A stretch of DNA of 64,000 nt from Beggiatoa alba B18LD (GTDB taxonomy: Bacteria; Pseudomonadota; Gammaproteobacteria; Beggiatoales; Beggiatoaceae). The position numbers and the translations under genes were made by a program. Shown here piece after piece: positions 1-64,000 of the stretch (within the stretch, counting starts at the first letter, position 1; every line of letters begins with the position of its first letter). The notes beneath the pieces are model-generated. The model was given only the letters and a program-made list of their open reading frames with translations. It was not told the DNA's origin and searched no databases. Location of the stretch: NCBI RefSeq assembly GCF_000245015.1, contig NZ_JH600070.1, positions 947,594-1,011,593 on the forward strand, written 5' to 3'.

Positions 1-496
1 CAACAAGAAGGCTGCTTGCGGTTTGATAAATTGCTTTAATAAAATCCCGCTCTTCTCGCAAGGCTCTTTCCGCACTCTGCCGTGAAATTGCTTGTTGTCG
101 TACAGCAAATAAGCGTTCGATAATGACGGGCAATAATTTAATATAATGTCCCTTTTTATCGCGCATGACATAATCGCCAACACCAAGTTTAATCGCTTCC
201 ATCACGACTAATTCATGTCCCGCTTTTACTAATAAAATACTGGCGATACGTCGCCGTTGTTCTGCTAATAAGCGTAAAAACTGTAAGCCGTCAAAAGGGT
301 GTAAATGATAGTCAAAAATCAACAAATCATAATGTTCATTTTGTAAACATAATAATCCCTGTTTTGCTTCTTTTATCCATGTCACATGATGCCCTATTTG
401 CTGTAAATAATGCATCACTGACCTTGCTTGTATCGGGTTTGCACCAATGTAGAGAATTTGCAAAAGTTGTTTGGCGGGACGAGAGATTGGAAGCAT
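1..496 (-). CDS. Response regulator receiver protein, C-terminal part outside the window
   Basis: The frame is open from an ATG at 496 down to base 1, giving 165 residues, so the gene continues outside the window. The first ~125 residues read as a CheY-like receiver domain: a beta strand LQILYIG near residue 12, a phospho-acceptor candidate in LLIFDYH near residue 62, and a lysine near 90-110. It then runs into a charged helix ending ERDFIKAIYQTASSLLV, which is the usual lead-in to a PAS domain in sensor kinases and diguanylate cyclases. The output domain cannot be seen. The gene is divergent from fabI, with 155 bp between the two starts. The acidic pocket pair normally found after the first strand is not clear (IGAN), so phosphorylation is likely but not certain. 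Confidence 0.75.
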   Translation of the reverse strand, partial: MLPISRPAKQLLQILYIGANPIQARSVMHYLQQIGHHVTWIKEAKQGLLCLQNEHYDLLIFDYHLHPFDGLQFLRLLAEQRRRIASILLVKAGHELVVMEAIKLGVGDYVMRDKKGHYIKLLPVIIERLFAVRQQAISRQSAERALREERDFIKAIYQTASSLLV

Positions 497-651
497 AACA
501 GGGAAAAACAAGTTTTAATAAAACAAATGGTTAAATAGAATAAACTGAGGCATTAAGCCCTTTAAATCAGCACTGAGCAGATTCTAAGCAACATAACAAA
601 ATCAGTTACAATACACAATTTTCATAAAACCAAGACTTGGAGAATCACAGC

Positions 652-1440
652 ATGGGATTTTTAGCAGGTAAACGTGCATTAATCGTTGGATTAGCAAGCA
701 CTCGTTCAATTGCATGGGGAATTTCTCAAGCCATGTTACGCGAAGGTGCAGAATTAGCCTTTACTTATCAAGGCGAAAAACTGCAAGAACGGGTCATCAA
801 AATGGCAGGAGAATGTGGTTCATCCCTCGTTTTTCCTTGCGATGTACAAGATGATGCACAAATTACAAGCGTCTTTGATAATCTAGCGAAAACATGGGAC
901 GGCTTGGATATTATTGTCCATTCTGTGGCTTTTGCACCTGCTGAAGAACTTAAAGGGAGTTATTTAGATAACGCCACTCGTGAAGGTTTCCGTATTGCCC
1001 ATGATGTCAGCTCCTACAGCCTTTCTGCACTGGCAATGGCAGGACGGAAAATGATGCAAGGGCGTAATGCGTCTATTATGACACTCAGCTATTTAGGCGC
1101 AGAACGTGCTATGCCTAATTACAATGTTATGGGGTTAGCAAAAGCCAGTTTAGAAGCCAATGTCCGCTATTTAGCCTATAGCTTGGGCGCGGAAGGTATT
1201 CGCGTGAATGGCATTTCTGCAGGACCTATTCGTACATTAGCGGCAGCAGGCATTGCTGATTTCCGTAGCATGTTAGATTACGTACAGGAAAATGCGCCGT
1301 TACGTCGTAATGTAACCATTGAAGAAGTCGGCAATGTCGCTGCTTTCCTCTGTTCTGATTTAGCCTCAGGGGTAACAGGCGAAATTACCTATGTCGATTG
1401 TGGATTTAATACGATAGGTATGGGCGGATATAAATCTTAA
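652..1440 (+). CDS. fabI: Enoyl-[acyl-carrier-protein] reductase (NADH) FabI
   Basis: FabI carries out the last reduction of each fatty-acid elongation cycle (trans-2-enoyl-ACP to acyl-ACP, using NADH) in the cytoplasm. The protein is 262 residues, the usual length, and begins [16 protein letters not shown], close to E. coli FabI. The catalytic Tyr-X6-Lys is in [18 protein letters not shown], and [10 protein letters not shown] and FLCSDL follow as in the family. I chose the ATG at 652 because GGAG lies at 639-642 with good spacing. An in-frame TTG at 637 would add five residues and overlap that ribosome site. The gene stands alone and is followed by a strong hairpin at 1453-1477. Confidence is very high. 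Confidence 0.97.
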
Positions 1441-1452
1441 TCTGCATAAGCA

Positions 1453-1480
1453 AGCCATGTTATGAATTAACATGGCTTTT
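1453..1480. terminator. Rho-independent terminator shared by fabI and the convergent GGDEF-EAL gene
   Basis: A perfect 10-bp inverted repeat (AGCCATGTTA / TAACATGGCT) surrounds a 5-base loop and is followed by T-rich sequence. It lies 12 bp after the fabI stop and just before the end of the convergent gene, so it can serve both. Confidence 0.85.
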
Positions 1481-1484
1481 GTGC

Positions 1485-3620
1485 TTATTTTTCCGCTAAT
1501 AATACTTTTAAATCTAACGGTTTTTCTAAAAACTGCCGAAATTCTGCGGCGGGCATGGGTTTACCACATAAATAGCCCTGTGCATAATCACACTCATAAC
1601 TACTTAATAATGCTAGTTGTTCTCGAGTTTCCACCCCTTCAGCAACCACGCTTAAACGTAACTTTTGCGCCATTGCAATAATTGCGGTTACTAATGCACT
1701 GTCATCACTATCATGATTTAAATCGCGGATAAATGACTGGTCTATCTTTAAGGTATCAATCGGAAAGCGTTTTAAATAACTCAATGAAGAGTAACCTGTT
1801 CCGAAATCATCTACTGATAGTTGCATACCTAAGCGTTTTAAAGATTTGAGTGTTTCTAGCGTATCTTCTGCGTTTGGCATGATTAAACTTTCTGTCAGCT
1901 CTAATTCCAAGCGACGCGGATCCATATTTAACTCATTAATAATTCGTTCAATCGTAATTAATAAGTCTTCTTGAATAAATTGACGGGCGGATAAATTCAC
2001 TGAAACATGAAGCGGTGCATGATTGGGACGTTGCCAACGTTGGTTTTCTTGGCAAGCGGTACGCAATACCCATTCCCCAATGGGAATAATCAGCCCCGTA
2101 TCTTCAGCTAAAGGAATAAATTGCGCAGGTGGAACGAGGCTAAATTCAGGACTACGCCAACGGACTAATGCCTCAGCACCCACAATCACGCCTTTACGAA
2201 TATCAAAGCGCGGTTGATACCAAACCTCAAATTCTTCAAACTCTAAGGCTTGGCGCAATTTATTTTCCATGTTCAAGCGGGCGGCAGAAGCGGCATTTGC
2301 ACTATGTACATAAAAGCGATAATTATTGCGTCCCTGACGCTTTGCCATGTACATACCTGCATCGGCATTTTTCATTAAAGTGCCAACATCGCGCCCATCT
2401 TTTGGAAAAATACTGATACCAATACTTGGCGTGATATATAACTCTTGCTCATGAAAGCATAAAGGGCTAGTCAGCGACTTAATGATATATTCTGCAACAA
2501 TCGCCGCGTTACTCGGTTCTTTGATATCCCTCAATAATAGCGTGAATTCATCGCCCCCTAAACGTGCGACGGTATCCTCTGGCAAACGGGTACATGCTAA
2601 TAATCGCTTTGAAACCTCTTGTAGCAAACGGTCGCCTGCTGCATGTCCTAAGGTGTCATTAATGAACTTAAAGCGGTCAAGGTCAATGAATAACATCGCT
2701 AAAATTTCATTATTTTGCTCTGCATGATTGATAGCTTGTTCTGCCCGTTTAATAAATAAAGCGCGGTTAGGTAAATTAGTCAGCGCGTCGTGATAAGCCT
2801 GATAAGTCAGCTTTAAATTGAGCTTTTTTAACTCAGCTGTGCGATTTGTAACGGTACGCTCTAAATGCTCATTATGCTGTGCGAGCTTTTTATCCCGCTC
2901 CTGAATAGCCCCGAGCATGTCATTAAAACCGCTGAATAAAGTTGTGATTTCATCTTTACTGGGAAAAGGGTCTATCCGTAGCGCGTAATTTTTCTCGATA
3001 GACACACGCTGTGTCATGTGCGCTAATCGTAGAATGGGCGCAGTAATGATATGTTGTAAACGAGAAGAGAGTAAAAACGCGACAAAAGCAGAAACAACGA
3101 TAATAATCAATGCAATACTGGTATAAATTTTAATGCGATCATAAAACGCTTGTCGGTCAGTTAATAACACTAAATCGCCTAAATAAGTTTGATTGGGCGA
3201 ATAAATCGGGACAGAAAACTGTAAAAACCGTGTTGAACTGACTAATTGATGTTCTGTATAAGGCGCAATAGGTTTTACAGATAGTAAATCTGCACGCTGA
3301 TAACTGGCAAATAATACATGTCCTGTCTCTTCATTTTTATAAACATGTGCTAAAACAATATTTTTATTTTCAGACAAGGCATTTAATAAATTATTGGTTT
3401 GCTCTGCATCATCGAAATGTACCCGAAAAGAAATACTCACGGCGGTCATATTCGTTTGAACTTCTAATTCATTTTCCATTGTCCGTTGAATAGAAATTAA
3501 ATCATTTACCATAAAAGCCGTACTAGAAAATAAAAGTACGATGCTACTACTCAGTAACATAATCAACGTGAGTTTATAACGGATGGATAATTCACTAAAT
3601 TTATTAAACATAAAATTCAT
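1485..3620 (-). CDS. Membrane-bound CHASE8-HAMP-GGDEF-EAL c-di-GMP enzyme (YfiN-like input)
   Basis: This 711-residue inner-membrane protein should make or break cyclic di-GMP. Visible order: TM helix at about 18-38, a periplasmic CHASE8-like domain to ~160, TM at ~167-187, HAMP at ~188-240, a coiled linker, GGDEF (motif RLGGDEF, residues 354-359) and EAL from ~450 (EALVRW at 483-488, later ELTES, DDFGTGYSSL and VVAEGVET). Both catalytic signatures look intact. The usual RxxD inhibition site before GGDEF is not matched, since LPED replaces it. It lies 69 bp after a yfiR-like gene on the same strand. In the known YfiBNR system YfiR represses the cyclase YfiN through this periplasmic domain. 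Here the cyclase is fused to an EAL domain, unlike YfiN. Net direction of activity cannot be told from sequence. Confidence 0.93.
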   Translation of the reverse strand: MNFMFNKFSELSIRYKLTLIMLLSSSIVLLFSSTAFMVNDLISIQRTMENELEVQTNMTAVSISFRVHFDDAEQTNNLLNALSENKNIVLAHVYKNEETGHVLFASYQRADLLSVKPIAPYTEHQLVSSTRFLQFSVPIYSPNQTYLGDLVLLTDRQAFYDRIKIYTSIALIIIVVSAFVAFLLSSRLQHIITAPILRLAHMTQRVSIEKNYALRIDPFPSKDEITTLFSGFNDMLGAIQERDKKLAQHNEHLERTVTNRTAELKKLNLKLTYQAYHDALTNLPNRALFIKRAEQAINHAEQNNEILAMLFIDLDRFKFINDTLGHAAGDRLLQEVSKRLLACTRLPEDTVARLGGDEFTLLLRDIKEPSNAAIVAEYIIKSLTSPLCFHEQELYITPSIGISIFPKDGRDVGTLMKNADAGMYMAKRQGRNNYRFYVHSANAASAARLNMENKLRQALEFEEFEVWYQPRFDIRKGVIVGAEALVRWRSPEFSLVPPAQFIPLAEDTGLIIPIGEWVLRTACQENQRWQRPNHAPLHVSVNLSARQFIQEDLLITIERIINELNMDPRRLELELTESLIMPNAEDTLETLKSLKRLGMQLSVDDFGTGYSSLSYLKRFPIDTLKIDQSFIRDLNHDSDDSALVTAIIAMAQKLRLSVVAEGVETREQLALLSSYECDYAQGYLCGKPMPAAEFRQFLEKPLDLKVLLAEK

Positions 3621-3689
3621 TTCCTATGATAAGTCCAATCTCGTTCATCCACAAACTAAACAGGCAAGAGGAAGACTGCGAGAAAGACC

Positions 3690-4184
3690 TTATCTAATGA
3701 CCTTTTTTTTTGCGGTTTCTAATAAATCAGCACTGATTTTTAAACCAGCGGCTTTAGCAGCTTTTTCATTAATAGAGTGAATATCACCATTACCCATTAA
3801 TTGAATAATACCACCCTCTTCTGCAAAGCCATCCGCATCACTCACAGTAAGAACATTTTTTGCTTTCGTAATAATGTTTTTTGCCGTACTGTAAACTAAA
3901 TCACATCCACCAGTTCCGCCATCATAACGGAGTTGTACAGTACGACCTCTTAATTTCTTGCCTGCCAATGTTTTATTCAGTGCTTCGCCAAACGGATTGC
4001 GTCCCACCACGCAAAATAACAGTTCCCCGTCCCCGCCCCATGTGACATATTCAACCGCACGTGACAAATTTTTAGCCTGCGCAGCATAATCAGCAGCAGG
4101 ACAGTAAACAGGATATGCTAGCGTTAGCAACACTAGCAGTAAGGTATCTACCTTACCAATCATTACAGCAGAAACACGTATCAT
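3690..4184 (-). CDS. yfiR: YfiR family periplasmic regulator (DUF4154)
   Basis: This is a small secreted protein that in known systems holds a YfiN-type diguanylate cyclase inactive. Family features are FCVVGRNPFGEAL, a conserved cysteine in GGCDLVYS, the ILTVSD-like stretch VLTVSDADGFAEEGG, and KAAGLKISADLLETA near the C terminus. A signal peptide core (TLLLVLLTLAYPVYC) precedes the mature part. The start is uncertain: ATG at 4184, ATG at 4163 or GTG at 4199 all read into the signal peptide and none has a clear ribosome site. The gene lies directly upstream of the CHASE8-GGDEF-EAL gene on the same strand, which supports a two-gene signalling unit. No yfiB-like OmpA gene is adjacent. Confidence 0.85.
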   Translation of the reverse strand: MIRVSAVMIGKVDTLLLVLLTLAYPVYCPAADYAAQAKNLSRAVEYVTWGGDGELLFCVVGRNPFGEALNKTLAGKKLRGRTVQLRYDGGTGGCDLVYSTAKNIITKAKNVLTVSDADGFAEEGGIIQLMGNGDIHSINEKAAKAAGLKISADLLETAKKKVIR

Positions 4185-4199
4185 GAAATTAATGGTCAC

Positions 4200-4690
4200 T
4201 TAATTTAGGTCTATGAATCCGTGATCACATTGTCATTGTGTTGTCGACAATATCCTACCAACAGTGTGATATTTTGTTATCGCAAAATGAAATATTGATA
4301 ACACGCTAAACATCTAATAATAAAAATTTTAATAAACATAATATAATTTTAACCGCTAACAATGTTGCATCTTACCTTATCTGTTTTGCATCATTACACA
4401 TTTTTAATGCATTATTATTGTATTTGGAAGGCAACAATAAGTGTGAAAAACTTTCATCCCTTCTTTTTGTAATAGACCTATCCTAACATAGTATTTTTAA
4501 TACCATTTAATTTATCTTTACGCTACCCTAAATCACTTTCTGCCATCTTCACGGATGATTTTTCCGCTCAAACTCAATTGTGTGCATAATACACACCTTG
4601 TTTAAGCGAAATCGCCACAATCAGGTATATTTTTGATAATACCCTTAATCTGGTTCGTCCTCATAGCAGAGGATAGATAAAGGAATGTAT
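4200..4690. other. AT-rich divergent intergenic region
   Basis: About 490 bp between the divergent yfiR-like gene and the dehydrogenase gene. It is AT-rich with runs of A and T. I see no ORF with a ribosome site, no RNA gene and no strong inverted repeat. It probably holds both promoters. Confidence 0.5.
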
Positions 4691-5575
4691 ATGTACGATA
4701 AAAATAGCAAAATTGGATTTATTGGTTTAGGGACAATGGGTTATCCAATGGCAGGACATTTAGCTCAACAAGGTTATCAAGTGACTGTTTATAACCGAAC
4801 TATTGCAAAAGCCGAAAAATGGCAAGCGCAATATCAGGGAAAAATTGCGATAACCCCCGCTGAGGTAGCACGTAATGCCGATATTGTCTTTTCCTGCGTG
4901 GGTAACGATAACGATTTACGGGCTGTCACCATTGGGGAACAAGGCGCATTTCAAGCCCTAGCTCCTCATGCTGTCTTTATCGACCACTCCACCACCTCCG
5001 CAGAAGTTGCGCGAGAACTGGCGAATTTAGCCCAGCAACAAAATTGTTATTTTTTAGATGCGCCTGTTTCAGGGGGGCAAGTTGGGGCTGAAAAAGGGAT
5101 ATTAACCATCATGGTCGGTGGTGATGCCGATGTATTTGCACAAGTACAACCTGTGATTACAGCCTATGCAAAAGCCGTCACTTTAATGGGAACGTCTGGC
5201 ATGGGGCAATTAACCAAAATGGTGAATCAAATTTGTATTGGGGGATTATTGCAAGGATTATCTGAAGCGATTCATTTCGGTGAGCAAGCGGGTTTAGATG
5301 TGAAACTGGTCTTGGATGTGATTTCTAAAGGCGCAGCTCAATCATGGCAAATGGAAAATAGAGGCAAAACCATGGTTGACCGCTCATTCAATTTTGGATT
5401 CGCGGTTGATTGGATGCGTAAAGATTTAGGACTTTGTTTAGCAGAAGCTCGCCGTAATGGCGCAACTTTACCCATCACGGCATTGGTTGACCAATTTTAT
5501 GCAGATGTGCAGGAAAAAGGCGGACAGCGTTGGGATACGTCTAGTTTAATTACTCGTTTGGGTAAAAAGCAGTAA
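4691..5575 (+). CDS. NAD(P)-dependent beta-hydroxyacid dehydrogenase (3-hydroxyisobutyrate dehydrogenase / tartronate semialdehyde reductase family)
   Basis: This soluble oxidoreductase has an N-terminal Rossmann fold (IGFIGLGTMGYPMAGHL) followed by the substrate motif DAPVSGGQVGAEKG and the catalytic lysine in GQLTKMVNQ. These are hallmarks of 3-hydroxyisobutyrate and 2-hydroxy-3-oxopropionate reductases and of gamma-hydroxybutyrate or glyoxylate reductases; the exact substrate cannot be assigned. I chose ATG 4691 because AGGA at 4681-4684 lies 6 bases before it. An in-frame ATG at 4685 would touch the ribosome site. There are no pathway neighbours. A repeat element with a terminator hairpin begins 22 bp after the stop. 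Confidence 0.9.
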   Translation: MYDKNSKIGFIGLGTMGYPMAGHLAQQGYQVTVYNRTIAKAEKWQAQYQGKIAITPAEVARNADIVFSCVGNDNDLRAVTIGEQGAFQALAPHAVFIDHSTTSAEVARELANLAQQQNCYFLDAPVSGGQVGAEKGILTIMVGGDADVFAQVQPVITAYAKAVTLMGTSGMGQLTKMVNQICIGGLLQGLSEAIHFGEQAGLDVKLVLDVISKGAAQSWQMENRGKTMVDRSFNFGFAVDWMRKDLGLCLAEARRNGATLPITALVDQFYADVQEKGGQRWDTSSLITRLGKKQ

Positions 5576-5597
5576 ATAAAGGTTTTCGCCTTATTAT

Positions 5598-5811
5598 AAC
5601 CTGAGTTTGGCGAATTTTATAAAATAAAACAGAGACCTGCTAGGTTTTAAAAACCTAGCAGGTCTTTTTTTGTCTGAATCAGAATTTTCAGAATTAAAAA
5701 GCATGATTCACCTTAATTTTTTGGTTTAAGGGTTTTAAATTCTGTTAATTCTGTGAATCCTGATTCAGACAAGCTGTTGTCTTTTTAAAAGAAACTCGCT
5801 GAACTCAGGTT
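5598..5811. mobile_element. MITE-like element A1 (TA-flanked, inverted ends)
   Basis: The ends are imperfect inverted repeats (AACCTGAGTTTGGCGA / CGCTGAACTCAGGTT), flanked by TA on both sides. Inside are a 31-base hairpin (5634-5664, GACCTGCTAGG stem) followed by seven T, and a second inverted pair built on TGTCTGAATCAG and CTGATTCAGACA. There is no coding capacity. It probably also terminates the dehydrogenase transcript. Confidence 0.85.
5634..5671 (+). terminator. Terminator-like hairpin inside element A1
   Basis: The GACCTGCTAGGTTTT stem pairs with its complement and is followed by TTTTTTT, 58 bp after the dehydrogenase stop. The same hairpin recurs in the other elements of this family. 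Confidence 0.7.
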
Positions 5812-5827
5812 ATATACGAATAAAAAT

Positions 5828-6041
5828 AACCCGAGTTCGGCGAGTTTTATAAAATAAAACAGAGACCTGCTAGGTTTTAAAAACCTAGCAGGTCTTTTTT
5901 TGTCTGAATCAGAATTTTCAGAATTAAAAAGCATGATTCACCTTAATTTTTTGGTTTAAGGGTTTTAAATTCTGTTAATTCTGTGAATCCTGATTCAGAC
6001 AAGCTGTTGTCTTTTTAAAAGAAACTCGCCGAACTCAGGTT
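5828..6041. mobile_element. MITE-like element A2, tandem copy of A1
   Basis: The 214-bp copy has ends AACCCGAGTTCGGCGAG and CTCGCCGAACTCAGGTT and the same internal hairpin (5864-5894 plus T-run). Confidence 0.85.
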
Positions 6042-6071
6042 ATATACGAATAAAAATAAGTATTTCGATAT

Positions 6072-6112
6072 AAAAAAACCTGATACACGCCGCCGTGTGA
6101 TCAGGTTTTTTT
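6072..6112. terminator. Bidirectional rho-independent terminator
   Basis: Seven A, stem CCTGAT plus ACACG, a short loop, the pairing arm CGTGTGATCAGG, then seven T. It lies 52 bp past the stop of the convergent FlgO-like gene and can act in both directions. Confidence 0.85.
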
Positions 6113-6163
6113 AGGTCACAATAAGACCGCAACAGGTCGGTTGCGGTTTGTAAAACAGAATAT

Positions 6164-6736
6164 TTAACGCCGACGTTTGTCTGCCCGTAACATTTGTTTT
6201 ACATCTGCCCCGATAGGTAAACTGTAGTCAAAAGAGGCAAGAATACTGTTGTCGTTTGTATTTAACATCTTTGCAGTAATATAAACCCGACTTTTGCTTT
6301 CTGCATACGTGCCTACCACAACCGCAATCGCATCATGTTCAGAGCTTAAATCTTTCAATTCACGAGAGAGTAAAAACTCTCCTTCATTGGGGTATTGATT
6401 ACCCTTGACGAAAATACTATCACTACGCAGTTTAACTTCTACGACTTTCATGCCGTTTTGGGAAATGCGTGAACCTACTTGTTCCGCAATAATCCGTCCT
6501 AATGTAGAAGATTGTTGCACATCATCTACATTCACAAAACTAGCAACTAATAAGGGTTTAGTGCGATTAAGATGAATTTTATCTGCATTGAGTAATAACG
6601 CATCTGCAACGACATAACTAGCTTCTACTAAATTAACATCAGGAATTTCTTCTTTTTTAGGCTGAGAAGAGCACCCTGCTAGTAACGCAGTACATAATGC
6701 TGTTGTGCAAAAGAAGCGAATTGTCTTATTCATCAT
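6164..6736 (-). CDS. FlgO-like outer-membrane lipoprotein
   Basis: This 190-residue protein has a lipoprotein signal peptide (lipobox LLAGC near residue 21) and a FlgO-type domain: EASYVVADALL, PLLVASFVNVDD, STLGRIIAEQVGSRI and the LSRELKDLSSEHDA segment. FlgO proteins are outer-membrane proteins first described with flagella, but many relatives occur apart from flagellar genes, as here. The gene overlaps the end of the upstream lipoprotein gene by 4 bp (ATGA), so the two are probably translationally coupled and act together in the envelope. The actual role is unknown. Confidence 0.8.
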   Translation of the reverse strand: MMNKTIRFFCTTALCTALLAGCSSQPKKEEIPDVNLVEASYVVADALLLNADKIHLNRTKPLLVASFVNVDDVQQSSTLGRIIAEQVGSRISQNGMKVVEVKLRSDSIFVKGNQYPNEGEFLLSRELKDLSSEHDAIAVVVGTYAESKSRVYITAKMLNTNDNSILASFDYSLPIGADVKQMLRADKRRR

Positions 6737-7470
6737 TCATTCACCACCCGCATTGTTTTACCCATTTTATCATCGTATTGCTCAGAATCACCCGTATTGA
6801 TATAGTAAATACCTGTATCTGCAAAGAAGTGTTGTGAACCACGGGTTGCCGTGAGGGTAATAACCACTTCTGTATTGGTTTCTCCTGGTAAGTACATATC
6901 AGCCGCTGAGTTGAGATCCATCGCAACAGACACAGGGAAGACAGCAAGTGCGGCTTTATCCCATGAATCGATAGCTTGTGCAACTAACCACACGCCCCCT
7001 GTTAGTGCGGTATAAATACCAGGTGGTGGGTAGCTCAACCTTCTATCATTATGCTGAATCACTTGAATATCATAATCTATCACCATGACATTACTATCAT
7101 AAGCAATAGTATCCACATAACCAGACCCTGAGCCTTGTGATGCTCTAGCACGGTTGGTGATGACAGACACGCCACGACGTACTAATTGCGTTGTCAACAA
7201 ATGGTAAAACGTTTGGCTGAATTGTGAACGTTTTTTGTCAGGCTCTGGAATGTAAATATCAGGAAATTGTTCTGGTGAACCAAATCCTGCTTCCAGTGTA
7301 GCTTTTAGACGCGCTGCCACATCGTCCGCTAAAACATCCCAATGATGCGCTGCTTGCATTTTTTGTTGAGTTGTTAAGGGATAAGATGTTGCTAAAGGTA
7401 TGGGTCTTCTGCCACAGCCTGATAATACAACTACGGTAGCGAGAAACGCTACAATTAAGTATCCTTTCAT
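6733..7470 (-). CDS. Conserved lipoprotein paired with the FlgO-like protein
   Basis: This 245-residue protein starts MKGYLIVAFLATVVVLSGCG, a clear lipoprotein signal with Cys 19. The mature part is mixed alpha/beta with no catalytic motif that I recognise; FSQTFYHLLTTQLVRRG and VMVIDYDIQVIQ look like the surface-exposed fold of the FlgO/CsgG-like group. It heads a two-gene unit with the FlgO-like gene and is divergent from the CHAT-NTPase gene. A perfect 9-bp inverted repeat lies 21 bp before its start. I cannot name it further. Confidence 0.7.
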   Translation of the reverse strand: MKGYLIVAFLATVVVLSGCGRRPIPLATSYPLTTQQKMQAAHHWDVLADDVAARLKATLEAGFGSPEQFPDIYIPEPDKKRSQFSQTFYHLLTTQLVRRGVSVITNRARASQGSGSGYVDTIAYDSNVMVIDYDIQVIQHNDRRLSYPPPGIYTALTGGVWLVAQAIDSWDKAALAVFPVSVAMDLNSAADMYLPGETNTEVVITLTATRGSQHFFADTGIYYINTGDSEQYDDKMGKTMRVVNE

Positions 7471-7490
7471 ATAGTCCCCCAGACGTGGAT

Positions 7491-7513
7491 AAACAGTCTT
7501 GCATAGACTGTTT
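7491..7513. promoter_or_regulatory. Perfect 9-bp inverted repeat, possible operator
   Basis: AAACAGTCT and AGACTGTTT are separated by 5 bases, in the space between the divergent lipoprotein and CHAT genes. There is no clear T-run. It could be a regulator site or an mRNA hairpin for the lipoprotein leader. Confidence 0.4.
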
Positions 7514-7625
7514 TATTCAAACATATTTTTAAATAAGAAGCGAGTATTTTTTTAAGATTAGCAATAGGTAATAGCGTATTCTTAATGTTATTTATCACTT
7601 AATTCACTATAGATGATGATAACAC

Positions 7626-9203
7626 ATGGATGTTGTAACCCCGCAAACCTTAGCTGTAACAACGGCGTTGTTACATCAGGCATTTCAACAGCAAGCCGTC
7701 ACGACTGAACGCTTGCAAACAATGGGCGAATATCTTTGGCAAATAAGTCGCCCGCTTCTTTTAGCAAATCATACGCCAAACCAGCAAATCATTGGTTTAA
7801 ATACACAGGCTTACCCATCATTATATTGGGAATTATTGCATCATCCACGTTTGGGATTTGTTGCGCAACATCCTGATTATACGTTATATCATCAGTGGGT
7901 TAGCACACAAATTCCGCCTAAACATCCCCTGCCTTTACGAATTTTACTCTTTACAATTCAATTGGAAAAAGATGTACAAAGTAGTTTAGAAGTGGAAACG
8001 GAACAGCAGCGCATATATACCGTTTTACAGCCGTTTATTCAACAAGGGATTGTGCAGTTACAATTGCCAGACGATGGACGGTTTAGCACATTAGCCCAAC
8101 TATTAGCCCAACCTTGGCATCTCGTGATTTTAAGCGGTCACGCCATTTTAACTGAAACAGCAGACACACAGTTTTTATTTGAAGCTAATACGCTTACCGC
8201 ACGTAAAGACATTGAAAATCCTGATGCAATTGAAATTGTACCCGCGCAACAACTGCTTGATGTGCTAAAAAATGCAACGATTGAATGTTTAGTGCTTGCA
8301 ACCTGTCATTCAGCAAGCCTTGCTGCAACATTACACCCATTTATTCCCCACGTTATAGGAATGCGGGATAAAGTGCTAGACCGCGCTAGCCATATCTTTT
8401 TACAAGTATTCTGTTCTTGCCTATTACAAGTTGCTCGAGTCGATATGGCTGTGCAAAAAGCACGGATAGCGATGGCGCAACCTTTATTAACGTCCAGCGA
8501 AACATGGAGCAATGCGCATTGCAAACCAATTGCTGACCCCAGCTGTGGACAATGGAGTTTGCCGACTTTATACAGTCAAAACCCATTGCGTCCACTGCTT
8601 GCACCAACAACAAGCGCGATTTCTTTAAGCGTGCAAACGGTTACTACGCCTGTGCTACCGTTTTTAATCGGACGACGGCAAGCCTTACGAGAATTAATGG
8701 ATTTATTGCAACAACAGCATCATGTGTGGCTGACAGGCACGACAGGTGCGGGCAAGACCACCATCGCGCAACGACTGATTTGGCAATTACAACAGCAAGG
8801 CTATGTCATCATAACGCAACTGAGCACTTTGCCGTCTCATGTCACTGTTCCCACACTGCTTTATTTAGATGATTTAAAAAGAGAAACATTATCTATAGAA
8901 CAACAGCAACAAATCAATGCCTTACCTTGTGCCTGTTTACTGGTAAGCCGTCGTTTTTTTGACAGTGAGCTGATAAGCCATCATTACCCATTATCATCGC
9001 CATCATTTCTCGATTTTTCACGTTACTGCCGTTATTTACGTTTACCACATACATCAGTACAACTGCGTTTGATATATCATGGATTACAGGGAAATTTTGC
9101 CGCCGTGCAGTTATTTCAAAATTTGCCACCGACAAATAATCGGGAACAATTTCAGCAACAGTTGCAGATGGCAAAGCGGTTTTTGCGCGGGCGGGGGATA
9201 TAG
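7626..9203 (+). CDS. CHAT-protease-like protein with fused P-loop NTPase
   Basis: This is a 525-residue protein with two recognisable parts. Residues ~100-320 look like a CHAT (caspase-like) peptidase: a hydrophobic strand ends in HLVILSGHA (His 172) and a second ends in CLVLATCHSA (Cys 227), the normal His/Cys dyad context. Residues 346-450 form a P-loop NTPase: PFLIGRRQALRELM, Walker A GTTGAGKTT (371-379), Walker B LLYLDDL (411-417) and a sensor-like CLLVSRR. No signal peptide or TM helix is seen. CHAT-NTPases are known from bacterial conflict and regulated-proteolysis systems, where C-terminal repeats sense a trigger. Here the protein stops soon after the NTPase core, 10 bp before an inserted repeat element, so a sensor domain may be missing. 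The target is unknown. Confidence 0.75.
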   Translation: MDVVTPQTLAVTTALLHQAFQQQAVTTERLQTMGEYLWQISRPLLLANHTPNQQIIGLNTQAYPSLYWELLHHPRLGFVAQHPDYTLYHQWVSTQIPPKHPLPLRILLFTIQLEKDVQSSLEVETEQQRIYTVLQPFIQQGIVQLQLPDDGRFSTLAQLLAQPWHLVILSGHAILTETADTQFLFEANTLTARKDIENPDAIEIVPAQQLLDVLKNATIECLVLATCHSASLAATLHPFIPHVIGMRDKVLDRASHIFLQVFCSCLLQVARVDMAVQKARIAMAQPLLTSSETWSNAHCKPIADPSCGQWSLPTLYSQNPLRPLLAPTTSAISLSVQTVTTPVLPFLIGRRQALRELMDLLQQQHHVWLTGTTGAGKTTIAQRLIWQLQQQGYVIITQLSTLPSHVTVPTLLYLDDLKRETLSIEQQQQINALPCACLLVSRRFFDSELISHHYPLSSPSFLDFSRYCRYLRLPHTSVQLRLIYHGLQGNFAAVQLFQNLPPTNNREQFQQQLQMAKRFLRGRGI

Positions 9204-9213
9204 GAAACGTATT

Positions 9214-9533
9214 AACCTGAGTTCGGCGAGTTTCTGTTAAAGAAACAACGGCTTGTCTGAATCAGAATTCACAAAATTTTCAGAATTAGCAGAATTAAAA
9301 AGCATGATTCATCTTACTTTTTGGTTTAAGGGTTTTAAATTCCGCTAATTCTGTTAATTCTGAAAATCCTGATTCAGACAATGTTGTAATCTTGTCTGGT
9401 TAATCTTGATGAAAAACAAGAGAATAATCTCTGCCAGTCCGTCAAACCTTTTCGCGTGTTCCAACAGACCTGCTAGGTTTTGAAAGTCTAGCAGGTCTCT
9501 GTTTTATTTTATAAAACTCGCCGAACTCAGGTT
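9214..9533. mobile_element. MITE-like element A3 (320 bp, internal hairpin in reverse orientation)
   Basis: The ends are AACCTGAGTTCGGCGAG and CTCGCCGAACTCAGGTT, with TA outside each. The GACCTGCTAGG hairpin lies at the right end next to GTTTTATTTTATAAAACTCG, the reverse complement of the left part of A1, so the internal part is inverted. There is extra unique DNA in the middle (about 9390-9460). It begins 10 bp after the CHAT-NTPase stop. Confidence 0.85.
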
Positions 9534-9550
9534 ATTATAAAACGACATGA

Positions 9551-9599
9551 AGGACTGCCAGTCCTAGATTTAAATTACTTTATGGTACGGTTACTATAA
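9551..9599. repeat. Fragment of the second repeat family (B)
   Basis: AGGACTGCCAGTCCT is followed by a stretch nearly identical to 46198-46245 (AAATT, CTTTAT, then TACG-TTACTATA). The left inverted end is missing, so this is a truncated copy wedged between two family A elements. Confidence 0.7.
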
Positions 9600-9627
9600 A
9601 ACCAAAAAATGAATGCAAATGACGCTT

Positions 9628-9728
9628 TTTAATTCTGAAAATTCTGTGAATTCTGATTCAGACAAAAAAAACCTGCTAGGTTTTTAAAACCTAGCAGGTC
9701 TCTGTGAAAATTCGCTGAACTTGGGTTA
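9628..9728. mobile_element. Partial MITE-like element A4 ending in the urtA stop codon
   Basis: It contains CTGATTCAGACA, the CCTGCTAGG hairpin and the right end TTCGCTGAACTTGGGTTA. No left end is seen. The final TTA of the element end is the complement of the urtA stop codon TAA. Confidence 0.75.
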
Positions 9729-11036
9729 TTTAAAACGCGGTTCTACGCAGTTGCCACATACCCAAGGATATGTCCAATCAGCAGTTTTCTTCGCACTGTC
9801 GGGAATGTAAGGACTCCATGCATCAGCACGAATTGCATCTTCTGTTTTCCATACAATATTAAATTGACCTTTTTCGGTAATTTCACCAATAAAAACAGGT
9901 TTATGTAGGTGGTGATTTTTCGCGTCTAATTTTACTTCAAAGCCAGAAGGTGACATGAATTTTTGATAGCCTAGAGCTTGGCGTACCGCATTTATATCGG
10001 TTGTACCTGCTTGTTCTACGGCTTGTTTCCACATGTTTATCCCAATATAAGTGGCTTCCATGGGGTCATTGGTGACACGACTGTCTGCGTTGGACAATTT
10101 TTTCTCTTTGACGTAGGCTTGCCATTTAGCAATAAATGCTTTGTTTTGGGGGGTCTCTAAGGACATGAAGTAGTTCCATGCAGCAAGGTGTCCAACGAGG
10201 GGTTTTGTATCGATGCCACGGAGTTCTTCTTCTCCAACTGAGAAGGCTATGACAGGAATATCTTCAGCTTTTAAGCCTTGATTACCTAATTCTTTGTAAA
10301 ACGGTACGTTAGAGTCGCCGTTAATGGTGGAAATCACGGCGGTGGGGTTGCCTGTCGCGAAGGTTTTAATTTTGGCAACAATGGTTTGGTAGTCGCTGTG
10401 ACCAAAGGGGGTGTATTCTTCCATGATATTGGCATCGGTGATGCCTTTTTGATTGAGGAAGGCGCGGAGAATTTTGTTAGTCGTGCGGGGATAGACGTAG
10501 TCAGTGCCGAGTAATACGAAGCGTTTTGCCCCACCACCATCAGCACTCATCAGGTATTCAACGGCGGGAATAGCTTGTTGATTGGGAGCAGCCCCAGTGT
10601 AGAAGACGTTATAAGAGGATTCTTCGCCTTCATATTGGACGGGATAGAATAGTAAGCCGTTGAGTTCTTCAAAAACAGGTAGAACGGATTTACGAGAGAC
10701 GGATGTCCAGCATCCAAAGACGACGGCAACTTTTTCTTTTTGAATCAGTTCACGGGCTTTTTCTGCAAATAGGGGCCAGTCTGAAGCGGGGTCGACAACA
10801 ATGGGTTCTATTTGTTTGCCTAAAACTCCCCCTTTTTTGTTGATTTCTTCAATCGTCATCAGTGCCATGTCTTTTAAAGAGGTTTCACTGATTGCCATTG
10901 TGCCTGATAGGGAGTGCAGAATGCCGACTTTGATGGTGTCAGCAGCGAGTACGAATTGACTGGCGAGGAGGGTTGCGCCTGCGGTGAGGCTGAGTAGTGC
11001 GGTTTTGCTAAAGGTCTGTAAAACGTTTTTTTTCAT
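9726..11036 (-). CDS. urtA: Urea/short-chain amide ABC transporter substrate-binding protein UrtA
   Basis: This periplasmic binding protein captures urea for an ABC importer. The mature part has the UrtA pattern: IKVGILHSLSGTMAISE, VVFGCWTSVSRKSVLPVFE, FYPVQYEGEESSYNVFYTGA and the C-terminal WTYPWVCGNC. The start at ATG 11036 gives 436 residues with a typical signal peptide ending FVLAAD and an AAGGAG ribosome site 7-8 bases upstream; the longer frame to 11207 adds an unlikely leader. Other urt genes normally follow directly, but here repeat DNA follows and no urtBCDE is in the window. Upstream lie a perfect sigma-54 promoter and two NtrC-like sites, so nitrogen control is expected. Its membrane and ATPase partners must be elsewhere or absent. 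Confidence 0.92.
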   Translation of the reverse strand: MKKNVLQTFSKTALLSLTAGATLLASQFVLAADTIKVGILHSLSGTMAISETSLKDMALMTIEEINKKGGVLGKQIEPIVVDPASDWPLFAEKARELIQKEKVAVVFGCWTSVSRKSVLPVFEELNGLLFYPVQYEGEESSYNVFYTGAAPNQQAIPAVEYLMSADGGGAKRFVLLGTDYVYPRTTNKILRAFLNQKGITDANIMEEYTPFGHSDYQTIVAKIKTFATGNPTAVISTINGDSNVPFYKELGNQGLKAEDIPVIAFSVGEEELRGIDTKPLVGHLAAWNYFMSLETPQNKAFIAKWQAYVKEKKLSNADSRVTNDPMEATYIGINMWKQAVEQAGTTDINAVRQALGYQKFMSPSGFEVKLDAKNHHLHKPVFIGEITEKGQFNIVWKTEDAIRADAWSPYIPDSAKKTADWTYPWVCGNCVEPRFK

Positions 11037-11094
11037 TACTTGACTCCTTGTAGCGAGTGGGATGCGGTGATGGGTATCAACCGCGCTTGTCATC

Positions 11095-11110
11095 GGCAAG
11101 ACTGATGCCA
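11095..11110 (-). promoter_or_regulatory. Sigma-54 (RpoN) promoter of urtA
   Basis: On the minus strand the sequence TGGCATCAGTCTTGCC matches the -24/-12 consensus (TGGCAC-N5-TTGC), with GG and GC exactly 10 bases apart. The predicted transcript start is about 11084, giving a ~48-base leader before the urtA ATG. Confidence 0.8.
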
Positions 11111-11187
11111 TGATGAAAGAGTGATAGTTAATAACTTGTTTTGTAAATTTTTTATCGTGATTTGAGTAATGTTGAATATGGATATAG

Positions 11188-11204
11188 TGCACGATTTTAG
11201 TCAA
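11188..11204 (-). promoter_or_regulatory. NtrC-like enhancer site, proximal
   Basis: TTGACTAAAATCGTGCA on the minus strand matches 14 of 17 positions of the NtrC consensus TGCACTAAAATGGTGCA. It is centred about 112 bp before the predicted start, a normal enhancer distance. Confidence 0.65.
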
Positions 11205-11217
11205 CATTTATGGGTTT

Positions 11218-11234
11218 AGCACTAAAAATGCGCA
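11218..11234 (+). promoter_or_regulatory. NtrC-like enhancer site, distal
   Basis: AGCACTAAAAATGCGCA matches 13 of 17 positions of the NtrC consensus. It lies 30 bp (three helical turns) from the proximal site, like the paired sites of glnA, and ends 6 bp before the glgA stop codon. Confidence 0.6.
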
Positions 11235-11239
11235 GTTAT

Positions 11240-12694
11240 TTAAGATAATACTTGTTTATATAACTGAATGTATTGTTTCGCGCTTTGTTGCCAACTGCAA
11301 TCGTAATTCATGCCATTTTCTTGTAATTGTCGCCATGTCGCTTTGTCGCGGAAGGTTAATAGCGCACGTTGTATGCTGTGTAGAATAGCATGATGGTCTT
11401 CTGCGTCAAAAATAAAGCCTGTCGCAATTCCTTTATCTAAATTTGCGGGCGTTGTGTCGACAACGGTATCGGCTAATCCGCCCGTGCGACGAACAAGGGG
11501 AATTGTACCGTAGCGCATACTGTATAGTTGGTTTAATCCACAGGGTTCAAAACGGGAAGGCATGAGGAAGATATCTGCACCTGCTTCCAGTTGATGTGCA
11601 AGGGTTTCATCGTAGCCAATGGTAACGCTTAACGTGCCTTGATAGCGGGTTGCAAGGTGTTTTAAGTGGTTTTCTAGGTCTTTATCGCCGCTACCAAGGA
11701 TTGCGAGTTGCGCACCTTCTGCGAGGATGTCTGCAATGGCAGGAATGACTAAGTCTAAGCCTTTTTGATAGGTTAAACGGGTAATCATGGCTATTAGGGG
11801 TTTTTCGGGGTGCATTAAGCCTAAACGTTGGCATAGTGCCTGTTTATTTTGTTGCTTACCTGTCAAGTCTTGGCGGGAGTAGTGAAACGGTAAATAGGTG
11901 TCGGTGCTGGCGTTCCAGTCATCTGTATCAATACCATTTAAAATGCCTCGTAGTTGTTGGCGACGTTCGTAGAGTAAGCCCGCAAGACCATAGCCAAATT
12001 GTGGCGTTTGTATTTCTTTTGCATAGTTTGGACTCACGGTTGTGAGCCAATGACTGTAATAAATTCCTGCTTTTAAGAAGGATAACGCGCCGTAATATTC
12101 TAATCCGTGCATGTTAAAGCTGATATTCGGCAGTTCTAAAAAACTCATCACCGCAGGGTCAAATACACCTTGATACGCCATATTATGCAGGCTTTGAATC
12201 ACTCGCACATGAACGGGGTTTGCACTGTACGCCAAATAAGCAGGGGTTAGCCCTGTTTGCCAGTCGTTACAGTGAATAATATCGGGTTTAAAGTCAAAAT
12301 AATGTTGTCCAAAGAAGGCGGCTAGTTTTGCCAACGCGCCAAAACGTAGGGGATTGTCTTGCCAATCCTGCCCATATGCATCTTGATATAAACCGCCCAT
12401 TCGTTGATAAAGTTGTGGACAGTCTAGTACATATACAGGGAAACTTTGGTCAGGCATCATGCCCGTTAAAATACGAACAGGGGGCAAACTGTGTAGTAAA
12501 TTAACGCGCTCATAGACACAAGTGAGGGTTAATTTATCTAACACGGCAGGATAAGCAGGGAGTAAGACGCGAACATCTACCCCTAATTGTTGTAGGGCTT
12601 TGGGAAGTGCGTGACTGACATCCGCAAGACCGCCTGTTTTAACAAGGGGATATACTTCAGAACTGACAAAAAGAATTTTGAGAGAGGAGGGCAT
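11240..12694 (-). CDS. glgA: Glycogen synthase (ADP-glucose type)
   Basis: GlgA adds glucose from ADP-glucose to the growing alpha-1,4-glucan in the cytoplasm. The 484-residue protein is normal length. It begins LKILFVSSEVYPLVKTGGLADV, containing the ADP-glucose-binding KTGGLAD motif. It also has HCNDWQTGL, NGIDTDDWN, and the C-terminal GT5 signature MPSRFEPCGLNQLYSMRYG followed by RRTGGLADTV. No other glycogen genes (glgB, glgC, glgP) are in the window. It is transcribed toward urtA, and the NtrC-like sites for urtA sit just after its stop. Confidence 0.96.
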   Translation of the reverse strand: MPSSLKILFVSSEVYPLVKTGGLADVSHALPKALQQLGVDVRVLLPAYPAVLDKLTLTCVYERVNLLHSLPPVRILTGMMPDQSFPVYVLDCPQLYQRMGGLYQDAYGQDWQDNPLRFGALAKLAAFFGQHYFDFKPDIIHCNDWQTGLTPAYLAYSANPVHVRVIQSLHNMAYQGVFDPAVMSFLELPNISFNMHGLEYYGALSFLKAGIYYSHWLTTVSPNYAKEIQTPQFGYGLAGLLYERRQQLRGILNGIDTDDWNASTDTYLPFHYSRQDLTGKQQNKQALCQRLGLMHPEKPLIAMITRLTYQKGLDLVIPAIADILAEGAQLAILGSGDKDLENHLKHLATRYQGTLSVTIGYDETLAHQLEAGADIFLMPSRFEPCGLNQLYSMRYGTIPLVRRTGGLADTVVDTTPANLDKGIATGFIFDAEDHHAILHSIQRALLTFRDKATWRQLQENGMNYDCSWQQSAKQYIQLYKQVLS

Positions 12695-12758
12695 TATTGA
12701 TATATAGTGTCAACGGTGAATTGCGCCCCCTGTGGTCTAAGGGGGGCAATGGAGAGTA

Positions 12759-13316
12759 TTAATTTAAAATGGTCACTTCTACTCGACGGTTTTTTTGCCG
12801 TCCACTGGCAGATTTATTACTCACAACAGGACGATTTTCCCCAAATCCCTTAACCTGTAACCGCCCATAATCCACGCCCCTACTCACTAAAGCTTGCGCG
12901 ACAGATTCAGCGCGACGTTCGGATAAATCTTGGTTATAACTTTTACTGCCAACATTATCGGTATGTCCTTCTACTGCAATATATCTACCTGCATTTTGTT
13001 GAATAATTCCTGCTAATTGGTCAACGGTTGCTTGTGCGCTAGCATTTAAAGATGCTTTGTCAAAATCAAATAAAACAGCATCAATGCTATACATCATCCC
13101 GCGCTCGGTTTGTACCCCTTGCAGACCTAACATGGTTAAACCGCCTGCGCTCATAGAATTTAAGCCAGAACGTTGGGGCGGAACAATATTGGATTTATCG
13201 GCGTTTCCTGCTGCCATAAGTGAAGAGCTTTTAATCGCATCGCAAGCATTGAGAAAGGTGAGAATAGTAATAACCGTGATGAGTTTTAACGGGCTAAAAG
13301 AAAGCATATTTTTCAT
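12759..13316 (-). CDS. OmpA-family peptidoglycan-associated lipoprotein
   Basis: This 185-residue protein has a lipoprotein-like signal (FLNACDA, Cys about 25) and a C-terminal OmpA domain that binds peptidoglycan. OmpA features: VLFDFDKASLNASA, VEGHTDNVGSKSYN, LSERRAESVAQAL, VKGFGENRPV and the closing NRRVEVTI. It probably anchors the outer membrane to the cell wall. It stands alone between glgA and the divergent argD. Pal itself is usually next to tol genes, so this is a Pal-like paralogue. Confidence 0.87.
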   Translation of the reverse strand: MKNMLSFSPLKLITVITILTFLNACDAIKSSSLMAAGNADKSNIVPPQRSGLNSMSAGGLTMLGLQGVQTERGMMYSIDAVLFDFDKASLNASAQATVDQLAGIIQQNAGRYIAVEGHTDNVGSKSYNQDLSERRAESVAQALVSRGVDYGRLQVKGFGENRPVVSNKSASGRQKNRRVEVTILN

Positions 13317-13661
13317 AATGAGCGTTCCTGTGGGTGATTGATATTAGAAAGATAACACATTTTTCATTTTTATAAGAGACAAGCAATTTTTTAAATCTAT
13401 CCATGAGTTAGCAGACTTTTTTTGAGTAAATTATCACTTATTATTCAGCAACTCAATAACCCAAGTTGGGCATCAATCTTTGTAAGAAAAAAATCTTTGC
13501 CATACTACTGTATGTAACAGTAGTTAGATAAATTATTTTTTCAGTAACAAAAAAACTGATTTTTCCTGACTAACTCATTGCCTATTCATTACTTTATCGT
13601 TAGAATTCATTCTTTTCGTAGGCAGCCTATAGGGCTGCTTTTTCATTTTGGGGATACTGAC
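13317..13661. other. Divergent intergenic region with two inverted repeats
   Basis: It lies between the OmpA-like gene and argD. There is an ACTACTG-N7-CAGTAGT repeat at about 13504-13524 and a GCAGCC/GGCTGC hairpin followed by five T at 13621-13645. At about 13457 AATAACCCAAGTT resembles a lone end of the family A repeats. No ORF with a ribosome site was seen. Confidence 0.5.
13621..13645 (+). terminator. Terminator-like hairpin in the argD leader
   Basis: GGCAGCC-TATA-GGGCTGC is followed by TTTTTC, ending 17 bp before the argD start. As no gene ends upstream on this strand, it may be an attenuator or leader-control element and not a simple terminator. Confidence 0.45.
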
Positions 13662-14849
13662 ATGTCAACGACTTTAATGCCCAATTACGCGCGTTTACCC
13701 GTTACTTTCACAAAAGGCGAAGGTGCATGGCTTTGGGATACACACGGCAAGCGTTATTTAGACGCAGTGTCGGGTATTGCAGTATGCAGTTTAGGACACG
13801 CTCACCCTGCTATTGCTCAAGCGATTTGTGAACAAGCACATACACTGCTACATACATCAAACTTGTATGGCATCGCTCATCAACAAACGCTCGCCGATAC
13901 GCTTATCCGTTTGACAGGGATGGAAACTGCCTTCTTTTGCAATTCAGGCGCAGAAGCAAACGAAGCAGCGATTAAAATCTCGCGTTTATACGGGCATCAA
14001 AAAGGCATCGATGTCCCTACCATTATCGTGATGGAAAATGCGTTTCATGGTCGTACCCTTGCAGCATTGACTGCTACAGGGAATTTAAAAGCACAAGCAG
14101 GATTTGATCCATTAGTGCAAGGCTTTATCCGTGTCCCTTACAACAATGTCGACGCTGTTCAACAAATTGCAACCCAAAACCCGAATATTGTTGCCATTCT
14201 GGTAGAACCCGCACAAGGTGAGGGGGGCGTTTGTATTCCCGAAACGGGTTATTTACAAAAGCTCCGCGCTATTTGCGACCAACATGATTGGTTATTAATG
14301 CTTGACGAAATTCAAACAGGCATAGGACGTACAGGACGCTGGTTAGCCTGCCAACATGAAAATGTACTCCCCGATGTTGTCACTCTTGCAAAAGCATTAG
14401 GTAATGGTATGCCCATTGGTGCTTGTTTAGCACGGGGCAAAGTTGCCAACATCTTCACCGCTGGCACTCACGGCACAACGTTCGGCGGCAATCCCCTTGC
14501 TTGCCGTACCGCTTTAGCTGTTTTAGAAACGATAGAAAACCAACACCTATTAAATCGTGTTAATGAATTAGGTGAACGGATACATCAAGGACTACACAAA
14601 GCCTTGCACGCAGTAGAGGGAGTTATCACCATCCGCCATAAAGGGCTAATGATAGGAGTAGAACTTACAGAACCTTGCGCCCCCTTAGTGGCAAAAGCCT
14701 TAGAACAAGGCATTCTTATCAACGTCACTGCCATGCGGGTAATTCGCTTACTTCCCCCGTTTATTCTAACCAATGAACAAGCGGACGAAATTGTACAAAA
14801 GGTTTCAAACCTTGTACTCGAATTTCTCTCCGTGACAGCCACCCCCTAA
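13662..14849 (+). CDS. argD: Acetylornithine aminotransferase ArgD
   Basis: ArgD is a PLP enzyme that converts N-acetylglutamate semialdehyde to N-acetylornithine in arginine synthesis; it may also serve in lysine synthesis. Class III aminotransferase features: [61 protein letters not shown], the PLP-lysine region [15 protein letters not shown], and [16 protein letters not shown] 13662 gives 395 residues, the usual length, with GGGGA about 8 bases before; the longer upstream frame runs through the leader hairpin and is unlikely. argF follows after 16 bp in the same operon. Confidence 0.95.
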
Positions 14850-14865
14850 CCTACAGGAGTCAGAC

Positions 14866-15780
14866 ATGCCCGTCCGTCATTTTTTGACCCTCCTCGACCT
14901 CTCTAAAGATGAACTAAACCGCTTAATTGCACGTGCGATTGAATTAAAAGCCATGCAACAAGCGGGAACGATTTACGAACCACTAAAAAATCGTGTACTA
15001 GCGATGGTTTTTGAAAAATCCTCTACCCGTACCCGCGTTTCCTTTGAAACCGCAATGGCCCAATTTGGGGGTAGCTCAATTTTTCTTTCCCCCCGTGATA
15101 CCCAACTTGGACGAGGAGAGCCGATAGAAGATACTGCGCGTGTCTTATCCTATATGGTTGACTGCATTATGATTCGCACATTTGCACATGAAAATGTAGA
15201 ACGATTTGCCGCTTATTCACGTGTTCCCGTGATTAATGCATTAACAGATTTATATCACCCTTGCCAATTATTAGCGGATATTCAAACCTTTGTAGAAACA
15301 CATGGCAGCATTGCAGGGCGCAGGGTAGCATGGATAGGCGATGGCAATAATATGTGTCACAGCTATATTCACGCTGCCATGCAATTCGATTTTGAATTAG
15401 CCATTGCCTCCCCAAAAGGCTATGAGCCAGACCCCAACATCATGGCACAAGCCAAAGACCACGTTATCTTTACCGACGACGCAAGTGCAGCGATTAAAGG
15501 CGCAAGTCTTATTTCAACCGATGTCTGGGCAAGCATGGGGCAAGAGCAAGAACAAGAAAAACGTGCCAAAGCCTTTAAAGATTATCAAGTAGATACCGCA
15601 TTAATGCGTTTAGCTACGCCTGATGCCGTCTTTATGCACTGCCTACCCGCCCATCGGGGCGAAGAAGTCAGCGCAGAAGTGATTGACGGCAAACAAAGCG
15701 TTGTTTGGGAACAAGCGGGCAATCGTTTACATGCACAAAAAGCCTTACTTGAATTTCTATTAGTCACTGCAAAACAGTAA
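14866..15780 (+). CDS. argF: Ornithine carbamoyltransferase ArgF
   Basis: It transfers a carbamoyl group from carbamoyl phosphate to ornithine to make citrulline. The 304-residue protein carries the carbamoyl-phosphate motif [30 protein letters not shown] and the ornithine-site motif [13 protein letters not shown]. The ribosome site CAGGAGT lies 8 bases before the start, and it follows argD with a 16-bp gap, so the two steps are co-transcribed. An anabolic role is most likely, since no arginine deiminase genes are nearby. Confidence 0.96.
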
Positions 15781-15801
15781 AATAGACATTTTTACCCTTG
15801 C

Positions 15802-15827
15802 GTAGAAGTGACTTAGGTTACTTCTAC
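15802..15827. repeat. Inverted repeat between argF and ppa
   Basis: GTAGAAGT and ACTTCTAC form a hairpin with a 10-base loop, without a T-run. It may weakly separate argF from ppa or stabilise the message end. Confidence 0.4.
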
Positions 15828-15868
15828 CAAATATATAGACATATTACTCAACCACTTAGGACGAAAAA

Positions 15869-16417
15869 ATGAACTTAGACAGAGTCACATCAGGCAAAAA
15901 TCCCCCCAGTGATGTCAATGTCATTATTGAAATTCCCGCCCATAGCGACCCCGTTAAATACGAAGTGGATAAAGAAACAGGCGCGATGTTTGTCGACCGT
16001 TTCATGAGTGCCGCCATGCACTACCCCTGCAACTATGGCTATATTCCCCATACTCTCGCAGGCGATGGCGACCCTGTTGACGTGTTAGTCATCACCCCCG
16101 TGCCTTTAATCAGCGGTTCTGTCATTCGCTGCCGTCCTGTCGCCTTATTACGCATGACGGACGAATCTGGACAAGATGCCAAAGTGCTAGCTGTTCCCGC
16201 TGACAAATTAAGCACCCAATATCGGAGCATATTAGACCTGAAAGATGTTCCACAAAACATGCTCGACCAAATTGCCCACTTCTTTGAACATTACAAAGAT
16301 TTAGAACCCAACAAATGGGTAAAATTAGACTGTTGGGCAGCCATTGAAGAAGCCCACCGCGAAATTACCGAAGGGATTGAACGCTACAATTCCAGCGCAG
16401 AAAAACCGAATTTCTAA
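15869..16417 (+). CDS. ppa: Inorganic pyrophosphatase (family I)
   Basis: It hydrolyses pyrophosphate to phosphate and pulls biosynthetic reactions forward. At 182 residues it has the usual bacterial length. Motifs: [29 protein letters not shown] and the signature DGDPVDVLV with its metal-binding aspartates; a C-terminal KWVKLDCW segment is also conserved. It stands 88 bp after argF. Its TAA stop is included in a 69-bp direct repeat that recurs at 16641. Confidence 0.96.
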
Positions 16418-16442
16418 TTCGTTTCACTGAATTAAACAATAA

Positions 16443-16480
16443 AAAGACCTGCTAAGTTTTCAAAACTTAGCAGGTCTTTA
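16443..16480. terminator. Bidirectional terminator hairpin after ppa
   Basis: AAAGACCTGCTAAGTTTT pairs with its complement, A-rich before and T-rich after. It is 25 bp past the ppa stop. Confidence 0.75.
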
Positions 16481-16668
16481 TTTGTCTGAATCAGAATTCA
16501 CAGAATTTTCAGAATTAGCAGAATTAAAAACAATTAAAAACATAATTTTTTATTCTTTTAATTTTCTTGTCTTTTTAATTCTGAAAATTCTGATTCAGAC
16601 AAGCTGTTGTCTTTTTAAAAGAAACTCGCCGAACTCAGGTTAATTCGTTTCACTGAATTAAACAATAA

Positions 16669-16709
16669 AAAGACCTGCTAAGTTTTCAAGACTTAGCAGG
16701 TCTTTATTT
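16669..16709. terminator. Second copy of the hairpin, likely terminator of the DEAD-box gene
   Basis: Same hairpin as at 16443 with one changed base in the loop, 28 bp past the stop of the convergent helicase gene. Confidence 0.7.
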
Positions 16710-16736
16710 TTAATGAACTAACAAACGCCGATTAAA

Positions 16737-18635
16737 TTAATCCGCTTTTTTCGTCCGTTTAATCCGTAGCGTTTCATGTCCTGAAGACCCTGAAGACTTA
16801 ACACGTGTTTTTTCAGTCGTGGTGCTAGTTTTTGCCGTGCGTGGTTTACTGCTACTAGCCCGTTCACCACCACTTTTGCCTTTGCTAGCAGGGACTGGCG
16901 CGGGCGTACCAGTATCCAGCACTAACCGTAATTGCTGACCACAAACCCACACTTTTTGCAAATGCTGAAACACATCTTTTGGCATACCTTCAGGTAAATC
17001 AACCGTACTATAGGTATCATAAAGCTTGATTTGTCCAATATGATGACTTTCTAAACCTGCCTCGTTAGCAATTGCACCTACGATGTGTTTAGGTTGCGCC
17101 CCATGTGTCCGTCCAACTTCAATGCGATAACGCACCATGTCTTCATTAGACGATTCTTGGCGGGGTTTACGCTCACGCGGTTCGCGAGGCTCGCGGGATT
17201 CGCGTGCTTCACGGGGGTCACGCTCTTCTTTTTGGCGACTATTACGTGGTGCACGAGTACGACGACTGCTATCGTCTGCAATGGTTTCTTTTTCGCGACT
17301 ATGCTTTTCTTCAACTTTAGGCAATAACAAAGGACGTTCCCGTTGGAATAAAAACGCTAAGGCGGAAGCGATTTCGTTTAAACCTATGTCATGTTCTTGT
17401 TGGTAACTGTTAATAATATCTTCAAAAAAGCCTAATTCTTCGGCAGCGAGTGCATCAGTAATTGCTTGTTTAAACTGACTAATCCGTTTGTCTGTAATAT
17501 CTTCATGACTAGGCAATTGCATCGGTGTAATTGGTTGACGAGTTGCGCGTTCAATATCGCGTAACATCCGTTGTTCGCGTGGAGAAACGAATAAAATCGC
17601 TTCGCCTTTACGTCCTGCACGCCCTGTTCGCCCTATCCGATGAACATAAGCCTCTGTATCAGTGGGAATATCATAGTTAATAACGTGGGTAATCCGTTCC
17701 ACGTTTAAGCCACGGGCTGCTACATCGGTAGCGATAACGATGTCTAACGCACCATTTTTTAAGCGTTCAACCGTTTTTTCCCGTAAAGATTGATTCATAT
17801 CGCCATTTAACGGCGCGCTGGCGTAACCTCGGGCTTCTAATTTTTCTGCTAATTCCGCCGTTGCCGTTTTGGTGCGCACAAAAATGATAATAGCATCAAA
17901 GTCTTCTACTTCTAAAATTCGAGTTAAAGCATCGAGTTTATGCACACCAGACACTTGCCAATAACGTTGAGTAATACTCGCAACAGTAACAGTTTTCGCC
18001 TGAATTCTAATTTCAACAGGGTCTTTTAAGTGACGACGAGCCACTTGGCGAATGGCATCGGGCATCGTTGCAGAAAATAAGGCAACTTGGCGTTCGCTGG
18101 GAGTGTGGTTCAGAATTTCTTCTACATCATCAATAAAACCCATACGCAACATTTCGTCGGCTTCGTCTAGCACTAAAGTTGCAATTTGGTCTAAACGTAA
18201 TGTCCCACGTCCTAAATGGTCTAAAACTCGCCCTGGTGTACCAACAACAACATGAACACCGCGTTTTAATTGGCGTAGTTGTAACCCCATATCTTGCCCG
18301 CCATAGATGGGCAACACATGAAAGTTGGGCAAATGCCGTGCGTATTTTTGCATGGCTTCTGCAACTTGAATGGCTAATTCACGGGTAGGTGTCAACACTA
18401 AAATCTGAGGGGTTGTTAATTCGAGATCTAAACGGCTTAACAATGGCAAGGCAAAGGCGGCAGTTTTACCTGTGCCTGTTTGCGCTTGTCCCAGTAAATC
18501 ACGACCTGCAAGCAAGGGTGGAATGCTTTCAGCTTGAATTGGGGAAGGCGTTTCGTATCCAATATCATCGATTGCTTTAAGAATAGCGGGTGCAAGTGCC
18601 AGTTGCGAAAATTGGCTAATAATTTCTGTGGGCAT
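16737..18635 (-). CDS. deaD: ATP-dependent DEAD-box RNA helicase DeaD/CsdA
   Basis: It unwinds structured RNA in ribosome assembly and mRNA turnover, especially in the cold. The 632-residue protein has the Q motif (YETPSPIQAESIPPLL), AQTGTGKT, PTRELA, GTPGR, DEAD (in LVLDEADEML), SAT, and ARGLNVERITHVINYD with HRIGRTGR. After the core comes an Arg/Glu-rich segment (about 445-500), then a DbpA-type RNA-binding fold (YRIEVGRTHGAQPKHIVGAI), and a basic, Ser/Thr-rich tail. This order is that of DeaD rather than RhlE or SrmB. A 332-bp region before the start may hold a long cold-shock leader, which is known for E. coli csdA. Confidence 0.94.
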   Translation of the reverse strand: MPTEIISQFSQLALAPAILKAIDDIGYETPSPIQAESIPPLLAGRDLLGQAQTGTGKTAAFALPLLSRLDLELTTPQILVLTPTRELAIQVAEAMQKYARHLPNFHVLPIYGGQDMGLQLRQLKRGVHVVVGTPGRVLDHLGRGTLRLDQIATLVLDEADEMLRMGFIDDVEEILNHTPSERQVALFSATMPDAIRQVARRHLKDPVEIRIQAKTVTVASITQRYWQVSGVHKLDALTRILEVEDFDAIIIFVRTKTATAELAEKLEARGYASAPLNGDMNQSLREKTVERLKNGALDIVIATDVAARGLNVERITHVINYDIPTDTEAYVHRIGRTGRAGRKGEAILFVSPREQRMLRDIERATRQPITPMQLPSHEDITDKRISQFKQAITDALAAEELGFFEDIINSYQQEHDIGLNEIASALAFLFQRERPLLLPKVEEKHSREKETIADDSSRRTRAPRNSRQKEERDPREARESREPREPRERKPRQESSNEDMVRYRIEVGRTHGAQPKHIVGAIANEAGLESHHIGQIKLYDTYSTVDLPEGMPKDVFQHLQKVWVCGQQLRLVLDTGTPAPVPASKGKSGGERASSSKPRTAKTSTTTEKTRVKSSGSSGHETLRIKRTKKAD

Positions 18636-18967
18636 GACCGAACCTGAATAAATAATATTAAGCCCCTTACATTGCTGTCGTTATCTCGTGGGACTCGTGA
18701 ATTACTACTACAACTATTTTAAATGTAGAATTTTACCTGATTTCAACAGAATCCGTTATGTGATTTTTAGTTGAATGTAATGTTTATTTATGGAAACAAC
18801 TGAACACAGGTTAATGATGTTTGTAATGGTAGGAGAATGTGCGAAGGTTTATCTATTATACAATTGAGTTTAATTAACGCATAACGTGGCATTGTAAAAA
18901 TCTTGGGCATATCTGTATTATTTGCTTGAAAGTTATCAATATTTTTTCGTGTAACTCTTTAATCTTT
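18636..18967. other. Intergenic region upstream of the DEAD-box gene
   Basis: 332 bp between the start of the helicase gene and the end of the methylase gene (same strand). I see no ORF with a ribosome site and no strong hairpin. It is likely promoter and leader. Confidence 0.45.
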
Positions 18968-19951
18968 TTATATTTTAAAAGCAAGTTGCTGACAAACAGG
19001 TGTTTTTTTAAATTCCTGTTTAGTTTCTACTGCGTAGTTCATTATTAAGGCTTCCATAATCGCATTGCGATTTTCTTCTTTTCCCCCTAAATGATAAAAA
19101 TGAGCGGTTGTTATAATAGTATAATTTTTCCAAAGACTTTCCAAGTAGCTGTTTTTTCTGTACTGGTTGCTATGCCAAGTAGAAACCATAAATTTTGCGT
19201 TACTATTTTGTAAAGATTTTTCTAACGCAAGTTCGTTTTGCTCATCCCAACTATCGTAATAATCTACATGTCTGCCAATGTAAGGCGGATCACAGTAAAT
19301 CAAATCATTATTCTTTGCTAGCTTTATTGTTTCTCTGAAATCTTGACAAACAAATTTCCAATCATTGTTTTCTATCAAAAATGCAATATGTTTTACTTGA
19401 TTTGTGATTCTTGTAACGTAGGATTGTGCAAATCTTTCAGGTTTATGTCCATAAGGTACATTAAATTTTAATTGGCGATTAAAACGTATCATGCCATTAA
19501 AGCAACTCCGATTTAGAAATAAAAAATCAAGAGGTTGATGTTCTTTATTAAATTTTTCCCTAACTTCGTTATAATACACCTGTCCCTTTTTTGCTAAAAT
19601 TTTCCCTTGTTCTTGTAAGAAACTCTTTACAATTAAATGGTTTATTTCTTTACTTTTAATAGCATTGTAAAAATTAATAATATGTGGATTACTGTCTGCA
19701 AAAATTGCTTTTGTAGGTTTTACATTAAATCCCACAACCCCTGAACCCATAAAAGGCTCAACCCAAGTTGAGTATTCATTGGGCATATTTTTAAGAATAA
19801 AATCTACTAATTTTGTCTTTTTACCTTGAATTTTTATAGGGGGGACGTACGCAGTTTCTTTACTCATCATCGCAAAAGATTGATTAGCTTTTAAGTATAG
19901 TTTATTTTTTACTTCCTTTATTTTCTTAATCCTAACGGGAATTTTTCCCAT
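18968..19951 (-). CDS. EcoRV-type DNA adenine methyltransferase (D12 class)
   Basis: It should transfer a methyl group from SAM to adenine in DNA. The 327-residue frame carries WVEPFMGSGVVGFN (SAM motif FxGxG, 67-71), FLFLNRSCFNGMIRFN and the catalytic DPPY (221-224) in IYCDPPYIGRHVDYYDSW. From VPPIKIQGKKTKLV onward the order and wording closely follow my recollection of M.EcoRV, so GATATC is the predicted target. The family start aligns with MMSKETAYVPP at residue 28; the first 27 residues are an unusual basic extension continuous with the upstream remnant. No restriction gene is intact nearby. AT-rich codons and isolation suggest horizontal transfer. Confidence 0.88.
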   Translation of the reverse strand: MGKIPVRIKKIKEVKNKLYLKANQSFAMMSKETAYVPPIKIQGKKTKLVDFILKNMPNEYSTWVEPFMGSGVVGFNVKPTKAIFADSNPHIINFYNAIKSKEINHLIVKSFLQEQGKILAKKGQVYYNEVREKFNKEHQPLDFLFLNRSCFNGMIRFNRQLKFNVPYGHKPERFAQSYVTRITNQVKHIAFLIENNDWKFVCQDFRETIKLAKNNDLIYCDPPYIGRHVDYYDSWDEQNELALEKSLQNSNAKFMVSTWHSNQYRKNSYLESLWKNYTIITTAHFYHLGGKEENRNAIMEALIMNYAVETKQEFKKTPVCQQLAFKI

Positions 19952-19957
19952 TACAGT

Positions 19958-20056
19958 TCATTGATTATCAGGTGTTGAAACATATTCTTTGAGTGTTTCA
20001 GCAAAATTTTGCAGTTTTTGAAGAAAATCCGTTTTGATTTGATTTTTATTCATCAT
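19958..20056 (-). pseudogene. Probable N-terminal remnant of the partner restriction endonuclease
   Basis: A 32-codon frame (MMNKNQIKTDFLQKLQNF..., ending STPDNQ) stops at TGA 19958-19960. It is in the same frame as the methylase, so reading through that TGA gives one continuous frame (NQ-stop-TV-MGKIPV). The TGA could be a mutated TGG. The residues resemble the first helix of EcoRV-like endonucleases as I remember them, but this cannot be proven here. There is no clear ribosome site. Alternatively it is a chance frame or a short leader peptide. Confidence 0.45.
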
Positions 20057-20155
20057 TAGCGACAGGAAAACAGTTGTACAAAGCAGACTTAATAATACCA
20101 CTGTTCATGAAAATGGATAACATGACATAACACCATGTTATCCGCAATAAACTTT

Positions 20156-21103
20156 TTAATTCATACGCATTAAAACACGTAAATGCGCGGTAACGCTACG
20201 TCCTAATGAGTGTAATTCATAACCGCCTTCTAAAGCGGAGATAATGCGCCCCTCACCGTATTTATCGGCAACATTTAATAATTCTTGTGTGACCCAAGCA
20301 TAATCTCGTTCAACTAACCGTAAGCTCGACATGTCATCATCATAATGTGCATCAAACCCTGCGGATATAAAAATAATTTGTGGCATAAATTTATGCAATG
20401 CAGGCAACCAGTAATCAGTTACCGCTGCTCGGAACTTTTCCCCATCACTCCCCGCAGCCAATGGCGCATTAACGACATTAGATGGTACGTTTTCTGTGCC
20501 ACAGTAAGGATAAAATGGATGTTGGAAGGTAGAGCAAAATAAAATATTGGGATTATTTTGCACGAGGTCTTCTGTTCCATTGCCATGATGTACATCAAAA
20601 TCAACGATAGCAACCCGTTGTACGCCATACTCCGCAATCGCATGGGCTGCGCCAACAGCGACATTACCAAAAAAGCAGAAGCCCATAGATTCGCCACGTA
20701 GTGCATGATGCCCTGGTGGACGGACACAGCAAAAAGCGGCTTTGGTTTTCCCTGTCATGACTAAATCAGTGGCTAACACGGCTGCCCCCGCAGAGCGTAA
20801 TGCGGCTTGTGGGGTTTTGGGCATAATTAACGTATCAGGGTCTAAATAGGCGTGTGGATTTTCCGAGTCCACATAGGCTTCTAATTTGGAATAAGAAAGC
20901 ACTCGAGAAATATAGTTTTTATCATGAACACGGGCTAATTGCCCCACGGTTGCGAGGGGTGCTTCATAATGACGAACAAAGTCAAAAAGATGTGAGGCTT
21001 TCAACTGGTCTTCAATGGCTTCAATTCTGGCTGGACATTCCGGATGTCCCTCCCCCATGTCATGCAGTAAGCAATCGGGATGATAAATATAAGCGATTGT
21101 CAT
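20156..21103 (-). CDS. Histone deacetylase family (class II / AcuC-like) amidohydrolase
   Basis: This zinc-dependent deacylase has 315 residues. It begins IAYIYHPDCLLHDMGEGHPECPARI. Key active-site segments are RPPGHHAL (paired His), VDFDVHHGNGTEDLV (zinc Asp and His), ISAGFDAHYDDD and LEGGYE. Bacterial members act on acetylpolyamines or acetylated proteins; the substrate here is unknown. It is a single gene with a 330-bp upstream region. A second family member is at 49041-49934, only distantly similar. Confidence 0.92.
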   Translation of the reverse strand: MTIAYIYHPDCLLHDMGEGHPECPARIEAIEDQLKASHLFDFVRHYEAPLATVGQLARVHDKNYISRVLSYSKLEAYVDSENPHAYLDPDTLIMPKTPQAALRSAGAAVLATDLVMTGKTKAAFCCVRPPGHHALRGESMGFCFFGNVAVGAAHAIAEYGVQRVAIVDFDVHHGNGTEDLVQNNPNILFCSTFQHPFYPYCGTENVPSNVVNAPLAAGSDGEKFRAAVTDYWLPALHKFMPQIIFISAGFDAHYDDDMSSLRLVERDYAWVTQELLNVADKYGEGRIISALEGGYELHSLGRSVTAHLRVLMRMN

Positions 21104-21391
21104 AGGGGTCTGACTCCTCCTGATTTATTGAGTACGTATTTTCTTTAACGGTTTGTTCAACGCATTTTTATCGTGCGACATGCAATCTCTGGTTGCAAAA
21201 CGATATTATATTTTCTTAATTATTCTTAATGTTGTCATGCAGGCTGACTTGCAAGTATTTTAGTAGCACCGCGTCATACGTCGTTGTACGCTAATTGCTG
21301 TCAGGAACAGTCTATTTTATACCTTTACTTGTCGAAATGCCTTCCCCTTTTCGCACGAAAATACATTGTATTGTCAACAGACATAAAAAAA
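21104..21391. other. Intergenic region upstream of the deacetylase gene
   Basis: Almost 300 bp with no ORF that has a ribosome site. Apart from the terminator at its far end (next entry) I see no repeat or RNA feature. Confidence 0.4.
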
Positions 21392-21415
21392 GGCGGCTTT
21401 TTAAGCCGCCCTTAT
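21385..21415 (-). terminator. Rho-independent terminator of the AhpD-like gene
   Basis: GGCGGCTT-TTT-AAGCCGCC is flanked on the left by seven A (T on the transcribed minus strand), 24 bp after the stop of the minus-strand gene. Confidence 0.85.
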
Positions 21416-21433
21416 CGGTAAAGTATCAAACAT

Positions 21434-21967
21434 TTAAAAATCGTTTTCTAATTTGAATGTGTTGAAAATGATATCAACGGAGACGTTACGTGCACCATGT
21501 GTCACGGCTTCAAAAATATCCACTTCTTCCCAGCCTAACGCTTTTAGCGGTTGGATATCGTCTGCTTTTACCTGTAATGGGGTTTTGACCGATTTTAAGA
21601 CAAATAACAATAAGGCTTTCTCTTTCTCCTCTAACGGGGCTTGAGAGGGAGCTTTTTTAGTCAGTGTTACTTGTTCAGGGGTCAAACCAAACACGCTGAT
21701 TAATAAGCCTGCGTTAAACCCGATACAGTAAGCACACTGATTTTCTTGTGAAACTAACATGCGAATAGTGGCAAGTAATTGAGGGCTTAAGCGTGGATGA
21801 CGCATGAAATAACTAATTTCTGCCCAGACCATTTCTAACATTACAGGGCTTGCACTCCACATCTGCAAGGCATTGGGAATACGACCTAATAAGCTTTGGA
21901 TATCCGCATAAATAGCGGCAGTTTTATCGGTGGCATTTTCTGGGAGAACGATATCGACAAGTGGCAT
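21434..21967 (-). CDS. Carboxymuconolactone decarboxylase / AhpD-like family protein
   Basis: This 177-residue, all-alpha protein has the family core LSPQLLATIRMLVSQENQCAYCIGFNAGLL. The CxxC (QCAYC) typical of AhpD peroxidase partners is present, but the histidine usually found three residues later is Asn in GFNAG, so it is a divergent member. It is likely a thiol-dependent peroxidase or redox protein. The upstream tetR gene ends 28 bp away on the same strand, so the pair is probably co-transcribed and self-regulated. Confidence 0.82.
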   Translation of the reverse strand: MPLVDIVLPENATDKTAAIYADIQSLLGRIPNALQMWSASPVMLEMVWAEISYFMRHPRLSPQLLATIRMLVSQENQCAYCIGFNAGLLISVFGLTPEQVTLTKKAPSQAPLEEKEKALLLFVLKSVKTPLQVKADDIQPLKALGWEEVDIFEAVTHGARNVSVDIIFNTFKLENDF

Positions 21968-21995
21968 AACAACCTCTTTCCCCTCATCTACTTAT

Positions 21996-22667
21996 TTATA
22001 AGTAATAAGGTGCTGAAACACGTGAAGAATAATTAAATAATTGCCCATATTTTTCAGTTTGGGAAACAACAAGCTTTAAACTTCGCACATACTCCATGAG
22101 TTGTTGCATAGCGGTTTGAAAAGTTTTAACAGACTGCAAACTTTTAGCAATTCCGATGCTACCCGTATAAGTTGCAACGACGAATAACGCAACTGATTCA
22201 GGATTAATATCCGCTTTTAACTGCCCGCGTTGTTTCGCCTGTTGCAAACTGCTCGCAATTGTGCGTTGTAAGCGGGTTAAGGTTGAGGTTAAATGCGTGC
22301 GGAAAGTTTCATCTAAGGGACTCATTTCCTGCATTAAGTTATTAAACGGACAACCTAGCTTTGTCTGCTCTTCATCAAACTTACCAATCAACTGCTGGAG
22401 AACTTGCAGTAAAGTATCTATGGGGTTATTGCTGTTTTCCAATGGGGCACAAATATCATTTTCTAATTGCACACGGATAACTTCATCAAGAACCGCTAAA
22501 CCCAACGCATGTTTATTCGGAAAGTGATGATATAACGCGCCTTTTGTCAACCCTGTATCCGCAAGAATATTATTGATACTTGCTGCTTGGAATCCGCAAC
22601 GGTGAATTTCTTTAAATGCTGCGGTCAGAATTTTCGTGCGTGTAATATCAGGTTGTTTCGTTTTCAT
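21996..22667 (-). CDS. TetR family transcriptional regulator
   Basis: The N-terminal helix-turn-helix is clear: TRTKILTAAFKEIHRCGF followed by NNILADTGLTKGALYHHFPNK, the classic TetR recognition helix. The C-terminal ligand-binding part is all-helical and of the type with CPFNNL after the first helices. ATG 22667 (MKTKQPDITR) gives 223 residues; a TTG start 27 bases upstream is less likely. It is divergent from uvrA and probably controls itself and the AhpD-like gene behind it in response to an oxidant or small molecule. Confidence 0.9.
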   Translation of the reverse strand: MKTKQPDITRTKILTAAFKEIHRCGFQAASINNILADTGLTKGALYHHFPNKHALGLAVLDEVIRVQLENDICAPLENSNNPIDTLLQVLQQLIGKFDEEQTKLGCPFNNLMQEMSPLDETFRTHLTSTLTRLQRTIASSLQQAKQRGQLKADINPESVALFVVATYTGSIGIAKSLQSVKTFQTAMQQLMEYVRSLKLVVSQTEKYGQLFNYSSRVSAPYYL

Positions 22668-23002
22668 GATGTTGACATCCCAGTTAGCCTGCAAATGATA
22701 TTTTTAGTCGTGTGTTATTTGGGAGTAGTGATAGCTCCCTTATGTTCTAGTGTAGGTAAGTAGGATTAATTAGAAAATTCGTGTGGATACGTAACGACAC
22801 TTCGGTTTTTACGTAGGGACATTCGCTTAGTTTGAGAAAAAAATGATATATATCAGCCGATAATTTAAGAAGAAATTAGATTGAAGACACATAAAAAAAT
22901 AACAATTTTTATGCTGTTTATATTCACATTGTTTAAATAAACATACCTACAAAATTTAGCTTATAATCGCTACATCTCCTTTTGAATGCCTGTTAATAAA
23001 TC
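22668..23002. other. Divergent tetR/uvrA intergenic region
   Basis: 335 bp, AT-rich. It holds a candidate LexA box at 22914-22929 and a TATAAT at 22962-22967 before uvrA. No ORF was seen. Confidence 0.45.
22914..22929 (+). promoter_or_regulatory. Candidate LexA (SOS) box before uvrA
   Basis: CTGT-TTATATTC-ACAT matches the SOS consensus CTGT-N8-ACAG at 7 of 8 fixed bases, with the usual AT-rich spacer. It sits about 75 bp before the uvrA start. uvrA is a classic LexA target in gammaproteobacteria. Confidence 0.45.
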
Positions 23003-25888
23003 ATGGATACTATTCGTTTACGCGGTGTACGCACCCACAATTTAAAAAATATCTCGCTCGAATTACCACGCGATAAACTCATTGTTATTACAGGACTATC
23101 AGGCTCTGGTAAATCCTCTCTTGCGTTTGACACCATTTATGCAGAAGGACAACGCCGTTATGTCGAGTCACTCTCTGCTTATGCTCGACAATTTCTTTCC
23201 ATGATGGAAAAACCCGAGCTAGAACATATCGAAGGACTTTCCCCCGCGATTTCTATCGAGCAGAAATCTACCTCCCATAATCCCCGCTCCACAGTTGGCA
23301 CTGTTACCGAAATTTATGATTATCTCCGCCTCCTTTTCGCTCGCGTAGGCGACCCGCGTTGTCCTACACATCACATCAGTTTAAGTGCGCAAACCATCAG
23401 CCAAATGGTCGACCAGCTTTTAGCCTTACCTCAAGGCAGTGCATTAATGCTACTTGCGCCGATTATCAAAGAGCGCAAAGGCGAACACGTGCATATTTTT
23501 TCTGAACTACAAGCACAAGGATATATCCGCGCACGGGTCAACGGTGAGCTTATCGAATTAGACAGTCCACCAACGCTAGAATTACATAAAAAACATAGTA
23601 TTGATGCCGTCGTCGACCGCTTTAAAATCCGTGAAGATATGCGCTTACGTTTGGCAGAATCATTAGAAACTGCCTTGAAATTAGGTAACGGACGGGCAGA
23701 AGTACATTTTTTGGATAAACCAGAACAAGCACCGTTGTTGTTTTCCGATAAATTTGCTTGCCCTGTCTGTGGTTACAGTATCAGTGAATTAGAACCGCGC
23801 TTATTTTCCTTTAACAATCCTGTCGGGGCATGTCCTGAATGTGACGGTTTGGGGGTAAAACAATATTTTGACCCCGCTAAAGTCGTGAGTCAGCCCCAAT
23901 TAAGCCTTGCAAAAGGCGCGATTGCAGGCTGGGATAATCGTAACGGCTTCTATTTTCAAATGCTTGAAGCCGTCGCCGAACATTATCAATTTGATATTCA
24001 TACCCCGTTTGCCCAATTAACTGACGCACAACGCCAACTGATTTTATACGGCACAGGGGAAACCGAGATTAATTTGATTTATCAAAGTGATAAAGGCACA
24101 ACCTTTGCCCGCAAAAAGCCTTTTGAAGGGGTTTTGAATAATTTAGAACGTCGTTATCGTGAAACTGATTCAAACACCGTGCGTGAAGACATGCACAAAT
24201 ATATCAGCAAGCGCGATTGTCCACTGTGTCACGGCTCGCGCTTGTGTGAAGCCGCTCGAAACGTCTTTGTCGCAGAAAAAACCCTCCCCGAATTAACCAC
24301 CCTGCCCATCAATCGCGCACAAGATTTTTTCCAACAACTGCATTTAACAGGACAACAAGGCGAAATTGCCGATAAAATTTTGAAAGAAGTTGCTGAACGC
24401 CTGCAATTCTTGATTAATGTCGGATTAGATTATTTAAGCCTAGACCGCAGTGCCGATACTTTATCAGGTGGTGAAGCGCAACGGATTCGACTCGCCAGCC
24501 AAATCGGCGCGGGATTGGTTGGCGTGATGTATATCCTTGATGAGCCTTCTATTGGCTTGCATCAGCGGGATAATCAGCGTTTATTAGATACCTTGATACG
24601 TTTGCGCGACTTGGGCAATACCGTGATTGTGGTCGAACATGATGAGGATGCGATTCGAGCCGCTGACCACGTGGTCGACATGGGTCCGGGCGCGGGTGTG
24701 CATGGTGGTTATGTCGTTGCACAAGGCACACCACAGGCAGTCACACAGGTTGCCGAGTCTTTGACAGGACAATATTTATCAGGACAACGCAGCATTGCCG
24801 TACCAACACAACGACAAGCAGTCGATAAACAGAAAATTATTCGTTTAACAGGTGCACAGGGCAATAATTTAAAAAATGTGACTTTAGAAATTCCTCTCGG
24901 TTTGATGACGTGTATCACAGGGGTTTCAGGTTCAGGAAAATCCACCTTAATCAATGACACTTTATATCCGCTCACTGCGCAACGCTTGAATAATGCCAAT
25001 GTAGAACCCGCACCTTATGCAAGCATCAGCGGTTTAGAACATCTCGATAAAGTCATCGATATCGACCAGAGTCCTATCGGGCGCACACCGCGCTCAAATC
25101 CAGCGACTTATACAGGCATTTTTACCACAATTCGTGAATTATTCGCGGCAACGCCAGAAGCGCGTTCACGTGGTTATCAAGCGGGACGCTTTAGCTTTAA
25201 TGTCAAAGGGGGACGCTGTGAAGCCTGCCAAGGGGATGGTGTGATTAAGGTAGAAATGCATTTTTTACCTGATATTTATGTCGTTTGTGATGTTTGCAAA
25301 GGTAAGCGTTATAACCGTGAAACCTTAGATATTCACTACAAAGGCAAAACCATCGACGATGTATTAAATATGACGGTAGAAGACGCGCTCGACTTTTTTT
25401 CTGCCGTGCCGATGTTAGCGCGGAAATTACAGACATTAATGGATGTCGGCTTGTCTTATATTCGTTTAGGACAAAATGCGGTAACGCTATCGGGCGGGGA
25501 AGCGCAACGGGTAAAGTTAGCGAAAGAATTATCGAAGCGGGATACAGGTAAAACGCTGTATTTGTTAGATGAACCGACAACGGGCTTGCATTTTCACGAT
25601 ATCGCGCAATTGCTCACGGTTTTGCACCGTTTACGTGAACATGGCAACACGATTGTGATTATTGAGCACAATTTAGATGTGATAAAAACTGCTGACTGGA
25701 TTATTGATTTAGGCCCTGAAGGCGGTGACAAAGGCGGGGAAATCATCGCCGTTGGAACACCTGAAAGCGTTGCTCAACAAGCCTATTCTTACACAGGGCA
25801 GTTTTTACGCCCTTTATTAAAGCTGACAGCAGAGAATGAGGCAAAAGCGACAGAGAAGAAGAAAAGTCGACGGCGTAAAGAAATATAA
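23003..25888 (+). CDS. uvrA: Excinuclease ABC subunit A
   Basis: UvrA is the damage-recognition ATPase of nucleotide excision repair; it loads UvrB on DNA. The 961-residue protein has both ABC ATPase halves: Walker [15 protein letters not shown] near residue 31 and [14 protein letters not shown] near 640, ABC signatures [16 protein letters not shown] and [16 protein letters not shown], and zinc-finger cysteines (CPVCGYS...[12 protein letters not shown]...CDVCKG). Full length with a short basic tail (KKKSRRRKE). It stands alone and is followed by a strong palindromic hairpin. Confidence 0.98.
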
Positions 25889-25901
25889 AGCGACTTATTT
25901 C

Positions 25902-25934
25902 AGGACTGCCAGTCCTTTAAGGACTGGCAGTCCT
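25902..25934. terminator. Hairpin between convergent uvrA and phaC, built from family B palindromes
   Basis: AGGACTGCCAGTCCTT and AAGGACTGGCAGTCCT form a 16-bp stem around a single base. Each arm is itself a near palindrome and recurs at 9551, 37945 and 46198. It is placed to terminate both genes. Confidence 0.7.
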
Positions 25935-25959
25935 TGCTTTTACGTCGATTAAAACAAGT

Positions 25960-27789
25960 TTATTTTTCTAACACATATGTACCCGGTGCGGGACAAAGTG
26001 CGGGATAGTTTTGATTACCCACGCTTGGAGCGACAACCATCTCGCCACAATGTTGTCCTAGCCATTTATCCCAATCTTCCCACCATGAACCAGGAACTTT
26101 AGGCGTAGCGGCAACCCATGCCTCTGCATCGGATTGTCCTGTGGCATCACCCACCCAATAACGGCGTTTCGGCGGGTTCACGGGTGGGGAAATAATGCCG
26201 AGAATATGTCCTGATGTTGCTAAGACATAACGCACGGGACTTTTTACTAATCCGCAGATTTTAAACGTTTCTTTCCACGGGGCGATATGGTCTTGTTCAG
26301 TGCCGACTGCATATAAAGGTTGGCTAATTTTCCGCACATCTAAAGAACGACCACCTAAGGTAATACCTTTGGGTTGCATGAATTTGTTATGTAAATAGAA
26401 TTCGCGCAAATAGAAGGAATGCATTGCTTCAGGTAAGCGGGTGCTGTCCATATTCCATGCGAGTACGTCAAACTGGGGTAAATCTTCACCATATAAATAG
26501 TTATGTACGTAGTAATGCCATATCAGGCTGTTAGAACGTAGCATACGGAAAGAATCTGCTAAGTTGCTACCTGGTAAATAGCCATGTTCGCTCATCAATT
26601 CTTCAATGTATTTAATCGTTTCTTCATCGATGAATATCTTAATTTCACCAGGGTTGCTGAAATCAACTAAGGTTGTGAACAAGCTCCATGATTGAATGGG
26701 GCTGGTGATGTCGCCTTGAATATCATCTGCATCTAGCCATGCCATCAATGCCGTTAAAATAATTCCGCCTATACAATAGCCTACTGCGTGAACATGGGGG
26801 GCGTTGGTGATTTGCTTGGCAATATTGGCGGCTTCTAATACACCTTTTAGCATGTAATCATCTAACGATGTATGACGCATTTCTGCGGTGGGGTTTTTCC
26901 AGCTAATCAGAAAAACCGTGTAGCCTTGAGCGACTAACCAGTGCACAAAGCTTTTTTGTTCACCTAAGTCTAAAACGTAAAACTTGTTAATCCATGGTGG
27001 CACAATGAGTAGTGGCACTTGATGCACATTAGCGGTAACGGGTTTGTATTGAATCAATTCAAACAGGGGAGAGCGATAAACCACTGAGCCGACAGTATTG
27101 GCTAAGTTTCCACCAACGGTAAACGCCGTATTGTCAACCATGCGGATGGTTTTATATTTACTATCGATAATAAAATTCTTCAGCCCTTTCAAAAGGCTTT
27201 CGCCGCCTGTTTCAACAAACCGCTGAACAGCAACGGGATTTGTCCAAAAATAATTACTGGGTGAAATTGCATTTAATACTTGACGCATCCAAAACCCTGC
27301 TTTATCGCGGGTTTTTTCAGGAAGGTCGGGCGTTTTATAAATACTGTCTTCAATCCAGCGCGTGTAGAGTAAATAAATCTCTTTAATCGTGTCTAAATAA
27401 GGATTTTCTGTCCATTCAGGCTCTTGAAAGCGTTCATCATATTCATTGACGGGGATAGAATCTTGTACGAGAAAGCCACTAAAGCGTTCCCATGTTTGCA
27501 ATTGTATTGCCCAACTGTCTTTGCTCAGTTGTAACAGGCAATCAGATAATTCTTTTGGGTGATTAAGCCATGCTCTTTGTACATCTAAATAAGATTGCGT
27601 GATGCCGAAGGGGTCAACAGATTGCAACAAATTTTTGGCTACGGCTTCAGACTTTTCAGAAAAAAGACCAAAGGGATCAAAAAAATTGCCAAATTGCGCC
27701 ATAAAATCCTGTTGGCTGATACCAAAAGGCTCTAGCAGTTTATTAATCTGCACGCTTAACTCATTCAGTGGGGGTAAAGAAGAAGACAT
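25960..27789 (-). CDS. phaC: Poly(3-hydroxyalkanoate) synthase PhaC
   Basis: It polymerises hydroxyacyl-CoA into storage polyester at the granule surface. The 609-residue length and single-subunit layout fit class I PhaC. The active-site nucleophile is Cys 339 in the lipase-like box GYCIGG. The catalytic Asp is in AVGTEQDHIAPW and the His in ATSGHILGIISPP. Other marks are PLLIVPPWINKFYVLDL and FLISWKNP. No phaA, phaB or phasin gene is adjacent. With glgA it shows two carbon-storage routes in this genome. Confidence 0.93.
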   Translation of the reverse strand: MSSSLPPLNELSVQINKLLEPFGISQQDFMAQFGNFFDPFGLFSEKSEAVAKNLLQSVDPFGITQSYLDVQRAWLNHPKELSDCLLQLSKDSWAIQLQTWERFSGFLVQDSIPVNEYDERFQEPEWTENPYLDTIKEIYLLYTRWIEDSIYKTPDLPEKTRDKAGFWMRQVLNAISPSNYFWTNPVAVQRFVETGGESLLKGLKNFIIDSKYKTIRMVDNTAFTVGGNLANTVGSVVYRSPLFELIQYKPVTANVHQVPLLIVPPWINKFYVLDLGEQKSFVHWLVAQGYTVFLISWKNPTAEMRHTSLDDYMLKGVLEAANIAKQITNAPHVHAVGYCIGGIILTALMAWLDADDIQGDITSPIQSWSLFTTLVDFSNPGEIKIFIDEETIKYIEELMSEHGYLPGSNLADSFRMLRSNSLIWHYYVHNYLYGEDLPQFDVLAWNMDSTRLPEAMHSFYLREFYLHNKFMQPKGITLGGRSLDVRKISQPLYAVGTEQDHIAPWKETFKICGLVKSPVRYVLATSGHILGIISPPVNPPKRRYWVGDATGQSDAEAWVAATPKVPGSWWEDWDKWLGQHCGEMVVAPSVGNQNYPALCPAPGTYVLEK

Positions 27790-28231
27790 AGAAGCTCCTT
27801 AACAGTCGTTAAAACGTAGCACTATAATGGTATTTTATCGCCTTTAAATTAAGAGACTTAGCCGATTAGGCTGAATAAAGCTAGGCTTAAAAAAGTATCC
27901 AATATCATGCAGATGTTCTTTAAATCATTGTCTTTTTATGGGGACATTTCCACTGATAAAAACGTTTTTTGGATTATTTTATCTCGCAAAATAAACGTTA
28001 TTTTATGGACAACGACCTGTTTATCAGTGACCTGATAATATACGTTTAATCTAAAAGTCACTACAGTTTATCTGTTTTTAATGGTTATACAGAATTATTG
28101 TTGCATACTGAGCATACCTAACGGTGTGTTATGCAATTTATGCGAATAAACTTCTATTCTATTGTCAAGGTGTCATCAATGTCATATTGAGATAGCGGTT
28201 TTATTCGTGCCTAGAAACCTAAATAGGTAAG
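27790..28231. other. Divergent intergenic region phaC / small membrane protein
   Basis: 442 bp. A TTATCAG-TGAC-CTGATAA inverted repeat at 28021-28038 is a possible regulator site. Nothing else stands out. Confidence 0.4.
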
Positions 28232-28738
28232 ATGATGGATGACTTATCGATAAATTCTCTCTTAATCCTTGCGGGTGCAGGCAGTGTATTACTGCTCTTG
28301 GTTTGGAGTGGTATTTTACTGCTGGTTGCGTATATCAGTGGCTGGTCTGCATTAGCTCGTTATTACGCAGCACCAATGCCCCTTCCAATGATAAGTCAGC
28401 GATGGATATACCAAAGTATGGCGTTACGTTGGTTTTTTTGGGGGTATAACAACTGTTTAACGATAGGAGTTGCAGACGACGGTTTTTTAATTAAGGTGGT
28501 ATTTCCCTTAAAAATTGGACATAAACCGTTGCTAATTCCTTGGTCGGCAATACAAAAAATTGAAGTGATTAAGGTTTTTTCAACGTTTCCCATCATGAAA
28601 TTAACGTTGCATCAGTTGCCTTCTATCCCTTTATTTTTATCTAAAACCTTGCTAGAAAATTTACAACAACGAAGTTCTATTACGTTACCTATTGTAACAG
28701 TAGAAGATAAGGCTGTTAGTTATAGTTCTAACACGTGA
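28232..28738 (+). CDS. Hypothetical membrane protein
   Basis: This 168-residue protein is unrecognised. A long hydrophobic helix lies at about 9-36 (LLILAGAGSVLLLLVWSGIL and on). The rest is predicted cytoplasmic, with PLKIGHKPLLIPWSAIQKIEVIK, a pattern seen in small PH-like membrane-anchored domains. The ribosome site GGTAAG is weak. Its last 19 bp overlap the 3' end of the convergent DUF364 gene. No function is assigned. Confidence 0.6.
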   Translation: MMDDLSINSLLILAGAGSVLLLLVWSGILLLVAYISGWSALARYYAAPMPLPMISQRWIYQSMALRWFFWGYNNCLTIGVADDGFLIKVVFPLKIGHKPLLIPWSAIQKIEVIKVFSTFPIMKLTLHQLPSIPLFLSKTLLENLQQRSSITLPIVTVEDKAVSYSSNT

Positions 28739-29475
28739 TAAGTTGCACCTTTTTCAAAAATCCTAACCCCGCCCCCTTCGGCAACAGTTTGTCGGACGAG
28801 TGTGGGGTTTTCTATTTTCACACCTGCCAGATAATCAACGCCAAAGTCTGCGAGTTCTGGCAGCCAAGGGACTGTCGGTCCCATTAAAACCACTTGGGCA
28901 TTTTGGGATAGTTCAATTAAACGAGGGAAGGTTTTATTTGGGATAGAGGTTGCTGTTAAAAACACCCAATCTGCTTCGGGGAGGAGAAATTCACAGGCAG
29001 TATCAGGATAATCATTAATATCCGTTGGTTGACGTTCTAAAACGGTCATGTCAAGAATTTCACAATAACGATTTAAATTAGGATAACGTCCAACCACGAC
29101 AATTTTTTGATCTTTTAAACGGGGGAGAAAATGTTCAAAAACGGCAAGATTAGCCGTATTTTTGCATTCCAAGCGTTGCGCTTGAGCATATAAAGATTCA
29201 GCATCAGCATTGATTGCGGCATTAATCGCAGCCATACCAATGACCGCTTCATGAGGATTCCATGAACGTATCCAATAGGCAAGATCAACCGTGCTTCTAC
29301 CTGCTAAACTACCAGCCCACCCCAGTGTACGACTAAATACAGCAGGACTCATGGCTAAACCAGTAGCATCTTTTGTACGACATAATGTCCATGTTAAGCC
29401 GATTAAAATTTCTTCAACATAAGTGGGCATCACTTGATCGAGCAAAAGATCATAGATTTCACGCGGATTGTGCAT
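28720..29475 (-). CDS. DUF364 (DUF4213-DUF364) protein of the nif operon
   Basis: This 251-residue protein has an N-terminal enolase-like cap (LIGLTWTLCRTKDATGLAMSP) and a C-terminal Rossmann-like DUF364 domain (KIVVVGRYPN..., ADWVFLTATSIPNKTFPRLI, VVLMGPTVPWLPELADFGVDYLAG). The family is linked to metal chelation, and members occur near nif genes, which suggests a role in metal supply to nitrogenase; that is inference. It is last in the seven-gene nif run, two bp after the previous stop. Confidence 0.82.
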   Translation of the reverse strand: MHNPREIYDLLLDQVMPTYVEEILIGLTWTLCRTKDATGLAMSPAVFSRTLGWAGSLAGRSTVDLAYWIRSWNPHEAVIGMAAINAAINADAESLYAQAQRLECKNTANLAVFEHFLPRLKDQKIVVVGRYPNLNRYCEILDMTVLERQPTDINDYPDTACEFLLPEADWVFLTATSIPNKTFPRLIELSQNAQVVLMGPTVPWLPELADFGVDYLAGVKIENPTLVRQTVAEGGGVRIFEKGATYHVLEL

Positions 29476-29477
29476 AT

Positions 29478-29918
29478 TTAATCCGTTAATGAAGGCAATA
29501 AACGTGCTTCCGTTTTGACTTGGTCACCACGACCCCAAGCGGTAACCGCTTCAACAAACCATTTTTCTTGTGACGGGTGCGGGCGTACTACATCATATTC
29601 CGCATAAAATGCGCCATCAGGATAAAATAAAATACTCCCGACACTATGCCCTTTACCATTCCGCCACGTGCCTTTTAAACTCTCTTGCCCATCATACGGG
29701 TCACGGCTTAACTCAAAATGAGCCATATCAAACCGTCCAACGAGGGTATCAGAATCTTTAAAGCCCATTTTGTGCAATTCATTACACATAGAAGCGCGGA
29801 TGGCTTCTCCTAAAATACGGACTTGTTTCAGACGTTTTTCGACTTCTTCACTCATCATCATCAAATTATTATCAACTGTAGGTGCGAATTCACTCGCACG
29901 ATAAAACATAAACCCCAT
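29478..29918 (-). CDS. Conserved nif-operon protein of unknown function
   Basis: About 146 residues, soluble and acidic. It has a helical N-terminal half (SEEVEKRLKQVRILGEAIRAS) and a beta-rich second half (GTWRNGKGHSVGSILFYPDG, FYAEYDVVRPHP, KWFVEAVTAWGRG). I do not recognise a named family. The start could be TTG 29927, ATG 29918 or ATG 29909. Its tight position between fdxB and the DUF364 gene implies a part in nitrogen fixation, possibly cofactor or electron-transfer support. Confidence 0.7.
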   Translation of the reverse strand: MGFMFYRASEFAPTVDNNLMMMSEEVEKRLKQVRILGEAIRASMCNELHKMGFKDSDTLVGRFDMAHFELSRDPYDGQESLKGTWRNGKGHSVGSILFYPDGAFYAEYDVVRPHPSQEKWFVEAVTAWGRGDQVKTEARLLPSLTD

Positions 29919-29966
29919 TGCGAACAACTTCGCCCCTACAATCTTGCAGGTTAATCGTATAACGAC

Positions 29967-30263
29967 TTAAGCCGCCACGCCTTGCGGTGCATGGGTATGG
30001 CAATTTTTAGGACAGACTTTCGCACAGGATTGACAGCCAATGCAATCCATTTCATCTACAATCGCCATGACCATCATATTATCATCATCTTCGTCCATAT
30101 CCTCATCTTCGAGGACATCGCTACGCTCAACTAATTCAAAAACTTTGCGTGGACAGACCTTGTAACAGCGTCCACAGCCAATACAGGTGGCTTGATTTAA
30201 ACCGACAATAAAGGCTGGTTCCCAAACTACACCGCCACGGGTGATTCCTGTGATGTTTGCCAT
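29967..30263 (-). CDS. fdxB: nif-specific ferredoxin III (2 x 4Fe-4S)
   Basis: This 98-residue electron carrier has two cluster motifs: CIGCGRCYKVCP and CIGCQSCAKVCP, separated by an acidic insertion (EDEDMDEDDDN). This matches FdxB-type ferredoxins encoded next to nifX and DUF269/DUF683 genes, which probably feed electrons to FeMo-co assembly or nitrogenase. ATG 30263 (MANITGITRGG) is the family start; the longer frame to 30317 is not needed. Confidence 0.92.
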   Translation of the reverse strand: MANITGITRGGVVWEPAFIVGLNQATCIGCGRCYKVCPRKVFELVERSDVLEDEDMDEDDDNMMVMAIVDEMDCIGCQSCAKVCPKNCHTHAPQGVAA

Positions 30264-30363
30264 AATAAATTTCTCACTGATATTAACAAATAACTGTTGC
30301 AAAACCATGACCTGCATCCCATCTGATGCAAGTCAATTTTGTAACAGGACGACAAAGAAACAA

Positions 30364-30570
30364 CTAACCACCCGCAGCTTTTAACGCTTTGTTAGCCTCT
30401 GCCCAATCTTTACAAGCATCATAAGTGGATTGGGCAATACCAGGAATTTCTTCAAACCCAGCAGGTAAACGGTCTTCTACTAAATCATGTAATTGAGAAG
30501 CCCACTCGCTGGCAATGCGTTTCTTCTTCGCAACTTCTTTTTGTAATTCTTTTAATTGATCTTCGCTCAT
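30364..30570 (-). CDS. NifX-associated CCE_0567-family protein (DUF683)
   Basis: This 68-residue helical-hairpin protein (QLKELQKEVAKKKRIASEWA, then LVEDRLPAGFEEIPGIA) matches the small metal-binding family found directly after the DUF269 gene in nif operons. The gap to the DUF269 gene is 22 bp. Its role in nitrogen fixation is known only by association. Confidence 0.88.
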   Translation of the reverse strand: MSEDQLKELQKEVAKKKRIASEWASQLHDLVEDRLPAGFEEIPGIAQSTYDACKDWAEANKALKAAGG

Positions 30571-30592
30571 CCGCTGTACTCCTTAATACGGT

Positions 30593-31072
30593 TTATAACT
30601 CAGCAACTTCACGGTATTTATTCAACCGTTCTACCGCAGCATCAACAATTTTTGTCGCTTCTTCGTGCATATTTTCCAAGCTCTTAAAGCCAAAACGATG
30701 CACATCCCGTAAGGTCTTGTCGACAACGACTAATTTACCAATGGTAATGATCGCACGACCAAACCCTTCATGGCTTAAATTAATCATAGGAACAGCCATT
30801 AAGCCTTCGCTTTGCTTCTCGATTAAACTGGCAATTGCATTGTAATAAGCTTTGACACGAGACATCGTAATATCATCAGGGTCACCAATTACAGGAATTT
30901 CAGCCTTACGCTCTTTGGTTAAAACCAACGGTGATAAAATTCGCGCAACTGACCACTTTTCATACATATCATAAGTGTCTAACGCCCGCATTTGCTTGAC
31001 CATTTCCGCACAGAAATCGGATGCTAATAAGGGATTGTCATCTTCAATTGCTAAGGCTAAGCCTGTACTCAT
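30593..31072 (-). CDS. NifX-associated nitrogen fixation protein (DUF269)
   Basis: This 159-residue protein begins with FAEMVKQMRALDTYDMYEKW-like sequence (here DFCAEMVKQMRALDTYD), then KVKAYYNA-like SRVKAYYNAIASLIE and KLVVVDKTLRDVHRFGF, which identify DUF269. It always sits with nifX and is thought to help FeMo-cofactor handling. It lies 70 bp after nifX with no promoter seen between, so it is in the nifN operon. Confidence 0.92.
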   Translation of the reverse strand: MSTGLALAIEDDNPLLASDFCAEMVKQMRALDTYDMYEKWSVARILSPLVLTKERKAEIPVIGDPDDITMSRVKAYYNAIASLIEKQSEGLMAVPMINLSHEGFGRAIITIGKLVVVDKTLRDVHRFGFKSLENMHEEATKIVDAAVERLNKYREVAEL

Positions 31073-31142
31073 TGTGTTATCACTCCTAAAAAGGGATTAA
31101 AAATCAATATGAGACTATAACGATACTTAAAAATACTGATAA

Positions 31143-31583
31143 CTATTCATTCCAGCCTTCGGCTTCCATCTCATCAAAACGGCTTGAATCTGAACTTTTC
31201 TGCTGTTTTTGCACCGCTTTTGCCAACCAATTCGTAGGACCATTGCGTAATTCAGTTTGTAAACTTTCTAACAATTCTTGAATCGGCGCGCCTTCGCTCA
31301 CTTTAACAGGCTGAATCCCTTGCGCTGTTAATTGGCGAATCGCAGAACCGCCTACGGCTTGACAATAAACCGCCGCACAACCATCTAATAACTTGAACTT
31401 TTCGGCTAATTTATCTTCATTACCATCTTGGGCATAAGCTTGAAACTGCGCGACTTCTTTTAAAGTGGCTTTCTCAGTCGTGACTGCATAAATCACAAAA
31501 GATTCTGAAGAACCAAAATGCTGATTAACGGTTTTCATGTCCGTACTCGCAAAAGCGACTTGAATCGCGTTCATGTCCATCAT
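31143..31583 (-). CDS. nifX: FeMo-cofactor carrier protein NifX
   Basis: NifX binds NifB-co and cofactor intermediates between NifB, NifEN and NifDK. The 146-residue protein has the fold core IQVAFASTDMKTVNQHFGSS and the C-terminal VYCQAVGGSAIRQLTAQGIQPVK. A GAGGAA ribosome site lies just before ATG 31583/31580; the longer frame to 31694 lies inside nifN and is rejected. It starts 8 bp after the nifN stop. The tail (KQQKSSDSSRFDEME) is polar and probably disordered. Confidence 0.93.
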   Translation of the reverse strand: MMDMNAIQVAFASTDMKTVNQHFGSSESFVIYAVTTEKATLKEVAQFQAYAQDGNEDKLAEKFKLLDGCAAVYCQAVGGSAIRQLTAQGIQPVKVSEGAPIQELLESLQTELRNGPTNWLAKAVQKQQKSSDSSRFDEMEAEGWNE

Positions 31584-31590
31584 TTGTTCC

Positions 31591-33018
31591 TCAGTGTTGC
31601 AAGCGACTATCCGCAAATGTCGTTGGAGAAGCATAAGCTGCCTCCTGTTTTTGAGCGTAACGGGAATAATACGGTTTAATCTCATGATTCGCATGTTGAC
31701 TTAACATCAAATTTGCCAAATCAAACAAGGTCTGACGGCTACCTTTATAGCCAATCCAAGTCCGCTGATATCCCCCAACAAAATCATACTGCGGGAAACC
31801 CGCCCGCAAGATAGGCACACCCAACCGCTGTGCAGATTCAACCGCATGAGAATTACCAATAACAATTTGTGCCTGTTGCTCTTTTGCGGATTTCTCCAAA
31901 TCTTCTAAATCCCCTACTTTAACAGAGGTTGTTGGAATTTGCTCCAAAATACCTGTATGCACATGGCTAGAAACAACCGCTGTTACAATTTCTGCCCCCA
32001 TGCCTACTAAAAACTGACTAAAACCATAGACTTCATCAGGGTCGCCCGCAATCGCAATCCGTGCTTGACCTAACATAAAATGCGTGTCTAACATGGCATC
32101 CTGTAACTGCGCCCGCTGACGCTCATACTTAGCAGGCACAGGCGTTCCTGAAATACTTTGCAAAGTCGTTAAAAAACGATCAACCGCTTCAATCCCCATC
32201 AAACTATCAAAACGATAATCGGGAACGCCTGTTTTTTGCTTCAATAAATCCGCTGCTTTCGTCAATGAATGACCAATCACTAACGTTGCCGCTGACATGC
32301 CCAAGGTTTCAAACTCAGAAACAGCCGTGCCACCCATTGTCAACGGCGTATAATCCAGATAGCCATCACTGACATGACCATCTAATGAATCACCTAAATG
32401 GGGAATTAAAACAGGACGTAAACCAAAGCTCTCAATGGTTTCTTCTAAATATTCAAGGTCACCAGGGGTTAACGTAGAACCCACTAACACAGTAACCTGA
32501 CGCGGACGCATAGCAGGCTGTGTTTTCGCTTCCTCAGCCGTTGGCACTAAATACTCAATCATTGCCGTTACCGCCAAGGCGAAACCACTTTCTAAACAAC
32601 CAACAAAATCAGGGGTATTGACAGGAACAACCTTAACATGACTTAACTCAGGATACTGCTCACGAAACATGCGCACTGTACGCCGAATATCAGTCCCCTG
32701 CGTTTCTGATAAACCCGTTGTTACCACGCCAATCAAAGCGGGTTTACTCTTCTCTGCTATCGTTTTCAGCCCTTCAACAACGCTATCATCAGCACCCATA
32801 ATAGAACTAACCTGATCCATTGCAGTGGTTTGTAATGGAACAGGTTCACGAAAATGGCGCACAAAGAAAACTTTGCCAAACGCAGTACACCCTTGAGATC
32901 CGTGCATCATCGGCATAGATTTTTGAAAACCTAAAAAAGCGAGTGATGCCCCAACAGGTTGACTGGTTTTTAAAGGACTGACCGAGAGTGCTTTATTACG
33001 TTTTAAAATCTCAGCCAT
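31591..33018 (-). CDS. nifN: Nitrogenase iron-molybdenum cofactor biosynthesis protein NifN
   Basis: NifN is the beta-like subunit of the NifEN scaffold on which FeMo-co is completed. The 475-residue protein begins with the typical [18 protein letters not shown] and [20 protein letters not shown], then [13 protein letters not shown] and [11 protein letters not shown]. These separate it from NifE and NifK. It heads a seven-gene operon. A sigma-54 promoter and a NifA site lie directly upstream. nifE, its obligate partner and normal neighbour, is not next to it and must be elsewhere. Confidence 0.95.
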
Positions 33019-33071
33019 ATCAACAACCCCTTACATAATGATGACTTGCTTGTGTTTTAAAAGTAACGGTC

Positions 33072-33087
33072 TGCAATGGATATGCCA
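33072..33087 (-). promoter_or_regulatory. Sigma-54 promoter of the nifN operon
   Basis: The minus strand reads TGGCATATCCATTGCA, matching TGGCAC-N5-TTGCA with GG and GC exactly 10 bases apart. The predicted start is near 33061, about 43 bases before the nifN ATG. Confidence 0.88.
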
Positions 33088-33130
33088 AGAAAAAATATGA
33101 TATTTTTCAGATTATTGATATTTTCTATTT

Positions 33131-33146
33131 TGTAAGAAACCCGACA
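33131..33146. promoter_or_regulatory. NifA upstream activator site
   Basis: A perfect TGT-N10-ACA motif (TGTAAGAAACCCGACA) is centred about 77 bp before the predicted transcript start, the normal place for NifA. Confidence 0.75.
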
Positions 33147-33300
33147 ATTGTGGCTTGTCTTGGCTTGATTGCACCATTGTTGGGCAAGCTGGGGGAAATT
33201 GGGACAAGATTGACTGGATGATTATAATGCTAGGAACTGACAGATGAATTATCTTTATGTTATTATTGGCAAACTTTATTAACAAGAACAAATAATATTT

Positions 33301-35301
33301 ATGAAAGCACACGAAACCCATTTACAACAAATTATTGGTAGAGCTGAACAACAATTTATCGTCCCCCTTTTTCAACGGACATATAGTTGGGATAAGAAAG
33401 AATGGGAAGATTTATGGGAAGACTTATCTGATTTATTTGAAGTCGATGAAGAGGGGAAACATAAAACCCATTTTTTAGGGGCAATTGTAACAATTCCCGC
33501 TAATGTTGTTCCTCATGGCATTACACAATATTTACTCATTGATGGTCAGCAACGATTAACAACTTTATTTCTTTTACTAACAGTGATTCGTGATAAAACA
33601 AACGATACTCAACTTACCGCTAAAATTCATGAACAGCAATTAGTTAATAAATTCTCCAAAAATAGCGATTTTTATCGACTACAGCCTACCCAACAAGATC
33701 GCATCGCATTCCAAACATTGATTGATCGTGAAACGATAACGGAAGAGTTAGAAAACTCTAAAATTATAAGATGTTACCGCTTTTTCGAGAAAAAGCTGGC
33801 GACTGTAGATAATTTAGAAAAACTTAGCCAAATCATCAGCCATCAGCTCATTGTTGTAAGCATTGTTTTAGACCCCAATGAAAACCCACATCTTGTCTTT
33901 GAAAGTCTCAATGCACGCGGGAAACCATTGACACAAGCGGATTTAATTCGTAACTACTTTTTTATGCGGATTGACATAGAAAAACAAGAAACCATTTTTA
34001 AACAGCATTGGCAACCCATGCAAGATGCATTAGGCGAAGCACTCACCGAATATATTCGTCACTACCTCATCGCCATTAAAGCCAGTAACGTGAAAAAAAC
34101 CGACGTTTATATGGCATTAAAAACATGGGTTGATGATAACAGCAAAGATATTATTGAGGGTTTAAAAGAAATTGATTGTTATGCCCGCTATTATCATAAA
34201 ATTCTCTATCCGCAACATGAACCCGTTACAAAAATAAGACAGGCTCTTACACGCATTAAACGGATAGAAGTAACCGTTGCATATCCTTTTTTATTAAACT
34301 GTTACCATGACTATGCGCAAAAGAAATTAAGTGAAGATGAATTTTGTCGTGTGTTGCACCTGATAGAAAATATCATCATCCGTCGCTCTGTTTGCGGTAT
34401 TGCCAGTAATTCGCTCAATAAAATCTTTCCCGCAGTCTATCGTGATGCATATCGCAATTCTCCCGATGATTTCGTTAAAGGCGTTGCTGACGCTTTATGC
34501 ACGAAAGATTATCCCGATGATGGAAAGTTCAAAGATGCATTGATAACGGCTAATTTCTATAGTGCTGCTGAAGGGCGTGAACGTAGCAAGTTAATTTTAG
34601 AATCTTTAGAAGCGAGTTATGGACATAAAGAATCTGTTGATTCTAAAGGATTAACGATTGAGCATGTCATGCCACAAACCATAAAGGGCAGCGCGTGGCA
34701 AAAAGAACTCGGTGAAAATTGGGAAGACACACATAGTCTATATATACATAATTTGGGTAATTTAACCCTCACTGCCTATAACGGTGAGTTATCCAACAAC
34801 TCATTTACTGAAAAGAAAAAGTTATTAACAGACAGCCATTTAGAGTTAAATCGTTATTTTGCAAATATTGCTAAATGGGATGAAGAACAGATTAAACAAC
34901 GTGCAGAAATGCTTGCAGAACGTGCATTAGCAATTTGGGCGTATATTGGCAATGCTAAATCGACCGCCATTAGTCGCAAATCTCATGAGGTTACAGGGAG
35001 TAAACCCATTCGTTTATTGATTAAAGGGGAAGAGTTTCCTGTTAAATTATGGCGTGATGTTTTACTACAAACCTTTAACTTTATTGCTAAAACTGAAGGT
35101 GAGCAGTTTGATAAGTTAGCAGATAATTTACCGCGATTTATCAACAAACATGAACATGTTTTTCGACGCAGTGAAAAGCTCATAAATGGCTATTATATAG
35201 AACTCAATTTGAGTGCAGAATACATATACCGCCTTTGTAAACAAGCAATTGAGTTTTTTAACTATGCGGCTGACGATTGGCAAATAGAATTTATCCAATG
35301 A
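33301..35301 (+). CDS. DUF262/DUF1524 protein (GmrSD-like restriction factor)
   Basis: This 666-residue protein has an N-terminal DUF262 domain with VPLFQRTYSWDKKEWEDLW, FLGAIV and the nucleotide-handling motif DGQQRLTTL (81-89). A C-terminal DUF1524 nuclease domain follows, with the HNH-like IEHVMPQT near 453 and HNLGNLTLT. A further ~100-residue region (RLLIKGEEFPVKLWRDVL onward) ends the protein. GmrSD and related proteins cut phage DNA with modified bases; some act in BREX or alone. It is a single gene, divergent from the nifN operon, sharing a 282-bp region. There is no clear ribosome site. Confidence 0.88.
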   Translation: MKAHETHLQQIIGRAEQQFIVPLFQRTYSWDKKEWEDLWEDLSDLFEVDEEGKHKTHFLGAIVTIPANVVPHGITQYLLIDGQQRLTTLFLLLTVIRDKTNDTQLTAKIHEQQLVNKFSKNSDFYRLQPTQQDRIAFQTLIDRETITEELENSKIIRCYRFFEKKLATVDNLEKLSQIISHQLIVVSIVLDPNENPHLVFESLNARGKPLTQADLIRNYFFMRIDIEKQETIFKQHWQPMQDALGEALTEYIRHYLIAIKASNVKKTDVYMALKTWVDDNSKDIIEGLKEIDCYARYYHKILYPQHEPVTKIRQALTRIKRIEVTVAYPFLLNCYHDYAQKKLSEDEFCRVLHLIENIIIRRSVCGIASNSLNKIFPAVYRDAYRNSPDDFVKGVADALCTKDYPDDGKFKDALITANFYSAAEGRERSKLILESLEASYGHKESVDSKGLTIEHVMPQTIKGSAWQKELGENWEDTHSLYIHNLGNLTLTAYNGELSNNSFTEKKKLLTDSHLELNRYFANIAKWDEEQIKQRAEMLAERALAIWAYIGNAKSTAISRKSHEVTGSKPIRLLIKGEEFPVKLWRDVLLQTFNFIAKTEGEQFDKLADNLPRFINKHEHVFRRSEKLINGYYIELNLSAEYIYRLCKQAIEFFNYAADDWQIEFIQ

Positions 35302-35455
35302 TGAGTTAATCTCATTATTTTTTTCGTTCTGCTTGATTTGATTAGAACGAGAATATTTGTTTATCCTTCATCTGTATTTAAGTGAAGTAAGCTATTTAAA
35401 ATATTATTTAATCACCACTTTTTTAACAAAATGATATGATTAAATATTACCCGTT

Positions 35456-35466
35456 CAACTCGGGTT
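35456..35466. repeat. Lone end-like sequence of the family A repeats
   Basis: AACTCGGGTTA equals the outer end of element A2 (complement TAACCCGAGTT). No inner part is present. It may be a solo scar or chance, about 55 bp before the DUF294 gene. Confidence 0.35.
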
Positions 35467-35519
35467 ATAATAATTATAATTCTCCTCCTTGTGTTACAAA
35501 CACCACCAAAACATAAACG

Positions 35520-37349
35520 ATGATGACAACAATAGAAGCCCCTTTATTAGAACATATTCAACCTTTTAACCAACTAAGCAGTGATGAGTTGGCGGCGGTT
35601 ATGCAAACCGTTGATATCGCTTATTTCAAGAAAGATGATTATCTTGTGAAACAGGGTGAATCGCCTGATTATTTGTATATTGTTTTAAAAGGGTTAGTGC
35701 ATGAAGTTAATGATGATGAAGAACTTATTTCTTTTTATACAGCACAGGATTGTGTCGATACTATTGGTTTATTAGAAGGGGAAAGCAAGCATAACTTTAT
35801 TGCTAATCAAGAGGTTGTTTGCTATCTTTTGCCAAAATCTACTTTTTTAACGGTAATCGGTAGTAATAGCGCGTTTAAAAATGCATTTCATCAGAATTTA
35901 ACGACTCGTTTAAATAACATTGTTGAGCAACGCCAAAATAAAGAAATGGCTTCTTTTATGTTGGCGAAAATTAGTGATATTTACATGCAACCGCCTGTCT
36001 TTGTGAATGCGGATGCCTCTATTTATGAAGCAGTTCAACAGATGCAAACCCACAAAGTCAGTGCTGTTTTAGTACAGCGTGGTGATGAAGTTGGGATTTT
36101 TACCGATACAGATATTCGTAAACATGTCGTTTTAGGACGTGTTTCTGTCGATACTGAGTTAGGTCAATTTGCAACGTATAATTTAATTAGTTTACAAGTA
36201 GATGATTTTTTGTTTAATGCTCGTTTAACAATGACTAAGCATTCTGTTAAGCGGATATTAGTTTATGAAAATGATAAGATTGTAGGGTTGTTAGACCAAT
36301 TAGATTTATTTAGTTATTTTTCTAATGATTCACGTTTAATTGCTGTTCAGATTGAGCGTGCAACGACGAAAGAGCAGTTGAAAAAGGCTTGCGACACGGT
36401 TTTTACAATGATTCAGTCTCTTTATGATAAAGGGGTGAAAATTCGTTATATTTCTCAGTTAGTCACAGAGCTTAATCGACGTATTTTTCAAAAATTGTAT
36501 GCCTTAATTGCTCCTCCTGACTTAATTCAGAATTCTTGTTTATTAGTGATGGGGAGTGAAGGACGCGAGGAGCAAATTTTACGCACTGACCAAGATAATG
36601 CGATTATTTTGCGTGATGGTTATGTCTGCGAATCGTTAGCGGCTATTACGCAGGAGTTTACAGAAACCTTGGTGCAGTTTGGTTATCCACCTTGTAACGG
36701 TAAGATTATGGTGAATAATCCTTATTGGTGCAGACCGTTAAAGGCTTTTCAGAATCAAATTTATGAGTGGATAGACCATCCAAATGAAGAATCGTTGATG
36801 AATTTGGCAATTTTTTATGATGCCCATTGTGTGGCGGGTGATGCTGAATTATTGCGAATGGCAAAGGATTATTTGTTTAAACTTTTGCAAGATAATAAGA
36901 TTTTTTACGCGCATTTTGCCCGCCCCACCTTGGCATTTGAAACGCCTTTGAATTGGTTTGAAAATTTCATTGTTGAGAAAAATCATAATCGTAAGCAGTT
37001 GGATATTAAAAAGGGCGGGATTTTTCCGATTGTGCATGGTGTGCGTAGTTTGGCGGTAGAAAACCGTGTGACGATTACGAATACGATTGAGCGTATTCGT
37101 TTTTTGCAAAAAATAGGCGTGTTACAGCCTAAATTTGCTGTTGAGTTAATTGAGGCTTTCGCCTTTATGAGTTGGGTACGCTTACATGCGGAATTGCTCG
37201 ACATTAAGAATGGTGAAACTTATGACAATTATGTCGATCCAGATACATTGAATAAGTTGGAACGTGATTTGCTCAAAGACTCGTTTAAAATTGTCAATGA
37301 GTTTAAAAAACTGATTACCCATCACTTTAAATTGAATTTAGTAAGCTAA
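35520..37349 (+). CDS. cNMP-binding / CBS / DUF294 putative nucleotidyltransferase
   Basis: 609 residues in a known multidomain order: a cyclic-nucleotide-binding-like domain (~10-125, with FKKDDYLVKQGESPDYLYIV), two CBS repeats (~155-270, FTDTDIRKHVV), a DUF294 nucleotidyltransferase domain with GSEGREEQILRTDQDNA (GSxGR and DxD) and a DUF294 C-terminal helical domain. It overlaps the next gene (TAATG). Such pairs lie with actP in many gammaproteobacteria and are thought to tune acetate metabolism or second-messenger levels. The yjcH-actP genes are 4.5 kb downstream, which fits. Substrate unknown. Confidence 0.9.
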   Translation: MMTTIEAPLLEHIQPFNQLSSDELAAVMQTVDIAYFKKDDYLVKQGESPDYLYIVLKGLVHEVNDDEELISFYTAQDCVDTIGLLEGESKHNFIANQEVVCYLLPKSTFLTVIGSNSAFKNAFHQNLTTRLNNIVEQRQNKEMASFMLAKISDIYMQPPVFVNADASIYEAVQQMQTHKVSAVLVQRGDEVGIFTDTDIRKHVVLGRVSVDTELGQFATYNLISLQVDDFLFNARLTMTKHSVKRILVYENDKIVGLLDQLDLFSYFSNDSRLIAVQIERATTKEQLKKACDTVFTMIQSLYDKGVKIRYISQLVTELNRRIFQKLYALIAPPDLIQNSCLLVMGSEGREEQILRTDQDNAIILRDGYVCESLAAITQEFTETLVQFGYPPCNGKIMVNNPYWCRPLKAFQNQIYEWIDHPNEESLMNLAIFYDAHCVAGDAELLRMAKDYLFKLLQDNKIFYAHFARPTLAFETPLNWFENFIVEKNHNRKQLDIKKGGIFPIVHGVRSLAVENRVTITNTIERIRFLQKIGVLQPKFAVELIEAFAFMSWVRLHAELLDIKNGETYDNYVDPDTLNKLERDLLKDSFKIVNEFKKLITHHFKLNLVS

Positions 37350-37915
37350 TGTTTAATAAAAAACCCAGCCGTGACACATTGTCAGACCCCAATTTTGCGT
37401 TTTTATTTGAGACTGCACCTGCTGATGAGTATGTGTGTTTAGAGTGTGAAACATCTACCTTGTCGTTAGAAACAGCGGAAGTGCAGGTTATTCATGCTGT
37501 TTTAATCAAGGGAAATCGCGTTTTAAGCAGTCAGAAATTATCACTACTCGTTAAAACGTCAGCAGAGACGCTTGATAATTCTGAGGCACTTGAGCCGATA
37601 GAGGCAGTCCGTCAGTTGCTCTATTTTATTGGCGCACGTCCTGTTGTTGGTTATTACCTTGAATTTGATTTAAATTTGTTAAATCAATATATTGAGCAGT
37701 TAATTGGCTTTCCTTTGCCAAATGAGCAAATTGAGATATCAGGGATTTATTACAATAAACGTCAAAGTAAATCGCAGCCAATTAATGTCGATTTACGGTT
37801 TGATACGATTGTGCGTAAATTGGAGTTACCGACATTTAATAACACGGCATTGGATCGTACATTGACAACGGCATTGATGTATATCAAGTTGCAACATGTT
37901 GCACGGGTGGAGTGA
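37349..37915 (+). CDS. DnaQ-like 3'-5' exonuclease domain protein, probably degenerate
   Basis: This 188-residue protein has the exonuclease fold order: YVCLECETSTLSLE (in place of the usual DxETTG), VVGYYLEFDLNLLNQYI (normal Exo II) and LPTFNNTALDRTLTTALMY (in place of HxALxDA). The first catalytic Asp is Glu and the Exo III His is Asn, so nuclease activity may be lost. It is translationally coupled to the DUF294 gene, the usual pairing. It probably works as a binding or regulatory partner. Confidence 0.8.
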   Translation: MFNKKPSRDTLSDPNFAFLFETAPADEYVCLECETSTLSLETAEVQVIHAVLIKGNRVLSSQKLSLLVKTSAETLDNSEALEPIEAVRQLLYFIGARPVVGYYLEFDLNLLNQYIEQLIGFPLPNEQIEISGIYYNKRQSKSQPINVDLRFDTIVRKLELPTFNNTALDRTLTTALMYIKLQHVARVE

Positions 37916-37944
37916 GTTTAAAAAAACCGTGAGATGTGGATTTT

Positions 37945-37959
37945 AGGACTGGCAGTCCT
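37945..37959. repeat. Family B palindrome AGGACTGGCAGTCCT
   Basis: It is a 15-bp near-perfect palindrome between convergent genes, followed by a second weaker copy of the arm (GGATTGCCAG-T6). It probably terminates both transcripts. Confidence 0.55.
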
Positions 37960-38020
37960 CAGATAAAAATTGGATTGCCAGTTTTTTAGGGATAATTATA
38001 GATTTTTTAGGATGTTGGGT

Positions 38021-39376
38021 TTATAACCCCATGCAGTTTGCATAGTAGGTAACGGTTGCAGGCCAGTCGGAGAAAATGGCGCGAATGCCGACTTGTTTTG
38101 CTAACACGTCTAAAAATACCATCATGTCGCCGTCGTTATTGATGGTATCATTAATCGATTGGTAGTACCAACCCCCGCCTGTTTTTAATAAACCAGAGCG
38201 TTCTAATGTCCATGTGATAATGTCTAAGCCGAGTTCTTTGGCTTTTTTGGCATAGTTAGAGGGAATAATATTTTTTTCAGCATCTAAGGTGACTAGCATC
38301 CATGTGGGCGGGCCAACAATTTTCACGCCTTGTGCAACGAGTTCAGGTAGGCGTGCGGTAGAGGCTGCTAGCCCGTCCATGGTTTCTAATTCGTCTAGGA
38401 ATACAGCTTGTTGTCCGAATTCGGGTTCGTTTTTAATCCAGTATAAAATATCTTCTAAATTAAATGATTGCGCAAAAACATGGCTGGCAGGAACGCCTGC
38501 TGTTTTGTATTCATCAATCATTTTTTGTGCATATTGGGCTTGGGTATAAGTGCCATCAAAAGGCATGGTGACACTCGCCCCTTTTAATTCAGGGGTCATT
38601 TTTACGTCTAATTTTTTAAAGAGTTCAATGCTTTCGGCATGTGTCATGACGGTGCCGCAAGTGGCATATAAGTCTGTACGCCAGTTTGCTGTTCCGCCTA
38701 AGTATTCTGCTATGGTCGTGGCTTTGGGATTGCTTGCGTCCATTTTGCCGCAGAGGGTTTTAAATTCTTCTAGTGTGATGTCGCTGGTGCAACACATGGC
38801 GTTAGCGGGTGTACCTGTTGTTGCGTCTGCAGGCGTAAAAGGGACAGTGCATTTTGAGGCTAAAGGGGTTGCTAATATGTTGGTTGTGGTGTGTAAATCA
38901 CATTGAGAATGGCGACAAACCAGTTGTTTATCTTTAGTAAAAGTCACATCACATTCAATAATACCCGCGCCCATTCTGGCGGCAGCCATATAGGATTCTT
39001 TGGTATGTTCAGGGAATTGCATCGCAGCCCCGCGATGACCGATAGAAAAGTCGGTTTTCTTTGCGGGGGTTTCGTTGCATTGCTGTAGCTTGGTTTTTAA
39101 GGGGCTGTCGCTCATGTCTTCAATTAAGTAGAAAGGGCGGACTCCGACTTGAATATTACGCGCCGCTGTTTCATTTATCGGGGCAACTTGGGTGACGGCA
39201 AAATTTAAATTGGTCATGTGTTGCATATCCACGGAGAACAGTGTGCCTGTGGTATCACCAATAACTTGCATTTTTGGAATATGTACAGCACCTGTTTCAC
39301 TGTTATATAGCACTTCGTTATCTGCTAGCACGATTTGGCTGATTAAGCCTAACGTGAGCAATAGGGTCATTCTCAT
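38021..39376 (-). CDS. Secreted glycerophosphodiester phosphodiesterase family protein
   Basis: This 451-residue protein has a signal peptide ([14 protein letters not shown]). The catalytic GDPD marks are [18 protein letters not shown], the metal-binding [14 protein letters not shown] and [12 protein letters not shown]. It should hydrolyse glycerophosphodiesters in the periplasm to glycerol-3-phosphate and an alcohol. An N-terminal ~100 residues before the barrel and several cysteine pairs (MCCTSD, LCGKMD) are extra compared with short bacterial GlpQ and resemble larger eukaryote-like or fungal forms. Single gene. Confidence 0.88.
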
Positions 39377-39496
39377 GGACTGCTCCTAAAAGATTAATAA
39401 AATTTAAAGTGGTTAAGTCTTGATTTTATAAAATCTTTATGTCTAATCAGTGACAGAGCAGTTTACTTTTAAAACAGATAAATACAAGTTTTACTT

Positions 39497-42010
39497 TTAT
39501 TCTCCTTTGGGTCTCACTCTTCTGGTTGCAATGGCTTGATAGGGGTCATCTGGCCAGTAGTGTTTGGGATAACGCCCTTTTAATTCTTTTTTGACTTCTG
39601 TATAGGTTCTTTCCCAAAAGCTGGTTAAGTCTTGAGTCACTTGTATCGGTTGGCGTGCTGGGGAAAGTAGATGTAGCATCACTTTAATTCGTCCTTGTGC
39701 TACGGTTGGGGTAGTTTGTAAGCCAAAGAGTTCTTGTAGGCGTACAGCAAGGATGGGGGCTTGTCCATCTGTTTGGTATTGCAAGCGAATCTGTGAGCCA
39801 CTGGGGACGGTAAGGTGAGTCGGTGCGTGGGTCTCTACATGTTGTTGTTGTATCCATGTGAGTTGTTGTTGCAGGATGTGGGAAAAATCAAGTTTTTCGA
39901 GATGGCTTAAGCGATGCATTCCTGTTAAATAAGGGGCTAACCAGTTATCAAGGCTTGCTAGTAGTTGGGAATCACTCATATCAGGTAGTGCTAATTCGGG
40001 CATCCACGTGCGAAGGGATAGGACGCGAGTTTGCCAGTCGCGGAGGGAGTCAGTATAGGGAAGTGCTCGACTGCCTGTTTGTTGAATCCCTTGTATTAAG
40101 ATTGGGATGCGTGTTTCATCATTGAGATTAGCTATCGGTTGAGTATTTAGGCAAAGTTCGCCTAGTCGTTGTTCTTGTTGCGCCAGTACACAATTTTGTG
40201 TGTTATCCCATGTAACCCGTTCTATATTTCTAATGTGTTCTGCAAAATAGTGTCGTAATGCTGAAAGGCTAATCGGTTCAGCGAGGAATATTTTTGCATC
40301 ATTCCCTTGTCCGCCGTCTAGGTGGGCGATAGCAAGATAGTCTGTAGCAGTTGTGCCTTCTGGTAGGTAAGCCCCGCGCCCATTGGCAAGACGGTAGCGG
40401 GCGGTCTGGTTGGGGCGTTGTTGTGCGATACGGTCGGGATAGGCAAAGGCAAGTAAAATACCTGCACTATCAGCATCTAAGGGTTTAGGGGTTTCTTGTA
40501 GTTGTCTGCGCCATTGTTGTGCGAGTTGTTCTACTTGTTGGCAGGTGTGGATATCAATCCCTTGTGCACGGGCAATTTGTTTGCCTTGTCGTCGGTAGGT
40601 TTCGAGGGCTTGTAGTCGGCTGGATAATTCTGGGTTGCGGGTTTCTCGTAGAATATCGCGCTCAGTTAATAAGGCACAAATATCACAAGCCAGTTGTCCC
40701 CAGCCTAATTGTTGCGCACGGTAGAGCAAATGGGCTAAACGGGGATGGGCTGACCATGTTTGCATGGCTTTTCCGACTGGGGTTAAACGTCCTTGTGTGT
40801 CTAGGGCATCTAAGTCGGTGAGGAGTTCGCGGGCTTGGGTGAGTGTTGCTGTCGGTGGTGGGTTAAGCCATTGTAACCGATGGGCATCATGTGCGCCCCA
40901 TTGTGCTAATTCTAAGGCTAGCGGGGTTAAATCGGCTTCTAAGATTTCGGCGGGCGTTTGGGCAATCAGGCGTTCTTGTTGTTCTTTGCTCCATAAACGA
41001 TAGCAGTTGCCTGCTTGCAACCGTCCTGCCCGTCCTGCGCGTTGTTCAGCCGCTGCTTTAGAAATGCGTTGTAGAACAAGGTGACTCAGTCCACTGTTGG
41101 GGTCAAAGCGGGGTGCACGTCGCCAACCGCTATCGACAACAGTTGTAATACCTTCAATGGTTAAACTGGTTTCTGCAATGGGAGTTGCCAGTACAATTTT
41201 GCGTTGACCTTGTGGGGCGGGGCTGATTGCAAGGTCTTGGGCTTCCCGTGATAAGTCGCCGTACAGTGGATAAATGTGACAGGTGTTTGCTAGTGAATCT
41301 TTTAATAAGTGTTGAACGCGGCGAATTTCTCCACTACCAGGTAAAAAGGCGAGTATATCGCCTGTCGTTTCTGTCACTATTTTACGTAACACATTCGCCA
41401 TATTGTCGGCAATAGACAGTGTATTATCGGCAGGCTGATAATTTAACCTTATGGGATAACTACGACCTGCGCTACTAATCATTGGGGCATTGCCTAATAG
41501 TGACGCAATTGCCTGTCCGTCTAGGGTTGCAGACATGACTAACAGTTTTAAATCTTCGCGTAAAACTTGTTGCGTTTCTAAACAAAAAGCAAGCCCTGTA
41601 TCTGCCTGTAAACTCCGTTCATGAAACTCGTCAAAAATAACTAAACCAACGCCTGACAATTCAGGGTCTCGCTGTAAACGGCGGGTTAAAATGCCTTCTG
41701 TTACCACTTCAATACGTGTTTGTGCAGATATTTGAGTTTCAAAACGGGTTCTATATCCAACTGTTTTACCAATTGTTTCTCCTAATTCGTCAGCCATACG
41801 TTGTGCGGCTGCTCGTGCGGCTAAACGGCGCGGTTCTAATAAAATAATGCGTTGCTGTTTTAACCATGTTGCTTGTAATAGCACCAAGGGAACACGGGTT
41901 GTTTTTCCCGCTCCTGCAGGTGCTTGCAATACAACAGCGGGATAATGTTCTAACGCAGTTTGTAAATCAGGCAAAATCGTATCAATAGGTAATGAAAGTG
42001 TCTTTTTCAT
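39497..42010 (-). CDS. hrpB: ATP-dependent helicase HrpB
   Basis: This DEAH-type helicase has 837 residues. Motifs: Walker A APAGAGKTTRVPL, LEPRRLAARAAAQRMA, the DEFH box in FDEFHERSLQAD, MSATLD, and QRAGRAGR. A HrpB-specific C-terminal domain includes FWERTYTEVKKELKGRYPKH and PDDPYQA. Its physiological role is poorly known; RNA remodelling is assumed. Single gene, divergent from yjcH. Confidence 0.94.
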   Translation of the reverse strand: MKKTLSLPIDTILPDLQTALEHYPAVVLQAPAGAGKTTRVPLVLLQATWLKQQRIILLEPRRLAARAAAQRMADELGETIGKTVGYRTRFETQISAQTRIEVVTEGILTRRLQRDPELSGVGLVIFDEFHERSLQADTGLAFCLETQQVLREDLKLLVMSATLDGQAIASLLGNAPMISSAGRSYPIRLNYQPADNTLSIADNMANVLRKIVTETTGDILAFLPGSGEIRRVQHLLKDSLANTCHIYPLYGDLSREAQDLAISPAPQGQRKIVLATPIAETSLTIEGITTVVDSGWRRAPRFDPNSGLSHLVLQRISKAAAEQRAGRAGRLQAGNCYRLWSKEQQERLIAQTPAEILEADLTPLALELAQWGAHDAHRLQWLNPPPTATLTQARELLTDLDALDTQGRLTPVGKAMQTWSAHPRLAHLLYRAQQLGWGQLACDICALLTERDILRETRNPELSSRLQALETYRRQGKQIARAQGIDIHTCQQVEQLAQQWRRQLQETPKPLDADSAGILLAFAYPDRIAQQRPNQTARYRLANGRGAYLPEGTTATDYLAIAHLDGGQGNDAKIFLAEPISLSALRHYFAEHIRNIERVTWDNTQNCVLAQQEQRLGELCLNTQPIANLNDETRIPILIQGIQQTGSRALPYTDSLRDWQTRVLSLRTWMPELALPDMSDSQLLASLDNWLAPYLTGMHRLSHLEKLDFSHILQQQLTWIQQQHVETHAPTHLTVPSGSQIRLQYQTDGQAPILAVRLQELFGLQTTPTVAQGRIKVMLHLLSPARQPIQVTQDLTSFWERTYTEVKKELKGRYPKHYWPDDPYQAIATRRVRPKGE

Positions 42011-42391
42011 AATTCTGTCAATTAGTTATTTTATAGTTTTTTAATTAATCTATATTTAGATTTTCGTACTTTACGACGATATATAACTGAAGCGTAGGAA
42101 TATCCTAACAAGTTGAGTTTTTCCTTGTGATTAATAAGGTTGTATGAAAGTTATTTTCCGACTAATTTAGTGAGAATTTAAGCCGTAAATAAGCATTTCT
42201 GACATTCATTTTTTTGAATTATTTGCCTAGCCTCAATAAGCGGTATGTTTGCTTACAAATTAATTTTTTTTATGCAAAAATCTGATTGCCAAAAAAATCT
42301 TTTCCAGATATATTAGAAACGTTAATTCTAATCATAATTAAGCCTAAATAGCTTATAAAAAACAGTTGTTTATCACGAAAGGAGACCTCTA
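42011..42391. other. Divergent hrpB / yjcH intergenic region
   Basis: 381 bp, AT-rich. Only a strong ribosome site (AAAGGAGA) before yjcH is notable. I see no clear regulator site or RNA feature. Confidence 0.45.
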
Positions 42392-42700
42392 ATGCAAGAG
42401 AGCATTGTCGAGAAAGTAAGAAGCAACTCAAAATATCAACAGCTAGTTAAAACTCGCAGTTTTTTGGGTTGGCTTTTGTCAGCGGTAGTTTGCGTCATTT
42501 ATTACGGTTTCATTCTAATTATTGCTTATAACAAGGAATGGTTAGGTAGCCGTATTAATCCTGATGAAGTGATTACATGGGGTATTCCCATTGGTGTCGG
42601 CGTTATTGTGAGTTCTTTTATACTCACAGGCATCTATGTACTTATTGCAAACTCAATGTTTGACAGATTAACAAAAGAAATCAAGGAGGAGATTAAGTAA
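42392..42700 (+). CDS. yjcH: DUF485 family inner-membrane protein YjcH
   Basis: This 102-residue protein has two TM helices (about 24-47 and 63-88) and the DUF485 opening [19 protein letters not shown]. It is always next to actP in acetate-utilisation operons. It has a strong ribosome site and its stop overlaps the actP start (TAATG), so the two are coupled. It probably helps the symporter, though its action is not known. Confidence 0.9.
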
Positions 42701-44379
42701 TGCGCAATTTAACCCTATTTGCTATTTTTACAACCTTGATGCTGGGTGCAATGGCTGCATTTGGCGCAGGGGATTTAGGTGCAGTTGAAAAACGAGATTT
42801 GAACATTGCAGCAATTGTCATGTTCTTTGTTTTCGTGGGTGCAACATTGGGCGTTACTTATTGGGCAGCGCAAAAAACAAAAACAGCTAAAGACTTCTAT
42901 ACCGCTGGTGGTGGCATTACAGGTTTTCAAAATGGATTAGCTATTGCTGGTGACTACATGTCTGCGGCATCCTTCTTAGGGATTTCCGCAATGGTGTATT
43001 CTAAAGGCTTTGATGGTTTAATCTTCTCCATTGGTTGGTTAGTCGGTTGGCCTGTTGTATTGTTTTTAATTGCAGAACAATTACGGAACTTAGGTAAATA
43101 TACATTTGCGGATGTTGTTTCCTATCGGTTATCACAAAAACCTGTAAGAACAATGGCTGCATGTGGTTCTATCGTTACCGTTATTCTGTATCTCATTGCG
43201 CAAATGGTTGGTGCTGGTCAATTAATTCAATTATTATTTGGTTTAGAGCATTATCAAGCCGTTATTTTAGTTGGTATTTTAATGGTTATGTACGTTACGT
43301 TTGGTGGCATGTTAGCAACAACATGGGTACAAATTATTAAAGCAGTCTTATTACTGACAGGTGCAACCTTCATTGCCTTCATGGTCTTACAAAAAGTTGG
43401 CTTTGATTTTAATAAACTCTTTGCAGATGCCGCTTCCGTCCATAAAGAAGGTGAAAAAATTCTGGCTCCTGGCGTGTTAGTCAGTGACCCTATTTCTGCA
43501 ATTTCTTTAGGCTTAGGCTTAATGTTTGGTACGGCTGGATTACCACATATTTTAATGCGTTTCTTCACTGTGCCAGATGCAAAAGAAGCTAGAAAATCCG
43601 TATTTTATGCAACAGGCTTTATTGGTTACTTCTACATTTTAACCTTCATCATTGGTTTCGGTGCGATTCTCTTCGTCTCTACTAACCCTGCCTATTTAGT
43701 AGATGGTGATGTTGCAAAAGGTGCGTTAATCGGTGGTAGTAACATGCCTGCATTACACCTTGCACATGCAGTCGGTGGCAATATCTTCCTAGGCTTTATC
43801 TCTGCGGTCGCGTTTGCAACCATTCTCGCGGTTGTTGCAGGTTTAACCTTAGCAGGTGCATCAGCCGTTTCTCATGATTTATATGCAAACGTTTTATTTG
43901 CAGGTAGATCTAATGAAGTGAGCGAAATGCGCGTTTCTAAATTTACAACCCTCGCACTAGGTGTTATCGCCATTTGGTTGGGTATCGTCTTTGAGAAGCA
44001 AAACGTTGCATTCATGGTGTATTTAGCATTCACCGTCGCTGCGAGTGCTAACTTCCCTGTGTTATTCCTCTCCATTTTCTGGAAAGGCTTAACAACCAGA
44101 GGTGCAACCATTGGTGGATTTGTTGGCTTAATCGTTGCCGTGGTTTTAGTGGTCTTAGGACCTACCGTTTGGGAGGCTGCATTAGGTAATCCTAAAGGCT
44201 CTGCTCCTTTTGGCTATGCTTATCCTGCTTTATTCTCTATGGTTGCGGCATTTTTCACGATTTGGCTGGTTTCTATATTAGATAACAGCGAACGTGCGAA
44301 GATTGACCGTGCTGCCTTTGATGCCCAAGATGTCCGTTGGCAAACAGGAATTGGTGCAGAAGGGGCGGTTGCTCACTAA
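42700..44379 (+). CDS. actP: Cation/acetate symporter ActP
   Basis: This 559-residue sodium:solute symporter takes up acetate and similar short acids. It follows the ActP pattern: [57 protein letters not shown], and [19 protein letters not shown]; about 13 TM helices and a leading signal-like helix are expected. The AAGGAGGA ribosome site lies just before its start inside yjcH. No acs is adjacent. A clean terminator follows. Confidence 0.95.
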
Positions 44380-44424
44380 AGATACCATTGCGATTGCTTT
44401 GCTATCCGTAAAGTAACTGCAATT

Positions 44425-44459
44425 AAAAACGCGACTTTCACAAGAAGTCGCGTTTTTTT
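44425..44459 (+). terminator. Terminator of yjcH-actP
   Basis: AAAAACGCGACTT-N7-AAGTCGCGTTTTTTT, a textbook hairpin with T-run 46 bp after actP. It can also serve the convergent gene. Confidence 0.92.
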
Positions 44460-44480
44460 ATGTTTAAAATCGGTAAAAAC

Positions 44481-44978
44481 TCAGATGCGAACAGACCATG
44501 TAGGACAACTATTTGTATTAATAAGATTATGTTCTAAAAGCCATTGCTTTGCCTCTGTGGCATCTTCTTCAAACCATGCTTGGCTTGAGCCTAAGCGAAA
44601 AGTATAACCCCATGCATCCATATCCGCCCACATACGGGCTTTGCCCATTTCGGGGATATAATCCGCTAATAAAATTTGTAGATAACAAACGCTATCCTCT
44701 TCGATATATTCTCCCCCTGCATCCGTGTGTAATACCTGTCGTCGTTGCTCATCCATACAAATATAATGACACGCCTCATGAAGCAATGAATGAATGGGTG
44801 TGTCAAGACGAACATATAATCGATTCTTAATCAAGCCCGCCTCTGACTCCCCCCAATAACTGCCCAAAATAACAGCATCAGGTTGTAACAACACTAATTC
44901 CATACCAAAACGAGCGACTAAACGGGTAAGTATCGGTATGGATACGTCTTGACAGGTTAAGATAATTTGATTTTTCAT
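44481..44978 (-). CDS. Putative zinc metallopeptidase-like protein
   Basis: 165 residues with an HExxH-type motif, LLHEACHYICM (67-71), in a helix, preceded by a strand (RLYVRLDTPIH). A Glu-rich EYIEEDSVCYLQILLAD helix follows and may give the third ligand. No signal peptide is seen. The layout fits small gluzincin/minigluzincin-like peptidases, but I do not recognise a named family. Convergent with actP. Confidence 0.65.
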   Translation of the reverse strand: MKNQIILTCQDVSIPILTRLVARFGMELVLLQPDAVILGSYWGESEAGLIKNRLYVRLDTPIHSLLHEACHYICMDEQRRQVLHTDAGGEYIEEDSVCYLQILLADYIPEMGKARMWADMDAWGYTFRLGSSQAWFEEDATEAKQWLLEHNLINTNSCPTWSVRI

Positions 44979-45143
44979 GAAAATTTAAGTTTTTATTAAG
45001 AAAAATGATCTACTTTATTTTGTTATCATCTTCAGTTAAAATTTAGACTAAGTCTAAAAACTAAAGCGTCCTTGAATGAAATCAGTATTAAGAGGATGCC
45101 ATCACACTCCTATCTTTAAAATTCCAGTTGAGAGGAAAAATAC

Positions 45144-46139
45144 ATGCACTTGAAGCGATTAATCTTAGCCACATTAACAGTCAGTGTTCTAACAACATCC
45201 GCATTTGCGAATGAACCTATTCAACCCATTACCGTTCCTACTAACATCAATAGTGCCCAAGCAGAACTTGGAAAAAAATTATACTTTGATCCACGCTTAT
45301 CCAAATCTGGTTTTATTTCCTGTAACTCTTGCCATAACTTAAGCATGGGTGGGACAGATAATTTAACAACCTCTATCGGACATAATTGGCAAGAAGGACC
45401 TATTAATGCGCCAACCGTGCTTAACTCTAGCATGAACATTGCCCAATTTTGGGATGGTCGCGCCGCTGACTTAAAAGCCCAAGCTGGTGGCCCTATTGCG
45501 AACCCAAAAGAAATGGCTTTTACGCATGAATTAGCAGTTGATGTTTTAGCCTCTATTCCACAATACGTGGATGAATTCAAAAAAGTGTTTGGTGCAGAAA
45601 AAATTACCATTGACGAAGTCACTCAAGCCATTGCGGAATTTGAAAAAACCCTAGTAACACCTAACGCCCGTTTTGACCAATGGTTAGCAGGGAAAAAAGA
45701 AGCATTGACCGCAGATGAAGAGGCTGGCTATAAACTATTTAAAGAAAGTGGTTGTGTTGCCTGTCATAATGGGGTTGCAGTAGGTGGTAGTATGTACCAA
45801 AAAATGGGCTTAGTTTCCCCCTACAAAACAGACAACCCTGCTGAAGGTCGTAAAGCGGTTACAGGGAAAGATGCCGACCGATTCTTCTTTAAAGTTCCTA
45901 CCTTACGTAATGTTGAATTAACCTATCCGTACTTTCATGACGGTGCTGCTAAAACTTTAACAGAAGCAGTAGATATCATGGGACGTTTACAATTAGGTAA
46001 ACAATTTACAACCGAAGAAAATGCGAAAATTGTCGCATTCTTAAAAACGTTAACAGGGGAACAACCGAGCTTTATGTTACCGATACTTCCTCCATCTACT
46101 GATAAAACGCCACATCCAGAACCTTTTGTTAAAAAGTAA
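45144..46139 (+). CDS. Di-haem cytochrome c peroxidase
   Basis: This periplasmic enzyme reduces hydrogen peroxide with electrons from cytochrome c. The 331-residue protein has a signal peptide (cut after TSAFAN) and two haem sites: SCNSCHNLSMGG and GCVACHNGVAVGG. It also has QFWDGRAADLKAQAGGPI, the loop TNPAEG-like DNPAEGRKAV, and the distal YFHDGAAKTLTEAV. These match the CcpA/MauG-related bacterial peroxidase family. A ribosome site GAGAGGA precedes it. Single gene; useful in a microaerobic sulfur oxidiser. Confidence 0.95.
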   Translation: MHLKRLILATLTVSVLTTSAFANEPIQPITVPTNINSAQAELGKKLYFDPRLSKSGFISCNSCHNLSMGGTDNLTTSIGHNWQEGPINAPTVLNSSMNIAQFWDGRAADLKAQAGGPIANPKEMAFTHELAVDVLASIPQYVDEFKKVFGAEKITIDEVTQAIAEFEKTLVTPNARFDQWLAGKKEALTADEEAGYKLFKESGCVACHNGVAVGGSMYQKMGLVSPYKTDNPAEGRKAVTGKDADRFFFKVPTLRNVELTYPYFHDGAAKTLTEAVDIMGRLQLGKQFTTEENAKIVAFLKTLTGEQPSFMLPILPPSTDKTPHPEPFVKK

Positions 46140-46150
46140 TTTAGTTACAA

Positions 46151-46245
46151 TATAGTAAACGTACTATAAAACGATGCCGAGGATTGGCAGTCCTCACAGG
46201 ACTGCCAGTCCTAAATTTAAATCACTTTATGATACGTTTACTATA
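46151..46245. mobile_element. 95-bp MITE-like element, family B
   Basis: It has perfect 13-bp inverted ends (TATAGTAAACGTA / TACGTTTACTATA). The centre holds two palindromic blocks (GAGGATTGGCAGTCCTC and AGGACTGCCAGTCCT). No coding capacity. The TA at the ends suggests a TA-target transposase (IS630/mariner type). A truncated copy is at 9551-9599. Confidence 0.8.
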
Positions 46246-46479
46246 GCATTGCTCTAAATGCACAAGTTTTACCTACCTTAAATGCTATTCGGAAAGATAC
46301 AACTATCCATTGTATCTTTCCTATACGCACCTATATTATTTACCTATCCTGATAAATCATTGTTCTCTCATCCAATTACAATGTAATCCTGATTTTTTGG
46401 TTTAAAATAATAGCGTTTATAGTATGATTTTAAATCATATCAATGAATATCTCCGTATTCTCACAAATAGCCCACTGTT

Positions 46480-47577
46480 ATGCGCTACCTAACCTTATCA
46501 GCACTTCCGCTCATCAGCTATTTACTTCTGTTGACGACTCCATTTACCCCTATCAGTGCTGCTGATAAAAATCTAACACAATTTAAAACGGATAAACCCT
46601 ATAAAAATAAAGAAAATAGACGGGAAACGCTCAGTATCCCTAATGCTGAAGCATTAGAAGTGAGTGTGCAGGGGATAACAGAACAAAAATACGACTACCT
46701 CGTGATTACCGACAGTGCGGGTAATGAACAGCGTTTTGATGGTGTTATTGATAAACGTTTCAGCGTATTAGGCTCTAATATTAAAGTCTTTTTTCGCTCA
46801 GATAATGCCACTGTTGCCGATGGAGTGACTGTCACTATTGCACCTATTAGCCTGTTTAAAAAAGTAAAATTTCAAGTTTTAGCGGCGGCTAATGTCATTA
46901 TGCGCCAAGGAACTGGTGAAATTAATGAAAAGTTTATAAAAATCCTGAAGAACCTAAATCGCCTACAAGAACAACTCGGACAAGCTCAAGATTTAAACAG
47001 CATTTCAGGACAAATTAAAGAACAGCTTGCACTGATTGCACAGACCTATCACGATGCTGCCAGTACAGGAGAAAACATTCTTAGAATTCACCAGCAACAA
47101 ATAGAACTCTTAATGCAATTAGAAAAAACAACGGCTAATAGCATTGATAATCTGCTGAAAAGACAACGTGAAAATCAAGATCAAATTACCAATTTTCAAA
47201 ACTTCGCAAATCAGATTCAAGACCCTTTAGAAAAACAAAAACTACAATTTTCTATTGAAGGAACACGCAATTTACTCAGTGCGTTAGAAACACAACGCAT
47301 TATCTGGTCAGACTTTCAACGGGTAGAAAGTGAATTAATTGGACTATTAAGAACCTACTCTAAACGCATTGAGGTTCTACTCTATAGCATGAATATTTCT
47401 GCCCAAGTTTATGATCAAGCAGTCAACGTGCTAGCATTAGAGGGAAGCAAATTATTATCCTTAGAAAAACTAAATAATATAAATGAATTACAAAAAATTG
47501 TTGCAGATATCCAATCCAGTGAAACGGCAATTATGAGCGTGATTAAACGCATTGAACAAACCGATGCTAATTTTTAA
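46480..47577 (+). CDS. Uncharacterised secreted coiled-coil protein
   Basis: This 365-residue protein has a signal peptide (LISYLLLLTTPFTPISA). A small beta domain follows (about 50-130; ALEVSVQGITEQKYDYLVI, GSNIKVFFRSDN), then a long helical, coiled-coil region to the end (LNRLQEQLGQAQDL, IHQQQIELLMQLEKTT, LLKRQRENQDQ). No family is recognised. It is 33 bp before an OmpA-domain gene, so the two probably form an envelope complex. Confidence 0.7.
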   Translation: MRYLTLSALPLISYLLLLTTPFTPISAADKNLTQFKTDKPYKNKENRRETLSIPNAEALEVSVQGITEQKYDYLVITDSAGNEQRFDGVIDKRFSVLGSNIKVFFRSDNATVADGVTVTIAPISLFKKVKFQVLAAANVIMRQGTGEINEKFIKILKNLNRLQEQLGQAQDLNSISGQIKEQLALIAQTYHDAASTGENILRIHQQQIELLMQLEKTTANSIDNLLKRQRENQDQITNFQNFANQIQDPLEKQKLQFSIEGTRNLLSALETQRIIWSDFQRVESELIGLLRTYSKRIEVLLYSMNISAQVYDQAVNVLALEGSKLLSLEKLNNINELQKIVADIQSSETAIMSVIKRIEQTDANF

Positions 47578-47610
47578 GCAAAAATATCCGATTGTTGATA
47601 AAGGTATTTT

Positions 47611-48777
47611 ATGTCTCCATCCTCTCCACCGATTAAAAGTCCTAAGGCTCGTGTTGTCACTGAAATTATTGGCAATAAAAAACTACTATCAAGCATCAGC
47701 ATTCTACTGGGATTCGTTTTATTTATCAGTATCTTGGTTTCTTGGGGGATTTCACGCTTATTTTTTTCACAAGAAACAGGCATGACCAAACCAGAAACGG
47801 TGGTAAAACCAGAGACTCCCCCCGTACAACCCGCGACCCTTGCCCAACCCGCAAATAAAACAACCGCACCTGCAACAACCCAACAGCCTGCTTCTCCCCC
47901 AGAAAAAACGAAAGCACAGATTGACTATGAAACCCGTATTAACAAACGGGCTAATGTAAAAACACCCCCAAAAGACGTGTTGTGGACAGAATTAAACCAA
48001 CTCATTTTAGAAGTTGAAAATACACGCCGTGCATTGATTGAAGAGACTTCCCAAAGTTTTAATTTATCTGCGGATAATGCGCCAACTCAGCATATTATGA
48101 TGCAACAGGCTGCAACGCCCGTAGTAAAAGAAGTAACAGAAGAACAAACGCCCGCATCTTCTAAAACCAATTCCTCTTGGGCGAGTCTTAGTCAGCAAAT
48201 TGTACAAATTGAACAATCGCGTTTAACCCTTTTAGAAAGCGTAAAACAACATTTTCCCATTTTAGCTCCAACACCAACCCCATCAGTACACACACCGCCA
48301 CCAACAGAGCCAACGCCTCAACCCAATACGATAGAAAACCAAGTACAAGCTAATGCAGTAAAAAGCCAACCCTTGCTTGAACCAGTGCCAATACAAATGG
48401 TTAACTCAGATGAAGAGCCTGAGATTATTAGAGATAGTTATATGCTGGTTTTGGCAGATATTTCTTTTGAAGCAGACAAAGCGGATTTATTGGCTGGCGC
48501 ATTACATAAGTTGACGAAATTCGCCGATATATTACAACAATATCCAGACCGTTTTGTACTAATTGAAGGTCATACTGATGAGTATGGTTCAGATGAGCAA
48601 AATATGCTGTTATCTCAACAACGTGCAGAAGTGGTAAAGTTTGCATTAATGACCAGTGGTATTGCCGAAAAAAGAATGATTTTAAAAGGTTATGGGGCAA
48701 AACTACCACTTGCAGATAATCAAACAGAAGCGGGTCGTTTAAAAAATCGTCGTGTAGAAATCACACTTTTAAAATAA
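47611..48777 (+). CDS. Inner-membrane-anchored OmpA-domain protein
   Basis: 388 residues: a short cytoplasmic N terminus, one TM helix at about 26-50 (LLSSISILLGFVLFISILV), a Pro/Thr-rich periplasmic stretch (~65-105), two similar short helical blocks (WTELNQLILEVENTRRALIEE and WASLSQQIVQIEQSRLTLLE), a second Pro-rich linker, and an OmpA peptidoglycan-binding domain (~275-388; VLIEGHTDEYGSDEQN and KNRRVEITLL). This MotB-like layout spans membrane to cell wall. It is co-transcribed with the coiled-coil protein gene. Function unknown. Confidence 0.82.
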   Translation: MSPSSPPIKSPKARVVTEIIGNKKLLSSISILLGFVLFISILVSWGISRLFFSQETGMTKPETVVKPETPPVQPATLAQPANKTTAPATTQQPASPPEKTKAQIDYETRINKRANVKTPPKDVLWTELNQLILEVENTRRALIEETSQSFNLSADNAPTQHIMMQQAATPVVKEVTEEQTPASSKTNSSWASLSQQIVQIEQSRLTLLESVKQHFPILAPTPTPSVHTPPPTEPTPQPNTIENQVQANAVKSQPLLEPVPIQMVNSDEEPEIIRDSYMLVLADISFEADKADLLAGALHKLTKFADILQQYPDRFVLIEGHTDEYGSDEQNMLLSQQRAEVVKFALMTSGIAEKRMILKGYGAKLPLADNQTEAGRLKNRRVEITLLK

Positions 48778-48820
48778 CTCACTTTATTTACTAAATCTTA
48801 AAACCAATATAAAACATAAC

Positions 48821-48919
48821 TCATTGTTTATCTTTATTTTTTGAGCCTTGTAAAAAAGCCGAAATCAACAATAAACAGAGTATTTGTGTAAGCGCAATAA
48901 AAAACACAAGCGTAACCAT
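48821..48919 (-). CDS. Putative 32-residue single-pass membrane peptide
   Basis: The frame starts ATG 48919 (MVTLVFFIALTQILCLLL...) and ends with a charged tail (GSKNKDKQ). One TM helix covers about residues 3-23. A GAGG ribosome site lies 7 bases before the ATG. It lies alone between convergent or tail-to-tail genes. Such peptides are often small subunits or regulators of membrane complexes; no family is recognised. Confidence 0.5.
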   Translation of the reverse strand: MVTLVFFIALTQILCLLLISAFLQGSKNKDKQ

Positions 48920-49040
48920 GGTAAACCTCATTAACCTAATTTGTAGATTATTTTTATTTTATAAATCAAATTACTAAATTTTAGTAGATACTTATTTTAA
49001 GCAAAAATACTGCCAGTCAAATGTAATACCATCATCGGCG

Positions 49041-49934
49041 TTACCAAGATACTGCTAATTTAACAGTTTGCAGATGAATATCTACGGTATCTTGTATATT
49101 TTTACCATATCCGCCAGCCATTGTAATAGCAACAGGGATTTGCAAACGTCGACACCATTCTAAAATAAGCATATCACGAGATTCTAACCCTGCTTTTGTC
49201 AGTGCTAAACGTCCTAAACGGTCATTTTGATAGGGGTCTGCACCCGCGAGATAAATGACTAAATCAGGGTTAATTTGTTGAAAAACAGCTTTTAACCTCT
49301 GTTCTAAGGCTTTTAAATAAACGTCATCCCCTGTATTGTCTGATAATTCTATATCTAAATTGCTTTTTTCTTTGCGAAATGGGAAATTTTTCGCGCCATG
49401 AATTGAAAAAGTAAACAAATCGTTATCATCGGCTAAAATATGAGCAGTACCATTACCTTGATGAACATCACAATCAATAATAACAACCTGCTTTACCCAG
49501 CCTGTTATTTTTAATAAACGCGCACTTACTGCACTATCATTAAATACGCAATAACCCTGACCATGGTCAGCATACGCATGATGTGTTCCACCTGCCAAAC
49601 TAACAGCAATCCCTTGTTTTAACGCACTATAACAGGCTTGAATTGTTGCGCCACAAGAGCGGCGTGAACGCTCAACCATGGCTGTTGACCAAGGAAAACC
49701 GATGATTTTTATTTCTTGTTCCGTTAATTCCCCTGCAAAAACTCGCTGAATATAGTCTGGAGTGTGTGCATAAATTAATTGCTCTAATGTTGCAGCTGGA
49801 GGAATTTGTAAATAAGCGGGGGAAATAATGGAATTATCAACTAATTGCTGTCGCAACAATGCATATTTTTCCATAGGAAAACGATGAGTTGCAGGTAATG
49901 GGATTGGAAAAATATCGGTATAAAAAATATCCAT
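49041..49934 (-). CDS. Histone deacetylase family protein (second copy)
   Basis: This 297-residue deacylase relative has the zinc and catalytic segments AGGTHHAYADHGQGYC, IIDCDVHQGNGTAHIL, YLAGADPYQNDRLGRL and ITMAGGYG. It begins MDIFYTDIFPIPLPATHRFPMEKY, typical of the short bacterial class. ATG 49934 is preferred because the longer start at 49964 lies within a perfect 11-bp hairpin. Its substrate is unknown; it differs clearly from the copy at 20156-21103, which keeps the HHGN motif. It follows proB on the same strand. Confidence 0.9.
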   Translation of the reverse strand: MDIFYTDIFPIPLPATHRFPMEKYALLRQQLVDNSIISPAYLQIPPAATLEQLIYAHTPDYIQRVFAGELTEQEIKIIGFPWSTAMVERSRRSCGATIQACYSALKQGIAVSLAGGTHHAYADHGQGYCVFNDSAVSARLLKITGWVKQVVIIDCDVHQGNGTAHILADDNDLFTFSIHGAKNFPFRKEKSNLDIELSDNTGDDVYLKALEQRLKAVFQQINPDLVIYLAGADPYQNDRLGRLALTKAGLESRDMLILEWCRRLQIPVAITMAGGYGKNIQDTVDIHLQTVKLAVSW

Positions 49935-49950
49935 AGCGGAAAAAAGCGAA

Positions 49951-49977
49951 TTGTTTCCACGCATGACGTGGAAACAA
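49951..49977. promoter_or_regulatory. Perfect 11-bp inverted repeat between proB and the deacetylase gene
   Basis: TTGTTTCCACG-CATGA-CGTGGAAACAA, with no T-run on the transcribed strand. It is either an operator for the deacetylase gene (17 bp before its start) or a hairpin that sets expression after proB. Confidence 0.5.
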
Positions 49978-49988
49978 GGGATAAATAG

Positions 49989-51113
49989 TTAAAGAAGAAT
50001 TAAATTATCACGGTGAATCAGTTCAGGCTCATCGACATAACCTAAAATTTCAGCAATACGATTGCTGGTTTGTCCCATGATTTTAATGGTCTCATCGGCA
50101 TTATAATTGACAATACCACGGGCAATTTCTTCTCCTGTTAAGGTAAAACACGCAACCATATCACCGCGCATAAAATCGCCTTTAACCTGTCTGACACCAA
50201 CGGCTAATAAACTCTTGCCAGAAGCTCGTAAAACATTGACAGCACCATCATCTAAAACTAATTCACCATGCATTTTTTGATGCGCCCCTAGCCATTGTTT
50301 ACGCGCTTCTACGGGAGGATTCGCAGGTAAAAGTAATGTGCCTAAATGATTGCCATTTGCAATTTTTAGTAACACGTCAGGAATACGACCAGAGACTATC
50401 CATGTTGCTGTCCCTGAACGAGCGGCAACACGGGCAGCCCGCAATTTAGTTGCCATTCCGCCCCGTCCTAATCGCCCCCCTGTACTACCTGCCATCGCTT
50501 CTAGGATTGGGTCGCCTGCATGACCTTGTGAAATCAGTTTCGCATTGGGGTCTAAACGGGGATCACGTTCATATAATCCTTGTTGGTCGGTCATGATGAC
50601 TAATACATCTGCCTCAACCAAATTCGATACTAAACCGCCTAATGTATCGTTATCGCCAAAACGAATTTCATCGGTAGCAACCGTATCATTTTCATTAATA
50701 ACGGAAATGACTTTTAAATCAATCAAGGTTTTTAACGTACTGCGGGCATTTAAATAACGTTTGCGGTTTGCGGCATCATCATGAGTGAGGAGTACCTGCG
50801 CGGTGTGTATGCCGTAATGTTTAAAACAGGTTTCATAGGTTTGCACAACGCCCATTTGTCCAACGGCTGCCGCCGCTTGTAACTCATGCAATGTTGCGGG
50901 ACGCTCTGCCCATCCTAAACGCTTCATCCCTTCTGCGACTGCGCCAGAGGAGACTAGTATCACTTCTTTTCCCTGTCGGCACAGTGTCACAATTTGCTGT
51001 ACCCAATTTTCTATAGCAACCGTGTCTAAGCCACGCCCTTCATTTGTCAACAAGGCACTGCCGATTTTAATAACCCAACGTTGGGTTTTACCAATTTCTA
51101 TCTGTTTACTCAT
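49989..51113 (-). CDS. proB: Glutamate 5-kinase
   Basis: ProB phosphorylates glutamate in the first step of proline synthesis and is feedback-inhibited by proline. The 374-residue protein has the amino-acid-kinase core: [57 protein letters not shown] and [17 protein letters not shown]. It ends with a PUA domain ([14 protein letters not shown]...). The ATG follows GTAAAACC with a weak ribosome site. It lies 128 bp behind metG, past a terminator. proA is not in the window. Confidence 0.96.
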
Positions 51114-51127
51114 AATTTTTTAGGGGG

Positions 51128-51166
51128 TTAAAAACAAAGAAAGTCCAAATCTTCAAGATTTGGACT
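51128..51166 (-). terminator. Terminator of metG
   Basis: A 12-bp perfect inverted repeat, AGTCCAAATCTT and AAGATTTGGACT around one base, followed on the minus strand by TTTCTTTGTTTTT. It lies between metG and proB. Confidence 0.8.
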
Positions 51167-51241
51167 CATCAAATTAGGTGAGCGGATTCACACAATTTTT
51201 AATAGTTTGATGATGCAATTCATCTTGCACACTAGAAAATT

Positions 51242-53254
51242 TTATTTCACACGCATTCCTGCCTGCGCACCACTATCAGGGCTTAATATCCATAAACCAG
51301 AGCCATCACCTGCCGCTAAAACCATGCCCTCAGACAGACCAAAACGCATTTTGCGGGGGGCAAGATTAGCCACCATAACGGTTAAACGACCAATTAAAGC
51401 TTCAGGGCTGTAGGCGGATTTAATCCCAGCAAAGACAGTGCGTGGTGTTTCTTCACCAATATCTAAAGTCAACTTTAAAAGCTTTTCCGCGCCTTCAACC
51501 TGTTCTGCATTAACAATTTTGGCAATACGTAAATCAACTTTGGCAAAATCATCATAGTTAATCGTTTCTTGTATCGGTTCTGCTAATGTTTTTGCAGGGG
51601 TTGCGGTAGTTATTGCCTGCAAGTTTTCTTTAGAAGCCTCCACAATAGCGGTTAATTGCTGCGGCTCTATCCGTTGGATTAAGGCTTCATAGGGATTAAT
51701 CGTGGTTGCTAATAAAGCAGCGGGTTGCCATGTCAACGGCACATTAAAAAACGCTTCTACTTTCTTCGCCATGACTGGCAAGACAGGCGATAAATAGCTA
51801 AACAGCACGCGGAATAAGTTTAAACCCTGCGTACAAACTTGTTGCAATTGTGCGTCACTGCCTGCTTGTTTAGCGATTACCCACGGTTTTTGCTCATCAA
51901 TATACTGATTAGCCTTATCTGCTAATGCCATGATGTCACGAATCGCACGATGATATTCACGGTTAGCATATTGTTCTGCAATCGACTGTCCTGCATCGAT
52001 AAAACTTTGATATAACTCAGGAGCGGGTAAACTATCTGCTAATTGCCCTGCAAACCGTTTGTTAATAAAGCCCGCGCAACGACTGGCAATATTCACCACT
52101 TTACCCACTAAATCCGCATTGACGCGCTGTAAAAAATCCTCTAAATTTAAATCGATATCATCAACACGACTACCTAACTTTGCCGCAAAATAATAGCGTA
52201 AACATTCAGGATTTAAATGGTTTAAATAAGTCCGTGCAGTGATAAATGTCCCCCGCGATTTCGACATTTTTTGTCCATCAACGGTTAAGAATCCATGTGC
52301 AAAAATACTGCTAGGGGTTCTAAAACCCGCACCGTGCAACATTGCAGGCCAGAAAAGCGCGTGAAAATACAGAATATCTTTACCAATAAAATGATAAAGC
52401 TCTGTTTGGCTATCTGCTGACCAAAATTCTTCAAAATCTAATCCACGTTTTTCACACAGATTTTTAAAACTCGCCATATACCCGACAGGCGCGTCCAGCC
52501 AGACATAAAAGTATTTATTCGGCTGTTCAGGAATTTCAAAACCAAAATAAGGCGCGTCGCGGGAAATATCCCAAGGACGCAAGCCCGCAGTAAACCACTC
52601 ATTTAACTTATTCATGGTCTCTGCTTGCAATGTACCGCTACTTGTCCATGTTTTTAAAAAGTCCTCAAACTGTCCCAAATTCATAAAAAAGTGTTCAGAC
52701 TCTTTTTCAATGGGCGTAACCCCTGAAAGGACAGAAACAGGATTTTTTAAATCAGTTGGGTTATACGTCGCGCCACAGACTTCGCAATTATCGCCATATT
52801 GGTCTTTCGCCCCACAACGTGGGCATTCCCCTTTAATAAAGCGGTCTGGTAAAAAAAGATTTTTAACAGGGTCAAAAGCCTGTTTAACCGATGTTGAACT
52901 AATATAGCCTGCATCGCGTAAACGGCAATAAATTAAGTTAGAAAACTCTTTATTTTCAGGTGAATGTGTTGAGTAATAATTATCAAATCCAATGGCAAAA
53001 TCGCTAAAATCTTGCATATGCTCTTGACGCACACGCTCGATTAACGCTTCTGGCGTAATCCCTTCTTTTTCTGCACGCAACATAATCGCTGTGCCGTGTG
53101 TATCATCCGCACAGACGTAATAACAAGTATTACCGATTAACTTTTGAAAACGTACCCAGATATCCGTTTGAATATACTCAACTAAATGTCCTAAATGAAT
53201 AGAACCGTTTGCATAGGGTAAGGCACTGGTCACTAAAATCTTACGTTGCGTCAT
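51242..53254 (-). CDS. metG: Methionyl-tRNA synthetase
   Basis: It charges tRNA-Met. The 670-residue protein has the HIGH-type motif ([12 protein letters not shown]), a zinc knuckle ([18 protein letters not shown]), the KMSKS loop ([11 protein letters not shown]) and a C-terminal EMAP-II-like tRNA-binding domain ([32 protein letters not shown]). This is the long, dimerising form as in E. coli. Single gene followed by its own terminator. Confidence 0.97.
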
Positions 53255-53358
53255 AATGAATATCTAAAAAAATAGAAGATGATTAAGTTTAAAAGAATTT
53301 TACCGCGTTTAGCGGAATTGTGCAGGCAATCACTCATATATTAATGATACTTAAAGTT

Positions 53359-55857
53359 TTAAGCATATTGTGTATGAGCACGCACTAATGCGTCTAATTT
53401 ATCCATATCAAATTGTTGTACAAGAGCTTTAACCTCTGTTTTAAAAGCCACTAATTCGGGATGTTCATTGACTAATTGATCTACATAAGTTAGCAATGCA
53501 CGCACTTTTCCTGATTTGATATAACCCAGTAATACATCGCTTTGTTCAGTAGCTAAGACATAATGCCCGATTGTTTGTACCATGTTCTGTTCTGCATAAA
53601 TCCAAACAATCCCTAAATGCTCTTGTAAAACTGTAAATAGTTCATTGATATTAATTGGTTTATATAAAAAAGCATGACACCCCATATTAAGGTAGTCGCA
53701 TTGATACTCCGATAAACTTGCCGAAGTAATGGCAATAACCATGTGATCAAATTTCTTCTGTTTACGAACTTCTTTTATTAAAGTAATACCTGACATTACG
53801 GGCATTCTTAAATCAGTTAATAAAGCATCTGGTGTCTGCATTTCTAATAAATTTAAGGCAATTTTCCCATTTTCAGCTTCTAACACACGAAAACCAATGT
53901 CAGACAATAATGTTACTAAAAATGAACGATTTTCTAAAACATTATCGACAACTAAAATAAGTGGTTTATTCCCTTTAATGCCAATGACCTCAGGGGATTC
54001 ATATTGTGTTGTTAAATAGTGAGTTTGCTGTATAGCGGGTAATGAAATATCAAACCAGAAACAGCTACCTTTCCCTAATTGACTGCGAACATTTAATTTT
54101 CCACCCATTTTTTCTACTAAACGTGCGCTAATGGCTAACCCTAGCCCTGTTCCTTCTGCTTCTGCTAATAAATCACCGACTTGTTGAAAGGGTTTAAATA
54201 AATTAGAGAGGTCACGCTGTGCAATGCCTCGTCCTGTATCACAGACCTCAAAATGCACCATTTCCCCTTGTGGTAAAACGCTAAAAGTAACACCGCCTTG
54301 TTGTGTGAATTTAATTGCATTGCTTAATAAATTTAATAAAATCTGGCGCAAGCGTTTTTCATCAGCAGAAACAACGGTTGGTAAATTATTTTCTAATAAC
54401 AGATGTAAAATCAGCCCTTTTTGTTGGGCTTGCATTTGTAATAGAGCCGTTGTTTCATGCAAAAAAGTTATTAAATTTAAATTATTGTGAACTAATTCTA
54501 ATTTATCAGCTTCAATTTTAGACAAATCTAAAACATCATTGATTAAATTTAATAAATGCTCTCCACTGCGAACAATAATTCGTGTACTTTCTTTAGATTT
54601 TTCACCTAACGTATTATCTCGCAATAATAAGTGAGCATAGCCTAAAATGCCGTTGAGTGGCGTGCGGAGTTCATGACTCATATTTGCTAAAAAAGCACTT
54701 TTTGCAAAGTTAGCCTGTTCTGCCTGTTCTTTACTCTGTTTTAACTCAATGGCAATCCGTTTTTCTTCTGTAATATCTTCACAAATTCCAATAAATAACT
54801 TATCGCCATTAATTTCTACAACACTCACGCCTAAACTTAGGGAAAAAAGAGAACCGTTTTTGCGTTTTCCTAAAACTTCCCGCCCAGTTCCAATAACTTT
54901 AGCAATCCCTGTTTTAAGATAATTTTTTATATAGTTATCATGTTGTTCTGCATAAGGACTGGGCATTAAGCAATTAATATTTTTACCTAATATTTCTGCT
55001 TCTTTGTATTCAAAAATTTTTTCCGCAGCAACATTAAAAGAATGAATAATGCCAGATTCGTCAATGGTGATAATGCCATTAATCACGTTATCCATGATAA
55101 CACGCTGACGAATCGCTAATTCGGAGGCATGTTTTTCAGATTGTTCAAATGATTCAGCCAGTTCTTTATAACATTGTTCACTATATTTGAGTTGTATGAG
55201 TGTTTGTTCAATTTTTTGTAATGTTGGATAAATTAAATGCCTTGCTAACCAAATAATGAGAATAATATTTAGGAACATTAAAAAACTATTTAAAATGTGT
55301 AATTGTCGTGATTGTCTTGTGAGATTTATTACATAAGTTTCTGTAATAACAGACATTTTTTTGATAAAAAAAGGGCTATAATCTAGGATTTTAACAATCA
55401 GTTGTTCAGCTAAAGGGGGAAACGCTGCATTATCTTTATGGTTTTTAAATAAAGCGATAAATAGTTGAAAAGATTGATATAGGCTTTGGTAAGTATCTTC
55501 AATTTCTTCAAAATATTGCTTAATATCTTCATTATTTAAACTAGAAAATAATTCGCGAATATCATCGCCGTATTTTAATTTTTTGTGGGATTCAGACCAT
55601 TCTTTTAAGGTTAAGCGTAAGTCTTTTAAATAAAAATCGCGTATTTCTATTGTTGGAGCAAATTTAATCGCTAAGACATCTTTATTCATTTTTTCAGTTA
55701 ATAGGCGTTGTTGTCCCGAAATATTGACTAATTCAGGTTGATTAAAATGATAATCTGCCCAGTAAACAATTAATTGCTCTATTAAAAATAAAATGGTAAT
55801 GAGGGTTAATGTAATTAAATATGTCCTATATAAACGATGTGTATTAAATGTCATCAT
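53359..55857 (-). CDS. Hybrid sensor histidine kinase with PilJ-type input and FixL-like PAS domain
   Basis: 832 residues. Order: TM at ~12-32; periplasmic PilJ-type four-helix sensor (~40-180, starting NISGQQRLLTEKM, a nitrate/nitrite-sensor-like motif); TM at ~188-208; PAS (~250-365); HisKA with SHELRTPLNG (His 395); HATPase with DTGRGIAQ and GTGLGLAI; receiver domain (~632-745, Asp 681 in LLTDLRMPVMSG); and a C-terminal helical region to 832. The PAS part has HDNYI (His 306) and VIGTGREVLGKRKNG (Arg 326), aligned with the FixL haem-binding His and oxygen-sensing Arg. No separate response regulator is next to it. Output path unknown. Confidence 0.9.
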   Translation of the reverse strand: MMTFNTHRLYRTYLITLTLITILFLIEQLIVYWADYHFNQPELVNISGQQRLLTEKMNKDVLAIKFAPTIEIRDFYLKDLRLTLKEWSESHKKLKYGDDIRELFSSLNNEDIKQYFEEIEDTYQSLYQSFQLFIALFKNHKDNAAFPPLAEQLIVKILDYSPFFIKKMSVITETYVINLTRQSRQLHILNSFLMFLNIILIIWLARHLIYPTLQKIEQTLIQLKYSEQCYKELAESFEQSEKHASELAIRQRVIMDNVINGIITIDESGIIHSFNVAAEKIFEYKEAEILGKNINCLMPSPYAEQHDNYIKNYLKTGIAKVIGTGREVLGKRKNGSLFSLSLGVSVVEINGDKLFIGICEDITEEKRIAIELKQSKEQAEQANFAKSAFLANMSHELRTPLNGILGYAHLLLRDNTLGEKSKESTRIIVRSGEHLLNLINDVLDLSKIEADKLELVHNNLNLITFLHETTALLQMQAQQKGLILHLLLENNLPTVVSADEKRLRQILLNLLSNAIKFTQQGGVTFSVLPQGEMVHFEVCDTGRGIAQRDLSNLFKPFQQVGDLLAEAEGTGLGLAISARLVEKMGGKLNVRSQLGKGSCFWFDISLPAIQQTHYLTTQYESPEVIGIKGNKPLILVVDNVLENRSFLVTLLSDIGFRVLEAENGKIALNLLEMQTPDALLTDLRMPVMSGITLIKEVRKQKKFDHMVIAITSASLSEYQCDYLNMGCHAFLYKPININELFTVLQEHLGIVWIYAEQNMVQTIGHYVLATEQSDVLLGYIKSGKVRALLTYVDQLVNEHPELVAFKTEVKALVQQFDMDKLDALVRAHTQYA

Positions 55858-55985
55858 GTCGCAATCTCCAAGTTGAAAACCCTTGAAACCTGTCTGCGGG
55901 AAGTGTTAGGAATTAACAGTATAAATTTTATATAAAATGTATATAGCATTGTCTGCTAATTCGCTAACGATAGATATGAGTAATT

Positions 55986-58109
<2,124 letters not shown>

Positions 58110-58135
58110 TTAGGGTAATACGTCCAAACGGTGTG

Positions 58136-58357
58136 TTATTTGCTTGCAGGCGGGGTGGGGGCGCGTAAAATCATGGGTTGGAAAAAACTCGGATTACCTT
58201 CATCATCCGCGATAGCAACAAGGTTGCCATGTGGAATGTAACCCTCAGTAATCTTTTGGTTAATTTGATTCACCATTAAATTGACTGATTTAGTCACGCC
58301 AACGCTACTGCTGTCCATGACGACGATATATCTTTGTTTGGGCGTTTTTTCTGCCAT
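58136..58357 (-). CDS. Small conserved protein (DUF1737-like)
   Basis: 73 residues from ATG 58357, with GAGG nine bases upstream; a longer frame to 58429 lacks a site. The sequence RYIVVMDSS..., VNLMVNQINQKITEGYIPHG and SFFQPMIL has the strand-helix-strand layout and ligand-like pocket of DUF1737 proteins (small, of unknown role). It lies between ligA and the divergent yejB. Confidence 0.65.
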   Translation of the reverse strand: MAEKTPKQRYIVVMDSSSVGVTKSVNLMVNQINQKITEGYIPHGNLVAIADDEGNPSFFQPMILRAPTPPASK

Positions 58358-58490
58358 TGTTGTAACCTCGTTTTTATTAGAAAAATACAGCAAGAGACCT
58401 GTTGCATTATAGATTAAGTTACTAGACACCTCTATGAGACAATAACTTATTCTGTTTCATCATAAATATTTTTTGTGTGGGTACTGGATT

Positions 58491-59603
58491 ATGACGGCTT
58501 ATATCATTCGTCGTTTATTGTTAATTATTCCAACCTTGTTGGGCATTATGGTGATTAATTTTTTTATCATCCAAACCGCTCCTGGGGGACCTGTTGAGCG
58601 TACCATCGCCCAATTAGAGGGGACATTGCAAAGTTCAACGGCACGTTTTGGCGGTGGTGTTCGTAGCGATACCTTGCAAAATAATTCAATGACGGTTAGC
58701 ACGTCTGAAACAACTAACAGTAAATATCGGGGTGCTCAGGGTTTATCAGCAGAAATGATTCAGGAAATTGAGCGTATGTATCATTTTGATCAGCCTGTCT
58801 ATGTGCGTTTTTTTCAGATGTTAAATAATTATGTCATGTTTGATTTTGGCAATAGTTTTTATCGTGATCAGTCTGTTGTGAGTTTAATTATTGAAAAAAT
58901 GCCCGTGTCTATTTCATTGGGATTATGGACAACTTTATTGGTGTATTTAATTTCTATTCCTTTAGGCATTGCAAAAGCCGTGCGTGATGGTAGTGCATTT
59001 GATGTATGGACAAGTGGCGTGATTATTATTGGTTATGCGATTCCAAGTTTTTTATTTGCGGTGTTATTAATCGTTTTGTTTGCAGGCGGGTCGTTTTTTG
59101 ACTGGTTTCCGTTGAAAAATTTAACTTCGGATAATTGGAGTGAGTTAAGTTTTATCGATAAAATTTTAGATTATCTCTGGCATATTACCCTGCCTGTGCT
59201 TGCAATGCTCATTGGGGGGTTTGCGGGTTTAACGATGTTAACGAAAAATTCGTTTTTAGATGAAATTAATAAGCAGTATGTGATGACCGCACGGGCAAAA
59301 GGATTAACTGAACGGCGGGTATTGTATGGGCATGTTTTCCGTAATGCGATGTTAATTGTGATTGCAGGCTTTCCCAGTGCATTTATTGGGATTTTATTTA
59401 CAGGTTCATTATTGATTGAAATGGTTTTTTCTTTAGATGGGTTAGGTTTATTGGGGTATGAGGCGGCGATAAATCGGGATTATCCTGTGATGTTTGGCTC
59501 GTTATATATGTTTACTTTATTAGGATTACTCCTTAATTTAGTTGGAGATTTAACGTATATTTTGGTTGACCCGCGAATTGATTTTGATAAACGGGAAAAT
59601 TAG
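58491..59603 (+). CDS. yejB: Peptide/microcin C-type ABC transporter permease YejB
   Basis: This 370-residue inner-membrane permease follows YejB closely: [87 protein letters not shown] (the ABC coupling loop) and [14 protein letters not shown]. Six TM helices are expected. In other bacteria yejA, yejE and yejF flank it, but here no partner is adjacent and the convergent gene overlaps its stop by 4 bp. Partners must be elsewhere, or the gene is an orphan. ATG 58491 is the family start. Confidence 0.9.
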
Positions 59604-61054
59604 GGCGTGCAATGTTCAACGGTTAAATCTTCTTTAATGCAGTAACTAATATCATTGGTATCGCTGGCAGTTTCTACAGTGCCAATCAGGTAGTTATTGA
59701 TATCGTGACGGGTTTCGGTTGTATCTAATGGCGATGCGGTGCGCGTTTGTCCACTCAGTTGGCTACCTGCAAAGGTGATTTTAGCGATATAAATACCATC
59801 AACACAGCTACTTGAACCATCACAAGGGATTATTGGTAAAACGGCTGTTCGCTTGTAGTTTTCAGCAACTTCATAAAATAATTGGCTTTTTTTGTTTTGC
59901 CAGAGGCGAGAAAACTTTGTGAAATCGCTGGTATCAATGGCTGTATTTTGACAAGTAGTATCTAAATCGCTGGTTATAATGTCACTGATAGAACAAGCTG
60001 TTATTAAATTTATGATTGCTGGATTGCCAAGCGGTAGCGTCAATGTGTTAGGCAATCGCCCCACTAAAGTATCTGCTAGTTCTACATAACTTCCATCGTT
60101 TTCATAATCACTCAATGCTACTGAAGCTGCAAAAGACAGGCGTTTATCATTCGCCACAGGGTCAGCGACAACTTGTTGACGGGCAGGAATGGCGACACAA
60201 TGCGCGAGCAGTTGCGTGTAGCAATGCATCAGTTGTTTAAAATCTTTACGTTTATTAATAAAATCAAATAATTCTTTGCGGGTAATGTAAATTATTTGGT
60301 CATTTCCTGATTCATTAAATACTTCAATTTTATACGCCACATTGACATTATTGATTTTTGCAAATGTATGGGGCGGGCTAGCTGTACTATTTTCAACCAC
60401 AGATTCTATATAATCGCGAAAATTATAATTACTGCCACAGGTTTCCGTCGCGGTTCGTGATGGTCTTGTTTGTCCTGTTTGCACCAGATGAGGCGCGATA
60501 ATAACTGCAACAGCACGTTCATCAGGATGACTACCTGTCGCTCTGCTTGCCGTTGTTACCTCAAAAAATCCTGCATTATCATCGTTTAACATATCTGTTC
60601 GAGCACCGCTTGAGTTTTTATAACTCCCTGAAACGGCATACCATAAACATTCATTACTTTCATCAAATAATGGTGGAATAGCCAATGTTAGCCAAGGTAA
60701 TTTACCAATGGCACTTTGATTTTTAATCCCACAATTGCCCGCTTCTCTCCCTTCTATAGAAACGCCTGTATCTGGACAAGGTAAAAAGCCAAAGCGTCCG
60801 CGTCCATCGGGGTTCGTGAATGGGGGTTGGCTGAAATCATAGTAACGAGCGGCATAACCTAATAAAGCCTGTTTTGCATATTGCAGGGCTTTTTCTGTTT
60901 GTTGCTGACGAATTAAGCGAGTATCCACGGCATTAAATTGAGTGAGAAAAAAAGAAACGCTACTCACGACAGTAATTAATAAAGTGAGTAATAAGACAAC
61001 GCCTGTTTGCACAGAATGTTTCTTGAGGATGTGCTTAAGGGCTGTGCGTTTCAT
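59600..61054 (-). CDS. PilX-like large pilin/minor-pilin protein
   Basis: About 484 residues from ATG 61054. The N terminus has a basic leader, then [20 protein letters not shown], like PilX/minor-pilin helices (GVVLLL after a charged stretch), followed by a pilin-type helix [22 protein letters not shown] large Cys-containing, secreted domain follows ([42 protein letters not shown]). No adhesin motif is recognised. Its start overlaps the end of the PilP-like gene (61035-61054), so the genes are coupled. Its role as a minor pilin is inference. Confidence 0.65.
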
Positions 61055-61586
61055 GATTGGGTGTTGTTTGCGTGCGAGGAGGCACAACAGCATCATGCGC
61101 TGTTTGCTCGGAAGGACTTTTAAGCAAATAGCTTTCTATAGTTTGATTCTTATGGGTTTCTAAAATTTGCCCTACTTTTAAACGGAAAGTCGCTGGTTGC
61201 GTATTTGTTTCTTTCGTTTGCTTTTCTGTTGCTTGTTGCGATAACACAATGAGCAATTGGGCAGAGGTATTTAATTTTTTTGTATCAATGACTTTTGCGG
61301 TAAAGCCTGTTTGCTCTACCGTTGTAAGTTCAGCATCATTTACCCATGTAACAACGACATTATTTTGCCGTTTTACAAAGCCATTAAACGTAATTTCCAT
61401 CGGGGGCGGGGTAACGATTTCCTTTTCAGAGATAATTTTTTGTTGCAAAAAGGGTTCTGGGTATTCACGGATTAAGTCTAACGCCTGCCGTTCTTCAGGG
61501 CTGGTGAATAAACGGAGAAATTCTTCCGCCGTCGCAGGCGTAATATAACTTAAATATAGGAAGCAAAAGAGGAAAAAATAACGCAT
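61035..61586 (-). CDS. PilP-like secreted protein
   Basis: About 183 residues with a signal peptide (FFLFCFLYLSYITPATA). The mature part starts LFTSPEERQALDLIRE, then FNGFVKRQNNVVVTWVNDAEL and FRLKVGQILETHKNQ, a layout I know from pilus/secretion accessory proteins with a PilP-like beta domain. It lies between the PilO-like and PilX-like genes; a TTG a few codons upstream is also possible but ATG is preferred. Family assignment is tentative. Confidence 0.6.
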   Translation of the reverse strand: MRYFFLFCFLYLSYITPATAEEFLRLFTSPEERQALDLIREYPEPFLQQKIISEKEIVTPPPMEITFNGFVKRQNNVVVTWVNDAELTTVEQTGFTAKVIDTKKLNTSAQLLIVLSQQATEKQTKETNTQPATFRLKVGQILETHKNQTIESYLLKSPSEQTAHDAVVPPRTQTTPNHETHSP

Positions 61587-61594
61587 GATATCCC

Positions 61595-62290
61595 TCAATG
61601 TCGGTTATCAATAATATAAAGGTTATACCAATACAGCACACAGGTAACATTTAAATTGGGTTTTAAGGGGTAATCAATATGTGGATTTTCCCCTAAACGG
61701 GTTAATTGGCAGGCGGCTGTATTTAAAATACCTTTGGGAACACTGCTATGAATTTGTTCTAATAAATTGAGCAAGTCTATTTCATGTAAGATTTCTAAAT
61801 TGAGTAGAAAACGGGTTTTAAACAGAAACGTCTCTTTTTTTGCAGGGGTTTGTTCTTTTGCCTCTTTTAAGAAAGCGGGCGTATAAGGGACTGCATCTGT
61901 ATTTTTAACTGTGCCTTGAATATCCCGCACATTGTTAATGAGTGATTGAATATGCTCATTGAGTTGAGAATTAAGCAAGAGTGATTGTATTTGTGCCTCT
62001 TCTATATTTGAACTTGGGGGCATCACTTCATAAAAACGACGGCTAGTGAGTTGGTTAAAAAACTGATAATCCTCAGATTGTAACTGGTTTAATGTATTTG
62101 CTAATTGTTCATAGGTCTTTTTAGTTTCAGCCAATGTTTTATTTTCTTTCTCTAATTGCGTCGTGATAGAGCCTAGATACCAATAGCTACTTATTCCTAT
62201 CGCAATGCTGATGCAAACGCTAAAAAAAAAGATAATGAGCGAAATTCGTAATATTGACCAGTCTATACCAGTGGAGGAGGCAGAGGACAT
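61595..62290 (-). CDS. PilO/GspM-like inner-membrane protein
   Basis: 231 residues: a short cytoplasmic end, TM helix at ~14-38, a coiled coil (~39-70, LEKENKTLAETKKTYEQLAN), then a small mixed domain. This is the layout of PilO-type assembly proteins, though the sequence alone does not prove it. The gene starts only 5 bp after a family A repeat, whose end (CAGGTT) supplies the only AGG-like ribosome site. Confidence 0.55.
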   Translation of the reverse strand: MSSASSTGIDWSILRISLIIFFFSVCISIAIGISSYWYLGSITTQLEKENKTLAETKKTYEQLANTLNQLQSEDYQFFNQLTSRRFYEVMPPSSNIEEAQIQSLLLNSQLNEHIQSLINNVRDIQGTVKNTDAVPYTPAFLKEAKEQTPAKKETFLFKTRFLLNLEILHEIDLLNLLEQIHSSVPKGILNTAACQLTRLGENPHIDYPLKPNLNVTCVLYWYNLYIIDNRH

Positions 62291-62295
62291 AATTT

Positions 62296-62549
62296 AACCT
62301 GAGTTCGGCGAGTTTTATAAAGTAAAACGGAGACCTGCTAGGTTTTCAAAACCTCGCAGGTCTTTTTTTGTCTGAATCAGAATTCACAGAATTTTCAGAA
62401 TTAGCAGAATTAAAAACATAATTTTTTATTCTTTTAATTTTCTTGTCTTTTTAATTCTGAAAATTCTGATTCAGACAATCTTTTAATCCTGTGAATCCTG
62501 ATTCAGACAAGCTATTGTCTTTTTAAAAGAAACTCGCCGAACTCAGGTT
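62296..62549. mobile_element. MITE-like element A5 (254 bp)
   Basis: The ends AACCTGAGTTCGGCGAG and CTCGCCGAACTCAGGTT are flanked by TA. It has the GACCTGCTAGG hairpin with T7, TGTCTGAATCAG/CTGATTCAGACA pairs, and an extra internal TGATTCAGACA copy. It forms the leader of the PilO-like gene. Confidence 0.87.
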
Positions 62550-62646
62550 AGTTTAAGGGTTTTAAATTCTGTTAATTCTGTTAATCCTGAAAATCCTGAT
62601 TCAGACAAATGCTTGTCTTTTTAAAAAACCTCGCTGAACTCAGGTT
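62550..62646. mobile_element. Half element A6 (right half only)
   Basis: It directly follows A5 and holds GGTTTTAAATTCTGTTAATTCTG, CTGATTCAGACA and an end CTCGCTGAACTCAGGTTA, but no left end. It is another partial tandem copy like those at 16415. Confidence 0.75.
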
Positions 62647-62701
62647 AATTAGGTAGCTGGTCAGTTGTCCTACCTATCAGCATAACCATTAGTTATCAAA
62701 G

Positions 62702-64000
62702 CTATTTATTGGCTGTGTTTGAACTTTGATTCGTAGAAAAAGCAATGATAATTTTATCCATTAACGCAAAGAGTAGTTCCACGCTATATCCTGCTAAAAA
62801 GGCGAGAGCAAGAGGCGAGAGCGCGCTAAAAGAAGCAAAATCAGGCTCGATAAACCAGCCAATCGCTAAACCCGATAACGCGCCAAGTTGAATCCGTAAA
62901 CGGTAGCTAATATTTGATTCTTTTACATAGATTAGCTCACGAATTTCTATCGTTAGCACACGCAATACATACGCAGATGCACCTAAAAGTCCATATAAAA
63001 CAGGTAATAAATACATTTGCAATGCCCGCAAAATGAATTGTCTTTCCTGTAATAAAATATCCATCCGCATCGCCGTTTCTGGCGTATAAGCACTAATCGT
63101 TGATGTATTTGCCGTTTGTTGCAAATTATTGATAGCCGTTGTGTTCAACAATAAAGTATTCTGGGTGGTCGTTTGTTGGAATAAACTACTGTTATCTAAT
63201 AAATCAGTGTTATTACTGCTCGTTGTGCTAGTGCTTGTCGTTGTGCTGTTGCCGTTATCCATTTCATTGTTAAAAATAAAGACTGACCATGAAGACGAAT
63301 TTTTTAAAATTTCATAATTCGCCATCAAGCGATTACGTAAATCGTCCAACTGTGCATTTAAGTTATTAATTTCACGGTTATTTGACCATTGTTCATTAGG
63401 GACACGTTGTTTAATACTATCTAACTCAGCAATAACCGTTTCTATCTGTGTGGATAGTTTAATCACAGGGCTAACGCGCATAGAAGCCATTAGCCAGTAA
63501 ATTTGCACGAATAACAGGACAAAAAGAATCACTAAACTGCCTGTTTGATAAGCTTTAACGGTTCTTTTTGCTTGAGAATCATCCGCAGTTCCACTACTTA
63601 TCAAAGAGAATTTTTTTAATTTATTGCGTAGCTCTTCAGAACGTTCCTCTTCGTTAAAAACACCACAAGCGCGTAAGCTACTGACAGACACAGGACGAAC
63701 AGCCGTACCAATAGTATTAAAGGCTTGCCAGAATAAAATTTCTCGCTCGGCTGTCCATTCCTTTTGTTTTAACCAATGTTTGGCATTAACAATGGTTGAA
63801 ATTACTTGTTCCTCTAAACTCAAGCCTTTTTTAGCCGCATAAGTGACTAATAAATTAGCTTCGTCCACATAACGCGCCATATGTGAAGTTACTTCTGCAA
63901 CTAAAATCGGGGGTTTAGCGGGTAGAATAGTCGTATCGATGACGGGATTTGCTGGGGTAACGGTTGCAGAATCAGAAGGCGGTGGCGACGCAACAGTCGC
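62702..64000 (-). CDS. Large membrane protein with Pro-rich N terminus, cut by the window edge
   Basis: The frame has an ATG at 63880 (392 residues) but stays open to base 64000 with Pro/Ala/Thr-rich codons (PPPSDSATVTPANP), so the gene probably starts outside the window. Visible parts: a soluble helical domain, one TM near 115-135, a coiled coil (~140-195), a Ser/Thr/Asn-rich linker (TTTSTSTTSSNNTD), and a C-terminal membrane domain with about three TM helices (LLPVLYGLLGASAYVLRVL, SPLALAFLAGYSVELLFALM). I do not recognise a named family. It lies upstream of the pilus-like genes on the same strand. Confidence 0.72.
   Translation of the reverse strand, partial: ATVASPPPSDSATVTPANPVIDTTILPAKPPILVAEVTSHMARYVDEANLLVTYAAKKGLSLEEQVISTIVNAKHWLKQKEWTAEREILFWQAFNTIGTAVRPVSVSSLRACGVFNEEERSEELRNKLKKFSLISSGTADDSQAKRTVKAYQTGSLVILFVLLFVQIYWLMASMRVSPVIKLSTQIETVIAELDSIKQRVPNEQWSNNREINNLNAQLDDLRNRLMANYEILKNSSSWSVFIFNNEMDNGNSTTTSTSTTSSNNTDLLDNSSLFQQTTTQNTLLLNTTAINNLQQTANTSTISAYTPETAMRMDILLQERQFILRALQMYLLPVLYGLLGASAYVLRVLTIEIRELIYVKESNISYRLRIQLGALSGLAIGWFIEPDFASFSALSPLALAFLAGYSVELLFALMDKIIIAFSTNQSSNTANK

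What the first reader, a model, noticed from the sequence alone, without database searches (positions are those of the whole stretch)
18968..20056. Collapsed EcoRV-like restriction-modification system
A close M.EcoRV-type methylase is preceded by a 32-codon frame that is in the same frame and separated by one TGA (likely former TGG). The remnant resembles an EcoRV-type endonuclease N terminus, so the nuclease was apparently lost by internal deletion and the methylase kept. Its basic N-terminal extension may be leftover nuclease sequence. GATATC is still present in the window.
Basis: partly seen in the sequence, partly recalled or inferred. Interest (0 to 1): 0.6.

Follow-up and report, generated by a model that had tools for sequence, protein, structure and literature searches.

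The report
Decayed EcoRV-type restriction system, methylase kept
A bacterium once acquired an EcoRV-like DNA-cutting defence system, lost nearly all of the cutting enzyme through an internal deletion, and kept the partner enzyme that marks DNA, with the tail of the lost cutter now joined to the marker's front end: a clear fossil of a known kind of event.

Summary
The finding is real and its main interpretation holds. Minus strand 18968-19951 carries an M.EcoRV-type adenine methylase without lesions (83% identical to an Ignavibacteria homologue, L011). The 31-codon frame before it is the N terminus of an EcoRV-type endonuclease: 80 of 102 bases match the intact nuclease gene directly upstream of the L011 methylase, and the TGA falls on a tryptophan present in 56 of 57 relatives examined. 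The methylase's basic extension is the nuclease's C terminus: 39 of 60 bases match without gaps, in register (next best of 799 offsets: 28). So an in-frame deletion of about 612 bp removed nuclease residues 35-239, catalytic core included; the methylase ORF's first ATG is the junction codon. A stretch 52 bases shorter than in L011 puts the nuclease tail in frame with the methylase and lacks L011's ribosome-binding-like sequence. On the window's branch the relics change at a roughly neutral rate while the methylase stays constrained. The 1.4-kb AT-rich island is absent from the one same-genus genome held; no full EcoRV-type nuclease was found in this genome; GATATC is not avoided. A new, readable example of a known kind: a solitary methylase left by a decayed type II system. 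Methylation itself is untested.

The parts
19958..20053 (-). Relic of the EcoRV-type endonuclease N terminus (31 codons), ending in TGA at 19960-19958
   Evidence: 76% aa identity over 38 positions, E 2e-15, to the nuclease N terminus of L011; 80 of 102 bases identical (34 codons counted); TGA aligns with a Trp present in 56 of 57 relatives examined
19949..19957 (-). Last kept N-terminal codons (Thr, Val) and the junction codon ATG (19951-19949), the first ATG of the methylase ORF
   Evidence: Comparison with the L011 gene: residue 34 is followed, after one junction codon, by residue 240
19889..19948 (-). Relic of the endonuclease C terminus (20 codons, L011 residues 240-259), fused in frame to the methylase
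   Evidence: 39 of 60 bases identical ungapped, codon positions 14/17/8 of 20; next best of 799 offsets 28 of 60; protein score 42, 0 of 1000 shuffles as high
19871..19888 (-). 18-base spacer where L011 has 70 bases; lacks the ribosome-binding-like AGGAAA of L011
   Evidence: Sequence; duplex energies
18968..19870 (-). M.EcoRV-type D12 adenine methylase proper (300 codons from MMSKE plus stop)
   Evidence: 83% to L011 over 300 aa; 78 of 80 near-invariant columns kept; 52% to the methylase beside R.EcoRV on pLG13
18770..20154 (.). AT-rich island holding the system; not matched in the same-genus genome
   Evidence: GC about 0.30-0.33 against 0.43-0.46 in the adjoining parts of the flanking genes; G369 matches stop at 18769 and resume at 20155, at two places 2.1 Mb apart

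Best explanation
A complete EcoRV-type type II restriction-modification pair (nuclease upstream, methylase downstream, overlapping by a few bases as in L011) was acquired from elsewhere, its nearest known relatives being in Ignavibacteriota and Bacteroidota. An in-frame deletion of about 612 bp removed nuclease residues 35-239; a shortening of the nuclease tail brought its frame into the methylase frame; a TGA arose at a conserved tryptophan. Restriction is gone. The methylase still methylates its site (predicted GATATC, at adenine) and is now solitary, made either from the junction ATG with a 27-residue mostly nuclease-derived extension or from MMSKE. Shown: parentage of both relics, deletion ends, loss of the catalytic core, near-neutral change in the relics, constraint on the methylase over its branch. 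Inferred: transfer and donor, order of events, translation start, methylation activity and target, present use.
For: Relic matches to intact neighbours' nucleases; the L011 nuclease is an EcoRV relative by sequence (E 3e-39 to EcoRV chains); methylase sister to L011, support 99/88; no PF09233 match in the own genome although the same model finds one in 7 of 369 genomes of the class, 6 of them over the cut-off; window-branch changes in the relics 17 of 23 nonsynonymous (p 0.42 against a uniform neutral expectation), in the methylase 30 of 73 (p 3e-14), Fisher p 0.008; AT-rich island absent from G369; GATATC not avoided.
Against: The C-terminal relic is short; with gapped DNA alignment it did not exceed shuffles (21 of 300 as high with L011, 25 of 300 with L012, where the best alignment lay elsewhere), although the ungapped in-register DNA and protein tests do. 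The pooled pairwise dN/dS of the N-terminal relic to L011 is low (about 0.09), so its near-neutral change rests on few branch-specific changes (3 synonymous, 6 nonsynonymous, the TGA among the latter). The methylase branch is longer than L011's (0.20 against 0.066; relative rate test p 0.008 with L013 as outgroup, p 0.23 with L012) and it departs at 2 of 80 near-invariant columns, as many or more than 58 of the other 63 rows, so some relaxation is possible. No ribosome-binding site is visible at any candidate start. Methylation was not measured.
Confidence: 0.9

Rival explanations
1. The methylase is also dead or dying: it lost its ribosome-binding site and is a young pseudogene caught before its first stop codon.
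For: No ribosome-binding-like sequence at any candidate start while L011 has one; longer branch; 2 of 80 near-invariant columns changed.
Against: 300 codons without stop or frameshift; 30 of 73 window-branch changes nonsynonymous against 81% expected if neutral, p 3e-14; both departures are conservative (A to S, K to R). About a quarter of the long frames of this window also show no such site at their first ATG. Part of the branch may predate the collapse, so very recent death is not excluded.
Confidence: 0.12
2. The relics are working parts: the short N-terminal frame is a leader ORF whose stop sits 6 bases before the junction ATG, so that the methylase is made by stop-restart with a nuclease-derived extension.
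For: TGA-ACTGTA-ATG spacing; in L011 nuclease and methylase overlap, so coupling may be ancestral; the site seen in L011 is missing.
Against: Relic codons change at a roughly neutral rate, so their sequence is not under visible constraint; the leader start has no visible ribosome-binding site either; the spacing could be accidental.
Confidence: 0.2
3. Chance: a short ORF and a lysine-rich extension that only resemble a nuclease.
For: Pfam gives only an unrelated match at E 0.037 and NCBIfam none for the 79-residue stretch.
Against: E 2e-15 to the gene at the equivalent place next to the closest methylase; in-register C-terminal match.
Confidence: 0.01
4. Assembly error collapsing an intact nuclease gene.
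For: Only one assembly was available; the PF09233 search of the own genome would miss pieces as short as these relics, since it missed the relics themselves.
Against: No full nuclease match elsewhere in the genome; the C-terminal relic has diverged at a roughly neutral rate, which an error would not produce.
Confidence: 0.02

Closest known systems
Intact EcoRV-type pair in L011 (Ignavibacteria bacterium UBA2373, DDTD01000096.1)
   Same: Gene order and strand; methylase 83% identical; N-terminal nuclease segment 80 of 102 bases
   Different: L011 has a full 285-residue nuclease frame overlapping the methylase start; here residues 35-239 are gone
EcoRV system of E. coli plasmid pLG13 (NC_005019)
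   Same: Methylase 52% identical over 89% of the query; solved EcoRV nuclease is a relative of the L011 nuclease
   Different: There the nuclease gene is divergent (opposite strand), with a regulator gene between
Solitary (orphan) type II methylases
   Same: Methylase without a cognate nuclease; PMC4752239 (passages) found no nuclease candidate for 165 of 318 type II methylases
   Different: This one is absent from the one same-genus genome searched and still shows the nuclease relic
Nuclease relics beside EcoRV-type methylases in two other genomes of the class (L007 of G183, L008 of G042)
   Same: Broken nuclease next to a methylase match of 51-53%; L008 also lost an internal part
   Different: Fusion of the relic to the methylase frame was not examined there; L008's methylase match runs to the end of the held stretch

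Membership tests
EcoRV-type type II restriction-modification system | Methylase of the M.EcoRV clade of D12 adenine methylases | tested here: met
EcoRV-type type II restriction-modification system | Intact EcoRV-family endonuclease with its catalytic core | tested here: not met
   Residues 35-239 deleted; no PF09233 match in the genome
EcoRV-type type II restriction-modification system | Nuclease and methylase genes adjacent | tested here: met
   Relic directly upstream, as in L011, L012, L015
EcoRV-type type II restriction-modification system | Methylation and cleavage of GATATC | not testable with these tools
   Specificity is predicted by homology only
Solitary (orphan) type II methylase | No cognate nuclease in the genome | tested here: met
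   (own genome, 0 matches at E up to 10); a nuclease of another family with the same site was not sought
Solitary (orphan) type II methylase | Methylase still under constraint | tested here: met
   with the reservations given in the Against line
Conserved regulatory orphan methylase (Dam/CcrM-like use) | Conserved in related species | tested here: not met
   Same-genus G369 has only 30%-identical matches; the best full-length matches in the family are 51-53%, short pieces up to 61%

The most novel reading that the evidence does not exclude
The deletion created a new expression unit: the nuclease's first 31 codons became a leader ORF, the junction made the start codon, and the methylase is now produced by stop-restart with a basic extension taken from the nuclease's tail, replacing the ribosome-binding site that was lost with the end of the nuclease gene.
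Probability: 0.2. Interest if true: 0.45.

Novelty: new member of a known kind. Interest (0 to 1): 0.32.

Why it matters
It is a readable snapshot of how a solitary methylase can arise: both ends of the lost nuclease are still legible, so the route (in-frame internal deletion, methylase spared, nuclease tail joined on) can be told rather than assumed. Practically, it predicts that DNA of this organism resists R.EcoRV although the organism does not restrict at that site.

Tried and rejected
Pfam and NCBIfam scans of relic plus extension gave nothing useful (one match at E 0.037 to an unrelated tRNA-binding model; none); direct comparison with neighbours' genes was needed. A gapped DNA alignment of the extension was not significant; the ungapped in-register test was. 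An empty site could not be read, because the two flanking genes lie 2.1 Mb apart in the same-genus genome; a family-wide search for the deacetylase-like neighbour (29 of 42 genomes) was made for the same purpose and not taken further. GATATC avoidance, as a trace of past restriction, was not found. Promoter-like sites were no more frequent than in shuffles (9 against a mean of 8.5) and none on the minus strand lies between the neighbour's terminator-like hairpin and the relic. Among solved structures the methylase matches only Dam/DpnII-type methylases (10 distinct sequences); among phage records the best of 950 matches is 45% identical. Literature: the titles and abstract beginnings listed (10 papers; 20 of 1,690; 2; 10 of 49; 12 of 23) showed nothing on this locus; none of the 20 listed papers holds the species name I had guessed. 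A term search in PMC4081073 gave one unrelated passage. Structure prediction was not used.

The pooled pairwise estimate for the N-terminal relic against L011 (dN/dS about 0.09) looks constrained; I rely instead on branch-specific counts, which are small.

Full report
WHAT IS THERE. The minus strand of 18968-19951 is one open frame of 327 codons. From residue 28 (MMSKE) on, it is an adenine methylase of the D12 class (PF02086 E 5e-47; TIGR00571 E 2e-59). Its nearest relatives found are methylases of EcoRV-type systems: 83% identity over 300 residues to an Ignavibacteria metagenome-assembled genome (L011), 78% to L012 and L013, 52% to the methylase next to R.EcoRV on E. coli plasmid pLG13. Before it lies a frame starting at 20053 (an ATG also precedes at 20056), ended by TGA at 19960-19958, in the same frame as the methylase.

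THE UPSTREAM FRAME IS A NUCLEASE N TERMINUS. I compared it with the 100 loci held at that point. The best match outside the own genome is the start of the gene directly upstream of the L011 methylase: 76% identity over 38 residues, E 2e-15; then L012 66%, L015 58%, L025 59%, L016 57%. That L011 gene encodes 285 residues and matches the solved EcoRV endonuclease chains at E 3e-39 over residues 25-256. At DNA level 80 of 102 bases agree. The TGA stands where relatives have tryptophan: 56 of 57 loci whose nuclease match reaches the N terminus have it, by patterns that I wrote after looking at the segments; the exception, L036, is read in another frame before that point, so it looks frameshifted.

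THE EXTENSION IS THE NUCLEASE C TERMINUS. The residues between ATG 19951 and MMSKE (GKIPVRIKKIKEVKNKLYLK and a few more) line up with L011 nuclease residues 240-259 (GKITFRDKKITDLKTYLQFK). Protein local score 42, with 0 of 1000 shuffles as high against L011; score 36 and 2 of 1000 against L012. Ungapped DNA: 39 of 60 bases at the homologous offset, the next best of 799 offsets being 28 of 60; agreement by codon position is 14, 17 and 8 of 20, the pattern of a diverged coding sequence. A gapped DNA alignment was not better than shuffles (21 of 300 and 25 of 300 as high), so the case rests on the register, the codon pattern and the protein match.

THE LESIONS. Residue 34 (Val) is followed by one junction codon and then by residue 240. 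Against L011, residues 35-239 are replaced by that codon: a net loss of about 612 bp, in frame, which takes the PD...DxK core with it (the motif as such is recalled; in L011 it reads YPDI...VDLK). The junction codon reads ATG and is the first ATG of the methylase ORF. In L011 the nuclease and methylase frames differ and overlap at ATGATGAGTAA; 70 bases separate residue 259 from the MMSKE start. Here it is 18 bases, 52 fewer, which puts the nuclease tail in frame with the methylase (sequences). The AGGAAA in front of the L011 methylase (duplex energy -3.8) falls in this stretch and is missing here; the candidate starts here give 0.2 to 2.0, whereas the first ATGs of 32 long frames of the window have a median of -3.1, though an upper quartile of 0.4, so lacking such a site is not rare. 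Since tail length varies among relatives, the ancestral tail may have been shorter than L011's.

SELECTION. With L012 as outgroup, changes on the window's side are 6 synonymous and 17 nonsynonymous (the TGA included) in the two relics together (expectation under uniform random change 81% nonsynonymous; p 0.42), against 43 and 30 in the first 290 methylase codons (p 3e-14 against the same kind of expectation); Fisher p 0.008 between them. The C-terminal relic has 9 amino acid changes on the window's side and none on L011's. The methylase keeps 78 of 80 columns that are at least 97% invariant in the other 63 rows; the departures are A to S and K to R. Against full constraint: 2 or more departures occur in only 6 of the 64 rows, the window's included; its branch is 0.20 against 0.066 for L011; and the relative rate test gives p 0.23 with L012 and p 0.008 with L013.

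CONTEXT. GC is 0.30-0.33 in the half-kilobase windows from 18750 to 20249 and 0.43-0.46 in the adjoining helicase and deacetylase-like genes; other non-coding stretches nearby are also AT-rich (0.33 at 16250-16749). In the only same-genus genome searched (G369), matching stops at 18769 and resumes at 20155, the two flanks being 2.1 Mb apart; G369 has only 30%-identical methylases. The window's methylase is sister to L011 (99/88), inside sets of four and six rows that otherwise hold Bacteroidota (99/97, 100/99). So the island probably came in from elsewhere. The own genome has no PF09233 match (the 14 control genomes gave no match over the cut-off, so they are no positive control), while 7 of 369 genomes of the class have one, 6 over the cut-off. 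Its only other methylase match is a 28%-identical one at C2:3433479.

HOW COMMON IS IT. Of the 71 methylase loci L011-L081, 63 gave a near full-length methylase; the other 8 (L065, L066, L068, L069, L070, L079, L080, L081) were dropped as partial. Of the 63, 9 showed no nuclease match (L013, L014, L024, L046, L047, L058, L063, L073, L074); four of the nine (L014, L046, L063, L074) have under 900 bases on one side, so absence is unproven there. Five (L013, L024, L047, L058, L073) have at least 1.5 kb on both sides. L013 keeps what looks like the nuclease's last residues just before its methylase (by eye). Several other loci have nuclease frames split in two or cut short, which in metagenome assemblies may be sequencing errors. 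Nuclease relics beside methylases occur also in two other genomes of the class (L007, L008). The loci were found by peptide patterns from this methylase or by kinship of the genome, so these counts are not frequencies.

FUNCTION. Most likely the methylase still marks GATATC and nothing cuts at it. GATATC occurs 637 times in the genome against 404 for the reversed sequence, so no avoidance is seen. Solitary type II methylases are common: PMC4752239 (passages read) found no nuclease candidate for 165 of 318; it also reports that 57% of orphan methylases are conserved in their genus, against 9% of those in restriction systems, and this one is absent from the one same-genus genome at hand. I therefore favour recent loss over an adopted regulatory role. 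PMC3488263 (passages read) describes the reverse decay, nucleases beside broken methylases, and truncated nuclease genes. Whether the relic serves as a leader for stop-restart translation is open (probability 0.2).

VERDICT. Observation confirmed, interpretation supported and sharpened.

Noticed in passing
window 5596-6059: A 230-base unit repeated twice in tandem at 98% matches; the unit holds an inverted repeat followed by a run of T.
   Followed up: no
window 16491-16525 and 62377-62411: Two distant places carry the same 18-base tandem unit TCAGAATTAACAGAATTT, perhaps a dispersed repeat family.
   Followed up: no
window 20115-20143 (-): A terminator-like hairpin of 13 pairs behind the deacetylase-like gene, between it and the nuclease relic.
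   Followed up: no
window 18769 / 20155 against G369: The genes flanking the island are neighbours here but 2.1 Mb apart in the same-genus genome: a rearrangement breakpoint coincides with the island.
   Followed up: partly
L013:3960-4011: A Bacteroidetes relative (78% methylase) shows no nuclease match but keeps what looks like its last residues just before the methylase (by eye): perhaps another loss.
   Followed up: partly
L008:807-1042 (-): In another genome of the class the nuclease beside an EcoRV-type methylase is reduced to two abutting pieces, homologous to L003 residues 105-133 and 241-292: apparently an independent internal deletion.
   Followed up: partly
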